Part shown: one piece after another, positions 1 through 51,283 of the stretch
How positions within the stretch are numbered: position 1 is the stretch's first letter
Layout: each line of letters opens with the position of its first letter
Origin: Thermoplasmata archaeon
GTDB lineage: Archaea; Thermoplasmatota; Thermoplasmata; Thermoplasmatales; Thermoplasmataceae
Assembly: GCA_015520045.1 (NCBI GenBank)
Contig: WAQW01000021.1
Coordinates: 1-51,283 of the forward strand
Length of the DNA: 51,283 bases
Direction: 5' to 3'
Made by a program: the position numbers and the translations under genes
Notes under the pieces: model-generated
The model's input: only the letters and a program-made list of their open reading frames with translations
Databases searched by the model: none
What the model was told of the DNA's origin: nothing

Positions 1-13
1 CGCTTTATACCGG

Positions 14-78
14 GAATCCTGTGTATCCGCATGAAATATAATGCATTCGTTATATTTCATGTTTTCGCTACAGGATTC
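14..78. repeat. Nested inverted repeat (possible hairpin, terminator or operator)
   Basis: Two nested perfect inverted repeats are visible. The outer arms are GAATCCTGT (14-22) and ACAGGATTC (70-78). The inner arms are ATGAAATATAA (31-41) and TTATATTTCAT (50-60), with an 8-nt loop. The 8- and 9-nt segments between the arms are not complementary and would form an internal loop. It lies about 100 bp upstream of the HMG-CoA reductase gene. It could be the terminator hairpin of a gene left of the window, a protein-binding palindrome or the end of a mobile element; no tract or flanking gene decides between these. Confidence 0.6.
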
Positions 79-175
79 GAGATCAATAATTTGGGAGGAT
101 AATCAGAGATTTCAACTAAGAATTGACAATCTCACGAAATGCAAAAAGCATTAAAGTACAGCTTAATAATCCATT

Positions 176-1444
176 ATGAGAAGCTCGGCTATATCCAAAT
201 TTTACAGGCTATCGGTTGAAGACAGGATTAAGAAGGTCGCAAACTTCGCAGACCTCAATCAGGAGGAAATTGATATCCTGCGTAACAATGGTTCCCTTCC
301 CACTGAAGTGTCTGATCATATGGTTGAGAATTTTCTCTCCAACATAGAGATTCCTATGGGCATAGCCACCAACTTTATGATAAACGGAAAAGACTACCTG
401 ATACCCATGGCCATCGAAGAACCGTCTGTCATTGCTGCATGTTCAAACGCTGCCAAGATAGCAAGGGCTTCAGGAGGATTCACTTCCTTTTCCACCGATC
501 CTCTGATGATCGGCCAGATTCAGCTGCTGGATATACCCTCTCCAGAAATTGCGACTGTCAAGATACAACTTCACAAACAGGAACTTTTATCCATGGCAAA
601 CGAGAAAAGCAAAACCCTCTCGTCAATGAATGCCGGTGCGAAGGATTTGTACACAACCTACTATGAATCACCTAAGGAAATGCTCATCGTAAACCTCATC
701 GTGGATGTCAGGGACGCCATGGGAGCAAATATAGTGAACAGTATGTGCGAACATATATCATCAAAGGTGGAGGAACTTACTGGGGGAAGAGCAAATTTAC
801 GTATCCTGACCAACCTTTCTGACCTGAGAATATCATACTCTTTTGCGAGATTCAAATCTGATCTCATTGGGGGTGAAGATGTTTCCAGACGAATCGTCGA
901 GGCATACGAATTTGCAGCTCAGGATATCCACAGAGCGGCAACGCACAATAAGGGTGTTATGAATGGCGTCGATGCAGTTCTGCTTGCCACACTAAATGAT
1001 TGGAGAGCTGTTGAGGCTGGAGCACATGCATATCATTCCATAGCAGGTTATAAACCATTCACACGTTTCAGACTTGACAAAAACGGAGATCTACTTGGAT
1101 CAATCAAACTACCCATTGCCGTTGGAACTGTTGGGGGAGCCACGAGATCGGTTCCAAAGGCGCAGATAACGAGGAAGATTCTGGGAGTGAAGAGTTCGAG
1201 CGAATTCGCGAACATCATAGCAGCTGTTGGACTCGCCCAGAACTTCGCTGCTCTCAGAGCCCTTGCTGATGAGGGGATACAGAAAGGCCATATGAAACTA
1301 CACTCCAGAAACCTTGCCATCAGTGCTGGAGCCACAGGTAGGATTATCGATGTAATCTCCGAAAGAATGATCCAAGAAGGAAACATTTCCCTCACGCGAG
1401 CCAGGGAAATATTGAATTCAATTCGCAATGAACGGAATGAATAG
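176..1444 (+). CDS. mvaA: HMG-CoA reductase, class II
   Basis: Reduces 3-hydroxy-3-methylglutaryl-CoA to mevalonate with NAD(P)H, the committed step toward archaeal isoprenoid lipids; cytosolic. The 422-residue length fits the family. Visible class II motifs are NFLSNIEIPMGIATNF and the following PMAIEEPSVIAA (near residues 50-85), DAMGANIVNSMCEH (the DAMGxN substrate motif), and GHMKLHSRNLA near the C-terminus with the catalytic His. The sequence resembles the short, bacterial-type class II enzymes known from Thermoplasmatales and Archaeoglobus rather than the class I enzymes of most archaea, which is read as ancient transfer. A weak TATA-like CATTAAAG at 149-156 lies 24 nt before the ATG, so a leaderless transcript is likely. 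The TPR-like gene follows about 30 nt downstream and may be cotranscribed. Confidence 0.95.
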   Translation: MRSSAISKFYRLSVEDRIKKVANFADLNQEEIDILRNNGSLPTEVSDHMVENFLSNIEIPMGIATNFMINGKDYLIPMAIEEPSVIAACSNAAKIARASGGFTSFSTDPLMIGQIQLLDIPSPEIATVKIQLHKQELLSMANEKSKTLSSMNAGAKDLYTTYYESPKEMLIVNLIVDVRDAMGANIVNSMCEHISSKVEELTGGRANLRILTNLSDLRISYSFARFKSDLIGGEDVSRRIVEAYEFAAQDIHRAATHNKGVMNGVDAVLLATLNDWRAVEAGAHAYHSIAGYKPFTRFRLDKNGDLLGSIKLPIAVGTVGGATRSVPKAQITRKILGVKSSSEFANIIAAVGLAQNFAALRALADEGIQKGHMKLHSRNLAISAGATGRIIDVISERMIQEGNISLTRAREILNSIRNERNE

Positions 1445-1474
1445 AAAGATAAAGCCAAATGAGATGTGAGTGGG

Positions 1475-2188
1475 ATGAGAGAGCTTATCAGTGAGGCGGA
1501 AAAACTCCTTGAAAAGGGAAAGACGATCGATTCAATAAGACTTCTCCAGCAATCTCTGAAATCAGAAGAGATTGACCGCGCCACTCTGGGTGATGCATGT
1601 TATCTTCTATCAGATGCCTATCACAGGTTGGGTAAAAACGAGGCTGAGAACGCCCTTAATTACGCAAAGGAGGCTCTCAATATCCATCGTTCCCTATCAG
1701 AAAAGGATTCCGTCATCGATGATTTAATCAATCTTGCACACATCTCGGCAGATTTTCATGGTATAGATGAAGCGAAGAAATATATTGAGGAGGCCGTTGA
1801 TGAATGCACCAATGACACACAGAGATCCATAGTCTATCTTGCTTATGGTGACTTACTCTCTCTGACGAAAACCGGCAGGAAGATGGCTCTTGAACTATAT
1901 GAAAAGGTACTCTCACTGGCCGGTGACAATATCTCTGAGAACTACTTTGCTGCAAAGTACGGCATTATCTCAACTCTCAGAGATGAGGGGAGAATCGAGG
2001 AGAGCTATAAACTCGCAAAGGAAGTGGTAGATGAGATCGGTGATTACTGTGCGACGTTGAGCAACAAAAAGCAGAAAGCTAATCTTAAAAAGTCACTCTC
2101 CTATATATATGACGTGGCCTCGGATCTAGCTATGGAGCTGAATCTTGTCAACGAAGCTCTGGAAATCGTGAAAAAAATGAAGGTTTGA
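1475..2188 (+). CDS. TPR-like helical repeat protein
   Basis: A soluble protein of about 237 residues made of repeated helical hairpins. Segments such as LGDACYLLSDAYHRLGK, AKKYIEEAVDEC and ALELYEKVLSLAGD have tetratricopeptide-like spacing (small residues at positions 8 and 20, Ala/Tyr pattern). No enzymatic motif, signal peptide or membrane segment is visible. TPR proteins usually act as scaffolds for protein-protein contacts; the partner is unknown. I chose the ATG at 1475; an in-frame GTG at 1466 would add three residues. GTGAG (1466-1470) upstream of the ATG could serve as a weak ribosome-binding site. It follows mvaA closely on the same strand, so cotranscription is likely, but there is no evidence of a shared function. 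Confidence 0.7.
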   Translation: MRELISEAEKLLEKGKTIDSIRLLQQSLKSEEIDRATLGDACYLLSDAYHRLGKNEAENALNYAKEALNIHRSLSEKDSVIDDLINLAHISADFHGIDEAKKYIEEAVDECTNDTQRSIVYLAYGDLLSLTKTGRKMALELYEKVLSLAGDNISENYFAAKYGIISTLRDEGRIEESYKLAKEVVDEIGDYCATLSNKKQKANLKKSLSYIYDVASDLAMELNLVNEALEIVKKMKV

Positions 2189-2206
2189 TCTTCAGAGAAC
2201 AAGTAT

Positions 2207-2671
2207 TTACTGTCCTTCAAGTTCTCTTATAAAATGTCGAACGTCGAGGGATTCCTCTGTGAGAATTGCAAGAAGAGCTATTTCATAATCAAGGTACTTC
2301 ATCTTGTCATTGAGTTTCTTTGCGCGAATGGCTGCCTCCTCTCTGGTAAGCTTTCCACTCGCTGAAACGTATTCAAACATCCTTTCTATCAAAGGCTTCT
2401 CCACATCTGTGTAAAGTGCATTAAGATCAATGGAGAAATCCAGGGGAACCTTAATTCCTGAAACCGTGAAACTGGGCTTTAGTTTATCACCACTCTGCAC
2501 GAGTATCTTATCCTCAATGGCTTTATTGACAAACTTGATGACCTCATCTTCTGACATATCCTTTCTCATATAGGATAACACTCTGACAAAATCCTGTAAG
2601 GTTAGATCTTGACCATCTTTCCGTGACATGGAAACTATGGCCACAATCTTTCTTGCAATATCCTTGTTCAC
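2207..2671 (-). CDS. DUF2240-like archaeal protein
   Basis: A 154-residue soluble protein without catalytic motifs. The N-terminal half (about residues 1-75) reads as a winged-helix-like fold, with LTLQDFVRVLSYMRKDMSED followed by a helix and the beta segment KLKPSF. This arrangement resembles the archaeal DUF2240 family, which is uncharacterised. The C-terminal half is helical and charged. Translation starts with GTG (MNKDIARK). The gene is convergent with the TPR-like gene (19-nt gap) and divergent from moaA, with about 93 nt between the two starts. It may be a small DNA- or RNA-binding protein, but that is inference from fold likeness only. Confidence 0.6.
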   Translation of the reverse strand: MNKDIARKIVAIVSMSRKDGQDLTLQDFVRVLSYMRKDMSEDEVIKFVNKAIEDKILVQSGDKLKPSFTVSGIKVPLDFSIDLNALYTDVEKPLIERMFEYVSASGKLTREEAAIRAKKLNDKMKYLDYEIALLAILTEESLDVRHFIRELEGQ

Positions 2672-2735
2672 CGTACCCTATGATAAATTAGAATAGTAAA
2701 TTTTCGTTCTCCTGCTAAAGTAAATAATTATTAAA

Positions 2736-2743
2736 TCTATATT
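2736..2743 (+). promoter_or_regulatory. TATA box for moaA
   Basis: TCTATATT is centred about 25 nt upstream of the moaA ATG (2765), the spacing expected for an archaeal leaderless transcript. The sequence just before the ATG is poor in purines, with no Shine-Dalgarno match. Confidence 0.5.
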
Positions 2744-2764
2744 GCATTAACAAATCAGGTTTGG

Positions 2765-3757
2765 ATGGGTATCATCTACGATAACTGGGGAAGACTGCTC
2801 GGCAGTGTCAGAATACAGGTGAATACTTCCTGCAATCTTAACTGCAGTTTCTGTCACATGGAGGGCGTTTCCAGGAGTTCAAGCACGTTGTCTTCCGATG
2901 AGATTGAGAAGATAATTCAGGCTTTTCGATCCTTTGAGGTTAACAAGATAAAATTCACCGGTGGAGAACCATTAATGAGATCTGACATCGTCGATATTGT
3001 TAGGAGAGCTAGGAGACATATAACCGGCGACATATCAATGACAACAAACGGGATACTGCTTCCCAGATATTCAACCGAACTGAAAAGGGCTGGTCTTGAT
3101 CGCCTAAACATTTCTATGCATGGAGCGGACGAAGAAACCGTAAGGATCATAACCGGTTCTTCATCACTATCCAGAATAAAGGATGGAGTTCTATCTGCGA
3201 TCGATGCTGGTTTTAAAGATATCAAACTAAACTTTGTGGTTCTCAGAGACCTAAACGAAGGTTCCATAAGTGATATGGTTGAATTTGCATCGGAATATGG
3301 GCTCACTCTGCAGCTTATTGAATTACAATCGCCAAGAGAGGATGAGGACAGTGCCTACTATAGAAAATATCACCATGATCTTGTTGACATTGAAAAGGAA
3401 ATCTCTAGCAGGGCTATTTTCATCGGTAGAAATTCCCTGCATTACAGGCCAGTTTACACCATAATCCACAAGGGTAAAACAGTTAAGGTGGAAATTGTAA
3501 GGCCCATGCACAATCCTCTCTTCTGCTCTGGTTGTACCCGGTTGCGTGTCACCTCAACGGGAAAGCTGAAAACCTGCCTCCTCGCAAAGAACGATTTTGT
3601 AGATATACGGTCAGACCTATCAGGAAGCGACTGGTTAAACCGGATCAGGGAGAAAATAAAAATCGCAATGTTCTTGAGAGAACCGTACTGGAGGAAAACA
3701 CATGAAGTTAAGAATAATGTATTTCGCAAAATTGAGGGATCTGGCGGGCACATCTGA
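2765..3757 (+). CDS. moaA: GTP 3',8-cyclase MoaA (radical SAM)
   Basis: Catalyses the first step of molybdenum-cofactor synthesis: radical-SAM rearrangement of GTP to 3',8-cyclo-GTP, which MoaC converts to cyclic pyranopterin monophosphate. The N-terminal radical SAM cluster motif CNLNCSFC has Cys23, Cys27 and Cys30. The second 4Fe-4S site is CSGCTRLRVTSTGKLKTC (about Cys254, 257 and 271), the MoaA-specific substrate-binding cluster. TGGEPL of the SAM-binding region is present. At 330 residues it is of normal length. The family normally ends in a functional Gly-Gly tail; here the end is EGSGGHI, two residues longer. That tail is encoded inside a 56-nt overlap with moaD. It heads a moaA-moaD-moeB-like operon. 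Confidence 0.95.
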   Translation: MGIIYDNWGRLLGSVRIQVNTSCNLNCSFCHMEGVSRSSSTLSSDEIEKIIQAFRSFEVNKIKFTGGEPLMRSDIVDIVRRARRHITGDISMTTNGILLPRYSTELKRAGLDRLNISMHGADEETVRIITGSSSLSRIKDGVLSAIDAGFKDIKLNFVVLRDLNEGSISDMVEFASEYGLTLQLIELQSPREDEDSAYYRKYHHDLVDIEKEISSRAIFIGRNSLHYRPVYTIIHKGKTVKVEIVRPMHNPLFCSGCTRLRVTSTGKLKTCLLAKNDFVDIRSDLSGSDWLNRIREKIKIAMFLREPYWRKTHEVKNNVFRKIEGSGGHI

Positions 3758-3941
3758 TGAAACGGTTGTTTACGGGGGACAAACCGTTAGTGATCTCATG
3801 GGAACGCTGATGAAAACTCATCCTGGCCTATTGAATGCTGGCAAAATCATGTTTGCTGTAAATGAACAGTTTGTATCCCCTTCAGCAAAACTCAAGGATG
3901 GTGATGTTGTTGCCCTTCTCCCGCCTCTCAATGGAGGATAA
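3702..3941 (+). CDS. moaD: Molybdopterin synthase sulfur carrier subunit MoaD
   Basis: A ubiquitin-like sulfur carrier of 79 residues. It begins MKLRIMYFAKLRDLAG, typical of MoaD, and ends LLPPLNGG. The C-terminal Gly-Gly is adenylated and then thiocarboxylated to deliver sulfur to the MoaE active site. The natural activating partner is the E1-like protein encoded immediately downstream, and MoaE is encoded at 9768-10268. The gene starts 56 nt inside the end of moaA. The length and MoaD-like N-terminus fit the ATG at 3702 well, so the overlap looks real. The GGAGG that encodes part of the Gly-Gly tail may double as the ribosome-binding site of the next gene. Confidence 0.93.
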   Translation: MKLRIMYFAKLRDLAGTSDETVVYGGQTVSDLMGTLMKTHPGLLNAGKIMFAVNEQFVSPSAKLKDGDVVALLPPLNGG

Positions 3942-3948
3942 GCTTCCT

Positions 3949-4680
3949 ATGAATATTAACCGATATCGCGGACAGATAGCGTTGGAGGAAATTTCTATGG
4001 AAGGGCAGAAAAAGCTGTCATCCGCCCATGTATCAATTGTCGGTATAGGGGGAACCGGTTCCTCTGCCGCTGAACTGTTTTCGAGAATTGGGATAGGTAC
4101 CCTAACGCTGATCGATCCTGATGTGGTTGCCGAGTCTGACTTACATCGGCAGGTGTTGTACTCAGAATCCGATGTTGGTACACCCAAGGTTGATGCTGCC
4201 TCCAACAGGCTGCGAGCGGAGAATGGAGATCTGACGATTCTTAAATTCAGGAATCGTCTGGATGAGTCAAATGCGGAGAGATTGCTCCTGGGATCTGATA
4301 TTATTTATGATGGTACCGACAACTTCGAAAGCAGGGACACCTTGAACAGAGTGGCCGTTAGGACTAAAACACCCTTGGTAATGACATCTGCCGTGGATTA
4401 TTACGGTCAGGTGAAGGCCATAATCCCCGGAGTTACTTCTTGCCTGGCATGCATAGGCTATCCTGAAGAGGGCGAGAATATCTCCTGCTCAACCATGGGG
4501 ATATTCCCCCCTGTTCTCTCTTTCGTTGCCGCATTCGGAGTGAATCTGGCTGTGAAAATTCTTCTGAGTCTCCCTGTGTCGGGAGACTATTACCACCTCG
4601 ATATGAAAAGCTTAACCGTTACAAAAATCACAGCACGGATAAATGAGAGATGCCCTGTTTGTGGTTCTCAATCTCATTAA
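3949..4680 (+). CDS. moeB: MoeB/ThiF/HesA-family E1-like adenylyltransferase
   Basis: Probably adenylates the C-terminal glycine of MoaD, allowing its sulfuration. Visible features are the N-terminal arm RYRGQIALEEI, the nucleotide loop GIGGTGS, DPDVVAESDLHRQVLY, the GTPK lysine, DGTDNFESR, and two zinc-binding CxxC pairs (CLAC and CPVC near the C-terminus). SCSTMG resembles the region of the E1 thiol. I chose the ATG at 3949, giving 243 residues, because family members begin close to the RYxxQ arm and GGAGG at 3933-3937 is well placed. An in-frame ATG at 3931 is possible. Starts further upstream would lie deep inside moaD. A role in ThiS or archaeal SAMP activation cannot be excluded, but the operon points to MoaD. 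It overlaps the convergent moaB by 4 nt. Confidence 0.88.
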   Translation: MNINRYRGQIALEEISMEGQKKLSSAHVSIVGIGGTGSSAAELFSRIGIGTLTLIDPDVVAESDLHRQVLYSESDVGTPKVDAASNRLRAENGDLTILKFRNRLDESNAERLLLGSDIIYDGTDNFESRDTLNRVAVRTKTPLVMTSAVDYYGQVKAIIPGVTSCLACIGYPEEGENISCSTMGIFPPVLSFVAAFGVNLAVKILLSLPVSGDYYHLDMKSLTVTKITARINERCPVCGSQSH

Positions 4681-5162
4681 TCTTTGTTTGCTTCGTGGAG
4701 GGCATGACGGAGAATTTCCAGAATAAGAGGGATGCCGGTTTTTTGCGCATCCGGACTTCCAGGGAGACAAAATATGAGTTTTCTTCCATAGATGAAAAAG
4801 CTAGCATCTGAGAGATAAGCCATGGTTGAATTCGACCTCTTTCTGAAAAGCTCTCCAAAACCGGGCAGCTCCTTATCAGCAATCTTTCTTAGTGAGACGG
4901 TGGTCACATCAAGGTGTCCCGGACCTGTGCCACCCATGTAGACGAAACAATCGTACTCGTCAAAAAATCTGAAGAGTGTTTTGAAGATCTCTTTCTCGCT
5001 GTCTTTAATCAATGTTCTCCCTGAGTGAAATCCCATTTCTCTGGTGATCTTCTGCGCCACCTTACCGCTCTCGTCATTTTCCGCTGTACGGGTGGAACTT
5101 ACGGTGATCAGTAGAATCCGTGGGATGTTGGAATCGTCTGCAAAATGATTTTCCCTTGTCAT
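4677..5162 (-). CDS. moaB: Molybdopterin adenylyltransferase-like protein MoaB
   Basis: MoaB/MogA family, which adenylates molybdopterin before metal insertion in archaea. The 161-residue length is typical. Visible motifs are ILLITVSSTRTAENDESG near the N-terminus, the GGTGPGHLDVTT loop (the family's GGTG..xxDvT pattern), ELPGFGELFR, and LPGSPDAQKTG near the C-terminus. It is translationally coupled to moaC by an ATGA overlap (5159-5162) and ends tail-to-tail with the moeB-like gene. I prefer MoaB to MoeA because the protein is a single small domain. Confidence 0.9.
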   Translation of the reverse strand: MTRENHFADDSNIPRILLITVSSTRTAENDESGKVAQKITREMGFHSGRTLIKDSEKEIFKTLFRFFDEYDCFVYMGGTGPGHLDVTTVSLRKIADKELPGFGELFRKRSNSTMAYLSDASFFIYGRKLIFCLPGSPDAQKTGIPLILEILRHALHEANKD

Positions 5163-5584
5163 AGTTTTTCCTTCCTAATCACCCTAATGTTGCGGATGGC
5201 TGTATGGGGATAATTTCCCGATTCGTCCTTCTCAATATACTTGACCATGTCCCAGATGGTTAGTAACATTCCAGTAACGCAGGAAAGAGCCTCCATTTCA
5301 ACTCCTGTACCATACTGGGCCACCACAGTACACTTCACTTCAACGCCATTACTGGTGATCTCCGTATCAGGTTCAACCGATGTGAGTGGAATCTGATGAC
5401 AGTGCGGTATAAGATCCCACGTTCTCTTTGCCCACTGTATCCCTGCTATTTTAGAAATTTCAAGCACATCTCCCTTTTTTATTATGTTAGCTTTAATGCC
5501 CTCTACGGTTTCCCTGCGGAGATCGATGGAACCGGCAGCCTCAGCGATTCTTCTGACCTTCGGCTTCTCTGTGATATCTATCAT
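5159..5584 (-). CDS. moaC: Cyclic pyranopterin monophosphate synthase MoaC
   Basis: Converts the MoaA product 3',8-cyclo-GTP to cyclic pyranopterin monophosphate. At 141 residues it is a little shorter than many bacterial forms and normal for archaea. Signature segments are IAGIQWAKRTWDLIPHCH followed by QIPLT, YGTGVEMEALSCVTG, and WDMVKYIEKDE with the catalytic Lys-Asp region. It is first in a two-gene moaC-moaB operon on the minus strand. About 65 nt separate it from the upstream mocA-like gene, so a separate promoter is possible. Confidence 0.95.
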   Translation of the reverse strand: MIDITEKPKVRRIAEAAGSIDLRRETVEGIKANIIKKGDVLEISKIAGIQWAKRTWDLIPHCHQIPLTSVEPDTEITSNGVEVKCTVVAQYGTGVEMEALSCVTGMLLTIWDMVKYIEKDESGNYPHTAIRNIRVIRKEKL

Positions 5585-5649
5585 CGCAAGATCATAAGTT
5601 CATTGCAAATCACTTATTATGTTTCCTATCAAATCTGATAGGTGGATGC

Positions 5650-6225
5650 TCACACATCTTCACATTTATGGATCAGTTCAAGATCTTCCTGAACATCTAT
5701 GTCCAGAGCCTCGATATTGGTTATGTTAACAGCCCTCACTCTATTCATACGCCTTATCAGGTAACGGGCTCCTGCATCTCCTTTCAATTTTAAGAGCATA
5801 GGAAAATATCTCCTTGGTATCAGTATCGGTGGTATCAGAAGGCCATCTCGCCTTGAAGCAATGGGATCGCCCGGATGAGCGTAGTAGATCGATATGAGTG
5901 TGTTTATAAGGTAGGACTTCACACAAACCATATCTCCAAGAAGAATAACCACTGCATCAGAAAAAAGACTAACGGCTTCTAAACCAGCCTTTAATGAGTC
6001 GCTTAGCAGTTCACCGCTCGGAGAAACATAGGAGATCATCTTGCTACCTATGGTTGAGTGTCCCCTAATAGAATGTGTGACGCAAACAACATCATCAACG
6101 AGAGAATTAACAGCAGCGCTGATCACGTGCTCAAGAAGACCTCTCCCCTTCACCCTGACCTCAAGTTTATTTCTTCCGAACCGTCTTGACTCTCCGGCAG
6201 CGAGAACAACGGCGCTGATCCTCAT
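5650..6225 (-). CDS. mocA: MobA/MocA-like molybdenum cofactor nucleotidyltransferase
   Basis: Likely CTP:molybdopterin cytidylyltransferase, producing the cytosine dinucleotide cofactor used by xanthine dehydrogenase-family enzymes. It is a GT-A type nucleotidyltransferase beginning MRISAVVLAAGESRRFGRNK, with ILLGDM carrying the metal-binding Asp and GDAGARYL near the C-terminus, typical of MocA. Nucleotide preference cannot be read by eye; MocA rather than MobA is inferred from the adjacent molybdo-hydroxylase genes. I chose the ATG at 6225 because the family motif begins there and a TATA-like box sits about 25 nt upstream. A longer open frame to 6282 adds 19 residues unlike the family. It is divergent from the enzyme genes. 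Confidence 0.82.
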   Translation of the reverse strand: MRISAVVLAAGESRRFGRNKLEVRVKGRGLLEHVISAAVNSLVDDVVCVTHSIRGHSTIGSKMISYVSPSGELLSDSLKAGLEAVSLFSDAVVILLGDMVCVKSYLINTLISIYYAHPGDPIASRRDGLLIPPILIPRRYFPMLLKLKGDAGARYLIRRMNRVRAVNITNIEALDIDVQEDLELIHKCEDV

Positions 6226-6247
6226 AATATTCTGACAACCCTTCAGA

Positions 6248-6255
6248 TTATTTAA
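6248..6255 (-). promoter_or_regulatory. TATA box for mocA-like gene
   Basis: TTAAATAA on the minus strand is centred about 26 nt upstream of the ATG at 6225. This supports the internal start and a leaderless transcript. Confidence 0.45.
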
Positions 6256-6335
6256 TTGATTTTGGCACAGCACTACAGGCATCGCATATCCATTCCGGAG
6301 AGAATGCCATGTGTCGAATGATAACTAAGAAATGT

Positions 6336-6344
6336 AGTTATATG
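6336..6344 (+). promoter_or_regulatory. TATA box for the molybdo-hydroxylase operon
   Basis: AGTTATATG is centred about 24 nt upstream of the ATG at 6364, consistent with leaderless transcription. It faces away from the mocA-like promoter within a 138-nt divergent intergenic region, which would be a natural place for shared regulation. Confidence 0.5.
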
Positions 6345-6363
6345 ACAGTACATTTCATAACTT

Positions 6364-7257
6364 ATGGGATTCACTCCGGCGAGTTTTGAATACAGACGCC
6401 CCTCCACACTGAATGAGGCTCTTGAGCTGATATCCGATCTGAGTGGGGATGTTCGGATACTGGCCGGTGGTCAGAGCCTCATACCTCTCTTAAAGACGCG
6501 CGTAGCCTCTTATGACTACCTGATTGACATAAACGGTATCCGATCCCTGAACTACTACGTTCATGATAGTGATGGAGATTTCTATGGGCCCCTTTACAGA
6601 ATCGGCTCTATAGCCAACAATGATGTTATAAAAGAGAATTTTCCATCGATTAATGAAGCAGCACGTTCCGTGGCAGATACGCAGATAAGAAATATGGGTA
6701 CCATAGGAGGAAACATATCACATTCCGATCCTGGAAATGATATTCCTCCCGTGATTCTGTCACTTGATGCTGTCATCACACTTCGCTCGAAGAAACAGGA
6801 GAGAAGGGTACACTCACCCGACTTCTTTTACGGTCCTTATGAGAATGCCATTGGCCCTGATGAAATTCTCGTCGGGATAGAGATTCCGAGGTTGAAAGCA
6901 AACACGGGCACGTCTTTCGTAAAGTTCAGAGGCACGGCAAGAGAGTTTAGCCTTTCCAGTGCAGCGTCAAGAATTACTGTGGATGGGGATCTCAGGGTTT
7001 CCAACGCGGTTGTGGTTCTGGCATCCTGTCTGATGAAACCAACGAGGTTGGAGGAGATAGAGGCCGAGTTGATGGACCGTAATCTATCGGGTGATGTACC
7101 TGTGTCATCAAATGATCTGAAGGTAAAAGAAGATGAGTTTTTCTACAGATCGGAGGTATCGTTTGACTATCTTATAAAGGTCATCATTCATACGCTTAAA
7201 AGCAGTATCAGGAGTGCATACCGGAGGGCTATAAAGGGGGTAAACAATGGAGCTTAA
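6364..7257 (+). CDS. coxM: Molybdo-hydroxylase FAD-binding subunit (CoxM/CutB-like)
   Basis: Medium subunit of a heterotrimeric xanthine dehydrogenase/aerobic CO dehydrogenase-family enzyme; it passes electrons from the 2Fe-2S subunit to FAD and then an acceptor. The two FAD-binding signatures are present: ILAGGQSLIPLLKTRVA (near residues 33-49) and the TIGGNISHSDPGNDIPP stretch (near residues 117-133). The 297-residue length is normal. The substrate of the complex is not decided by this subunit. It starts the four-gene unit FAD-FeS-Mo-moaE and overlaps the next gene by 11 nt. Confidence 0.92.
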   Translation: MGFTPASFEYRRPSTLNEALELISDLSGDVRILAGGQSLIPLLKTRVASYDYLIDINGIRSLNYYVHDSDGDFYGPLYRIGSIANNDVIKENFPSINEAARSVADTQIRNMGTIGGNISHSDPGNDIPPVILSLDAVITLRSKKQERRVHSPDFFYGPYENAIGPDEILVGIEIPRLKANTGTSFVKFRGTAREFSLSSAASRITVDGDLRVSNAVVVLASCLMKPTRLEEIEAELMDRNLSGDVPVSSNDLKVKEDEFFYRSEVSFDYLIKVIIHTLKSSIRSAYRRAIKGVNNGA

Positions 7258-7750
7258 GTTCACCCTTAATGGAGAAAAGAGGCAGATAGACGTAGAGCCA
7301 AGAAAGCTTCTCATAGATGTCCTTAGAGATGATTTTGGTCTTACTTCAGTTCACTCTGGCTGTGATACCGCCATGTGTGGTGCCTGTACTGTTCTTGTGG
7401 ATGGAAAACCAGTAAAGTCGTGCAACCTCCTTGCAATGCAGGTGCAGGATTCTGAGGTTCAAACACTGGAGGGTCTATCCAATGAACACAGGATGAAAAT
7501 ACTGAAAAAGAGTTTCCTGAAGAATCACGGATTGCAGTGTGGTTTCTGCACCTCTGGCATGCTCATATCTTCATTCTATCTTCTAAAGAAAGGAAGAGAA
7601 AGCGATGATGATGAAATAAGGGAAGCAATAGAGGGGAACATTTGCAGATGTACGGGCTATGTATCAATTGTAAAATCAATCAGGGAAGCAGATGACATAC
7701 TGAATAAAACTTCTCTGGAAGAGCTTGAAATGAAGGGTGAAGGAAGATGA
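7247..7750 (+). CDS. coxS: Molybdo-hydroxylase 2Fe-2S subunit (CoxS-like)
   Basis: Small iron-sulfur subunit carrying two 2Fe-2S clusters between the molybdenum site and FAD. The plant-ferredoxin-type cluster is ligated by Cys39, Cys44, Cys47 and Cys59 (CDTAMCGAC and KSC). The second cluster, in the helical domain, has Cys98, Cys101, Cys133 and Cys135 (CGFC and NICRCTGY). All eight ligands are present. At 167 residues it is of usual length. It overlaps coxM by 11 nt and coxL by 4 nt (ATGA), so the subunits are translationally coupled. Confidence 0.95.
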   Translation: MELKFTLNGEKRQIDVEPRKLLIDVLRDDFGLTSVHSGCDTAMCGACTVLVDGKPVKSCNLLAMQVQDSEVQTLEGLSNEHRMKILKKSFLKNHGLQCGFCTSGMLISSFYLLKKGRESDDDEIREAIEGNICRCTGYVSIVKSIREADDILNKTSLEELEMKGEGR

Positions 7751-9771
7751 GTACCTTTGAAGATAAGGTAAATGGCAGAGGTCTCTTCATAGATGATGTC
7801 AGGTTGCCTGACATGCAATATGTTGCATTTTTCAGGAGTGAGTACGCCAGAGCACGGGTGAAACATGTTAAGGCAGATTTCACTTCGAGAGATCTTCAGG
7901 GAATAGCCGCAGCGGCGGGAGAAGGCTCCGAATCAGATGTCAGAACTCCCTTCAGAGAGCCCATTCTCGCCGGTGATGTGGTCTCATATGTTGGTCAACC
8001 CATTGCTGCTGTGGTGGGTAGGACGAAATATGAGGCTGAGGATAAACTATCAGAAGTGGAGGTTGACTACGAACCTCTGGAACCTCTCGTTGATCCTGAA
8101 GGAGCGATCAATTCAGAGCCAATTCTTCCGGATGCTGAGAGCAACATTATAGCTGAGAACTATCTCGGCAAAGATTTTAATGTGGATGCCAGTGTTGTGG
8201 TTGAGGAGCGTCTGTATATCCCCCGAATTCTGACGAATCCCATCGAGACGCGTGGGCTGGTAGCACATTACGATGGCAACAACCTCACTGTCTGGATTTC
8301 AACCCAGTCGGTGTACAGCATAAAAGAGGCATTTTCACGATCACTTTCCCTCGATCCTGATAAGATTAGGGTTATCCAGGTTGATACCGGTGGCGCATTT
8401 GGCCTAAAAGGAGGTTTCTACCCAGAATATGCCGTGGTCGCACTCATTTCCATGAGAACCGGAAAACCAATGAAATGGATCGAGAGCAGAAGTGAACACA
8501 TCGTGGCATCCAGACCGGGAAGAGGAGCGATCGGTAAGATCAAACTTTACGCTGATACCAGAGGTAAGGTTCTCGGGTTGAAAGGGGACATCATTGTCGA
8601 TGCCGGTGCCTATGACACAGGCATGGGGAGTTTTGCCGCCTCCTATATAGCCTATCAGCTATCGGGCCCATACGCTATTGACAGACAGTATATTCACGCA
8701 GTTTCTGTCGCCACAAATAAGGCTCCCCTTGGGCCTTATCGTGGTGCTGGCCGTCCCGAGGCAGCCTACTTTATGGAGCGTATGATGGACCAACTTGCAA
8801 AAAGGCTTGCCATTGATCCGATCGATGTGCGTCTGAGGAATCTCTCATCTTCCAGCTTTGTTTCACCAACGGGTCTCAAGATCGACCCTGCCAGGCCGTT
8901 CTTTGAGAGAGCACTGCGCGAAATGGAGTACGAAAGGTACAGGGGAATGAAACCGGGCGTGAGTTTCTTCGTCCTTGTGCCAGCTGCAAGTGGGGGAGAG
9001 GGATGTAAAATTACAGTAAGAGATGGTCTTGTGCATGTATGGCTGGGAGGTTCAACACACGGCCAGCGTCACGATCTCCTTGTATCAAAAATAGTTTCCA
9101 GCGAACTTGGTGTGGATCGCGGTTCCATTGTTTATGAACTATCAGATAGTGGAGAGTTGTCGAAGGGAATAGGAGCGTGGGGGAGCAGGACCGCTATTGT
9201 TGGCGGTAACGCCGTGATACAGGCCTGCAGGAAATTAAAAGATGAGATAGTAAAAGAAAAAGGTGGATATTCTCCGTCCATGCTTACGGACCTAAATAAA
9301 TCGGTTGAGGTGTTTGCCGATTTTAGGGGCTCTCTTAACAGCTTCGGAGCAAATCTTGCCACTGTTCAAATAAATGAGCTGAGTCAGGTAGATGTTCTTG
9401 ACGTTGTATGTTACTACGATGTAGGCAGGGCCATCAATGAATCTGTTGTAAGAGAACAGATAGAAGGTGGAACAATTCAGGGAATCGGCCAGGTATTATC
9501 AGAGAAACTCGCCTACGGCAAAGATGGACAGGTTTTAACATCATCCATATCAGATGCCGGGGTATTAAGATCAACCGATTTCAGAGGAAGGATAACAGTT
9601 AAAATAGCCGAGTTTCCTTCCGATTTGCCCCATGGAGCCAAGGGAGTTGGGGAATCACCAACCATCGGGGTACCTCCAGCAATTGTATCAGCAATCGAAA
9701 ATGTTTCCGGGGTGAAGATCCTCAATACCCCTATTGATCCCCTTTCCCTTACAAGGAGGGAAAATGAGTGA
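7747..9771 (+). CDS. coxL: Molybdo-hydroxylase large subunit (form II CoxL-like), short form
   Basis: Molybdopterin-binding catalytic subunit of the xanthine dehydrogenase superfamily. Visible motifs are GGAFGLKGGFYPEYAVVAL, PLGPYRGAGRPEAAYFMERM, GIGAWGSRTAIVGG and the catalytic-Glu segment KGVGESPTIGVPPA near the C-terminus. The active-site loop reads PYRGAGR, the form II pattern. It lacks the AYxCSFR loop of genuine (form I) CO dehydrogenase, so CO oxidation is not supported; an aldehyde, purine or other aromatic substrate is equally likely. At 674 residues it is about 80-100 shorter than typical; the shortening falls around residues 375-430, before GGSTHGQRHDLL. The frame is intact. Its stop overlaps the moaE start. 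Confidence 0.88.
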   Translation: MSTFEDKVNGRGLFIDDVRLPDMQYVAFFRSEYARARVKHVKADFTSRDLQGIAAAAGEGSESDVRTPFREPILAGDVVSYVGQPIAAVVGRTKYEAEDKLSEVEVDYEPLEPLVDPEGAINSEPILPDAESNIIAENYLGKDFNVDASVVVEERLYIPRILTNPIETRGLVAHYDGNNLTVWISTQSVYSIKEAFSRSLSLDPDKIRVIQVDTGGAFGLKGGFYPEYAVVALISMRTGKPMKWIESRSEHIVASRPGRGAIGKIKLYADTRGKVLGLKGDIIVDAGAYDTGMGSFAASYIAYQLSGPYAIDRQYIHAVSVATNKAPLGPYRGAGRPEAAYFMERMMDQLAKRLAIDPIDVRLRNLSSSSFVSPTGLKIDPARPFFERALREMEYERYRGMKPGVSFFVLVPAASGGEGCKITVRDGLVHVWLGGSTHGQRHDLLVSKIVSSELGVDRGSIVYELSDSGELSKGIGAWGSRTAIVGGNAVIQACRKLKDEIVKEKGGYSPSMLTDLNKSVEVFADFRGSLNSFGANLATVQINELSQVDVLDVVCYYDVGRAINESVVREQIEGGTIQGIGQVLSEKLAYGKDGQVLTSSISDAGVLRSTDFRGRITVKIAEFPSDLPHGAKGVGESPTIGVPPAIVSAIENVSGVKILNTPIDPLSLTRRENE

Positions 9772-10268
9772 GCCGGGCGTTGAAAGAGGGAGATTCCCTG
9801 TATGTGGCTCTTAGGGACTCTCCGATAGAAGAGGAAAACAGCTGCGCGAATACTGCGGGTTCCGTGATCGTTTTCAATGGTATTGTTAGATTGTACGAGG
9901 ATGGAGAGGAGATCAATGGCCTATTTTATGAAGCTTACGATGATATGGCCCTAAAGATGCTTCAGAAAATTGCCAGGGACGCTCTCTCAAAGAAAAACAT
10001 TCTGAGTGTGAGAATTCTCCACAGGCTTGGTTTTGTGAGAGTAGGGGAGGTTGCTCTTCTCGTGACGGTGTGTTCTATGCACAGGAGAGAGGGATTTTTA
10101 GCATGTGAGGAGGTTGTGGACAGAGTGAAGGGTGAGGTTCCAATATGGAAGCAGGTTGTGTACTCCTCAGGAAGGAGAGAGTGGAAAGATCCTGAAGGCT
10201 ACCGTGATATGAGAAAGGGTCATGCAATCACAAATGTCGAGCATAGCGATTCCACTGGAATGTTCTGA
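9768..10268 (+). CDS. moaE: Molybdopterin synthase catalytic subunit MoaE
   Basis: Joins with thiocarboxylated MoaD to convert cyclic pyranopterin monophosphate to molybdopterin. MoaE motifs are VIVFNGIVR, LFYEAYDDMALKML, HRLGFVRVGEVALLV, CSMHRREGFLACE, and KGEVPIWKQVVYSSG with the active-site lysines. At 166 residues it fits the family. The start is GTG, giving a GTGA overlap with coxL, and GGAGGG at 9755-9760 lies 7 nt upstream. It is separated from moaD by about 6 kb but coupled to the enzyme operon, so cofactor completion and apoenzyme synthesis are likely coregulated. Confidence 0.93.
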   Translation: MSRALKEGDSLYVALRDSPIEEENSCANTAGSVIVFNGIVRLYEDGEEINGLFYEAYDDMALKMLQKIARDALSKKNILSVRILHRLGFVRVGEVALLVTVCSMHRREGFLACEEVVDRVKGEVPIWKQVVYSSGRREWKDPEGYRDMRKGHAITNVEHSDSTGMF

Positions 10269-10386
10269 ATAATCTCTGTTCTCTCAACAATCTGAACCTC
10301 TACCGAAGGTAGCAACGAAAAGGTAGTATGATTGTTAATGTGGATAAAACATCAGATTCAGCTGAATACGGCATATTCTTCGAATT

Positions 10387-10394
10387 CTTTTAAT
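10387..10394 (+). promoter_or_regulatory. TATA box for dph6
   Basis: TTTTAATG is centred about 26 nt before the ATG at 10417. It supports that start over the in-frame ATG at 10393, which would overlap the box. Confidence 0.45.
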
Positions 10395-10416
10395 GCATTG
10401 CGATATCAGGAATCCC

Positions 10417-11064
10417 ATGAGAGGAATAAGTCTGATGTCAGGTGGAAAAGATTCCTTCCTTGCGAGTATCATTTCAATATCTCAGGGAGTAAAGCTGGAA
10501 TACGCCCTGTCTGTTCTTCCTGAGGAGGAATCTCTAATGTTTCATGTACCAAACATCAGACATAGCCACCGGGTCTCATCCCTTTTGGGTCTTAAGACAA
10601 GATACATTAAAGAGAGGGATTTTGAAGAGTATCTGTCAGGTTTGAGAAATGATGGGATAGAGTGTGTTGTCTCTGGAGCCATTGCATCTGATTATCAGAA
10701 AACGAAAATAGAGAAACTTTGCACCCAGCACGATCTTGTTTCCTGCACACCTCTGTGGAGAAAGGAGCAGGAAACGATTATGATGGAGGTTATGAATTCT
10801 GGCATTGAGGCCATTATCGTTTCTGTTTCAGCAGAGGGTCTCGATACAAGTTTTCTGGGAAGGGTTTTGAATTTCGATCTGTTGAACAGGTTCAGAGAAC
10901 TTATAAAGAGGCGTGAATTCAATATCTCCGGCGAGGGGGGAGAATACGAAACTTTCGTAACCGGCATGAGAGGGTACGGCAACCTCTCTATCCTGAAAAG
11001 CAAGATCCACTGGTCAGGATCGAGTGGTTATCTGGAAATTCTGGAGATCGAGGAAACATCATGA
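10417..11064 (+). CDS. dph6: Diphthine--ammonia ligase Dph6 (PP-loop ATPase)
   Basis: Likely the last enzyme of diphthamide synthesis on elongation factor 2, amidating diphthine with ammonia and ATP. The PP-loop motif SGGKDS is at the N-terminus (MRGISLMSGGKDS). VVSGAIASDYQKTKIE and the family's C-terminal GEGGEYETFVTG segment are clear. At about 215 residues from the chosen start it matches archaeal members. The ATG at 10417 is preferred because archaeal Dph6 proteins begin directly before the first strand, and AGGA at 10408-10411 and a TATA box fit. It ends directly against the convergent radical SAM gene with no intergenic base. Confidence 0.88.
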   Translation: MRGISLMSGGKDSFLASIISISQGVKLEYALSVLPEEESLMFHVPNIRHSHRVSSLLGLKTRYIKERDFEEYLSGLRNDGIECVVSGAIASDYQKTKIEKLCTQHDLVSCTPLWRKEQETIMMEVMNSGIEAIIVSVSAEGLDTSFLGRVLNFDLLNRFRELIKRREFNISGEGGEYETFVTGMRGYGNLSILKSKIHWSGSSGYLEILEIEETS

Positions 11065-12123
11065 CTAAATAGGTTGGCGCTCAACTTCCAGTTGATCCCA
11101 GGTGGGATATTCTTCCACCTCAAAGAGAGCATAGGGTATTTTATTGCGTAAGTTTCTGATCATTTCAGATGAAACCTCAACCCTGTTCCTGGCGTAGTTG
11201 ATACGGTACTCGCCTTTACTCAGGCCAACTTTTCGGAGATCGTTTACGATTTCCTTGATGTTCCCACCCTCCACCGTGCCTTTGACTATCGTACCATCTT
11301 CTGTTATCATGTCGATGTCCTCAGCAATATTTCTGGCTCTTCTGAGCAGCCTGTTCCTCAGCTGAGTACCATCTTTAAAAGAGGCCGAACAGTAATGAAC
11401 ATTATAATCCGGGAACATCTCAATAATTCTCTTCGCAAGATCCTCACTACCGGAGGCTCCAGCGGAGACATCGTTTTTCACATCATATCCTCTCTGCAGA
11501 AGATTAACATAATTTGTTTCAGAGAATTCAAGTTCATTCAGGTTTACGAAGTTGACACCAGATCGCTCTGCGAAGGAAACAAGCTTCTCGAGCCGATCAT
11601 CAAAATTCGGAAGCGAAGGGACCTCAATGCCAACGGAAAGACCCGATTCTATTGCCCAATTGATTCTGTCGAGGTAAACTGAATCATCAGCTCTATCCCA
11701 GATAGTTTCAGGAATGTGAAAGCGTATTTCATCGAGGCCCGCCTCGGCAAGAGATGATATCGATGATCTCGATCCGGTTATCGTGTATAGATGTATGTGA
11801 TGTTCACTCCCAAATTCAGTTTTCAAGAGACTGATATATTTGAGCGTTCTGTCAAGGTATTTCAGAGGATCGCCGCCCGTTATGCCTGTTCCCATAGCGT
11901 CTATCAGTTTTGCCTCCAGGATAATATCATTTATGTTGTGAACGGGCATTTCATCTGCGTAAGAAATATCGGCCACCTTCTTCTCAGATGAGAGCGGACA
12001 GTAAAAACAACCAGCATCGCATCTTCCAGAGACAAAAAGAACCATTTTGGCCCCTAGAGCGCACTGTTTGCAGCCTTCAGGCAGTTCGCCAGAGTACACC
12101 GACCCATCGAAAAATGATTTCAT
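11065..12123 (-). CDS. Radical SAM protein, COG2108-like
   Basis: A radical SAM enzyme of unknown substrate. The cluster motif CDAGCFYC gives Cys35, Cys39 and Cys42, and TGGDPL is the SAM-binding element. An additional upstream CKQC (Cys18/Cys21) before the radical motif suggests a further metal site or structural pair. The 352-residue length and the N-terminal EGCKQCALGAKMVLFVSGRC arrangement resemble the archaeal COG2108 group, described as pyruvate-formate-lyase-activase-like but uncharacterised. The C-terminal 80 residues look like a small nucleic acid-binding add-on (GTIVKGTVEGG), which is inference. It is encoded just downstream of the winged-helix gene and purB on the same strand. Confidence 0.8.
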   Translation of the reverse strand: MKSFFDGSVYSGELPEGCKQCALGAKMVLFVSGRCDAGCFYCPLSSEKKVADISYADEMPVHNINDIILEAKLIDAMGTGITGGDPLKYLDRTLKYISLLKTEFGSEHHIHLYTITGSRSSISSLAEAGLDEIRFHIPETIWDRADDSVYLDRINWAIESGLSVGIEVPSLPNFDDRLEKLVSFAERSGVNFVNLNELEFSETNYVNLLQRGYDVKNDVSAGASGSEDLAKRIIEMFPDYNVHYCSASFKDGTQLRNRLLRRARNIAEDIDMITEDGTIVKGTVEGGNIKEIVNDLRKVGLSKGEYRINYARNRVEVSSEMIRNLRNKIPYALFEVEEYPTWDQLEVERQPI

Positions 12124-12153
12124 CCATGGGCGATTTATTTTGAGTATTAATAA

Positions 12154-12747
12154 TCAATCGAGAAGGGTCTTTTGTGTTTTGCCCCTTGGGAGAGACTGCA
12201 GTTGCCGAATATCAAGCCCATTCAGAAGTGACAGTCGAAGGATCTTTTTAACGATGTTATCCTCCACCCTGAGAGGTTCCATCATTATGTTGCTCTCGGG
12301 AATCGATATGCCAAAACTAGCAAGCTGTTTTATGTACTCTTTTCGCTCAGGTGGGATGACTTTTCTGTAATCCCTGGGAATGCCAACTCCGCACCTCTCA
12401 AGCTCCTTCAGAAAGATCGGCCTGTTGAACAGATCGTTCATAACCATAAGTGCATAATCAGCTTCCCTGTCATCAGACAGTTCCCTCACGGATTCCCCTA
12501 TAATCGCATAGATATCTCTCTTCAGAACATTGTTTACCGAATATATCTTCGATGGTTTGATCTCTCGCTCTTTCAGTATCCCAACATCGGCCAATGCCAT
12601 AAGGTAGCCCGTAAGAGTGAGGCGATGAATCTTCCTGTTGGAATTGGTGAGTTCCTTTAGGACACCTGAGATTGAGTTCTCTCCACCGCTCAGGATCCTA
12701 AGAATGATGTTATTCAACTTTTCTTTATGATCTAGAGTGGAAGCCAT
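12154..12747 (-). CDS. Winged-helix-like protein, purB-linked
   Basis: A 197-residue soluble protein. The N-terminal 75 residues have a winged-helix pattern (LNNIILRILSGG, HRLTLTGYLMALADVGILKE, then the wing-like KPSKIYSVN). This is like archaeal transcription regulators or DNA-binding adaptors. The C-terminal part has no recognised motif. It overlaps the end of purB by 16 nt and is therefore translated from the same mRNA. A role in regulating purine genes is possible but unproven. Confidence 0.6.
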   Translation of the reverse strand: MASTLDHKEKLNNIILRILSGGENSISGVLKELTNSNRKIHRLTLTGYLMALADVGILKEREIKPSKIYSVNNVLKRDIYAIIGESVRELSDDREADYALMVMNDLFNRPIFLKELERCGVGIPRDYRKVIPPERKEYIKQLASFGISIPESNIMMEPLRVEDNIVKKILRLSLLNGLDIRQLQSLPRGKTQKTLLD

Positions 12748-14138
12748 CTTAGTTCCACCACCTTTTCTCTTGCAAGTAATATCGCTTTAGCGGTTTCCCT
12801 GACAGTTTCACTGCATATCCTGCCGGACACACCAAGAAACTTAGAGGGGTTCAGAGCCTTTTTAATATCTTTCTCCGTTATTGCAATAGTCGTAACTGAT
12901 GCAAGAATATTCCTGGCAAAGCCCTCTCCGGATTCCACAGATCGGATGGCCGCCTTTCTTACGATCTCATGCGCATCCTGGCGGGGAATACCCCTAACTG
13001 TCAGGAGCTTTACCACTGATTCTGACATTGCGAGTTTATCTCTCCTGAGATTCTGTCTCATTCTTTTTTCATTTACATAGAGTGAGGAGAGAATGCTGTT
13101 AAGTTTGTGAACAACAAAATCGGTAAGTATCGATGCATATGGAATGGTAAACCTTTCAAGAGCACTGTTAGTAAGATCCCTTTCGTGCCAGTATATCGAC
13201 CCTTCGTACTGGGGGACTATGAGGGTGCGTACCATTCTGGAAAGACTGCACACCGTTTCAGAATCAACGGGGTTTTGCTTAGAGGGCATCGAACTGGAGC
13301 CTACCTGTGATTCCTTGTTGAAAAATTCGTGGATTTCCCCTATTTCCGGCCTCTGTAAATTGCGAATCTCAGTTGCAAGCCTTTCGACGGTCACGACGAT
13401 ATTGTTCAGGATGGATAGAAATTCAATATACCTGTCTCTTCCAACCAGCTGAGTTGGGTTGTTCTCTGCCTTAAGGCCTATGATTTCCATTGCACGTTTC
13501 TGAACCTTTAGTGCCTGCCTTCCCACAAATGCTCCAGTACCCACAGGTCCCATCAGTTTGCCCACCAGAATACGATCAATAGCCTGGAGCATTCTGATGG
13601 TATGCCGCTGAAATTCCGAAAGGAAAACAGCCATTTTCAGGCCAAAAGTGATTGGGCTTGCGTGCTGGCCGTGCGTGCGACCGAGCATTACCGAGTTTTT
13701 GTACTTCGTAACGAGGCTCTGCAATGTTTCCTGAATTTCCACCAGCTTCTCCAGAAAAAGGGCAAGGAACTCCTTTACCTGAAGGGCAGTGGCCGTGTCG
13801 TTCACATCATTGGATGTGAGGCCATAGTGAACAAACGCACCCTCTTTTCCAACCTTCATGGAGAGAACCTTAACCATGGCCATGACATCGTGGTTTATCC
13901 TCCGTTCCTCGTTTTTCACTTCAACAGGTGTTATTTTACCCTCTCTGTAGACCTCGGCGATTTTTTCAGATACGTCTCTTGGGACTATGTTAAAGTCAGA
14001 CTGTGCGCGAGCTGCAGCGTATTCAACAAGCACCATTTTAAGAAGTCTGCTGCTCTCGGAAAAAATATTCTTTACTTCCGGTCTACCATAGCGATAGTCG
14101 ATGGGAGAAACCAGCGAGCTATAATTGTTCTCTAGCAT
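12732..14138 (-). CDS. purB: Adenylosuccinate lyase
   Basis: Catalyses two fumarate-releasing steps: SAICAR to AICAR in purine synthesis, and adenylosuccinate to AMP. The fumarase/aspartase-superfamily signature GSSSMPSKQNPVDSE is intact. VHYGLTSNDVNDTA and MLGRTHGQHASPITFG carry the catalytic base and acid region. At 468 residues it is a normal length. GGAGTGAT lies a few nt upstream of the ATG on the minus strand and is a good Shine-Dalgarno match. The winged-helix gene follows with a 16-nt overlap. Confidence 0.95.
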   Translation of the reverse strand: MLENNYSSLVSPIDYRYGRPEVKNIFSESSRLLKMVLVEYAAARAQSDFNIVPRDVSEKIAEVYREGKITPVEVKNEERRINHDVMAMVKVLSMKVGKEGAFVHYGLTSNDVNDTATALQVKEFLALFLEKLVEIQETLQSLVTKYKNSVMLGRTHGQHASPITFGLKMAVFLSEFQRHTIRMLQAIDRILVGKLMGPVGTGAFVGRQALKVQKRAMEIIGLKAENNPTQLVGRDRYIEFLSILNNIVVTVERLATEIRNLQRPEIGEIHEFFNKESQVGSSSMPSKQNPVDSETVCSLSRMVRTLIVPQYEGSIYWHERDLTNSALERFTIPYASILTDFVVHKLNSILSSLYVNEKRMRQNLRRDKLAMSESVVKLLTVRGIPRQDAHEIVRKAAIRSVESGEGFARNILASVTTIAITEKDIKKALNPSKFLGVSGRICSETVRETAKAILLAREKVVELRWLPL

Positions 14139-14154
14139 TCAATCACTCCAGGCG

Positions 14155-14175
14155 TACTTCTCTTTCATAGAAGTA
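14155..14175. repeat. 7-bp perfect inverted repeat upstream of purB
   Basis: TACTTCT (14155-14161) and AGAAGTA (14169-14175) form a perfect palindrome with a 7-nt spacer. It lies between the purB start and the stop of the upstream surface-protein gene. It has no clear T-tract on the transcribed strand, so an operator for purB is as likely as a terminator hairpin. Confidence 0.4.
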
Positions 14176-14198
14176 TTTTGTGTCTATAACCCAGGAGA

Positions 14199-17100
14199 TC
14201 ATTTTGATCTTCCTTTCGTGTAGACCACGAATATTACACCAAGTCCAACCGCACCAATACCTATGAGTATGTACAGGATCTCTTTGTTTATGTTCCCACT
14301 GGATGAAACAGGAGGCGGAACGACGAAATGGTGCGTTGGTGCAACATAAGTGACTGTGATAGAGAGGTCTTTGCCGTTGACCGTAAATGTACCATATCGT
14401 ACCGTTGCATTGTAGGTTCCAACACTGTAAGTCTCATAGGAATATGTACCATTCACGAGGTTGAGAGTAATATTACTTGATGTTGATGTTTCATTCTTAC
14501 CATTTATGTTAATAGTCCATGTACTGTTGGATGGGAGCCCATTCTCGGAGAACGTTACGTTAAACATAACAGGATGGAAGGAAACATAGAAAGCCTTTCC
14601 GGAGCCAGAAACGTTGAAATATCCGTGATTCGACGAGTTGTAGGTCTTGTTCAGCGATGAAACTGAATACTTGTACGTTCCGTTTAAGAGCGAAAAGCTG
14701 ATAACAGGGCTTGTAGAAGAACCACTGTAAACTGTTCCATTACTGGCAGTTATGTTCACATACCAGATATCGCCGGATGGAAGAGAGTTCGTAAGGGAGA
14801 AAACAACGGGATAGGTGTACAGCCTAAAATTTATAGTGATTACAACACTGGAGCCCTTAATGGAGATAGTGTTATGTGATGGTTGAGGAACGTAGTAGCT
14901 TGCACTATTCACGTTGTAATAATAGGTGCCATTTGTAACGTTGAAACTGATATCTTCACTTCCATATGCCTGTGAGAAGGCACTCCGATATCCGGAGAGA
15001 GAGATCGACCAGATATCCGATGCAGGGAGGCCATGGGGAACGAACTTGAGTTTGTAGAAATTGGGATTGAAATTGATCGTGAGATTAACCTGTGTACCAT
15101 TTACAACTATAAGCCCATCTCCCGGACGAGGATAGAAATTCGATGCCATCACCGCATGGAAAAGATAGGTTCCGTTCTGCAGGGATATCGTGTAATTTTC
15201 GGCCACCGAGGTATAATTTGTCCCGTTCAAAACAAGATACCATTGAGAACCGCTGGGAAGCCCAGTTTCACTTACCTTTACTGAGGTGTAACCGCTTGTA
15301 AAGGTAACGTTGATGATTACCGGCTCTCCTGTAACGTTTTGAATCCCAGACATAATATTGCTCCAGTATCCATCAGCCTCGTTGACCTTGTAGTAGTATG
15401 TACCGTTGAAAGCCATGTACGTTATATTGCTTCCAGTTGGTGATGTGATTGCCTGATTGTTGATAACAACAGTCCACGCCGTTCCCCGGGGTAATCCCCG
15501 CTGATTGAATGTTATTGTAATGGCTTTTTTCTCAAATTTGATAAGATAAACATTCTGCGTGTTTTTGTTAACCGTGATGACATTGGAAAATGAAGATGGG
15601 GAGAACACCCCAACTCTACCGGTAAAGTATCTGTAGGTACCATTGTAAATGGGAATATAGATGGAACCAAACTGGGAATCAAACGTGTGGAGAGACCCAT
15701 CAGGATACAGAAGTGTTATGTTCCACGACACACCAACAGGTAGGCCAACCTCTGAGAATATTACCGTATTCATGCTAGGAGTGTAATTCACAGGGATGGT
15801 TATCGCTGGAGCGCTTGTACCCGTGATTGTTTTGAAATCAAGGCTATTGACAGGATGAAATTGCCCATCGTCCGTGAACCTGTAAATATAGGTGCCATTT
15901 GGGACATACACACTTATGTTTCCGGTAATTCCACTTGCGTACACGGTATGTCCATCAGGATACAGAAGGGAAACACTCCATGGAAAATGATACGGCAACC
16001 CAGACTCATTAAAGATTAGTTTATGGAAGCTGAACGTAAAGTTGATCATTATCACATGTTCCAGAGAGGTGTTAATCACGCCAGACGTTACGTTAGGATA
16101 ATATGGGCCTACACTGTCAATGAAGTATATATATTCCCCTCCCGGTAGGCCACTAATGATCGCATCCTGGTAGGTTGACGTTCCGTTAACTATCATAGCG
16201 GAGGAGTTGTTGACTGCAACAGTCCATCTCGTTCCAGCAGGAAGTCCACTCTCTATGAACATGATAGAAGATGTGGATCCGGATTCCGAAAGAGAAAGCG
16301 TACGATTAAAGGAGATGTTGATCAGATAAATTCCGTTAACCGCTATGCTCCCAGACGAATTTGTTATCGTGTATCCTGAAATGGGTAAAACGGTGAAATT
16401 ATACGTCCCGGGCATTACTCTGAAATTAATTGTTGTGGTATTGGAATGCTGAACATACGCCTCACCACTCGTTGTATTTACAAGCGTAACAGACCATACT
16501 GCATTCGTTTCACCCGGAATGAAGGAAGGCAAACCCTTCTCCTGGAAAACCACGTGGGAGAATACAGGACTGAAATACACAGGGATGTAAAATTGGTTTC
16601 CATGTAAAGCAACCTGCCCTTGAGATTCGTCAGGCCGGTAGGAAATAGGGGATATGAGAGAGTAATTATATGTCCCATTTCTCAGTAAAAATGAGATCGT
16701 GGAATCTGAGGTATATTTAACAACAGAAATATTCTGCGAGGCATTCTGAACCACAACGCCCCACTCCGTGCCAAAAGATTTCTCAGAGTAGAACGGCAAA
16801 CCAGTCTCGTGAAAAACCAGAAGATAAAGCTTGGAAAAAAATGATACGGAGATTACGGAAGCTGAAGAGTTCACAAAAAATGAGCCCGATGCGGGTGCTG
16901 CATAGTACCCTTCAGGAGCTATTATCGCGTAATTGTAAGTACCCTTAGAAAAATAGAAAGTCAGATTCGGGCTTTTAACGTATCTGATGATTGGAGTATG
17001 TAAGTTGCCAGTGATCTTTATTCCCCATTCGGAAGCGACATTGTTTGTATTAAATTGGGGCAATCCAGTTTCACGGAAAGTTACAGCATACAGCGTGTTC

Positions 17101-17729
17101 TTCATCGTTACGTTAACGAAAACGTTGGAAGAACTCACGTTCAGCACCCCCATACTGGGAGATGAGATATAACCAGCAGGTGCTGTAATGGTATAAGTAT
17201 AATGCCCCGGATATACGGTGAAATTAATGTAACTACTTTCAGACCGCTTAACCGTTCCGCTAAAATTAACCGCCCACCAGGTAATCGCAGAAGATATCCT
17301 GATCTTACTGTAATTTGTTATAGCGAAAGAAACGAGCAAAAACTTTGGATGGAAATTTACAACAACATGTTTGTTAGAACCGTTAATAAAAACAGTCCCG
17401 TTTCCGACAAGCGGTTGATAGTTATTGGTTGAAAGAACGGAGTAATTATGTGGGCCATCGGAAACAGAAAAACTGATCGATGGGGTGGAGGATTTCTTGG
17501 TATTGTTGTCCAATATCACCACCCAGTAGTAACCATAATTCGAGGGGAGGCCCGTTTCAGTAAAGGTAATATTGTAGAGAGTCTGAGAAGTCGCTTCTTG
17601 CGCAGGGTGAGTAGATTGGGAATTGCCGAGAGTGTCATTACCAAACTGAGTGGGTGCAAAGACCATCAAAAACATTAACAGAACCACAGCAACAACCATA
17701 ATTTTTCCAGGCTTAAAACTAGATGACAT
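14199..17729 (-). CDS. Large repeat-containing secreted surface protein
   Basis: A 1176-residue extracellular protein. It has an N-terminal hydrophobic signal segment (about residues 9-25, IMVVAVVLLMFLMVF) and a C-terminal membrane anchor (EILYILIGIGAVGLGVIFVV) followed by a short basic tail. Between them are about 13 tandem units of roughly 75-95 residues. Each opens with a strand of the type FxExGLP, then W-x-V/I, and ends with a NGTYxY-like segment. Twelve units keep a GLP-like core (one reads NSLP); the second unit lacks it. The unit resembles beta-sandwich repeats common in Thermoplasmatales surface proteins. Asn-x-Ser/Thr sites are very dense, suggesting heavy N-glycosylation. In this wall-less order such proteins probably form the cell envelope or an adhesin. 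Thermopsin-type protease residues are not visible. Confidence 0.8.
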   Translation of the reverse strand: MSSSFKPGKIMVVAVVLLMFLMVFAPTQFGNDTLGNSQSTHPAQEATSQTLYNITFTETGLPSNYGYYWVVILDNNTKKSSTPSISFSVSDGPHNYSVLSTNNYQPLVGNGTVFINGSNKHVVVNFHPKFLLVSFAITNYSKIRISSAITWWAVNFSGTVKRSESSYINFTVYPGHYTYTITAPAGYISSPSMGVLNVSSSNVFVNVTMKNTLYAVTFRETGLPQFNTNNVASEWGIKITGNLHTPIIRYVKSPNLTFYFSKGTYNYAIIAPEGYYAAPASGSFFVNSSASVISVSFFSKLYLLVFHETGLPFYSEKSFGTEWGVVVQNASQNISVVKYTSDSTISFLLRNGTYNYSLISPISYRPDESQGQVALHGNQFYIPVYFSPVFSHVVFQEKGLPSFIPGETNAVWSVTLVNTTSGEAYVQHSNTTTINFRVMPGTYNFTVLPISGYTITNSSGSIAVNGIYLINISFNRTLSLSESGSTSSIMFIESGLPAGTRWTVAVNNSSAMIVNGTSTYQDAIISGLPGGEYIYFIDSVGPYYPNVTSGVINTSLEHVIMINFTFSFHKLIFNESGLPYHFPWSVSLLYPDGHTVYASGITGNISVYVPNGTYIYRFTDDGQFHPVNSLDFKTITGTSAPAITIPVNYTPSMNTVIFSEVGLPVGVSWNITLLYPDGSLHTFDSQFGSIYIPIYNGTYRYFTGRVGVFSPSSFSNVITVNKNTQNVYLIKFEKKAITITFNQRGLPRGTAWTVVINNQAITSPTGSNITYMAFNGTYYYKVNEADGYWSNIMSGIQNVTGEPVIINVTFTSGYTSVKVSETGLPSGSQWYLVLNGTNYTSVAENYTISLQNGTYLFHAVMASNFYPRPGDGLIVVNGTQVNLTINFNPNFYKLKFVPHGLPASDIWSISLSGYRSAFSQAYGSEDISFNVTNGTYYYNVNSASYYVPQPSHNTISIKGSSVVITINFRLYTYPVVFSLTNSLPSGDIWYVNITASNGTVYSGSSTSPVISFSLLNGTYKYSVSSLNKTYNSSNHGYFNVSGSGKAFYVSFHPVMFNVTFSENGLPSNSTWTININGKNETSTSSNITLNLVNGTYSYETYSVGTYNATVRYGTFTVNGKDLSITVTYVAPTHHFVVPPPVSSSGNINKEILYILIGIGAVGLGVIFVVYTKGRSK

Positions 17730-18419
17730 TATTTTCCCCTATCTGATAATCAGTGATAAATCAAAGTCTAATTAAATCTTTTGTAAATTCATCACATAAA
17801 GGTGTTCCATTTTCGCCGCATTCGACGACACGTTTTTTCTGGTTCCCTTCCTTACCGAGATCGTGTCTTTCCCTACGTGGCGGTTTACTTTAAAATTAAT
17901 ATCAAGTTCACACTTAATTCCGGGTACCAATTTATCCATCATGGTAGCAATACTCACCCTGATCCGGTGAGTTTCCACTTCTATCACTGGCAGCTTACGT
18001 GTGTACGTGGTTTATCACACTTCAATGACCCAGAAGCTTAATAAGATCATATAACCTATAATATTGCGCCATATCACAGTGAAACTACCGGACCTGAAAA
18101 AGGGATGGGAAGATCTTCTTAATGAATCTATTGAACCCTTTGAGGGTAAACAATAAACTCTCAATGAATTACATCCTATGAATTCGGAGGAAGTGTTCAG
18201 GGGACTTTTAGGTTAGGAGGATCCATGAACCATAAAGGAGATGGGGTTGATCATCAGTAAAGGAGAATAAACATCTTCATAGATTTCTTGAATGGATCAA
18301 GATCTGGTTGCAGGAGGACTTAAGTTACCCCAGAATGTTAAAGTGATTCTTCTTAATTCATAAGAATTCATCATATCTCATCCAGAATAACTTTTTGAAC
18401 CAAGGGGGGATAATCGTTT
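17730..18419. other. Gene-poor spacer with a possible decayed reading frame
   Basis: About 690 bp without a convincing gene. On the minus strand it should hold the promoter of the surface-protein gene; AGGGG just upstream of that start is a plausible ribosome-binding site. From 18079 to about 18363 on + one frame contains protein-like stretches (VKLPDLKKGWEDLLNESIEP, then LHPMNSEEVFRGLLG and MDQDLVAGGLKLPQN) broken by several stop codons. This could be a degraded gene or chance. Overlapping open frames of 71 and 79 codons at 17772-18041 lack convincing features. Confidence 0.4.
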
Positions 18420-18776
18420 ATGAAAATTGCACTGGTTATCGATGGTAATCACGTTGGTGGTGCAGGCGAGGGGAAGGAAATTGTCATAGTGGACTCAGAA
18501 AAGAACTATGAGATCGTGGAGAGATTTGATAATCCAGCACTGACTGCTGAATCCTCCAGAGGGATAGTTATGTTGTCCACAGTCTACAAGAAAGGTGTCA
18601 CGTCCATTATCGTTGGACACATAGGCCCTCACGCTTTTACATTTACAAAGAATCGCATGACTGTGTATGATGGAAATGGCCTTACCCTTAAACAGGCTAT
18701 TGAATCATTCAAGAACAACATGCTGCCTGAGATAACAAAGGATATAGCTGCAAGGATGCACGAACACCACCATTAG
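18420..18776 (+). CDS. NifX/NifB-like dinitrogenase iron-molybdenum cofactor domain protein
   Basis: A 118-residue protein with the small alpha/beta fold of the NifX/NafY/MTH1175 family: N-terminal MKIALVIDG, then GVTSIIVGHIGPHAF (the conserved loop near residues 60-74) and a C-terminal helix. The C-terminal HEHHH tail and His residues suggest metal or metal-cluster binding. No nitrogenase genes are present; stand-alone members are widespread in archaea with unknown roles, perhaps iron-sulfur or Mo cluster carriage. AAGGGGGGATAA precedes the ATG closely and supports this start. It is a single gene with no operon partner. Confidence 0.75.
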   Translation: MKIALVIDGNHVGGAGEGKEIVIVDSEKNYEIVERFDNPALTAESSRGIVMLSTVYKKGVTSIIVGHIGPHAFTFTKNRMTVYDGNGLTLKQAIESFKNNMLPEITKDIAARMHEHHH

Positions 18777-18961
18777 GTTCCTAACCAAGATCCTGTAGAC
18801 ATTTACTCAGTTAATCTATTAATATGCTTAATCGGGTGTCCCCAATTCATTTATTCTCAAAAACCTGAACATTGCTTTGCTTTAAAGATATAAATAAATT
18901 ATTAGTGGAAAGCCTGAAAAGTTCATTTTCAAGAAAAAATAAAAACGGTTTGATGGGGGAG

Positions 18962-19876
18962 TTACCTGGCAATCAGTTTGAACAGAACAGCTTTTTCCGT
19001 GTGAAGTCTGTTCTCGGCTTCCTGAAACACACGACTGTGTTCACCATCTATTACATCAGGAGTAACTTCCAGACCCCTATGCGCGGGTAGGCAGTGAAGG
19101 AAAATAAAGTCACTCTTCGCTTGTGAGACAAGTTTACCGTTTACCTGGAATTCCTTGAAATCATTTTCTCTTTTCTCGCGCTCGGCTTCTTCTCCCATAG
19201 ATGTCCACACATCTGTGTATATCACATCAGCATCACGGACATCAGACTCAGGTGTGTGTGAGACCATAACTTGCGAACCAGATGATCTAGCGATTTCTTT
19301 AGCTTTGTTCACATAGAAATCGTCAGGCTCGTACCCGTGGGGGCAGGACACCGTTATATTGATGCCAACTATCGCAGATGCCAACAGAAGAGAGTGGGCC
19401 ATATTGTTGCCATCGCCAACGTAGACCATCTTCAAGCCACGGAGTCTACCCCTTTCCTCCTTTATAGTCATCAGATCGGCTATTATCTGAACAGGGTGTT
19501 CTTTATCATCGAGAGCATTGATCACAGGTATCGTTGCATTTTTAGCCAGTTCTTCCACGTTTGAATGGCTGAAGGATCTGTATGCGATGGCATCAACGAA
19601 GCCAGATAATACCTTCGCTGTATCGGAGATTGTTTCGCCCCTTCCAAGTTGCATATCGTTCGGGTTCAGATATATGGAATGGCCTCCTAGCTGATCCATC
19701 GCTGTTTCAAATGAAACACGCGTTCTTGTAGACGGTTTCTCGAAAATAAGGGCGAGAACCCTGTTGTCAAGTTCAGCGTACCTTTTATATCGATTCTTTT
19801 TCATCTCAATAGAAAGGTCTATCAAATCCTCGAGATCATCTTTCATATCAAGCACAGATACAATATCCCTCTTCAC
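18962..19876 (-). CDS. argF: Ornithine carbamoyltransferase
   Basis: Transfers carbamoyl from carbamoyl phosphate to ornithine, giving citrulline, or runs in reverse in arginine catabolism. Carbamoyl-phosphate motif STRTRVSFE, HPVQIIADLMTI, and the ornithine-binding HCLPAHRG are all present; this HCLPAHRG sequence distinguishes it from aspartate carbamoyltransferase. About 304 residues. Two GTG starts are possible: 19885 gives a GTGA overlap with sucD, and 19876 has GGAGTGA 5 nt upstream and is preferred here. It is third in a sucC-sucD-argF operon. No other arginine gene is in the window, so whether it is biosynthetic or catabolic is open. Confidence 0.92.
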   Translation of the reverse strand: MKRDIVSVLDMKDDLEDLIDLSIEMKKNRYKRYAELDNRVLALIFEKPSTRTRVSFETAMDQLGGHSIYLNPNDMQLGRGETISDTAKVLSGFVDAIAYRSFSHSNVEELAKNATIPVINALDDKEHPVQIIADLMTIKEERGRLRGLKMVYVGDGNNMAHSLLLASAIVGINITVSCPHGYEPDDFYVNKAKEIARSSGSQVMVSHTPESDVRDADVIYTDVWTSMGEEAEREKRENDFKEFQVNGKLVSQAKSDFIFLHCLPAHRGLEVTPDVIDGEHSRVFQEAENRLHTEKAVLFKLIAR

Positions 19877-19881
19877 TTCAT

Positions 19882-20739
19882 TCACTCCCTAAGCAATTTA
19901 GGAATGTCGTCAGGGTACTCTGCCACTTTAACACCAGCGTCATTGAAAGCTTTTATTTTGGATTCTGCAGTTCCCACCCCTTTTTCTATGATGGCTCCTG
20001 CGTGCCCCATCCTCTTTCCAGGGGGTGCGCTTCTTCCGGCAATGTATGCAACAACTTTCTTGTTCACGTGCTTCTTTATATATTCAGCTGCGCGTTCTTC
20101 GTTGCTCCCGCCAATCTCCCCAACGAGTACGATCTGCTCTGTGTCAGGATCTTCTTCAAATACCTTAAGAACTTCAACGAACGTGAGGCCGACTACCGGG
20201 TCACCTCCAAGCCCTATAACTGTACTTTCACCGAAACCATTTCTTGTGATTGCATCTACTATTTCATAGGTTAGAGTTCCACTGCGAGAAGCTACTGCAA
20301 CTGAACCTTTCCTAAATATCTGGTTTGGCATTATGCCGATTTTCGTGTAACCGGGTCGGGTGATGCCAGGGCCATTTGGACCTATAAGCGTTATTCCTCG
20401 AACACGGGCTTGATGATATATATCCAAAGTATCGTGGAAAGGAACTTTCTCCGTCAGTATGTAGATTAGTTTTATACCGGCGTCGATCGCTTCGTAGGCA
20501 GCATCCTTCACAAAGGGTGCTGGTACAGCAATCATTGTTGCATTTGGTTCGTACTCCATCGCTTCCTTAACTGAATTCACTATGGGAATTCCCTCGAACT
20601 TTGATCCCTTTTTACCAGGAGTAACTCCAGCAACGACCTTAGTACCGAACTTCAACATCTGAATCGTGTGGAATGATCCCTGGTGTCCAGTGATTCCCTG
20701 AACGATAACTCTCGTGTTTTCATCGACGTAACTAGGCAT
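19882..20739 (-). CDS. sucD: Succinyl-CoA synthetase alpha subunit
   Basis: The CoA-binding and phosphohistidine-carrying subunit of the ADP/GDP-forming succinyl-CoA ligase of the TCA cycle. Motifs: VQGITGHQGSFHT near the N-terminus for CoA binding, and the active-site His in MGHAGAII. GGTGAG lies 7 nt upstream of the ATG at 20739, which selects this start over the in-frame codon at 20751 inside sucC. The gene begins 1 nt after the sucC stop codon. About 285 residues, normal for the family. Confidence 0.95.
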   Translation of the reverse strand: MPSYVDENTRVIVQGITGHQGSFHTIQMLKFGTKVVAGVTPGKKGSKFEGIPIVNSVKEAMEYEPNATMIAVPAPFVKDAAYEAIDAGIKLIYILTEKVPFHDTLDIYHQARVRGITLIGPNGPGITRPGYTKIGIMPNQIFRKGSVAVASRSGTLTYEIVDAITRNGFGESTVIGLGGDPVVGLTFVEVLKVFEEDPDTEQIVLVGEIGGSNEERAAEYIKKHVNKKVVAYIAGRSAPPGKRMGHAGAIIEKGVGTAESKIKAFNDAGVKVAEYPDDIPKLLRE

Positions 20740-20740
20740 T

Positions 20741-21847
20741 TTAGTTCTCACCTACCTTCTTAACAACGGCCTCAATAGCGGGCATCATCTGCGAGAATGC
20801 ATCGATTCCATTTTCCTTCAAAATACCCCTTCCTTCCTCTTCGTTGACTCCGCTAAGTCTAACCACTATCGGCTGCTTAATGTTGAATCTTTTTTTTGCT
20901 TCTACTATTCCATTAGCAACGGTATCGCACTTAGTAACACCACCAAAAATATTGACGAGAATCGCAACCGGTTTAGCTTTAAGAACCAGATCAAAAGCAT
21001 TGACCACAATATCAACAGAATCAGTTCCTCCGAGATCTAAAAAGTTCCTCGGTCTTCCCCTGTGAAGCGTCAAGGCATCAAGTGTTGCCATCGTGAGACC
21101 TGCCCCATTGGCAATAACTCCAATATCACCCTGCAGCTCAACGAAAGCGTAACCCTTCTCCTGTGCCTCAATTTCAAGGGGGGTTTTCTCAGGATCGGTA
21201 ACATTAATCTCTCTATGTCGATAGAGGGCATCATTGTTGATTATGACTTTCGAATCCGCAGCGATAATCTTTCCATCCTTTGTTATGACCAGAGGATTTA
21301 TCTCAACAAGCTCGCAGTCCTCAACTTTGAAAAGACGGTAGAGAGACTCAACTATTTTCATAAACTGTCGGCTCTTCTCTTTGTCCAGTTCTAAGAACTC
21401 AGTTATTTGCCTACCTATGAAAGGTGAGTATCCAAGCAATGGATCAATGAGGACTTTTATTATTTTGTTCTCTGGAACCGATTCTATCTCAACACCACCA
21501 TTGCGACTGGCAATGATGATGGGTTTTCTCTCGGCCCTGTTCAGAGCAATACTCACATAGATCTCTTTTTCAATTTCTATCTTATCTTCTATAAGAAGTT
21601 TTGTAACCGTGTAACCCCTTACCTGTGAGCCCAACAGCTGTTGAGTATAATTTTTTAATTCTTCATCGTTATTGGCAAATTTTATTCCACCAGATTTACC
21701 TCTTCCTCCCAGCAATATCTGAGATTTGACAACAACTGGATGTGTAACAGGCTTAAGATCACTCTGAGACTCCACGACATAGCCATTAGGTGTGGGCACT
21801 CCATATTCCCTGAAAAGCTCCTTTCCCATGTATTCATAGAGGTTCAA
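20741..21847 (-). CDS. sucC: Succinyl-CoA synthetase beta subunit
   Basis: ATP-grasp nucleotide- and succinate-binding subunit, 368 residues. The family N-terminus MNLYEYMGKELFREYG is complete only if translation begins at the TTG codon at 21847; GGTGAT lies just upstream. KSQILLGGRGKSGGIKF, VEINPLVI and the GGVTKCDTVA segment near the C-terminus are characteristic. A TATA-like AATATAAA (plus-strand reading) at 21873-21880 fits a short-leader transcript. First gene of sucC-sucD-argF. Confidence 0.94.
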   Translation of the reverse strand: MNLYEYMGKELFREYGVPTPNGYVVESQSDLKPVTHPVVVKSQILLGGRGKSGGIKFANNDEELKNYTQQLLGSQVRGYTVTKLLIEDKIEIEKEIYVSIALNRAERKPIIIASRNGGVEIESVPENKIIKVLIDPLLGYSPFIGRQITEFLELDKEKSRQFMKIVESLYRLFKVEDCELVEINPLVITKDGKIIAADSKVIINNDALYRHREINVTDPEKTPLEIEAQEKGYAFVELQGDIGVIANGAGLTMATLDALTLHRGRPRNFLDLGGTDSVDIVVNAFDLVLKAKPVAILVNIFGGVTKCDTVANGIVEAKKRFNIKQPIVVRLSGVNEEEGRGILKENGIDAFSQMMPAIEAVVKKVGEN

Positions 21848-22434
21848 CTAATCACCGACCCGCAATAGCTTTAATATAAATAAACTTTAGATTAAAATTT
21901 TCAATTCTCTTTGCTTTGTTTAAAAGAATAACCGAAAAGGTTTCAAACATCCCACAAATCTAATCGAGATCAATGACAGGTAGCTAATCAGAAAACTGAA
22001 GCGATGTAAAAGTGCCAAGATTAAATTAACGATACGTTCTAGATGTTGCATCCTTTTCAATGCACAATTCCATGGATACTGTAAATATGTAGGGAAAGTT
22101 TATCAGTAAAAAGAGCCGGAGATCTGCACATCATAAGGCAATGAACATTCAGCCCGGTTTAGTGATAATCCACGGAGGGTACCACATTCGTGTTCTGAAA
22201 AAGATTTCCAGAGCGTTGCGTTTTGGATGGTTACCTACATAAGGCGAAACTCCTCACGAAGTAGGATGCTTTATTCCACCATAAGATATAACTTGTTTTG
22301 TTGTAGAATTGCAGCATGGGCGAATTCCACAGCTATCGCATAGCCATAACAAACAGTGTTCTTATTTTTCTCAGGATAAGTGAACATTGAACTTTTGGAT
22401 TCTTCACATACAATTTTTTCATAACAGGTAAGAA
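21848..22434. other. Intergenic spacer without a recognised gene
   Basis: About 590 bp between sucC and the thermosome terminator region. It contains the sucC promoter at its left end. Around 22245-22290 the DNA reads GETPHEVGCFIPP in one frame, closed by stops. Its spacing vaguely resembles the right end of an IS200/IS605-type tnpB element, but no transposase remains. Nothing else is visible. Confidence 0.35.
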
Positions 22435-22478
22435 CAAAAAGGGATATTATTCTTGAAAATGAAAAAATTTAAGAAAAT
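22435..22478 (-). terminator. T-rich terminator downstream of the thermosome gene
   Basis: Immediately after the stop codon the minus strand carries several T tracts (up to six T in a row) over about 40 nt without a strong hairpin. This is the pattern of intrinsic archaeal termination. Confidence 0.4.
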
Positions 22479-22482
22479 GGGT

Positions 22483-24129
22483 TTAGTATGGTGGCATTCC
22501 GCCCGGTCCACCCATTCCACCAGCTCCTCCCATCTGTCCACCACCGGGAGGACTGGAGGACTTCTTACTGGCAATAACATCGTCGATCCGGAGTATCATT
22601 GTGGCAACCTCGACAGCTCCTTCGATCGCATGTCTCTTAACCTTCAACGGATCAAATATCCCATATTTCGACATGTCAGCGATCTTGTTCCCGTTCACAG
22701 AAACACCAAAGGATTTGTTACCCTTCTCATGCTCGGACTTCAACTGAATCAAAGTGTTGATTGGATCCATTCCAGCGTTCTCTGCCAGGGTTCTGGGAAT
22801 CACTTCTATGGCTCTGGAAAATGCCTCAACCGCAAGCTGCTCTCTACCTCCGACGCTGTTCGCAAAAGTCCTTAGATGCAGAGATAGCTCAGTTTCTATT
22901 GCTCCACCACCGATAAGGTACTTGCCGTCTTCCTTGGTTATTGAAACCACACGTATGGCATCATTGAGGCTTCTCTCTATCTCGGATGTTACATGTTCAG
23001 TAGCTCCCCGGATCAGAATACTGATTGCTTTGGGGTTAGCACAGCCGGTGACAAAGGTCATCCTGTCGTCTCCTATTTTCCTCTCCTCGACCTTGCTTGA
23101 TTTCCCGAGCACCTCCGGTGATAGATCGTCCAGATTGGTTATCACCCGTGCGCCTGTGGCCTTTGCAAGTTTCTCCATGTCACTTTTCTTCACCCTGCGT
23201 ACTGCATAGATACCTGCCTTTGCAAGATAATGCTGCGCGAGATCTTCTATTCCCTTCTGGCAGAAAACAACGTTTGCCCCACTCGCTTTTATCTTATCCA
23301 CCATGGATCTGAAAGTATCCGATTCCTGATCGAGGAAATCCTGTATTTTGGATGGATCAGTTATCTGTACCTTTGCTTCGATTTCAGTCTTTTTGATCTC
23401 CAGTGCGGAGTCAATGAGCGCAATCTTTGCATCCTTTACGACAGACGGCATCTTAGCGTGGACCTTTTCCTTGTCAATGACGATTCCAGATACAAGTTGT
23501 GTGTCGAGAACTCCACCACCACTCTTCTTATCAACTTTTATATTTGACGGTTCAACAACAGTCCGTCCGTCTCTCTTTTCGGATACCGCATTCACAGCTT
23601 TAACCACCAGCTCTGCCAAGAATTCATTTGAAGGGCCGGTACTCTTTCCAGAGAGAGCGGTAAGAGCGACTTTTTTAAGTGTCTCGTCATCAGTAGTCTT
23701 GACAGCGTTCTTCTCAAGAAGTTTCTTAGTTTCTTCAACTGCCATATGGTATCCGTTGGTTATCACTGTTGAGTGAACTCCCTGATCAAGCAAGGATTCG
23801 GCCTGTTTCAGGAGTTCTCCAGCAAGTATAACGGCAGTGGTGGTACCATCTCCCACAGAAACGTCCTGCGATTTTGCCACCTCAACAATCATCTTCGCAG
23901 TAGGATGCTCCACATCCATCTCTTTTAAGATTGTGGCTCCATCATTGGAAACAACAATATCACCTATAGAATCTACAAGCATCTTATCCATGCCCTTGGG
24001 ACCCAACGTGGTTCGAATTGCATCAGCGATGGCCTTAGCAGCTTCAATATTGTTACGCTGAGCATTCTTCCCCTGTTCCCTTGTGGTTCCTTCTTTCAGT
24101 ACTAAAATTGGTACCTGTCCACCTAACAT
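22483..24129 (-). CDS. thsA: Thermosome subunit (group II chaperonin), alpha-like
   Basis: ATP-dependent protein-folding chaperonin forming double rings in the cytosol. 548 residues. Motifs: [48 protein letters not shown] (nucleotide binding), and [14 protein letters not shown] in the distal equatorial domain. The Gly/Met-rich C-terminal tail ends GGPGGMPPY. From memory it is closest to the Thermoplasma alpha subunit. GAGGTG lies 8 nt before the ATG on the minus strand, and a strong TATA box is upstream, consistent with high expression. A second (beta) subunit is not in the window. Confidence 0.96.
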
Positions 24130-24137
24130 CTTTAATG

Positions 24138-24143
24138 CACCTC
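24138..24143 (-). promoter_or_regulatory. Ribosome-binding site of thsA
   Basis: GAGGTG on the minus strand, 8 nt upstream of the ATG; one of the best Shine-Dalgarno matches in the window, and it fixes the start. Confidence 0.6.
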
Positions 24144-24169
24144 TATTCGAGCAGTTAAATATGTTCTTC

Positions 24170-24177
24170 TATATAAA
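24170..24177 (-). promoter_or_regulatory. TATA box for thsA
   Basis: TTTATATA on the minus strand, preceded by an A/G-rich BRE-like AAAAGG. It would place the transcription start about 18-20 nt upstream of the ATG, leaving room for the GAGGTG ribosome-binding site. This is the most canonical promoter in the window. Confidence 0.65.
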
Positions 24178-24476
24178 CCTTTTTGACTTCTCTACCCGCT
24201 GCAAATTCCTAAGAAGGAGCAAAATCGAATTCGTACGGCATAAATGAGTAACAAAAATCTTTCCAGGAAAAGACAAGTGTGAACTAATTGCTGAGAATGG
24301 TGTTAACAGGCGCACTTGATTCATTTAGCATACCAGAATTCGCCTTGGTACAGGATTCCTATACAATCCAATACGGATACTAAGCCTGATCTGCAGTTCA
24401 TGGATAAACGTTCTGCCTATACGATGTTCTGATGGAAATTCCCCTTGAGTTTGAATCTGTTTTATTCATCGGTATC
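24178..24476. other. Divergent intergenic spacer
   Basis: About 300 bp between the thermosome promoter and the promoter of the next + strand gene. I see no gene, RNA or repeat in it. Confidence 0.4.
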
Positions 24477-24485
24477 CTTATAAAA
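24477..24485 (+). promoter_or_regulatory. TATA box for the gene at 24505
   Basis: CTTATAAAA is centred 24 nt upstream of the ATG, so a leaderless transcript is expected. Confidence 0.5.
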
Positions 24486-24504
24486 TTGGAGCCATTACCT
24501 ATTT

Positions 24505-25425
24505 ATGTTTATAAAAGAGTTCGCATCATCCCTTACCTATATGGGTATCCTATCAAGAACCGAAAAGGGCAATCTGGGCGATCTATCCCGAAAATTTGGA
24601 ACAACCTACATATCCAAGTTCAGGAAAGGATCTGAAGGTGTTTTTAGACTCGTAAACATCCCAATTGATCCTGAGATGAATGAAGAGGAGCAGAAAGCCC
24701 TGAATTCAATTGGCGAATATGATGGGAATGGTTGGTATGTGCTGGATAATGACCTGGACGAAAACACTTCACAATTTTTCACAAAATTGGTGGACATACC
24801 ATCCGTGGTTATTGATGCCATTCTCACCGTTGATGGAATAGAACACATTATCTTCAGAATGCATCGATCAGATTTACTCCGATTTAGAAACTTAATATAC
24901 AAGGAAGATGGAAACTCACAGTCCCTTTTCCTGGAATCGTTTGAGAAGAATCCTGGGCTAATTGAAATCATGTCAAATGTGAACGAGGAGGTTCCAGTTA
25001 CCTACCTGGAATATCAGATGAAAATCCCTCCGAAAGAGATGGAGCTTGAAAAGGATCCTGTAGTTTCAACATTTGGGAATAATTGGATAAGAGAGGTCAA
25101 ATATCTCGAGGAAAAGAGCGCCCACGCTATATATTATGAGAAGTCAAAGGTTCTACGCCCCAGCCCCCTTCTCCAGGAAATATCTTCAAGCGACAATGTT
25201 TTCCTGATGACCTATTCGAACCCCGTTATTAACAGGCTGGTTAGCAGAGCAACAGATCTCAATATAGGAATAATAAGTCTCGCCCAACGCATGATCGGTA
25301 GAGATTACCTGATGTCATTCATAGTACCCTCGATGTGCCTCAACAGGGTGCATCGCATTATGAGCGAGATAATAAAAGAGTACTCTGAGTGGGATCTTAT
25401 CCCCACTGAAATCGTAAGTTTCTGA
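24505..25425 (+). CDS. Hypothetical protein of unknown family
   Basis: A 306-residue soluble protein that I do not recognise. No signal peptide, membrane segment or catalytic motif is visible. The N-terminal 50 residues (GILSRTEKGNLGDLSRKFG, TTYISKFRKGSEGVFRLVNI) and the C-terminal part, with alternating strands and helices, could fit a ligand-binding and regulatory protein; helix-turn-helix detection would need a profile search. The last 60 residues (DYLMSFIVPSMCLNRVHRIM) recall the end of some archaeal regulators with C-terminal HTH domains, but this is weak. The leaderless TATA spacing supports the start. It is a single gene between divergent thsA and convergent thyX-like genes. Confidence 0.65.
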   Translation: MFIKEFASSLTYMGILSRTEKGNLGDLSRKFGTTYISKFRKGSEGVFRLVNIPIDPEMNEEEQKALNSIGEYDGNGWYVLDNDLDENTSQFFTKLVDIPSVVIDAILTVDGIEHIIFRMHRSDLLRFRNLIYKEDGNSQSLFLESFEKNPGLIEIMSNVNEEVPVTYLEYQMKIPPKEMELEKDPVVSTFGNNWIREVKYLEEKSAHAIYYEKSKVLRPSPLLQEISSSDNVFLMTYSNPVINRLVSRATDLNIGIISLAQRMIGRDYLMSFIVPSMCLNRVHRIMSEIIKEYSEWDLIPTEIVSF

Positions 25426-25438
25426 GTGAAATTCTCTC

Positions 25439-26953
25439 CTATTCGCTCATCCTGCGTTTGCGCTCTTTTTTGATCTCTGAACGCATCCTGCCAAGTGGAT
25501 AGTCATGCAAGTCAACGAATTTTATTATTTTTGATAGGGTTGGATGTACTCTTTTGATGCTAGCATATATATCCTGAGCGATCATTCTCAGATCATAATG
25601 CGCCTGAGGGGTACTCCTCAGCTCAACAAAATAGCACAACTCTCTCAGGTTGGCGTGGAGTATGACAGGATACCTATACCCAAATGGCACAGTATACTGA
25701 GCGACAGATTCTCCGTTTGTGTTTTTTATCATCTTCCATATCGAGGGCGCCCGATCCATTATGGAGGTAAATCTCTTCCTAAGCTCAGGGATGCTTCTGA
25801 TTGTCGGCGGAATATCATATCCATAGAGTGGTGTAAGTTTGCGCCTCACTACTGAAAGCATTCTGTGGCGTTGGAGTTCCCTGAAAGCACCGTAGTTAGT
25901 GTTTATGATGAATGTATATGGAACGAATTCATACCACCTTCCAGGTTTATCCCTTCTGTTATTCCTGATGAATGAATCACGTAGAACAAAAGAACCATCG
26001 TCTCGTTCGTGTGCGGCTTGAACTTTATTGCAATCCAGCAGAAAATTTCTTGCTTCATAAACACGGGCAAGTGCCTCTCTTTCTGGAAGATAGTTCCTCA
26101 GTGAAACGAGGTGTCCGTTATAAGAAGTGAGAGTTACGCAGGTTTCCCTATCCCTCTCCTTTAGATAATTCGCAAGCGAAACGGAATGCTGAGAGTTCAC
26201 ATCGTCAATCAGTTCTGGGAGTTCTTTTTTAAGCTCCAAGAAAAGCTCTTCCCCGATTCTCTGAAGTTCAGGAAGATCTGAATTGTAAAGTTTTATTATC
26301 AAATGATGAAACGCCCTACCGTTTCCACTCACCCCCAGGTTAGTGAGTGTTGATGAGGGCAACAGTGAACGGATCTCATCTAGAACGCGGGACTTCAGCG
26401 CCCTTGTGTAGGCCTTCTTCAACAAAGCATCACTTTCTTCAGGGGGATATTCCTCAGAAAATTTTTCAAATGGAAACATCTCCTCAAGATGAAGGTAAAG
26501 TTTCTCTCTGTAATCAGAATATGTCTGGAAAAGAGTATCACAGTATTCTTCATATCGTTCTGATATGCTTCCGGAAAAGCCCAGTGACTCGCCTTTTAAG
26601 TAAAGGTACTCACCATTTTTCCTGGCATCATATTCTACGTAGCGTGAAGATTTTTCTAGATAGGAGAGGCCGATCCGGTTTTCTTCTATATATTTTGAGG
26701 CAATATTGGATATGTTCTGGATGCCCACTTGAGCTGTAACCAGTTCTGCGATACTTTCATCACCATATTCAGAGAAGATTCTCCTGTAAAAATTACGTCC
26801 CCTGTTGGGATTATCTTTGAACTCGTGTTTGTAGACCTCTCGAATATCAAGTTCTGAGGATCTGCTGTACCTGGACATGAGAGCTCCACGATCGATCATC
26901 TTATCAATAGAAACCAAGAAAACATCTTTGTTGTGGTTAGAAAAATCTGCCAA
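25439..26953 (-). CDS. thyX: Two-domain ThyX-like flavin-dependent thymidylate synthase
   Basis: A protein of about 504 residues, twice the size of ordinary ThyX (about 220-250), which methylates dUMP using methylene-tetrahydrofolate and FADH2. The first half contains GALMSRYSRSSELDIREV, YGDESIAELVTAQVGIQN, and ENRIGLSYLEKSSRYVEYD, keeping the S-x2-E-x-S-x-RY part of the ThyX signature without RHR. The second half contains FRELQRHRMLSVVRRK, keeping RHR but not the downstream Ser. It resembles the long ThyX relatives known from bacteria. Start uncertain: conservation begins near NKDVFLVSIDK, so the TTG at 26953 (GGGTG 9 nt upstream) or the GTG at 26965 is likely. The open frame runs to 27055, but the extra residues are strongly basic and overlap the upstream gene. 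Confidence 0.75.
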   Translation of the reverse strand: MADFSNHNKDVFLVSIDKMIDRGALMSRYSRSSELDIREVYKHEFKDNPNRGRNFYRRIFSEYGDESIAELVTAQVGIQNISNIASKYIEENRIGLSYLEKSSRYVEYDARKNGEYLYLKGESLGFSGSISERYEEYCDTLFQTYSDYREKLYLHLEEMFPFEKFSEEYPPEESDALLKKAYTRALKSRVLDEIRSLLPSSTLTNLGVSGNGRAFHHLIIKLYNSDLPELQRIGEELFLELKKELPELIDDVNSQHSVSLANYLKERDRETCVTLTSYNGHLVSLRNYLPEREALARVYEARNFLLDCNKVQAAHERDDGSFVLRDSFIRNNRRDKPGRWYEFVPYTFIINTNYGAFRELQRHRMLSVVRRKLTPLYGYDIPPTIRSIPELRKRFTSIMDRAPSIWKMIKNTNGESVAQYTVPFGYRYPVILHANLRELCYFVELRSTPQAHYDLRMIAQDIYASIKRVHPTLSKIIKFVDLHDYPLGRMRSEIKKERKRRMSE

Positions 26954-27020
26954 ACTGATCAACACCCTAAAAAATGTCGGAAAATAAAATTTTCGTTTAT
27001 TAATAGCATATCTTCTGATA

Positions 27021-27527
27021 TTATTTTTTCTTACCCGCTTCCTCCGTGGGAACAAAGTACACGTCTGTTGGACTGATTTTAAGATTCCTTCTGAACTTGG
27101 CTCTTATGGGCATTCCAATGTAGAGATCCTCAGTATCAGCACCGATCAGCCTTCCCAGAAACAGTGAGTTAACACCATCAAATTCTACGAGCACCAGATG
27201 AAACGGTGTTTCGGGAAGAAACTCTTCACTCCCAAAGTAGCAGGTGGTGAACGAGTGGATCCTACCTTCCTTGGGAAGTTCATACCATTCTGTCTCCGCC
27301 CCACACATCATACAGTGGGCCCTAGGCGTTGCATAGACATATCCACACTTCTTGCACTTGCTGCCAAGAAGCTTTTTTTGCCCGAGCGCCTTAAAGAATT
27401 CCGAATCCTGAGCGTAGCTGTGGATATAATCTATCTCGTAGTGATATTTCACAATAAGTGGATCGAAGTTATAAATCTCGGTGCCTTGCTGAGACTCTGG
27501 CATTTTTGCGTTGGGGTTAATGGTCAT
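27021..27527 (-). CDS. DUF35 zinc-ribbon/OB-fold protein, thiolase partner
   Basis: A 168-residue DUF35 protein. The rubredoxin-like zinc ribbon CKKCGYVYATPRAHCMMCG has two CxxC pairs near residues 58-77. It is followed by an OB-fold (GRIHSFTTCYFG, PFHLVLVEFDGVNSLFLGRL). In archaea DUF35 proteins bridge acetoacetyl-CoA thiolase and HMG-CoA synthase; in actinobacteria they pair with Ltp2-type retro-aldolases. It overlaps the upstream thiolase-like gene by 4 nt, so the two are made together and very probably form a complex. Confidence 0.88.
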   Translation of the reverse strand: MTINPNAKMPESQQGTEIYNFDPLIVKYHYEIDYIHSYAQDSEFFKALGQKKLLGSKCKKCGYVYATPRAHCMMCGAETEWYELPKEGRIHSFTTCYFGSEEFLPETPFHLVLVEFDGVNSLFLGRLIGADTEDLYIGMPIRAKFRRNLKISPTDVYFVPTEEAGKKK

Positions 27528-28786
27528 CGTACCGCCTCCATAACAGTAACAGTTACATATGTTCCAGTTCCAGCATGACTGTGAATCAGACCTCTCTTCG
27601 GATTGGTCAACTGAAGTTTGTCGTTTCCGAAATGCTTTTTTATGGATCGCTGAAGCTGCCAGAACATAAAAACAGCCTGCATTATTCCTGTGGCACCAAC
27701 TGGATGCCCACTAGCGAGCAGACCACCCGAGAAATTAACGGCTACCTCTCCGTTGATATCCGCTTTCCCTTCTTCGACAAATTGACCACCTTCCCCATAC
27801 TTGCAGAACCCGAGATCCTCATAGGTCTGTATTTCGGATGAGGTATACGCGTCATGCAGTTCAACCGCATCAATCTCCTTGAGAGGATCGGTAATTCCGG
27901 CCATTTCATAAGCTTCCTTTGCTGCCGTTCTACCGGCCCTGAAAGAGTGAACACCGGGATACTTTAGATTCCTATAGTCGCTCTCCTTTTCGTTTGGGAG
28001 AAGGGGGACCTTCCCAAATGGTCTATCTGATAACCTCATGCTGTCAGTACCTGTTCCAATACCCTTGATAAGAATGGGGTGATCTGTCAGTTCAAACGCC
28101 TTCTCCTCTGATGCAAGTATGGCCACGGCAGCTCCATCAGACATCGTACATATATCGAGCCGTGTTAAGGGATATGAAACCATTGGTGAGTTCCTGACGT
28201 CTTCAACGGTGAGCTTCATAGGGCTCTGTGAGTAAGGGTTATAAATAGCATTTCCGTGGTTCTTAACGGAAACCTGTGCAAGTTGCTCAACTGTTGTGCC
28301 AAATTCATACATATGCCTGACGGCCATCATTGCATAGTATCCGGTGTAAAAACCTCCGACAGGGTAGTCAAAGTTGGTATCACTGGCTAGGGCAATGAAT
28401 TCATTACCCTTCCATGTATTAACGTGTGACATCGTTTCAAACCCATATACCACACAGGTGTCCATTCTTCCGGATGCAATTTCTTCGTAGCCTGTCTGAA
28501 AAGCCAGGCCACCTGTTGCTCCACCACCCTCTATCCTCTTGCTGGGTTTGGGCGTTAATCCAAGGTAGTCCTGTACCATTATTCCGGACATCAGCTGGCG
28601 CTGAAAATGATCTGAAAAATAAGATGCCACTGATCCATCTATCATACTCAAATCTGCATTTATGTCATTCATCGCATAATCAAAGGCCTTTTTAACTCTC
28701 AATCTAAAATCCATATTGGGGGTGGCTTTAGCAAATTTTGTTACACCTCCAGAAACCATATATACATTCCTTCTTTCGCCTGACAT
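27524..28786 (-). CDS. Thiolase-superfamily protein lacking the nucleophilic Cys
   Basis: A 420-residue SCP-x/archaeal-thiolase-type fold. Family landmarks are present: VELHDAYTSSEIQTYEDLG, NFSGGLLASGHPVGATGIMQ with the catalytic His, and HSHAGTGTYVTV near the C-terminus. The position of the nucleophilic Cys, normally in a segment like VExACASG, reads RIEGGGATGG, so Gly89 replaces Cys. A classical ping-pong thiolase reaction is therefore not expected. Ltp2-like aldolases of the same superfamily also work without that Cys and also need a DUF35 partner, which is the gene directly downstream. A role in acyl-CoA carbon-carbon bond cleavage or as a noncatalytic scaffold are both possible; annotation as acetyl-CoA acetyltransferase would be unsafe. 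Confidence 0.85.
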   Translation of the reverse strand: MSGERRNVYMVSGGVTKFAKATPNMDFRLRVKKAFDYAMNDINADLSMIDGSVASYFSDHFQRQLMSGIMVQDYLGLTPKPSKRIEGGGATGGLAFQTGYEEIASGRMDTCVVYGFETMSHVNTWKGNEFIALASDTNFDYPVGGFYTGYYAMMAVRHMYEFGTTVEQLAQVSVKNHGNAIYNPYSQSPMKLTVEDVRNSPMVSYPLTRLDICTMSDGAAVAILASEEKAFELTDHPILIKGIGTGTDSMRLSDRPFGKVPLLPNEKESDYRNLKYPGVHSFRAGRTAAKEAYEMAGITDPLKEIDAVELHDAYTSSEIQTYEDLGFCKYGEGGQFVEEGKADINGEVAVNFSGGLLASGHPVGATGIMQAVFMFWQLQRSIKKHFGNDKLQLTNPKRGLIHSHAGTGTYVTVTVMEAVR

Positions 28787-29033
28787 AATACCGGTTTGGA
28801 TATGCGAAGATTCTTAAAAAAATTATCCAATTCCCTATTGCAGAAAACTACTGTGAGGAAAGATCGGTTATTTTATTTTTTAGCGTACACAATAGATTCA
28901 CATACAGAGAGTAATACAGAAGTTACGATGGAAAATTCAGTATGGGCATAACAAAACCTTCCTGTAATTTTTGCCTTCTATTTTGTTCAGGTAGTGGCTC
29001 TGCCTTTTTAATGAGCAACGATTCACGAAACAT

Positions 29034-29042
29034 TTTATATAT
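29034..29042 (+). promoter_or_regulatory. TATA box for the secreted lipase gene
   Basis: TTTATATAT-like sequence (TTTATATATT region) centred 27 nt before the ATG at 29065. This supports that start over the upstream in-frame ATG at 28942. Confidence 0.55.
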
Positions 29043-29064
29043 TCTAATGTGCATATCAGAATGT

Positions 29065-29964
29065 ATGCGTTATAAAGGCACTGTGTATCTGGTTTTGATT
29101 ATCTTTACTGTAATCATGATGGCGCCAGTAAACGTACACACAACGACAGTAAATCAGTATGAAAACACTCCTGCCACTGTTGTGGGCAGTCAACATACCT
29201 ATGTGCTTCTGGTTCATGGTTATTCGCCCGGTGATCTTTCTGGAACGCCTAACACAGGCTCGTGGATCAGCGGAGTCGATTTCGAACAGCAGCTGATCGA
29301 TAGGGGCTACACTGTGGGAGTTGTATCATACTATGGAACTTTTACGGTATCCTTCAGCAACGGTTACACCTACACCAACAGCTCTTTCTTTGGTACTGCA
29401 AACACACCGATTCAAAACATTGGTGAGCAATTCGGAATTGCCATGGAAAAGATATTTTCTTCAGGAGTGTCCAATGTTGACATAGTTACACATAGTATGG
29501 GAGGGCTTGTCGTTCTTTATGCTCTTGAGCACTACCGCAACTCCCATATAAACATCGATAACGTGATATTCATAGCACCACCATTCGGAGGATCTCCTTT
29601 TGCGAGCGTGGCCAAGTACCTGGGACTCTCAGGATATGTTGGCTCCGAAGCATATCAGATGGTTGGGGGATCATCATTTCTTAATGCACTCGACTATGGG
29701 GCGGGCAGCGCTGTGAATAATTATCCCAATACGGTATGGACTATCTTCGCCGGTAACTATGATCCCTGGTGGGGTTATGTATTCTTCAGTGGAGAGAATG
29801 ACGGTGTTGTTTCAGTCGCATCTGCCACATATCTTGGATATAACAACCTCTTTGTATTTCCAGACCTTCACACCGGAAGTTTGGATGGATTGACATGGGG
29901 AGGTATATCTTACTTTGAAGATCAGAACGTTGCCTATGCCATGTTTGAAGTTCTAGCTAGCTGA
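29065..29964 (+). CDS. Secreted alpha/beta-hydrolase lipase or esterase
   Basis: An extracellular lipase-like enzyme of 299 residues from the chosen start. The N-terminus MRYKGTVYLVLIIFTVIMM is a signal peptide or anchor. The oxyanion region VLLVHGYSPGD, nucleophile elbow THSMGG, acid in GENDGVVS and base in FPDLHTG give a complete Ser-Asp-His triad in order. The fold resembles Pseudomonas/Bacillus-type triacylglycerol lipases and PGAP1-like hydrolases; the substrate is unknown. The ATG at 29065 is chosen because the signal peptide starts there and a TATA box lies 27 nt upstream. The longer frame from 28942 adds 41 residues with many Cys and no plausible export signal. Likely acts on extracellular lipids or esters. 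Confidence 0.85.
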   Translation: MRYKGTVYLVLIIFTVIMMAPVNVHTTTVNQYENTPATVVGSQHTYVLLVHGYSPGDLSGTPNTGSWISGVDFEQQLIDRGYTVGVVSYYGTFTVSFSNGYTYTNSSFFGTANTPIQNIGEQFGIAMEKIFSSGVSNVDIVTHSMGGLVVLYALEHYRNSHINIDNVIFIAPPFGGSPFASVAKYLGLSGYVGSEAYQMVGGSSFLNALDYGAGSAVNNYPNTVWTIFAGNYDPWWGYVFFSGENDGVVSVASATYLGYNNLFVFPDLHTGSLDGLTWGGISYFEDQNVAYAMFEVLAS

Positions 29965-30133
29965 TATAGTATTCACAAAACGTTATCTCTTACCGATCTG
30001 CGTAACAACATTCCTCATATCATTCATAACAGACTGAGTTTGATCACGGATCTGTGGATCAGGATTCGGCCTATCAAATTTTTATTAAAAAATAGAATGG
30101 TGAGCTTTCTGTTTTGAAATTTATGACTCAATT

Positions 30134-30141
30134 CTTATATT
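30134..30141 (+). promoter_or_regulatory. TATA box for the winged-helix/trm56 operon
   Basis: CTTATATT is centred 25 nt before the ATG at 30163, indicating a leaderless start there rather than at the GTG at 30157. Confidence 0.5.
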
Positions 30142-30162
30142 CATTGATGCGTTACCGTGCCA

Positions 30163-30666
30163 ATGGTCAACAGGATTAAGGTCATCAACGATGTGGGGGA
30201 GCTTGTTACCATTTTTCACGCTGCAGATAATGATATTAAAAGGCGCCTCCTTATCGATCTTTCCACAGGCTGGATAACTCTTCCAGCCATCATTGAAAAG
30301 TATGGCATAGAGGGCAAAAAGGCTCTTTTTTATCTTGACAAAATTAAGATGATCGAAAGCCAGTGGATGACGGGTGATAAGGGACCTGAAAAAGCCTACC
30401 ATACGTATTATACTAACGTGCAGATAAATGTTGTTGGAGATATAGAGGAGCTGGCGGACATAATAGGAGCGGCCACCCTCTCTGATGAGAAACTTGAAGA
30501 ATACGAAAACAAGATACTTGAAATGATTCCTGATAACACGGGTGTATTCATAGGCGATGTTTCAGAAAAACTCGGTATTTCCCAGACGCTACTTAGAGGA
30601 ATAATAAAGAGATCAAGCATTCTCACCATAAAGGGTTATAAGATCGAGCGGGTGGATATTTCTTAA
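30163..30666 (+). CDS. Winged-helix transcriptional regulator-like protein
   Basis: A 167-residue protein with two helix-turn-helix-like segments. The first is around residues 20-65 (KRRLLIDLSTGWITLPAIIE, GIEGKKALFYLDKIKMIES), typical of ArsR/COG3388-like archaeal regulators. The second is at the C-terminus (VFIGDVSEKLGISQTLLRG, then IIKRSSILTIKGYKIERV). No metal-binding cysteines are seen. Its stop codon is directly followed by the trm56 ATG, so the two genes form an operon. The target is unknown. Confidence 0.7.
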   Translation: MVNRIKVINDVGELVTIFHAADNDIKRRLLIDLSTGWITLPAIIEKYGIEGKKALFYLDKIKMIESQWMTGDKGPEKAYHTYYTNVQINVVGDIEELADIIGAATLSDEKLEEYENKILEMIPDNTGVFIGDVSEKLGISQTLLRGIIKRSSILTIKGYKIERVDIS

Positions 30667-31695
<1,029 letters not shown>

Positions 31696-31724
31696 AATCA
31701 GATTTCACTGGCCTAAAGGCAAAT

Positions 31725-31733
31725 GTTTATAAA
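31725..31733 (+). promoter_or_regulatory. TATA box for the SDR gene
   Basis: TTTATAAAA is centred 25 nt before the ATG at 31754, selecting this start over the ATG at 31748. Confidence 0.55.
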
Positions 31734-31753
31734 AAACGACATTTTTTATGTAT

Positions 31754-32524
31754 ATGGCCGGAAAACTTGATGGGAAGGTTGCACTCATTACCGGATCTTC
31801 AAGAGGCATCGGAAGATCTATTGCAGAAAGATTTTCTGCGGAGGGAGCCAGAATCGCAATCAACTACAACGAGGACAGAACAAGCGCAGAGCTACTGAAG
31901 AAAAAACTACCAGGTTCCGAAATATTCCTCGCAGACGTTTCAAACAGAGGAGAGGTCAGGGAAATGATAGACGGGATCAGGTCAAAGATGGGAGAGATTG
32001 ACATACTGGTTAACAACGCGGGAATCTGGCACCTTGCACCATTTGAAGAATACGAAGAAAAGATATTCGATCGTATGATTTCAGTTAACCTCAAGGGACC
32101 AATAAACTGTGTTATTGAATCCCTGAACAGCCTGAAGAAAACAAAGGGTTCAGTTATAAACATAGCATCAAATGCAGGGATAGGAACTGCCGCGAGAAAC
32201 ACAACTTTATATGCTATAACCAAGGCAGGAGTTATCATGTTGACCAAGCGCCTTGCGTTTGACTTGATGGGATATGGTATCCGCTCCAACGGTATTGCTC
32301 CCGGTTGGATAGAAACTGATATGACTGTTTCCAGTCTCTCTAAGGAGGAGAGAGAAAAGACCAGGGAGTGGTTTGCTTCGAGAACAAGTCTGAAGATGAC
32401 CGGGCTACCTGAGTATATTGCTGGTGCTGCACTCTTCCTGGCTTCCGATGATTCCAAATATATGAATGGGCAGATAGTTGTTGTAGATGGTGGAAGGCTT
32501 GATAATTTGACACATGCTGTCTAA
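31754..32524 (+). CDS. Short-chain dehydrogenase/reductase
   Basis: A classical SDR of 256 residues. Cofactor motif TGSSRGIG, DILVNNAGI, the catalytic Ser region INIASNAG, YAITK (the YxxxK pair), and the APGWIETDM segment are all intact. Residues after the second strand (NYNEDRTS) suggest NADP(H) rather than NAD(H), which is inference. Substrate unknown; sugar or 3-oxoacyl substrates are common in this group. Its own promoter and lack of operon partner give no further hint. Confidence 0.88.
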   Translation: MAGKLDGKVALITGSSRGIGRSIAERFSAEGARIAINYNEDRTSAELLKKKLPGSEIFLADVSNRGEVREMIDGIRSKMGEIDILVNNAGIWHLAPFEEYEEKIFDRMISVNLKGPINCVIESLNSLKKTKGSVINIASNAGIGTAARNTTLYAITKAGVIMLTKRLAFDLMGYGIRSNGIAPGWIETDMTVSSLSKEEREKTREWFASRTSLKMTGLPEYIAGAALFLASDDSKYMNGQIVVVDGGRLDNLTHAV

Positions 32525-33015
32525 AATTTTCTGACAATCCATGCACCTTCATTCGCAACGCTTAAGGATCCAACCTCGAGTTTTAGTTGCCTTCAGAAAA
32601 TAAAAGTATGTTTAAGCCCACCTCTATGCTTACGATCCTTATTCACCACTTAATGATACATCTGGCCCAATCGTTTTCCCTTTTTTCAACTATCCATTCT
32701 ATAATGCGATATGAAAAATATCCCTTCAGGTTTCTTCTGCTGGTAACGTAAACAGTTCAATGGAAAAACCTTCCTGAGCAAGACATGTTCTCAGCCGCCT
32801 GCGCATTGCGAGCTCGGACCGGAACACTAAGAATCTGATCTAATTCCGCGTCAACGGAATAGAATTGTTCGCACTCCTACCATTTTGTTCCAAGGGAATC
32901 GAAGAGAAGTCTCATATGATGCTGACTTGATAGCTAAGTAGAATACATGAAGTATTTCTTTTTTGATGAAATACCGCTGTGAAAAGCGTTTTCTTTTTAC
33001 CCAGCGAGGATGATC
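32525..33015. other. Intergenic spacer
   Basis: About 490 bp between the SDR and the MFS gene. A 6-bp palindrome ATTCCG/CGGAAT (32843-32848 and 32855-32860) is present. GAGG just before 33010 is probably the ribosome-binding site of the MFS gene. No gene or RNA structure is convincing. Confidence 0.4.
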
Positions 33016-34248
33016 ATGGAAAACAGGTACAACATCACCAGACTTGACAGGAAAATCTACTATCTGGGATTTGCCAGGTTTATTCGAGCCACCGGGAGAG
33101 TATCATCTTTCATTTTCCTGCCGCTGGTTCTCATAAGCGTCTATGGTCTCCCATTCATGCTTACCGGCCTTCTTATTGGATTTGCTACTCTCATCATGGC
33201 CATAGTTCAGATGTACTCGGGGAAAATGACGGATAAGATTGGAAGGAGATTCTTCATGATAATAATTCCTCTCCCGAACGTGGCGGCATACTTTGTTATG
33301 TATCTGGCGATACAGATCCACCTATCCGTTTACATTCTCCTTTCAACACTCTATATCAGTATATTTGTTAATGCCCTGCAGTATCCCGCTCTGCAGGCTG
33401 CAGTGGCTGATCTCAGCCCTCCTGAATTCAGGATGTCAGCTTACACCATCGTGAGGATTATGGCAAACACTGGGGCGGCCTTTGGTCCACTGTTTGGTGG
33501 GATCTTGGCAGGAATCGGTTTCCAGTACGTGTTTCTTCTTGCATCTATTGCAACCATTGTGGAGATACTGATACTGTTTTATGTCGTCCCTGAGACGTAC
33601 TCCCCTAATAAGGCCCAGAAGGGCAGATCTGTATTCAGCTGGAAGAAGAACATCCTCTTGGACAGGTACTTTCTAGCATTCATAGTGATAGGTGTTGTGT
33701 TTGCATTCTTTATGAGGCAAAATAGCATTTCATTAACGGTGTACGCTGTTGTGCTGGCAAGTCTACCGGTCACGTACCTCGGTTATATTTTTGCTCTGAA
33801 TGGGCTGATCGTAGTTCTGCTACAGTTTCCTATGCTCAAGCTCATGACCAAACGTTTCTCCGCAATGACGTGGCGTTCCGTCGGAGCGGCGTTTTATGCC
33901 TCTGCGTTCCTGATTCTGAGCATATCTCCTGCATTCTATATCATAATCATATATATGCTGGTCTCCACCATCGGTGAAAATTTTATATCTCCCACAACGC
34001 AGACCATAGTGACGAATATCGCACCCTCTACTTTGAGAGGAACATACATAGGAATTTACAGTTTTATGACTAGATTTGGTTCCTTCGCTGGAAGCTTCCT
34101 CGGTCTTATGATCCTATATCTTTTCAGAAACATCACCAGTACATTCTGGATATACATGGCTGTGGGCATGTTTCTCGTATCTCTTTCGTACCTCCTTCTT
34201 GGAATGACGCCATCACGACATATAAGCAAGGTTCCAGAGACAGACTGA
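33016..34248 (+). CDS. Major facilitator superfamily transporter
   Basis: A 410-residue inner-membrane protein with about 12 hydrophobic helices in two halves. The first cytoplasmic loop has a GKMTDKIGRR motif, the MFS motif A. FGPLFGGILAGIGF follows in helix 5. The gene resembles drug-efflux or sugar-type permeases, but the substrate cannot be inferred. GAGG at 33006-33009 is best spaced for the ATG at 33016; the ATG at 33010 would add two residues. Converges with the methyltransferase gene 8 nt away. Confidence 0.85.
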   Translation: MENRYNITRLDRKIYYLGFARFIRATGRVSSFIFLPLVLISVYGLPFMLTGLLIGFATLIMAIVQMYSGKMTDKIGRRFFMIIIPLPNVAAYFVMYLAIQIHLSVYILLSTLYISIFVNALQYPALQAAVADLSPPEFRMSAYTIVRIMANTGAAFGPLFGGILAGIGFQYVFLLASIATIVEILILFYVVPETYSPNKAQKGRSVFSWKKNILLDRYFLAFIVIGVVFAFFMRQNSISLTVYAVVLASLPVTYLGYIFALNGLIVVLLQFPMLKLMTKRFSAMTWRSVGAAFYASAFLILSISPAFYIIIIYMLVSTIGENFISPTTQTIVTNIAPSTLRGTYIGIYSFMTRFGSFAGSFLGLMILYLFRNITSTFWIYMAVGMFLVSLSYLLLGMTPSRHISKVPETD

Positions 34249-34256
34249 AGTGGAAG

Positions 34257-34826
34257 TTAGCGAGATATAACGTATCTATGGATATAATGCATGGTGAGGG
34301 ATTTTCGACGATCCAGAGTATATCCCCACCTTCTAAAGAAGCTCTCAAGCTCACTCTCTGAAAATCTGATATTCTCGGGAGGTCCGAAAGGAGTGTTCTT
34401 TTTAAATTCGATGAGTGTGAAGATTGGCCAATCAAGAGAATCAACTGCTTTCTGGATAAAATTTTCCTTGCAATTGAGATCGTGAAATGAATTTGACATG
34501 AAAATCAAACCCGCATCGTGGGGAACGTAGTCACAGAGATTGGCCTTCTCAACTATGATGTTATCGATTTTTTCCTCTGTGATCCTTTCAGCAAGCATAC
34601 GGAGGGCTATATCGTTAGAATCAACAGCTACAACGCTTCTGGAAAAACGTGAGAAGAGAACAGAGTAATATCCATCACCACAACCTGCATCAAGAATCCT
34701 CTCACCATCTCCTACCATTTCAATAACATATGAATCCGGGATCAACTGGCCCCGCATGTTCCTCGCAGCGACGTAGTGCTCTTTTGTGAATCTATGCATC
34801 CTGTTTCTCTCACCTTCTCCATCCAT
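34257..34826 (-). CDS. Class I SAM-dependent methyltransferase
   Basis: A 189-residue protein with Rossmann-type methyltransferase motifs: motif I ILDAGCGDGYYS, the acidic end of strand 2 VVAVDSND, and FMSNSFHDL around motif IV. The small size and lack of an N-terminal recognition domain suggest a small-molecule or lipid substrate, but this is inference. A TATA box 24 nt upstream supports the ATG at 34826 as a leaderless start; an internal ATG at 34799 remains possible. It is the last of three minus-strand genes after the lipid kinase and ADPS-like genes, but it has its own promoter. Confidence 0.8.
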   Translation of the reverse strand: MDGEGERNRMHRFTKEHYVAARNMRGQLIPDSYVIEMVGDGERILDAGCGDGYYSVLFSRFSRSVVAVDSNDIALRMLAERITEEKIDNIIVEKANLCDYVPHDAGLIFMSNSFHDLNCKENFIQKAVDSLDWPIFTLIEFKKNTPFGPPENIRFSESELESFFRRWGYTLDRRKSLTMHYIHRYVISR

Positions 34827-34845
34827 ATTCTGACATATGCTATTT

Positions 34846-34853
34846 TTTTATAA
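34846..34853 (-). promoter_or_regulatory. TATA box for the methyltransferase gene
   Basis: TTATAAAA on the minus strand, preceded by an AAAGG-like BRE and centred 24 nt upstream of the ATG at 34826. Confidence 0.5.
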
Positions 34854-34887
34854 CCTTTTGTAAAAAGCTGCAACAGGGATTCAAACC

Positions 34888-35748
34888 CTACTCCGGAAAG
34901 GCAACAAGTAGGGACCTTGGAACCACCTTTAGGTGCAGGGGTAGATCTCCTATGTTCTCTCCATCCATCTCAACCGGTGCATCACCGAAGAGAGATATCT
35001 GGTCAACCTTCAAATTGATTACATATGGTTCGGCAATATAGGATCCATCTCTGAGTTTCTTGAAATTACTCACAAACTTGATCATACCCACCTTTCGGAT
35101 GATGTGAATATCCATGAGGCCATCATCAAGAGAAGACTTCGGCGAGGCGAGGAGTCCTCCACCGAAGAATTTCCCATTTGCAGCTATAACCTCAACGACC
35201 TTTGCCTCTTCATCTGATTCTGAGGTTCGGTATCGAAGCCCATAAGTTTTCAAGTGTATCAGTTCCCTGAAAACCGATTTGATAAAAACGTTCTCTGTTC
35301 TTCTAGAGGAGTTTACACGTTTCATGACAGATGCTCCAAAACCAACCTCCAGAATGTTGAGAAAGAATCTCTTGCCAGCTTTCCATCTTGCCATTACGGT
35401 ATCAATGTGCCTGACAGAGCCATTTTCCAATGCCCGTAGTGAATCCTCCACGGATGAGATGCCAATTGCTTTGCAAAAATCAGATCCTGTGCCGATGGGA
35501 ACTGGCACGACGATCTTGTAACTACCAACAAGTGGTTGAATGGTTTCATTGAGTGTGCCGTCTCCTCCAGCCACCATTATGTATCGATCTCTGCTGTTAA
35601 GTATCCTTTTAGCTATCGAAGTGGCATCTCCCTTTGAGGCGGTCTCATATATGGTGAGTTGTTCCTTCAGGGTATCGGAAATTAGGTCTAGGTATCTTCC
35701 TCGTTGACCCGTTCCTGCCTTCCTGTTCAATATCAGTGAAACTCCCAT
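34888..35748 (-). CDS. Diacylglycerol kinase-family lipid kinase
   Basis: A 286-residue YegS/DAGK-type kinase. NRKAGTGQRG is the N-terminal nucleotide element; GGDGTLNE is the catalytic-domain signature and PIGTGSDF the second glycine-rich loop; SLDDGLMDIHII lies in the C-terminal beta domain. Such enzymes phosphorylate diacyl- or dialkylglycerols, or other lipid alcohols, at the membrane. It begins 8 nt after the end of the ADPS-like gene on the same strand, so a shared lipid pathway is plausible. In archaea the natural substrate might be archaeol or an isoprenoid alcohol; this is not shown by the sequence. Confidence 0.87.
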   Translation of the reverse strand: MGVSLILNRKAGTGQRGRYLDLISDTLKEQLTIYETASKGDATSIAKRILNSRDRYIMVAGGDGTLNETIQPLVGSYKIVVPVPIGTGSDFCKAIGISSVEDSLRALENGSVRHIDTVMARWKAGKRFFLNILEVGFGASVMKRVNSSRRTENVFIKSVFRELIHLKTYGLRYRTSESDEEAKVVEVIAANGKFFGGGLLASPKSSLDDGLMDIHIIRKVGMIKFVSNFKKLRDGSYIAEPYVINLKVDQISLFGDAPVEMDGENIGDLPLHLKVVPRSLLVAFPE

Positions 35749-35756
35749 CTAAACCT

Positions 35757-37262
35757 CTACACCTGCTTAAATCTTCTGTCCCTAAGATACCTCTGGACGT
35801 TGAGGACCAAGGGATTAACGTATTTGGTAAAATAGGAGCCGATCCCGTGATGGTGGGTTATTGTTCCCCCTTTGCTGAGAATCACCTCCATGAGTTCATT
35901 CCTTATGGTGACAAGAGTAGTCTCCTCATCCCTCGATCGAAACATAAAGGAGAAGTAAATGCAAGTTCCACCAGGGTACTGATGGGAGAGGTGTGCCATA
36001 ATCAAGCCATTGGACTCAAGATCCTTCAGCGTCCTGTGAAAGGTATCTATCGCCGATCTATGAAGATCCTTAACTTCATCCCACGATACTGACGTTTCAA
36101 GCGTGTCAACCACAACACCCCTTTTCCAGAGAGTGTTAGACATATACGGCCTCTCAAATCTTTTTTCTTCCCACATCTTGGCCCCCGAAGAACCCAACCA
36201 GATCCCCTTCTTGATAAAACGTGGCAAGGGTATTTCATTGTTAATTGTAACCATAAGGGAACCATTAGATACTCCTCTCAAGAAGAGATAGCGGTTGAGC
36301 ATCTTTCTCTTCTTTTCTTCAAGAGAAAGCAACTGAATATATGTCTCCGTTTCGTCCATAATTCTCATTACGGTGGGAAACCTATCAATTGAGGAGGCGT
36401 AGTCGATGGCATCGTAAAAAGACTTAAAAATATGCGTGTAGTAGTATTTTTTTCTTGGTGCGGCACGGGCCTCAAGATACGCAGAAAGAATAAGTCCGTT
36501 CTGTCCCTCTGATCCCAGTGCAACATCCTTTGCCATCAATCCAGCGGAGTAACGGGGAGCAGCAAAATCCTTCAAAACTCCGCCCTTACGCGCCAGTCTA
36601 ACACCGAGCAGAAGATTCTCTATGTCTCCATATTCATTGGACTCCTGCCCACTCGCTCTCGTGGCTATCCAGCCTCCCACAGTTGAGTGTGAGAAGGACT
36701 CCGGAAAAAACCCGCACGTTAACCCATTCTCCTTCAGTTTACCTTCCAGTTCTTCGCCAGTAAGGCCGGCCCCTGCAGAAACAATTTTACCGTTTACCAC
36801 CAGATCTTTCATGTTCGACGTGCTTATGCAGACAGTCATCCCTTTACCCTTAGATTTTATGCCCCCGGTAACCGATGTTCTCCCACCGGCTATGGTAAGA
36901 GTAACATGGTTTTCAGAAAAATTGGTCACCATTTCCTCAGCTTCATGATCCAGGGGATGCACCACAGCATCAACGATTGGAGGTATCCTCCCTTTCTTGG
37001 CCCTGACAATCTCCAGTGATGACATTCCAATGGAATGTTTGAATCTCTCCACCGGATCCAGTGAAATTCGCTCACTGGAGATATATCTCTTCAAAACGGA
37101 GTAGAGAGAATCGTCGGTCTGAAGCGGCGGTACTTCAACCATACCGTCCCACTCAACCTTATCCCACTGGATGTCCATCAATCTGGAGAGATAACTTTTG
37201 ACGCCACTGGGGACTTCTACCTCTCTTCCATTGTCATAAAGCACGTTGGCCTCACGAATCAT
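35757..37262 (-). CDS. Alkylglycerone-phosphate synthase-like FAD enzyme
   Basis: A protein of about 501 residues of the VAO/GlcD flavoprotein fold. FAD-domain motifs are AGGRTSVTGG, FSHSTVGGWIATRASGQ and YGDIENLLLGVRLA. The C-terminal GGTITHHHGIGS contains the HHH-G motif used by alkyldihydroxyacetonephosphate synthase, and GGTCIYFSFMF precedes it. These features match ADPS far better than lactate or glycolate oxidases. ADPS replaces the acyl group of acyl-DHAP by a fatty alcohol to make ether lipids; archaea normally make ether lipids another way. The ATG at 37262 is chosen for its TATA-like AGATATATGT at 37291-37300; a TTG at 37277 would add five residues. It is operonic with the lipid kinase. 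Confidence 0.85.
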   Translation of the reverse strand: MIREANVLYDNGREVEVPSGVKSYLSRLMDIQWDKVEWDGMVEVPPLQTDDSLYSVLKRYISSERISLDPVERFKHSIGMSSLEIVRAKKGRIPPIVDAVVHPLDHEAEEMVTNFSENHVTLTIAGGRTSVTGGIKSKGKGMTVCISTSNMKDLVVNGKIVSAGAGLTGEELEGKLKENGLTCGFFPESFSHSTVGGWIATRASGQESNEYGDIENLLLGVRLARKGGVLKDFAAPRYSAGLMAKDVALGSEGQNGLILSAYLEARAAPRKKYYYTHIFKSFYDAIDYASSIDRFPTVMRIMDETETYIQLLSLEEKKRKMLNRYLFLRGVSNGSLMVTINNEIPLPRFIKKGIWLGSSGAKMWEEKRFERPYMSNTLWKRGVVVDTLETSVSWDEVKDLHRSAIDTFHRTLKDLESNGLIMAHLSHQYPGGTCIYFSFMFRSRDEETTLVTIRNELMEVILSKGGTITHHHGIGSYFTKYVNPLVLNVQRYLRDRRFKQV

Positions 37263-37369
37263 CGTTGAAGTTTTCAATAGAGGTTATTTCACATATATCT
37301 ATATTAACTTTCACATACACTCAATCAGATTGATCCGTAACATTATTTTATTTTTATCCGGGGAAAGAA

Positions 37370-37378
37370 TTAAATATT
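37370..37378 (+). promoter_or_regulatory. TATA box for the acyl-CoA synthetase gene
   Basis: TTAAATATT is centred 25 nt before the ATG at 37399 and supports this start. Confidence 0.5.
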
Positions 37379-37398
37379 TTCCGCATTTTATTATTTTT

Positions 37399-38967
37399 AT
37401 GGGCTTCAACTTTGTTAGAGATATTCTTGAGAACAGGAACAGGAAAAAAATCTCTGTTGTTATGTCTGGAGAGGACTTCTCAATGACCGAAGAAACATAT
37501 GGGAAGATGCTTGACAATAGCTACAGATTGGTCAATTTTCTCAAGAAAAAGGGCCTTCGAGCCGGAGACAGGATTCTTGTTCTGATGCGAAATTCCCACT
37601 CTCTCTATCATGTAATCACCGCTTCAATAGCCATGGGCCTGGTCTTCGCTCCAGCAGCACTCATACTCCCCGAAGACCAGATCAGATATAGAGTTGAGCA
37701 GATCGATGCAAAGGCCATCTTCGTGGACAACAGCAGTGAACAGAAGGTTAAGAACATTCACACCCCAACAATCAACATGGATTCTGTATCTATTCAGAGA
37801 CACATAGGATTCCAACTTCCTTCGTTTACCGACCATTATGACAATGCAGAAGCTGAACACGCCATATTCTTCACCTCAGGAACGGAGGGGAGATCAAAAA
37901 TGATAGTTCACAACGGTAACTATCCCCTTGGACATAGAACTACTGTCAGCTGGTTGGGGTTGGAAAAAGATGATCTCCACTGGAATATTAGCAGCCCCGG
38001 CTGGGCAAAATGGGCCTGGTCTTCTTACTATTCGCCCTTTCTTGCAGGATCAACAGTTTTCAACCTGAATTACAATCGGTTTAATGCTGCTCTAGCCCTA
38101 GAGGCGTTGCATAGATTTAAAGTTACAAGTCTATGTGCTCCACCCACTGTATGGAGAATGTTTTTGCTTGAAGATTTTTCAGAAAAGGCACTATATCTGA
38201 AGAAAGCTTCATCCGCAGGCGAGCCTCTTAATCCAGAGATAATAGAAAGATTCTGGAGGGCGACAGGCATCCGAATAAAAGATGGATACGGGCAGACGGA
38301 GTCCACACTCATGGTTGGAAATACAGACGGCAACTCAATAAAGCCAGGATCTATGGGAAAACCCCTCCATCCGTACAGAGTGGATATTGTTGATGAGAAG
38401 GGTAATATTCTCAAACCCGGCGAAACGGGCTTCATTGCCGTAAAGGTAGATGATAACAGGCCCGTGGGGCTCTTTATGGGTTATATGAACGATCCTGAAT
38501 TAACCGCTGAAAGGTTCAGTAACGGCTATTATTATACAGGAGATACGGCATACAAAGACGAGGATGGGTACATATGGTTTGACTCAAGGTTCGATGATGT
38601 TATAAAATCCTCCGATTACAGGATCGGACCTTTTGAGGTTGAGTCCGCTCTGCTGGAACACCCATCGGTAGCGGAATCGGCAGTGGTTGGATCTCCGGAT
38701 AAGCTCCGTGGTGACCTTGTGAAGGCATTCGTTGTTCTGAAGCCTGGTTACAGGGGAAGCAGGAAACTCGCCAGTGAGCTTTCCTCTCTTGTTCGCCGTA
38801 GTGTGGGACCCCACGCCCGACCGAGAATAATTGAATTTGTGGATGCACTTCCTAAAACAATAAGTGGAAAAATAATAAGGAAACGGCTTCGGGAGATTGA
38901 GATAAAGAGGTTCCTTGGTCAGGAAGGCGATGTTGATACTGATTCGCAGAAGGAGTTTAGGGTATGA
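37399..38967 (+). CDS. Acyl-CoA synthetase (AMP-forming)
   Basis: A 522-residue adenylate-forming ligase that activates a carboxylic acid to acyl-AMP and then acyl-CoA. Core motifs: FFTSGTEGRSKM (P-loop), DGYGQTES, YTGDTAYKDEDGY, the hinge FDDVIKSSDYRIGPFEVE, and PKTISGKIIRK with the catalytic C-terminal lysine. Length and hinge are typical of medium-chain/acetyl-CoA-like synthetases; chain length cannot be read. The 51 codons upstream of 37399 are hydrophobic and overlap the divergent ADPS-like gene, so they are not part of it. Adjacent to the ADPS-like and lipid kinase genes, it may feed an acyl group into the same pathway. Confidence 0.9.
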   Translation: MGFNFVRDILENRNRKKISVVMSGEDFSMTEETYGKMLDNSYRLVNFLKKKGLRAGDRILVLMRNSHSLYHVITASIAMGLVFAPAALILPEDQIRYRVEQIDAKAIFVDNSSEQKVKNIHTPTINMDSVSIQRHIGFQLPSFTDHYDNAEAEHAIFFTSGTEGRSKMIVHNGNYPLGHRTTVSWLGLEKDDLHWNISSPGWAKWAWSSYYSPFLAGSTVFNLNYNRFNAALALEALHRFKVTSLCAPPTVWRMFLLEDFSEKALYLKKASSAGEPLNPEIIERFWRATGIRIKDGYGQTESTLMVGNTDGNSIKPGSMGKPLHPYRVDIVDEKGNILKPGETGFIAVKVDDNRPVGLFMGYMNDPELTAERFSNGYYYTGDTAYKDEDGYIWFDSRFDDVIKSSDYRIGPFEVESALLEHPSVAESAVVGSPDKLRGDLVKAFVVLKPGYRGSRKLASELSSLVRRSVGPHARPRIIEFVDALPKTISGKIIRKRLREIEIKRFLGQEGDVDTDSQKEFRV

Positions 38968-39196
38968 CGACTTTATGAATCTCAGTGTAATAAGTTTGTC
39001 TTGAGATCCCAACAAGAGCACCCTTTCAATGAATACCTTTTAATTAATGATACTGGAATGCACCATTTCCCCTGTATCACGAACAGCGCAGCCATTCATC
39101 CCGGTATTTCTAAATCGATATGGATGGAATACCGGCGCTGTGAAGCCCACACCCTGCCATTTATTGAAACTCAGGAAGAAACAGTATCTGACTAAA

Positions 39197-39204
39197 TTTA
39201 AATA
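39197..39204 (+). promoter_or_regulatory. TATA box for kdpFABC
   Basis: TTTAAATA is centred 30 nt upstream of the kdpF GTG (39231). The GTTTATAATC just before the GTG is too close to direct a leaderless start there. Confidence 0.4.
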
Positions 39205-39230
39205 AGTACTGACTATTTACGTTTATAATC

Positions 39231-39320
39231 GTGACATCAGCAATATTGATTCTAAGCACTGTTGTGTTCGTTGTTGTCGTTTATCTTATTTACTCAATAT
39301 TAGAAGCTGAAAAACTATGA
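39231..39320 (+). CDS. kdpF: KdpF, small membrane subunit of the K+-ATPase
   Basis: A 29-residue single-span membrane peptide, too small for ordinary gene calling. The GTG start gives VTSAILILSTVVFVVVVYLI, ending YSILEAEKL. Its length, position and LIYxxLxAE-like end match bacterial KdpF, which stabilises the KdpABC complex. Its stop overlaps the kdpA start by 4 nt (ATGA), as expected for an operon. The preceding TTTAAATA is a plausible promoter. Confidence 0.8.
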   Translation: MTSAILILSTVVFVVVVYLIYSILEAEKL

Positions 39321-41089
39321 CTGACATTTCTGGTGGAATTGGATCGCATTCGTTCTGGTCTCAATTTTTTCTGGTTCACCAGGGGATTTCAGGTCTCATT
39401 GTGATTTTCATATATATCTCAATTATCTCTCTCATCGCTTTCGCATTCTCTGATTACGTTGTACCACTCTACAAAGATGAAGACACTCCTCTCAGACCAT
39501 ACACCAGCTATATCATAGGGTTCTTTGAGAAACTCATAGGGCCACTTTCGTTGAAAAGGATGAAATTCAAGGAGTACTTCCTCAATCTTCTCTTCTTCAA
39601 CTTTGTGGCGGCTCTTGTAGCATTCCTTTTTATCTATTTGCTGAACTCACCCGGAGCGCTCTCAGGAAGACCGCTCACGGTTCCCGAGATGGTGAATACC
39701 GTAGTAAGCTTCACAACAAATACAGATATGCAGCACTTTCCAGTTGCTGGCCACTTCCCACAATTTGCAATATTTTTCTCCATACTCGGGCTTATGGTCG
39801 TTGCTCCTGTCACTGGCTTTGCTGCTTCGATGGCATTCATAAGGGGAATCCGAACAAATGAGGAGAATATTGGGAATTTCTATCATGACTTTCTTGTTGC
39901 CCTTTTTGATCTTTTTATTCCCCTCACAGTCCTGTTCACCATCCTTTTTGCAATTGAAGGTCTGCCAGAGACACTGTTATCATCCGTTGCAACGAACCAT
40001 TTTCAAGCGAGCACTGCACGGATACTGCCGCTGGGTCCGGTAGCATCCTTCGTATCGTTCTCGGCCGTGGGAACAAACGGTGCTGCATTCTATCCGTCCA
40101 ACTCCGCTTTTCCGTTGCAGAATCCTAGCTGGTTCTCTAATCTAACCGAAATTGTTGCTTTCACACTCGTTCCCCTCGCATCCATCTTCTCTCTGGGGCG
40201 TGTACTTGGCAACAAAAACTTCAGCAGGATGCTATACGGGACTGTAATTTTCATCTATCTCTTTGCATCTGTATTCACATTCTATTTTGAACTTCATGGT
40301 ATTCCGTTGTACAGAAACCTTGGAATTCACTATACTGGCAACATGATCGGCAAGGAGAACGCAATCGGTATCGCTCAATCGTCCGTTTTCAACGTGGGTG
40401 CCACAATAAGCTCAGCAGGCCTTACAAACTCCGCTCTCATTGGTTACACTCCTGGAGGGATCATAGGTATTATGGTAGGCCTGATGATAAACGATCCCCT
40501 CGGTGGGTTTGGTACCTCGGTTATAAATATTTTCACTTTTGTTATATTCACCGCGTTTCTTGCCTCACTGATGGTCGGTAAACTACCAGAACTCATGGGA
40601 TTCAAACTTGGAGCAAAGGAGATCAAGTACTCTACCCTGAGTCTTATAACTCATCCACTCGTTGTTCTGATTCCACTGGGTCTTGTGGCTGTTGCGTTTG
40701 GAGCGCTTTCCATACAGGGAAATCCATCACCCCAGACCATTACAGAATTGTTTTATGAGTTTACCAGTGCCGCTTCCAACAACGGATCGAGCATAGGTGG
40801 GCTTCCCTTTGGTAGGCCATTTTTTGAGTACCTGGAGTCAATTATCATGATCCTTGGCCGGTACCTTCTGCTAGGTTTTCAACTATATATAGCTCAGCTC
40901 TTTGCAAACAGGAGGCCAAGATCGGAAAGCCCGAACACCGTGAAGGTTGGTTCCCCTTACTTCGGGCTTTTACTTCTTGCGGTTATAATGGCCATAGGTC
41001 TTCTCTCATATTTTCCTGTACTGGCCCTAGGTCCATTTCTATCATTCGCCCGTGATTTGGGACTTCTATTGGAGGTGATTCCCTTTTGA
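39317..41089 (+). CDS. kdpA: Potassium-transporting ATPase subunit KdpA
   Basis: The K+-channel-like subunit of the high-affinity KdpFABC pump, 590 residues with about 10 transmembrane helices. Four pore-loop regions are visible: TNTDMQHF, GTNGAAFYPSNSAF, NVGATISSAGLTNSA and SNNGSSIGGLPFG. The first and fourth are close to bacterial KdpA; the second has GAA where GGG is usual after the TN. The frame is intact, coupled to kdpF and kdpB by 4-nt overlaps. Confidence 0.94.
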   Translation: MTDISGGIGSHSFWSQFFLVHQGISGLIVIFIYISIISLIAFAFSDYVVPLYKDEDTPLRPYTSYIIGFFEKLIGPLSLKRMKFKEYFLNLLFFNFVAALVAFLFIYLLNSPGALSGRPLTVPEMVNTVVSFTTNTDMQHFPVAGHFPQFAIFFSILGLMVVAPVTGFAASMAFIRGIRTNEENIGNFYHDFLVALFDLFIPLTVLFTILFAIEGLPETLLSSVATNHFQASTARILPLGPVASFVSFSAVGTNGAAFYPSNSAFPLQNPSWFSNLTEIVAFTLVPLASIFSLGRVLGNKNFSRMLYGTVIFIYLFASVFTFYFELHGIPLYRNLGIHYTGNMIGKENAIGIAQSSVFNVGATISSAGLTNSALIGYTPGGIIGIMVGLMINDPLGGFGTSVINIFTFVIFTAFLASLMVGKLPELMGFKLGAKEIKYSTLSLITHPLVVLIPLGLVAVAFGALSIQGNPSPQTITELFYEFTSAASNNGSSIGGLPFGRPFFEYLESIIMILGRYLLLGFQLYIAQLFANRRPRSESPNTVKVGSPYFGLLLLAVIMAIGLLSYFPVLALGPFLSFARDLGLLLEVIPF

Positions 41090-43068
41090 AACTGACCGAG
41101 GTTCTAATGATGACATTCCGGAACTTCAACCCGGTTCTTGAGGCCAGAAACCCGGTCATGTTTGTTACGGAAATATCTCTATTTGTTTCCGTTGCAATAA
41201 GTGCTATCCCCTCCTATTTTGGAATTCCTTCGTCAGGTAGGTACGAATTCTTCTACATCACTGTAACCGCTCTTATCTTTTTAACTCTTCTTTTCTCCAA
41301 TCTGGGCGCGGCGATATCTGAGGGGAAAAGCAGAAGCATCACCGAATCACTTCAGAAACTAACCACAGAATCTGTGGCCCACCTTCTGAAAGACGGAGGT
41401 ATGGTTGACGTAACATCCTCCAAACTCAAAAAGGGTGAGATAATCCATGTGAAGAAAAATGAACCAATACCGATTGATGGTGAGATCATCCGTGGTTCCG
41501 CATACGTTAATGAATCCAACATAACCGGTGAATCTAGACCAATTTTGAAGGTTGAAGGAGATGCTGTAACCGGTTCAACAATTCTGCTCTCTGATGGCAT
41601 CGATTTGAGAGTTACCCATATGCCTGGCGAGACTTTTATTGATAAAATGATCGACATAGTGAAGGGCACGACGAGATCGAGAACCCCTAACGAGATCGCC
41701 CTTAACGTGCTTCTTTCTGGCTTAACCCTTGTTTTTCTTATCGTGGTTTCAGCCGTTTTCGCCCTTTCTCATTTTCTCCAAGCAACGGTAAATGTTATGG
41801 TGCTGGTTGTTCTTTTGATCTCCCTTATACCAACTACAATCGGAGGTCTGCTACCTGCCATCGGAATCGCTTCGATTAACATGGTCTCCCAGTTCAACAT
41901 AATAGCAAAGAGTGGGAGGGCTGTTGAAAACGCTGGTGATGTTGATACCATTATCCTGGACAAGACAGGTACCATCACGATGGGTGAGAGAGAAGCTGTT
42001 CGTCTTATACCAAATAATGGTGTTTCGCTGGAAGATCTTGCGCAGGCGTGTTACATATCATCGAAGGACGATAGTACGAGAGAAGGTATGTCTATCCTGA
42101 AACTGGCCTCTTCCCTCGGTGCAAAGGACCAGGAATTGAACGGATATACATACATACCCTTTTCCCCCGAAACGAAGATAAGTGGTGTAATTGGTGAGAA
42201 CACCTTCGTGGTAAAGGGGGCTTTGAAAGCACTCAAGGAGAAGTATGATATATCGGATAAGTACATAGAGGCTGTGTGCAAGGAGATATCATCCCGTGGT
42301 GGCACCGCCATTCCCGTTGTCAGAGATGGCTCCTTTATCGGGGTTATAGAACTGAATGATATGCTCAAACCCGGTATCCGAGAAAGGATAGAGGAGCTTA
42401 AGAAAATGGAGATCAAAACGATCATGTGCACGGGGGATGATGAAGTAACCGCTGCGTATATGGCGAGGGAAAGTGGGATCGAGCATTTCATAGCAAACAG
42501 TACCCCGATCGACAAATACAATGTCGTAAAGGAGGAGAAGAAAAACGCCAGAATGGTTGCAATGGTTGGTGATGGCACGAACGATGCCCCGGCTCTCGCC
42601 TATGCCGATGTTGGTCTTGCTATGAACAACGGAACCCCTGCTGCCAAGGAAGCTGCCAACATGATTGACCTTGATAACAACCCTACCAAACTGATTGATC
42701 TAATTTTTCTGGGAAAACAGATCCTCATAACAAGAGGTTCTCTAACAGCTTTTAGCATTGCGAATGACCTGGCGAAATACTTTGTCATCATTCCCGCGGC
42801 CTTCAGCATATTCCCTAAGCTGGATTTTCTCAATCTGCTCGGATTCACCCATCCACTCACAGCAATAACGTCAGCTCTGATATTTAATACTATCATCATC
42901 ATCATTCTCATACCTCTGGCCCTTAGAGGCGTAAGGTTCAGGCCATCGAGCGCCGATGAAATACTACGTCGAAATCTGCTTTTCTATGGATTGGGAGGGG
43001 TGATCACCCCATTTATTGCAATATACATCATTTACGTAATTTTGCTTGCTACGGGGGTGGTCTGGTGA
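41086..43068 (+). CDS. kdpB: Potassium-transporting ATPase ATP-binding subunit KdpB
   Basis: P-type ATPase subunit that energises K+ uptake, 660 residues. Phosphorylation motif DKTGTIT, actuator TGES, nucleotide-binding KGALKAL, and hinge MVGDGTNDAPAL are intact. Membrane helices flank them as in type IA pumps. Translation starts at TTG (41086), preceded by GGAGGTGAT, a perfect Shine-Dalgarno, 6-7 nt upstream. It overlaps kdpA by 4 nt (TTGA) and kdpC by 4 nt. Confidence 0.95.
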   Translation: MKLTEVLMMTFRNFNPVLEARNPVMFVTEISLFVSVAISAIPSYFGIPSSGRYEFFYITVTALIFLTLLFSNLGAAISEGKSRSITESLQKLTTESVAHLLKDGGMVDVTSSKLKKGEIIHVKKNEPIPIDGEIIRGSAYVNESNITGESRPILKVEGDAVTGSTILLSDGIDLRVTHMPGETFIDKMIDIVKGTTRSRTPNEIALNVLLSGLTLVFLIVVSAVFALSHFLQATVNVMVLVVLLISLIPTTIGGLLPAIGIASINMVSQFNIIAKSGRAVENAGDVDTIILDKTGTITMGEREAVRLIPNNGVSLEDLAQACYISSKDDSTREGMSILKLASSLGAKDQELNGYTYIPFSPETKISGVIGENTFVVKGALKALKEKYDISDKYIEAVCKEISSRGGTAIPVVRDGSFIGVIELNDMLKPGIRERIEELKKMEIKTIMCTGDDEVTAAYMARESGIEHFIANSTPIDKYNVVKEEKKNARMVAMVGDGTNDAPALAYADVGLAMNNGTPAAKEAANMIDLDNNPTKLIDLIFLGKQILITRGSLTAFSIANDLAKYFVIIPAAFSIFPKLDFLNLLGFTHPLTAITSALIFNTIIIIILIPLALRGVRFRPSSADEILRRNLLFYGLGGVITPFIAIYIIYVILLATGVVW

Positions 43069-43700
43069 AGAAAAACATTCTCAATTACATAAGAGTGGTA
43101 GCAACCGTGTTTATAATCATGTTCATTTTTGCATATGGATACGTGAGTGCATCTGCGTACATTGACATGCATCTTGATCCCGAGCAGGCAAATGGTTCTC
43201 TTATTATTGAGAACCGTACCGTCGTTGGAAGCTACCTCCTCGCAGAGGCTTTCGCCGAACCATGGCTTTTTCATCCGAGACCCTCTTTCAGCAATTACAC
43301 AGTTCCCAGTTCCGGAGGAGTTCCCTATTCATTGAACAACACCACCCAGTTCAATCAAACTAAGAACTACATCAAGAACTTCGAAAAACAGAATCCGAAA
43401 ATAAATGCGAGCGATATACCTTTCTCCGCTGTTTCTTATTCAGGATCTGGGCTCGATCCGGATATATCTCTGTCAAACGTGTATCTCCAGTTCCCCCGAG
43501 TTCTAAATGCCCTTCAGAGTTTTATATCCTCCCAGGGAGTACATGCAAGTAAAGGGAATATATCATCTTTCCTGAATAAAACCATACACAATCTGATGGA
43601 GCAGAGTTTTCCACTTTTTGGCACTTATTACGTGAATGTAGTTAAGCTGAATTTCTCTATTTTGCTGTACCTGAAGGGATATGGCATCAACCTTTTTTAA
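43065..43700 (+). CDS. kdpC: Potassium-transporting ATPase subunit KdpC
   Basis: A 211-residue protein with one N-terminal transmembrane helix (VVATVFIIMFIFAYGYVSA) and an extracellular domain. Conserved elements of KdpC are RTVVGSYLLAEAFAEPWLFHPRPS, SGSGLDPDIS, and YVNVVKLN near the C-terminus. Starts at GTG and overlaps kdpB by 4 nt. Its 3' end overlaps the convergent universal-stress gene by 14 nt. Confidence 0.92.
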   Translation: MKKNILNYIRVVATVFIIMFIFAYGYVSASAYIDMHLDPEQANGSLIIENRTVVGSYLLAEAFAEPWLFHPRPSFSNYTVPSSGGVPYSLNNTTQFNQTKNYIKNFEKQNPKINASDIPFSAVSYSGSGLDPDISLSNVYLQFPRVLNALQSFISSQGVHASKGNISSFLNKTIHNLMEQSFPLFGTYYVNVVKLNFSILLYLKGYGINLF

Positions 43701-44499
43701 TTACGATCACATCTCCCGGAAAATGCTTCACGAGATATTTTACCTTGGAGCTTATGCGAAGAGACCCACTTGGTGACACGGCAATCCCCAACACCATCAG
43801 GTCATTCGCACCAGCATCTGACATCCCAGCGAGATCAATCAAAAGTCCATTCCTATATCCGGTTCTGTTGAGGGAGATGTCATCTCCATAGGTATCAACG
43901 AGCCATGTGAAGGAATCGAATAGGCTCTTGAACCTGTGGGTTGGCTTCTTATCGTACTTCCGAAGATCCAGGATTGACATTCTTCTGTTGAGAGCTCGTT
44001 TTAGATGGAGAGAGAATGCAACAGAGAAGCGGTGATTAAGCTCTTCACTTACTGGTACAATGATGGACCTGTACGGATATGCAGGAGTTTTGATTGAGAG
44101 CATTGCAACAGCAGCTTTTGAGTGCTTGAAAACATAGTCTCCCATATTACCGAACAAAGAGGCAGAAAGAGGAGAGCGTCTTGTGGTCGCCATTATTATA
44201 ACATCATACCTATGGCTATTGACCTCGTTAACTATGGATTCCTTGGTCGACTCCGAAGAAACAATCTTAGGAACCACCCTCACATTCAGCTCTCGGCCAA
44301 GCCTATAGGCATCAGTTATAAGATTCACTTTATCTGTCCATGTGAGTTCACGCCGAACATCACGAACCGTAAATGCGGTGATCTCCGTTGAAAACGATTT
44401 TGAAAGGTCAAAAGCCATCTTGAGAACCTTGCTGGAAGTTGAGCCCCTCGCCATAGGTACGAGTGCCTTTTCAAGCCTTATTGAGTATCCTTTAAGCAC
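43687..44499 (-). CDS. Universal stress protein (tandem USP domains)
   Basis: A 270-residue protein with two UspA-like domains. The first (about residues 8-135) opens with EKALVPMARGSTSSKVLKMA, has YDVIIMATTRR, and closes with GDYVFKHSKAAVAML. The second is more divergent: YRSIIVPVSEELNHRFSVAF, then GANDLMVLGIAVSP and VKYLVKHFPGDVIVIKK. Usp-like proteins are encoded beside kdp in several archaea and USP domains occur in KdpD, so a regulatory or sensory link to K+ uptake is plausible. No KdpD/KdpE pair is in the window. The gene converges on kdpC and overlaps it by 14 nt. Confidence 0.8.
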   Translation of the reverse strand: MLKGYSIRLEKALVPMARGSTSSKVLKMAFDLSKSFSTEITAFTVRDVRRELTWTDKVNLITDAYRLGRELNVRVVPKIVSSESTKESIVNEVNSHRYDVIIMATTRRSPLSASLFGNMGDYVFKHSKAAVAMLSIKTPAYPYRSIIVPVSEELNHRFSVAFSLHLKRALNRRMSILDLRKYDKKPTHRFKSLFDSFTWLVDTYGDDISLNRTGYRNGLLIDLAGMSDAGANDLMVLGIAVSPSGSLRISSKVKYLVKHFPGDVIVIKKG

Positions 44500-44711
44500 G
44501 TCAGATCAGCATGTGGTTATTATTTAAATGACATATAAGTTTTGTTGTCAGACATAAACATCTCTGAAATACAGGTTATTTTGGAATTCACAAATATCCG
44601 ACAGAGTTCGAAAAGCTAAGTGCGGGAAATCATGGTAGAACATCCATTGCAATGCTATTGAATAGCATCATTAAAATACAGAGAGAAAATATCTTTCCTG
44701 TGGAGAAATTC

Positions 44712-45209
44712 ATGAAAACCATCTTCTGCGTTACATTATCTGGGAATAAACTCGTAAACTTTTCTACCATACAGGATCTGATTAAAGTTGCACCCGATGA
44801 GATAATGCTCATTGATATGAACGCCATCAGGAAGGGCAGGCCTAATTTCTCCTTTTATCAGAAGATTTCCAGGTTCTTCACCTTGCACGTGCTTTCTCTC
44901 ATCGACAGGATTGACGATCTTGTTGACACCCTGATAGTTGGTTCATCAAGTGTTGTTATCTCACCGCGCGTTAATGAAAAAAAACTTAGAGATATGCTGG
45001 AGATTACTGCCAACATCATAATGCCATACACTTCCCTGCCCAGCTCCAGGTTTTACTCAGACCATGGCGGTGAGTACTTTTTAACTAATGTGCTGATTCC
45101 TTTTAAATTCAAATTGGCTTACTACTATGGTCCGGGAGATCCGGGAGAGAAATATGTAAAGCTTGTTGAGTTCCCCCTTGGTCCCTTCGATCTTGCCCTC
45201 GGAGGGTGA
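44712..45209 (+). CDS. HisA-related TIM-barrel-like protein (possibly truncated)
   Basis: A 165-residue protein of uncertain family. The stretch APDEIMLIDMNAIRKGRPNF, and after it LIDRIDDLVDTLIVGSSSVV, resembles the middle of HisA-related archaeal proteins (COG1411), whose usual length is about 230; this one lacks the C-terminal barrel strands. It could be a remodelled relative, or the likeness may be chance. The ATG at 44712 has GGAG 6 nt upstream; a longer frame from 44652 adds 20 residues without motif. It precedes pyrD by about 40 nt and may be cotranscribed with it. Confidence 0.5.
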   Translation: MKTIFCVTLSGNKLVNFSTIQDLIKVAPDEIMLIDMNAIRKGRPNFSFYQKISRFFTLHVLSLIDRIDDLVDTLIVGSSSVVISPRVNEKKLRDMLEITANIIMPYTSLPSSRFYSDHGGEYFLTNVLIPFKFKLAYYYGPGDPGEKYVKLVEFPLGPFDLALGG

Positions 45210-45248
45210 AAAACAATATAATGGGTCAAACGATCTTCCGGCCATACA

Positions 45249-46154
45249 ATGATAGATTTAGGCGTTTCCATTGCCGGAATAGACCTTGAAAATCCTTTCG
45301 TACTTGCCTCAGGGATCCTTGACGAGAACGGGTACACGTTGGTAGAAGTACTCAGAAGCGGTGCATCAGCCGTTGTGACCAAATCGATAGGGCTGGAAGA
45401 GAGAAAAGGATACATCCCACCCGTTGTCTACGAGCTTCCATACGGTCTCCTGAATGCGATTGGTCTCTCAAATCCTGGAATAGAGCATTATTCCCATGAA
45501 ATATCTATTGCCATCAGAGAGAAGAAGCCCATCATTGGTTCGGTTTTCGGATCCACACCAGAGGAGTTTGCACATCTCTCCAGCAGAATGGAGGACTTTG
45601 GTGTTTCTGCTGTTGAGCTTAACCTATCCTGCCCGCACGTTAAGGGGTATGGCCAGGAGGTTGGCTCTGATCCGAATCTTGTGAGGGATATTGTAAGATC
45701 CGTGAAAAGAAAGGTTGATGTACCTGTATTTGCGAAATTAAGCCCAAATGTTTCGGATATTCAGGCTATTGCGGAAGCTGCGATCGATGCTGACGGATTT
45801 ACTCTTATAAATACTGTTAAGGCGATGAAGATAGATATCTACGCAAGACAGCCAGTATTGTCAAATGTGTACGGTGGTCTCTCCGGTTCTGCGATAAAGC
45901 CTGTGGGCATCAGATACGTTTATGAAATCGCCTCTAATTTTGACAGGCCAATTTTCGGTGTTGGTGGTATAACTACGGCAGAAGACGCTGTTGAATACAT
46001 CATGGCAGGCGCTTCTGCAGTTCAGGTGGGAACCGCCGTAGCAAGAGTGGGGAAAAGGGTCTTCAACAAACTCATTTCAGAAATGAGGGATTTTATGGAG
46101 AGGGAAGGTTTCTCAAAGATCGGCGATATGAAGGGGGTGGCGCTGAGACGATAG
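45249..46154 (+). CDS. pyrD: Dihydroorotate dehydrogenase, class 1B catalytic subunit
   Basis: Oxidises dihydroorotate to orotate in UMP synthesis using FMN. 301 residues. NPFVLASGIL and NAIGLSNPG are in the N-terminal substrate region. The LNLSCPHVKG loop holds the catalytic Cys characteristic of class 1. Phosphate-binding loops FGVGGITTAEDA and GASAVQVGTAV close the barrel. The partner PyrK is encoded directly downstream. The C-terminus DMKGVALRR resembles a natural end, but see the pyrK entry for the frame relation. Confidence 0.94.
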   Translation: MIDLGVSIAGIDLENPFVLASGILDENGYTLVEVLRSGASAVVTKSIGLEERKGYIPPVVYELPYGLLNAIGLSNPGIEHYSHEISIAIREKKPIIGSVFGSTPEEFAHLSSRMEDFGVSAVELNLSCPHVKGYGQEVGSDPNLVRDIVRSVKRKVDVPVFAKLSPNVSDIQAIAEAAIDADGFTLINTVKAMKIDIYARQPVLSNVYGGLSGSAIKPVGIRYVYEIASNFDRPIFGVGGITTAEDAVEYIMAGASAVQVGTAVARVGKRVFNKLISEMRDFMEREGFSKIGDMKGVALRR

Positions 46155-46903
46155 AACACATTACTATTTCGGAAAAAAAGGGGGAAACCCCTACAGTAGC
46201 AACATTCTTCTTTGACTGGGAGAAAGAGGTGAAGCCTGGACAGTTCATTATGGTCTGGGTACCCGGGGTGGGTGAGATTCCACTGTCCCTTTCCACTATT
46301 AAGGGACGGAGGAAATCCATAACGGTCAAGAGGTACGGAATTGTATCGCAGGCGCTCCTGAAATATAAGCCAGGCGACAGAATTTTCCTTAGAGGCCCTT
46401 ACGGTACCGGTTTTACACTGACTGAGGAGAGGAATCTCATCATTGGAGGGGGATCTGGTATGGCTGCCCTACGTCCGCTGATCAATGACAAATCGTTTGG
46501 AATGGTCTCGGCTAAAACCGGGGATGAACTTCTCTTCACACACGAATTCAAGGAGAATTCGATTATGATTATGACTGATGATGGTTCCTCTGGCCTGAAA
46601 GGGTTCCCATCAGACTATCTCGAATCGGTAGATATCGATCAGTTCGCAAGGATATATGCCTGTGGGCCTGAACTCATGTTAAAAGCTCTATATCACAAGC
46701 TCAAAGATTCACGCCCCGATGCAGAATTCTCCATGGAGAGGATCATGAAATGTGGAATAGGAATCTGCGATTCCTGCTCAATTGATGGCAGGCAGATCTG
46801 TGTTGATGGTCCTGTCGTTAGGGTGGGAGAAATAAATCCTGACGGAGAGTTTGGCCATCAGAAGCTTGATATATCCGGTAGGAGAATAGAGATACATCTA
46901 TAG
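46151..46903 (+). CDS. pyrK: Dihydroorotate dehydrogenase electron-transfer subunit PyrK
   Basis: FAD/2Fe-2S subunit that transfers electrons from PyrD to NAD. The FAD-binding domain includes PGQFIMVWVPG and EIPLSLS near the N-terminus; an NAD-domain loop GGGSGMAAL follows. The C-terminal cluster has CGIGICDSCSIDGRQIC with four Cys. Protein homology extends upstream of the first GTG (46229) at least to an ATA codon at 46151 (IEHITISEKKG), and no ATG, GTG or TTG lies in that frame between. Either a non-AUG start is used, or a base is missing in the G-run at 46133-46137 so that pyrD and pyrK are a single fused frame. The coordinates given span the homologous region. Confidence 0.85.
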   Translation: MEHITISEKKGETPTVATFFFDWEKEVKPGQFIMVWVPGVGEIPLSLSTIKGRRKSITVKRYGIVSQALLKYKPGDRIFLRGPYGTGFTLTEERNLIIGGGSGMAALRPLINDKSFGMVSAKTGDELLFTHEFKENSIMIMTDDGSSGLKGFPSDYLESVDIDQFARIYACGPELMLKALYHKLKDSRPDAEFSMERIMKCGIGICDSCSIDGRQICVDGPVVRVGEINPDGEFGHQKLDISGRRIEIHL

Positions 46904-47056
46904 AAAGATTGTAGATTGAAGTTTTTTCTACTGCTGCTGACACCCTTGCAACGGACACAACTTAGTCCTGTTGTTATGAAGGATCGATAGATTCCGTATA
47001 TGTGGTTGCTGGAGAGAAATATTTTAATAGATCCGCAGACTAAAAGAACAACGGAA

Positions 47057-47290
47057 ATGGCAAAGGATGAGCGTGGTTTTGAGGAACGATGCATGTTCAG
47101 GGAAAATGGTAAATGCTTTTTCAACGAAGCATATCCCACAACATGTAATCTGTGTTTCAACTACGTTTCCGTTTATCCAACGGATATTTTCGGTAGCAAG
47201 AAGATTGTCACGATGTTTGACTACCTTAAGGCCAAAGAAAAGATCAGCGAGGTTTTTCCTTCAACATCTGGGGTCCAAAGCTTACTCTGA
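47057..47290 (+). CDS. Small four-cysteine protein of unknown function
   Basis: A 77-residue protein, not recognised. The pattern C-x7-C-x9-C-x2-C (CMFRENGKC then CNLC) near residues 12-33 suggests a metal or Fe-S site. The rest is polar with a short amphipathic helix (YLKAKEKISEVF). The ATG at 47057 is preferred because a TATA-like ATTTTAATAG (around 47020-47029) lies upstream; a frame from 47000 adds 19 residues over the promoter. A single gene between pyrK and the sulfur operon, pointing away from pyrD. Confidence 0.55.
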   Translation: MAKDERGFEERCMFRENGKCFFNEAYPTTCNLCFNYVSVYPTDIFGSKKIVTMFDYLKAKEKISEVFPSTSGVQSLL

Positions 47291-47357
47291 GAATAAACAC
47301 AAACGAAATTTATTGTGCAGTTCTACAAACCGACACAGCATAGGACCAGATGTACAA

Positions 47358-47660
47358 TCAGATTGATTGTAGGAACCTGTTAACCGCCTCCGGCCCAGTA
47401 GATCGCGTTTCCAGAACAGCATCAAAAAGCTTATCTTTGGCAAGACGCGGAAGTAATTCAACTGAGTTCGTGGTGGAGGTATCATACTTTGCGGAGGGAT
47501 AGAGTTTCATTATCCTGTCCACTTGATCCAGGGTGAGTGTTACCTCAAGCACCCTCATTCCGGCAAAGACCTCTTTCGTCAATGAAGAAAGACCAACTTT
47601 ATCAAGTTGTGACAGTCTGTCCTCGTTTATCCATATGTTGATACGGGCATTACCTTCCAT
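47358..47660 (-). CDS. Small protein downstream of sat, unknown function
   Basis: A protein of about 100 residues, not recognised. It reads INIWINEDRLSQLDKVGLSS then VLEVTLTLDQVDRIMKLYP, alternating strands and helices in a small alpha/beta fold. No Cys and no catalytic motif. The ATG at 47660 has GAGG 9 nt upstream. The gene overlaps the 3' end of sat by 11 nt and is on the same strand, so it is probably part of the apr-sat operon. That position suggests a sulfur-related role, without direct evidence. Confidence 0.55.
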   Translation of the reverse strand: MEGNARINIWINEDRLSQLDKVGLSSLTKEVFAGMRVLEVTLTLDQVDRIMKLYPSAKYDTSTTNSVELLPRLAKDKLFDAVLETRSTGPEAVNRFLQSI

Positions 47661-48920
47661 CTGAATCATCCTCCTGCTTCTTTAGGGTGAATATACTCTG
47701 CCTGTTCCTGAGGTATTCCTTCGTTACAAAAGGTGATCCGTGACCATATTTCTCGGCAGATAGCATGACGGAATCAAAGACCTCGGGTCTCATTATTTTT
47801 TTGGTTGGCTTGACACCATCATTGAGTATGCTTCGAATTAAGGTACCGCTAAACTTCTGAGCAACATCAGAGTGCCCACACACACTGGCACTGGTCACCT
47901 CACCGCTTACCGGACAGTACCAGTTCTCCATAAGGAATACTGGTTTCACAGAAAGCCTGTCTCTGTACCTGCTCAGCATATTCTGAGCATCATAAGGTCC
48001 GTAAAAGTTTCCGACGCCGGCATGATCTCTGCCGAACATGTGGTGGGTGCATCCGAGATTTGCACGAAGTATTGAGTGGAATATAGCTTCTCTGGGTCCG
48101 GCATACCTCATATCCCAGAGAGTAAAGCTAACCATATGAACATCAGACCTGAAGTATCCGCCGTCGTTAAGTGCTTGCTGTCCCAGAAGTATCGCTTCAT
48201 CAATGTAGTCCCCAATCCGTTTTTCTCCCATTATTGCGTTTACAAGAATTCCTGTGTGAATTGAATCAACCGGAAGATCCTCATTCGCGGCAAACCAGGC
48301 TTGTTTCATTAGGGCTTCATGACCACCATGAGGAACATTTCTGGTTTGATGCGCTACAACGTGCTTCCATCCTTTCTTCCTGAAGATATCAAAGTGTTCT
48401 CTTGGCGTAAACCAAAATTCTGAGAAAGGATAGTTAAAAATGAGTTCATTGACCAGTTCTATCTTGCCGCCAATAAAGGTATCTCCGTAGGATAATGTTC
48501 TTCTGACACCAGGATGCTTCGGGTTCGATGTACCAAATGTTTTTTCGGCCATGGTCTTCTTATCAAACGCGAATATCTCGTTCACATGCAAGACCGCGAG
48601 AGGGCATCCATATACGTCAGAAGAACACTGTCGTCCTCCCGAATCCCTGAACTCTTCAGAAAATTCTGAGATACAGTGTAAACAATGGGGATGCTCCAGA
48701 GGATTCCATTTTCCAGTTCCATACTGTCAAGGACGGAAGATAGATCTCCCTGACCCATAAAACCAGTCAGAGGTGTGAAAAAACCGTATGCAATGCTTAT
48801 CACCTCGTGAGCGGTTTGCCTGGATATTGCAACACGAGTAAGACCCCCCATTCTGTTCTCAGCATTTCCTCTTGCAATGCTTTCAACGATCTCTGACCCG
48901 CCGTGTCCTTTATAAGACAT
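47650..48920 (-). pseudogene. sat: Sulfate adenylyltransferase (ATP sulfurylase), frameshifted
   Basis: Interconverts sulfate and ATP with adenosine 5'-phosphosulfate and pyrophosphate. The N-terminal PUA-like part is at 48582-48920 (KGHGGSEIVE, then GFFTPLTGFMGQGDL); the catalytic part is at 47650-48591 (HQTRNVPHGGHEALMK, the family QTRN-HxxH motif, and GRDHAGVGN). The two frames are offset by one base. At 48597-48602 the first frame reads into SRSCM and stops, while the other frame gives AVLHVNEIFAFDKK, which is what the family needs next. One missing base restores a single protein of about 423 residues; the gene length (1271 nt) is not a multiple of three. Either a true lesion or a sequence error. 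Downstream of aprA. Confidence 0.85.
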
Positions 48921-48927
48921 AGGAAGA

Positions 48928-50757
48928 TCATTCTCCTATAATGTTTATGAGTGGAACCTTCTCAAGCGTCCAGCTGTTGTTCGATGCATCGTACCTGGAA
49001 ACGACGAAAGCTCTCCACGATTCATCGTCTATTCTAGGAAAATCAGATCTATAGTAATAGCCAGGCCACCTGGTCTCCTCTCTGAAAAGAGTGTGCCTCA
49101 TCACGGCTTGCGCGGTCATTACCCTGTGATGCAGTTCCCACGCACGCTGAAGCTGATGCAGGTCCTCAGCACCGAGGAGCTGAAGATCCTCTTGCAACAT
49201 ATCAAGAAGTTCAAGTCCCCTTTTCATGGCCACAGCATTGGTTGTGTAATTGGATGAGATACCTGCTGAATACTCATCCATTATCTTTTCAAGGCGCTTT
49301 AAGCCCTGAGGTGGTACCAGATAGTGAGGAGAAATGATCCCTTTGGGTGTGAGGAAGCTTCTACCAAGTTCATAATTCTCCAGTGGCTGGAAAATCTCAG
49401 TCTTGTATCTTTCAATTGTTTCTCCATCGATTTCAGCAAGTTTCGGTTCATTGTCCCTCAGGAATTTGACGGCACTCTTACCCGCTATTCTCCCTTCGGT
49501 GAAGGACCCAGACGAGAATTTGTGGGCCGCCCCTCCGACGGCATCTCCAGCAGCGAATAGCCCCTTCAATGTTGTCATTCTGTTATAACTCCAGTAATAT
49601 TCATCGGGTGCAATACCACCCGGACCACTTACCCAGGCGCCAGCATTTACAGCGTGGGAACCCATAATGTACGGTTCAGTGGGAACGAGCTCCGACGGTT
49701 TCTCCTTTGGATCTATGTTCTGTGAGGCCCAGACCTTGGCCTGACTAATAGTCATGTCGAGGAAATCTTCCCAGCCCGCCTCTTCCTTTTCCTTTGTGTC
49801 AAGTGCATCTTCAGTGTGCATGATTATGGGGAATTTTCCCCCCCCTTATCTCATCTATCATGAGATCATTTCTAAGACATGTGGGCATGGGTTTGGCATC
49901 AGCGTACTTACCGTACTTCTTTCGCAATTTATCTCTATCTGTATCGTAGGATTCATTGTATGCATTTGTGGCCTTCGATTTTATGTGCAAGAACCACGCT
50001 CCAACTGGCCCATAACCATCTTTGAATCTCGTTGGGACTAACCTTATCTCCATCTGAACCATTTTTGCTCCGGCCTCAATTGCCAGAGAGTACGCAGATC
50101 CACTGCTCCAGGGAGAGTACCATGTTCTTCCCCACCCTCACCGACGGAACGTGGCCGAAATATATGAGTTGCACCGCCCGCCGCTAGAATGGTTACCCTG
50201 CTCCTGAACACGTACATCGATCCATCCCTGACATCGAATCCAACGGCTCCCACCACCCGATCTTGATCCAGGGTATCCTTGAGCAGATGTGTAATCATAA
50301 CCCTATTGATGACCTCTGTGGCCGCTTTCTTTGCCGCCTCCGCCACTATGGGCTTGTAACTCTCACCGTGTATCAACACCTGCCAGCGGCCTTCACGAAG
50401 GTATCTTCCGGATTCCTGTGATTTTATTATGGGTAGCCCCCACTCCTCAAAGAGATGCACGGAGGAGTCAACGTGCCTACCAATATCGTAGACGAGATCC
50501 TCTCTAACGATCCCCATAAGGTCTCCTCTTACATACCTCACGTAATCCTCCGGTGTATTTTCATTCCACCTCATTCCAAGATAGGTGTTTATGGCAGAAA
50601 GACCCATTGCCACGGCTCCGCTTCTGTCAATATTGGCTTTCTCGGCTATTATGATTTTGAGATTTTTACCCCACTTTCTAGCTTCGTAGGCCGCACCACA
50701 GCCAGCCATTCCGCCTCCGATTATCAATACATCCGCGTCTATCTTTCTTATCAACAT
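48928..50757 (-). pseudogene. aprA: Adenylylsulfate reductase alpha subunit, two frameshifts
   Basis: The FAD-containing catalytic subunit that interconverts APS with AMP and sulfite. Three frame segments together cover the protein: N-terminal 50044-50757 (DADVLIIGGGMAGCGAAYEA), middle 49811-50062 (RLVPTRFKDGYGPVGAWFL) and C-terminal 48928-49821 (AGWEDFLDMTISQAKVWAS, GSHAVNAGAWVSGPG). One base is missing around 50131-50141: after RPRSVGEG the expected WGRTWYSPWSSGS is in the next frame. One base is extra in the C8 run at 49838-49845 (G8 on the coding strand); seven would restore IRGGKFPIIMHTEDAL. The total length (1830 nt) remains a multiple of three. Repaired, it would be about 609 residues, typical of AprA. 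Confidence 0.85.
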
Positions 50758-50773
50758 ATCAGCTCACCATTCC

Positions 50774-51205
50774 TCAGCTTTTCCTCACTGTGGGTAGCGG
50801 TTTACCCGTAAACAGCATCTCTGGTTCTCCTGCGAGTTCATCACTATCCAGGTTACCGACATCCTTGTCCTCGATATCGATAGAACCCCATGGAGTGGTT
50901 CTAATCGGAAATTCAAAATCCTTTTTTCGCTGATCCCTGTACACAATGTTCCATTTTATGGTGTTCCTCTCCTCTTCCCTATCAACAGAAATCTCAGACC
51001 CGAGAGGGCCGTAATCTGCATACGGTCGGACGCTTATTGCATTTTCAGGACACACCTTCACACAAGAGAAACATTCCCAGCACATATCAGGTTCGGCGTT
51101 GTATGCCTTGTTAGTTTCTGGATCAAGACGCATTATGTCACTTGGACATATCTCCTCACATTTTCCGTTTCCTTTACACTTAGAATCCAGCACATATGTG
51201 GGCAT
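50774..51205 (-). CDS. aprB: Adenylylsulfate reductase beta subunit, variant cluster site
   Basis: Electron-transfer subunit with two Fe-S cluster sites. The second site CWECFSCVKVCP has the full C-x2-C-x2-C-x3-C pattern. The first site reads CKGNGKCEEICP, with Asn where ferredoxins have the second Cys, so only three Cys are present. Canonical AprB has a longer C-x2-C-x8-C-x3-C here. The C-terminal FPIRTTPWGSI and AGEPEMLF are typical AprB segments. The ATG at 51205 is supported by GAGGTGA at 51211-51217; a GTG at 51214 lies inside that site. 143 residues. First gene of aprB-aprA-sat; the frame is intact. Confidence 0.88.
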   Translation of the reverse strand: MPTYVLDSKCKGNGKCEEICPSDIMRLDPETNKAYNAEPDMCWECFSCVKVCPENAISVRPYADYGPLGSEISVDREEERNTIKWNIVYRDQRKKDFEFPIRTTPWGSIDIEDKDVGNLDSDELAGEPEMLFTGKPLPTVRKS

Positions 51206-51210
51206 TTTAA

Positions 51211-51217
51211 TCACCTC
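51211..51217 (-). promoter_or_regulatory. Ribosome-binding site of aprB
   Basis: GAGGTGA on the minus strand, 5 nt upstream of the ATG at 51205. It decides the aprB start against the GTG at 51214. Confidence 0.6.
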
Positions 51218-51250
51218 AATGTAGTGTGCCGTAGCGTCCCATATTTTGTG

Positions 51251-51260
51251 TATTTATAAA
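51251..51260 (-). promoter_or_regulatory. TATA box for the aprB-aprA-sat operon
   Basis: TTTATAAATA on the minus strand, about 50 nt upstream of the aprB ATG. It would give a leader of roughly 20 nt containing the GAGGTGA ribosome-binding site, unlike the leaderless genes elsewhere in the window. Confidence 0.55.
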
Positions 51261-51283
51261 GGATACCTATCCTGAAACATTTC

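Follow-up and report, generated by a model that had tools for sequence, protein, structure and literature searches.

The window, that is, the whole 51,283-nt stretch of DNA analysed (positions 1 to 51,283, forward strand, of contig WAQW01000021.1 from a Thermoplasmata archaeon, assembly GCA_015520045.1), carries two translationally coupled minus-strand genes, ORFs 27524-28786 and 27021-27527, joined through an ATGA in which they share 4 nt; the 4-nt overlap is as the first-pass annotation had described. The features of this pair, in window coordinates, are as follows:

27524..28786, minus strand: Cys-less thiolase-fold protein, putative acyl-CoA aldolase large subunit (420 aa, ATG start)
27021..27527, minus strand: DUF35 partner (zf-ChsH2 + OB_ChsH2_C; 168 aa)
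28508..28531, minus strand: EGGGATGG loop, codons 86-93, with Gly89 at the nucleophilic-Cys position (from alignment)
27938..28024, minus strand: conserved family-specific insertion, codons 255-283 (from alignment)
27845..27856, minus strand: H311-D-A-Y, codons 311-314, the first position being that of the catalytic Tyr of Ltp2/Sal (from alignment and PMC12329534)
27704..27706, minus strand: His361 of GHPVGATG, codon 361, invariant (from the family alignment)
27575..27583, minus strand: H-S-H of HSHAGTG, codons 402-404, both His invariant in the family (from the family alignment)
27303..27356, minus strand: zinc ribbon of the DUF35 partner, C-x2-C-x10-C-x2-C, codons 58-75 (from the sequence)

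On one side of the pair lies a 538-aa ThyX homologue (25439-27055, minus strand), more than twice the usual length and with two Thy1-matching stretches, which begins at a TTG codon within the 3' end of the DUF35 gene. On the other side, divergent from and upstream of the putative aldolase gene, an LCAT/PGAP1-type alpha/beta hydrolase with a hydrophobic N-terminal stretch is encoded (28942-29964, plus strand), which is possibly an exported lipase.

Pfam recognised Thiolase_N, Thiolase_C and Thiolase_C_1 in the 420-aa protein, and a ChsH2 zinc ribbon plus an OB fold in the 168-aa partner. The larger protein scored 793 bits against the NCBIfam family NF004982/PRK06365, whose curated cut-off is 695. 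The warning that it would be misannotated as acetyl-CoA acetyltransferase holds only in part, since NCBIfam already separates PRK06365, as a 'thiolase domain-containing protein', but assigns it no function. Its predicted fold was confident (mean pLDDT 89.9, pTM 0.92), and the nearest solved structures were 6et9/6esq, with 6et9 the best, then Pyrococcus 7yvy, SCP2 thiolases and BbsB, with Ltp2 (6ok1) and Sal (9myr) after them.

The replacement of the nucleophilic Cys by Gly in E86-G-G-G89-A-T-G-G was confirmed by alignment, where Gly89 lies opposite the Cys of VEAACASG (6esq), IEAACASG (7yvy) and VQSACSAG (BbsB, 7pxp); a Cys shifted to a neighbouring position was looked for in the same alignment and not found, so the observation stands. 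Measured against thiolases (EC 2.3.1.9/16), the query thus lacks the nucleophilic Cys of the CxSG loop and has the GHP His. Relatives of about 70-88% identity came from Thermoplasmata and from bacteria, namely Bacillota (Desulfosporosinus isolates included), Nitrospirota, Nitrospinia, Planctomycetota including Scalindua, Aminicenantes, Chloroflexi and others, the MAG labels being those of the depositors and possibly wrong. Across 92 non-redundant members, G88, G89, T91, C213, H361, H402 and H404 were invariant, and H60 and H280 were kept in at least 99%; the GHPVGATG His, said earlier to be kept, is present in 92/92. His311 occurs in 90/92 (98%), the query included, with Tyr only in two orthologues (L085 and L086). 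Position 313 of HDAY is Ala in 88/92 and Ser in 4/92, the second thiolase Cys (that of HDCF, SCP2/archaeal type) being absent. The 255-283 insertion adds about 21 residues relative to thiolases and contains invariant Y276, P277, G278, H280 and S281, and His404 is absent from the paralogues compared. Because Gly89, His361, His402 and His404 are invariant in the 92 members, PRK06365 is, judged on its sequences, a maintained enzyme family and not a decayed thiolase. Chance, or a sequencing or assembly error, behind the missing Cys was ruled out, Gly89 being found in 92/92. One apparent thiolase-DUF35 fusion (locus L294, 6045-7790) was left out as an artefact of the reading frame, arising close to the thiolase gene's 3' end; the sequence at the join is altered, which points to a frameshift and not to a naturally fused gene.

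Immediately upstream of the aldolase ORF, ten Thermoplasmatales genomes from three genera have an acyl-CoA dehydrogenase gene, the two overlapping by 1-20 nt. The dehydrogenases of all ten loci have LN[LM]ER in helix G and IGAGT replacing YEGT; we take the LxxER helix-G Glu with GAGT for YEGT to be the signature of isovaleryl-CoA dehydrogenase, as in human IVD and visible in the 1ivh alignment. When one operon dehydrogenase was searched against the PDB, the top five matches were all isovaleryl-CoA dehydrogenases (347-326 bits), followed by a butyryl-CoA dehydrogenase (293). An isovaleryl-type dehydrogenase was also found in the window genome (contig 27) and in ten others; the dehydrogenase of one further genome (G065) reads GGGT, and none of the five dehydrogenases fetched from one f3 genome (G200) was isovaleryl-type. 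In family f4 the pair lies near a 3-hydroxyacyl-CoA dehydrogenase, a classical thiolase and urocanase.

No PF01039 carboxyltransferase was found in 12 genomes of the family, that of the window included, and three order-mates (f3, f4) with the pair, these genomes being 93-99% complete except that of the window, at only 76%. The f2 order-mates, which are without the pair, had a methylmalonyl-type mutase and a carboxyltransferase (two tested), and no E1 (two tested) or acyl-CoA dehydrogenase (four tested) was found in them. Carboxyltransferases are present in some bacterial and f5 genomes carrying the pair, so being carboxylase-free need not be a general property of the pathway.

In genomes with a 2-oxoacid dehydrogenase, an isovaleryl-CoA dehydrogenase and an isobutyryl-CoA mutase but no biotin-dependent carboxyltransferase, the textbook leucine route stops at 3-methylcrotonyl-CoA; such genomes can handle valine through the mutase and isoleucine through ordinary beta-oxidation. 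A 3-hydroxyisovaleryl-CoA aldolase would close this gap. Leucine would pass through its 2-oxo acid to isovaleryl-CoA by the 2-oxoacid dehydrogenase, and then by isovaleryl-CoA dehydrogenase to 3-methylcrotonyl-CoA, whose hydration would supply the aldolase; conversion of isobutyryl-CoA to butyryl-CoA by isobutyryl-CoA mutase would be the valine counterpart. From residues, conservation, fold, gene pairing, phylogeny, genomic context and carboxyltransferase absence we infer the reaction, its direction, its substrate and the residue roles. On this basis the pair is probably a thiolase-fold acyl-CoA aldolase, and we lean, by a narrow balance, towards 3-hydroxyisovaleryl-CoA (3-hydroxy-3-methylbutyryl-CoA) as its substrate, cleaved into acetone and acetyl-CoA as part of a leucine degradation that needs no carboxylase. 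The broadest form of the proposal, an acetone-forming, carboxylase-free leucine route with a new His/His aldolase, conserved in the Thermoplasmatales examined and in bacterial phyla with isobutyryl-CoA mutase, is advanced tentatively, at a little under an even chance. In the open-access literature searched we found no enzyme for 3-hydroxyisovaleryl-CoA cleavage, no named function for the pair, no such leucine route and no acetone formation by these organisms.

Mechanistically, the absence of the Cys nucleophile would leave no acyl-enzyme and call for acid-base aldol chemistry. By analogy with the characterised aldolases, the Gly88-Gly89 backbone would hold the beta-hydroxyl and His311 (Tyr in some orthologues) would deprotonate it, upon which the C-C bond would break to give the ketone and an acyl-CoA enolate; the latter could be protonated by His361 and/or His404, and DUF35 would supply the remainder of the CoA/substrate site, as its counterparts do in Ltp2-ChsH2 and Sal-Shy. 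Against this explanation, a His/His acid/base pair matches neither Ltp2 nor Sal, and His311 and His361 are also thiolase residues.

The commonest bacterial neighbours of the pair were acyl-CoA dehydrogenase (16 loci), a split B12 acyl-CoA mutase (11 loci), CoA ligase and sigma-54 regulators, and several mutase loci were ordered large-small-aldolase-DUF35. Neighbouring mutases have Phe/Gln at the positions of Tyr89/Arg207 in methylmalonyl-CoA mutase (MCM) and lack the Asp117 of HCM, a combination which we take to mark isobutyryl-CoA mutase (ICM). Among the bacterial best matches fetched, 27/30 were ICM-type and three were MCM (L216, L218 and L219), and a methylmalonyl-CoA context in bacteria was rejected on this count. 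The family was present in 45 genomes of a 295-genome phylum sample, and a mutase in 44/45; those mutases that were read in pair-bearing genomes were ICM-type, or an ICM-type copy was present, and one genome (G357) had the pair and no mutase. That the mutase in turn depends on the pair was also rejected, as f5, f12 and f14 genomes without a match (cut-off 1e-120) still had ICM-type mutases. Other neighbours were a 2-oxoacid dehydrogenase E1 directly after DUF35 (L091), MeaB in one locus and both ETF subunits in another. In Scalindua and Planctomycetota records (L110, L112), the mutase-aldolase operon runs into lysine-fermentation genes for a KCE-type cleavage enzyme and a lysine 2,3-aminomutase-type protein.

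The bacterial loci do not single out leucine: the signature of their adjacent dehydrogenase is GEGT/YEGT, which is butyryl-type rather than isovaleryl-type, and together with the mutase and E1 this context is not leucine-specific, while a carboxyltransferase lies near the pair in L082. These features speak for an aldolase of the same class with another branched 3-hydroxyacyl-CoA as substrate, or one running in the condensation direction, which we regard as unlikely, taken jointly. The candidate substrates are 2-methyl-3-hydroxybutyryl-CoA (giving acetaldehyde and propionyl-CoA), 3-hydroxyisobutyryl-CoA and HMG-CoA (giving acetoacetate and acetyl-CoA), all of them beta-hydroxy thioesters of the same catabolic neighbourhood. 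On acetone, Desulfotomaculum arcticum induces one gene annotated as a thiolase and another for a DUF35 protein (PMC8084838), which would fit condensation if they are members of the query family. However, the archaeal operon dehydrogenase is isovaleryl-type, valine and isoleucine intermediates are already routed (through the mutase, and through 3-hydroxyacyl-CoA dehydrogenase plus classical thiolase), and HMG-CoA has no origin from leucine without a carboxylase and is also a needed mevalonate intermediate.

The same genomes contain further thiolase-type proteins. In that of the window a search for a Cys-containing thiolase was positive, a classical one being encoded on contig 24 (Cys, NEAF, GHP), and the remaining two proteins of thiolase type in this partial genome have Thr at the Cys position. 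In 13/13 Thermoplasmatales genomes tested, the window genome included, a different thiolase adjoins the HMG-CoA synthase (HMGS) gene (in the window genome on contig 3, 58698-59828), and the five such proteins placed in the tree grouped with 6esq and 7yvy (100/99). A mevalonate role of the query pair was rejected, HMGS lying on contig 3 beside another thiolase, of the 6esq-type clade. In the genomes whose motifs were read, the HMGS-adjacent thiolase has lost the Cys to Thr/Ser (VEASTASG) and the GHP His to Asn/Asp/Phe/Tyr (GNP/GDP/GFP/GYP). These motifs suggest that, in this lineage, the thiolase subunit retained in the mevalonate thiolase-HMGS-DUF35 complex is non-catalytic and that classical thiolases supply the acetoacetyl-CoA. 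Two more groups were observed. One is a second Gly-bearing subfamily of about 40-43% identity with ITTGGATGG, HDAF and GHA (L189 and L179; G030, G049 and about ten other genomes); the tree joined the query family and this Gly-bearing paralogue group of about 43% identity as sisters in one clade (100/99). The other is one more branch of Cys-less thiolases from these archaea and comprises relatives of ST0096 (4yzo) with Thr/Ser at the Cys position (VDNTTASG), among them a protein on contig 57 of the window genome (25909-27042; L188) and two more (L175, L186).

The HMGS-adjacent protein is also what lends the idea of a non-catalytic scaffold, or CoA-binding partner of another enzyme, its appeal, as it lacks both the Cys and the GHP His in these very genomes, and 6esq shows thiolase-DUF35 complexes to be capable of scaffolding HMG-CoA synthase. 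The query lacks the Cys as well. That alternative, raised in the first-pass annotation, is nevertheless disfavoured and improbable, because the catalytic His is invariant here and variable in the HMGS-adjacent pseudo-thiolase: G88, G89, H361, H402 and H404 are kept at 100% over Archaea and several bacterial phyla, while the pseudo-thiolase varies at both the Cys and GHP-His positions. By its motifs the latter shows what function loss looks like, and the query family does not look so.

An enzyme that is a thiolase but employs another nucleophile, such as Cys213 or Thr91, or that acts on 3-ketoacyl-CoA by an unusual mechanism, would make use of residues that are invariant and of the thiolase His residues that are kept. 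We consider this very improbable, since Thr91 corresponds to the Ser of CASG, several ordinary paralogues have Cys or Ser at the Cys213 position (before the SDGA stretch), both thiolase Cys positions are empty (89, and the HDCF Cys, here Ala313), and classical Cys thiolases exist in the same genomes. Least probable of all is an acyl-CoA decarboxylase of the malonyl or methylmalonyl type, comparable to KSQ domains or TbSLP in having a Cys-less condensing fold with His: the Cys-less SLP slowly decarboxylates malonyl-CoA (PMC12329534) and a B12 mutase adjoins the pair in bacteria, but Sal has no such activity (PMC12329534), the adjacent and co-occurring mutases are ICM-type (Phe/Gln) rather than methylmalonyl-type (Tyr/Arg), and no carboxyltransferase was found in Thermoplasmatales with the pair.

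If the acetone-forming reading is true, these archaea degrade leucine without biotin-dependent methylcrotonyl-CoA carboxylase and HMG-CoA lyase, releasing acetone. This would fill a metabolic gap of Thermoplasma-type acidophiles, in which branched-chain entry enzymes are encoded and the carboxyltransferase is absent, would add a third catalytic solution among thiolase-fold aldolases, previously known from steroid side chains, and would give PRK06365 a testable function in Archaea and several bacterial phyla.

Among known systems, the closest solved relative by sequence and fold is the archaeal acetoacetyl-CoA thiolase 6esq/6et9 (32-33% identity), which shares the DUF35 gene pairing and the GHx His; the query differs in that both catalytic Cys are gone, an HMGS neighbour is lacking and the 255-283 insertion is extra; the mevalonate orthologue proper is a gene of its own in the window genome. 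The benzoylsuccinyl-CoA thiolase BbsAB (7pxp) is likewise a thiolase-DUF35 pair of anaerobic acyl-CoA catabolism, with an HDAF motif, but keeps its Cys nucleophile. ST0096 (4yzo) and its Thr/Ser relatives are archaeal and without the Cys nucleophile, like the query, yet have Ser/Thr rather than Gly and an HDM motif, and form a separate clade.

Ltp2 and Sal are characterised thiolase-fold aldolases, both Cys-less and both with a DUF35 domain; in Sal the Gly makes a backbone contact to the beta-hydroxyl, with Tyr302 as base and Cys304 as acid, and in Ltp2 the acid/base pair is Tyr294/Tyr344 (PMC12329534). At the Cys position the loops read IEGGGATGG in the query, GYGGGAACG in Ltp2 (6ok1) and DLGGASS in Sal (9myr), with the Gly common to all. 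His311 and His361 of the query are 50 residues apart, which by equal spacing puts His361 at the position of Ltp2 Tyr344 and Sal Gln352. In the tree, Ltp2 and Sal were represented only by plasmid-borne proteins resembling them, which lay on long branches outside the query clade, for which reason an independent loss of the Cys in the query family is likely rather than proven.

The bile-acid aldolase Sal-Shy(DUF35) resembles the query in its Gly and its DUF35 partner, and performs a retro-aldol reaction with release of acetyl-CoA; at its YDxY motif, YDCY in Sal and YDHF in Ltp2, the two orthologues L085 and L086 read YDSY. It differs in having Tyr302/Cys304 for His311/Ala313 and Gln352 for His361, at 22% identity. 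Ltp2-ChsH2(DUF35) shares the thiolase fold, the DUF35 partner and a GGGA loop whose Gly occupies the Cys position, and its cleavage of a tertiary beta-hydroxyacyl-CoA to a ketone is a precedent for the reaction proposed here; its substrate is a steroid, Tyr294 and Tyr344 stand in place of His311 and His361, and identity is about 24%. The query thus has the Gly and the DUF35 partner of these enzymes and lacks their Tyr base (YDxF/Y). Membership of the Ltp2/Sal group, judged by residues, is not upheld, but the earlier suggestion of an Ltp2-like C-C bond cleavage gains from the shared Gly loop, the invariant acid/base residues and the catabolic context.
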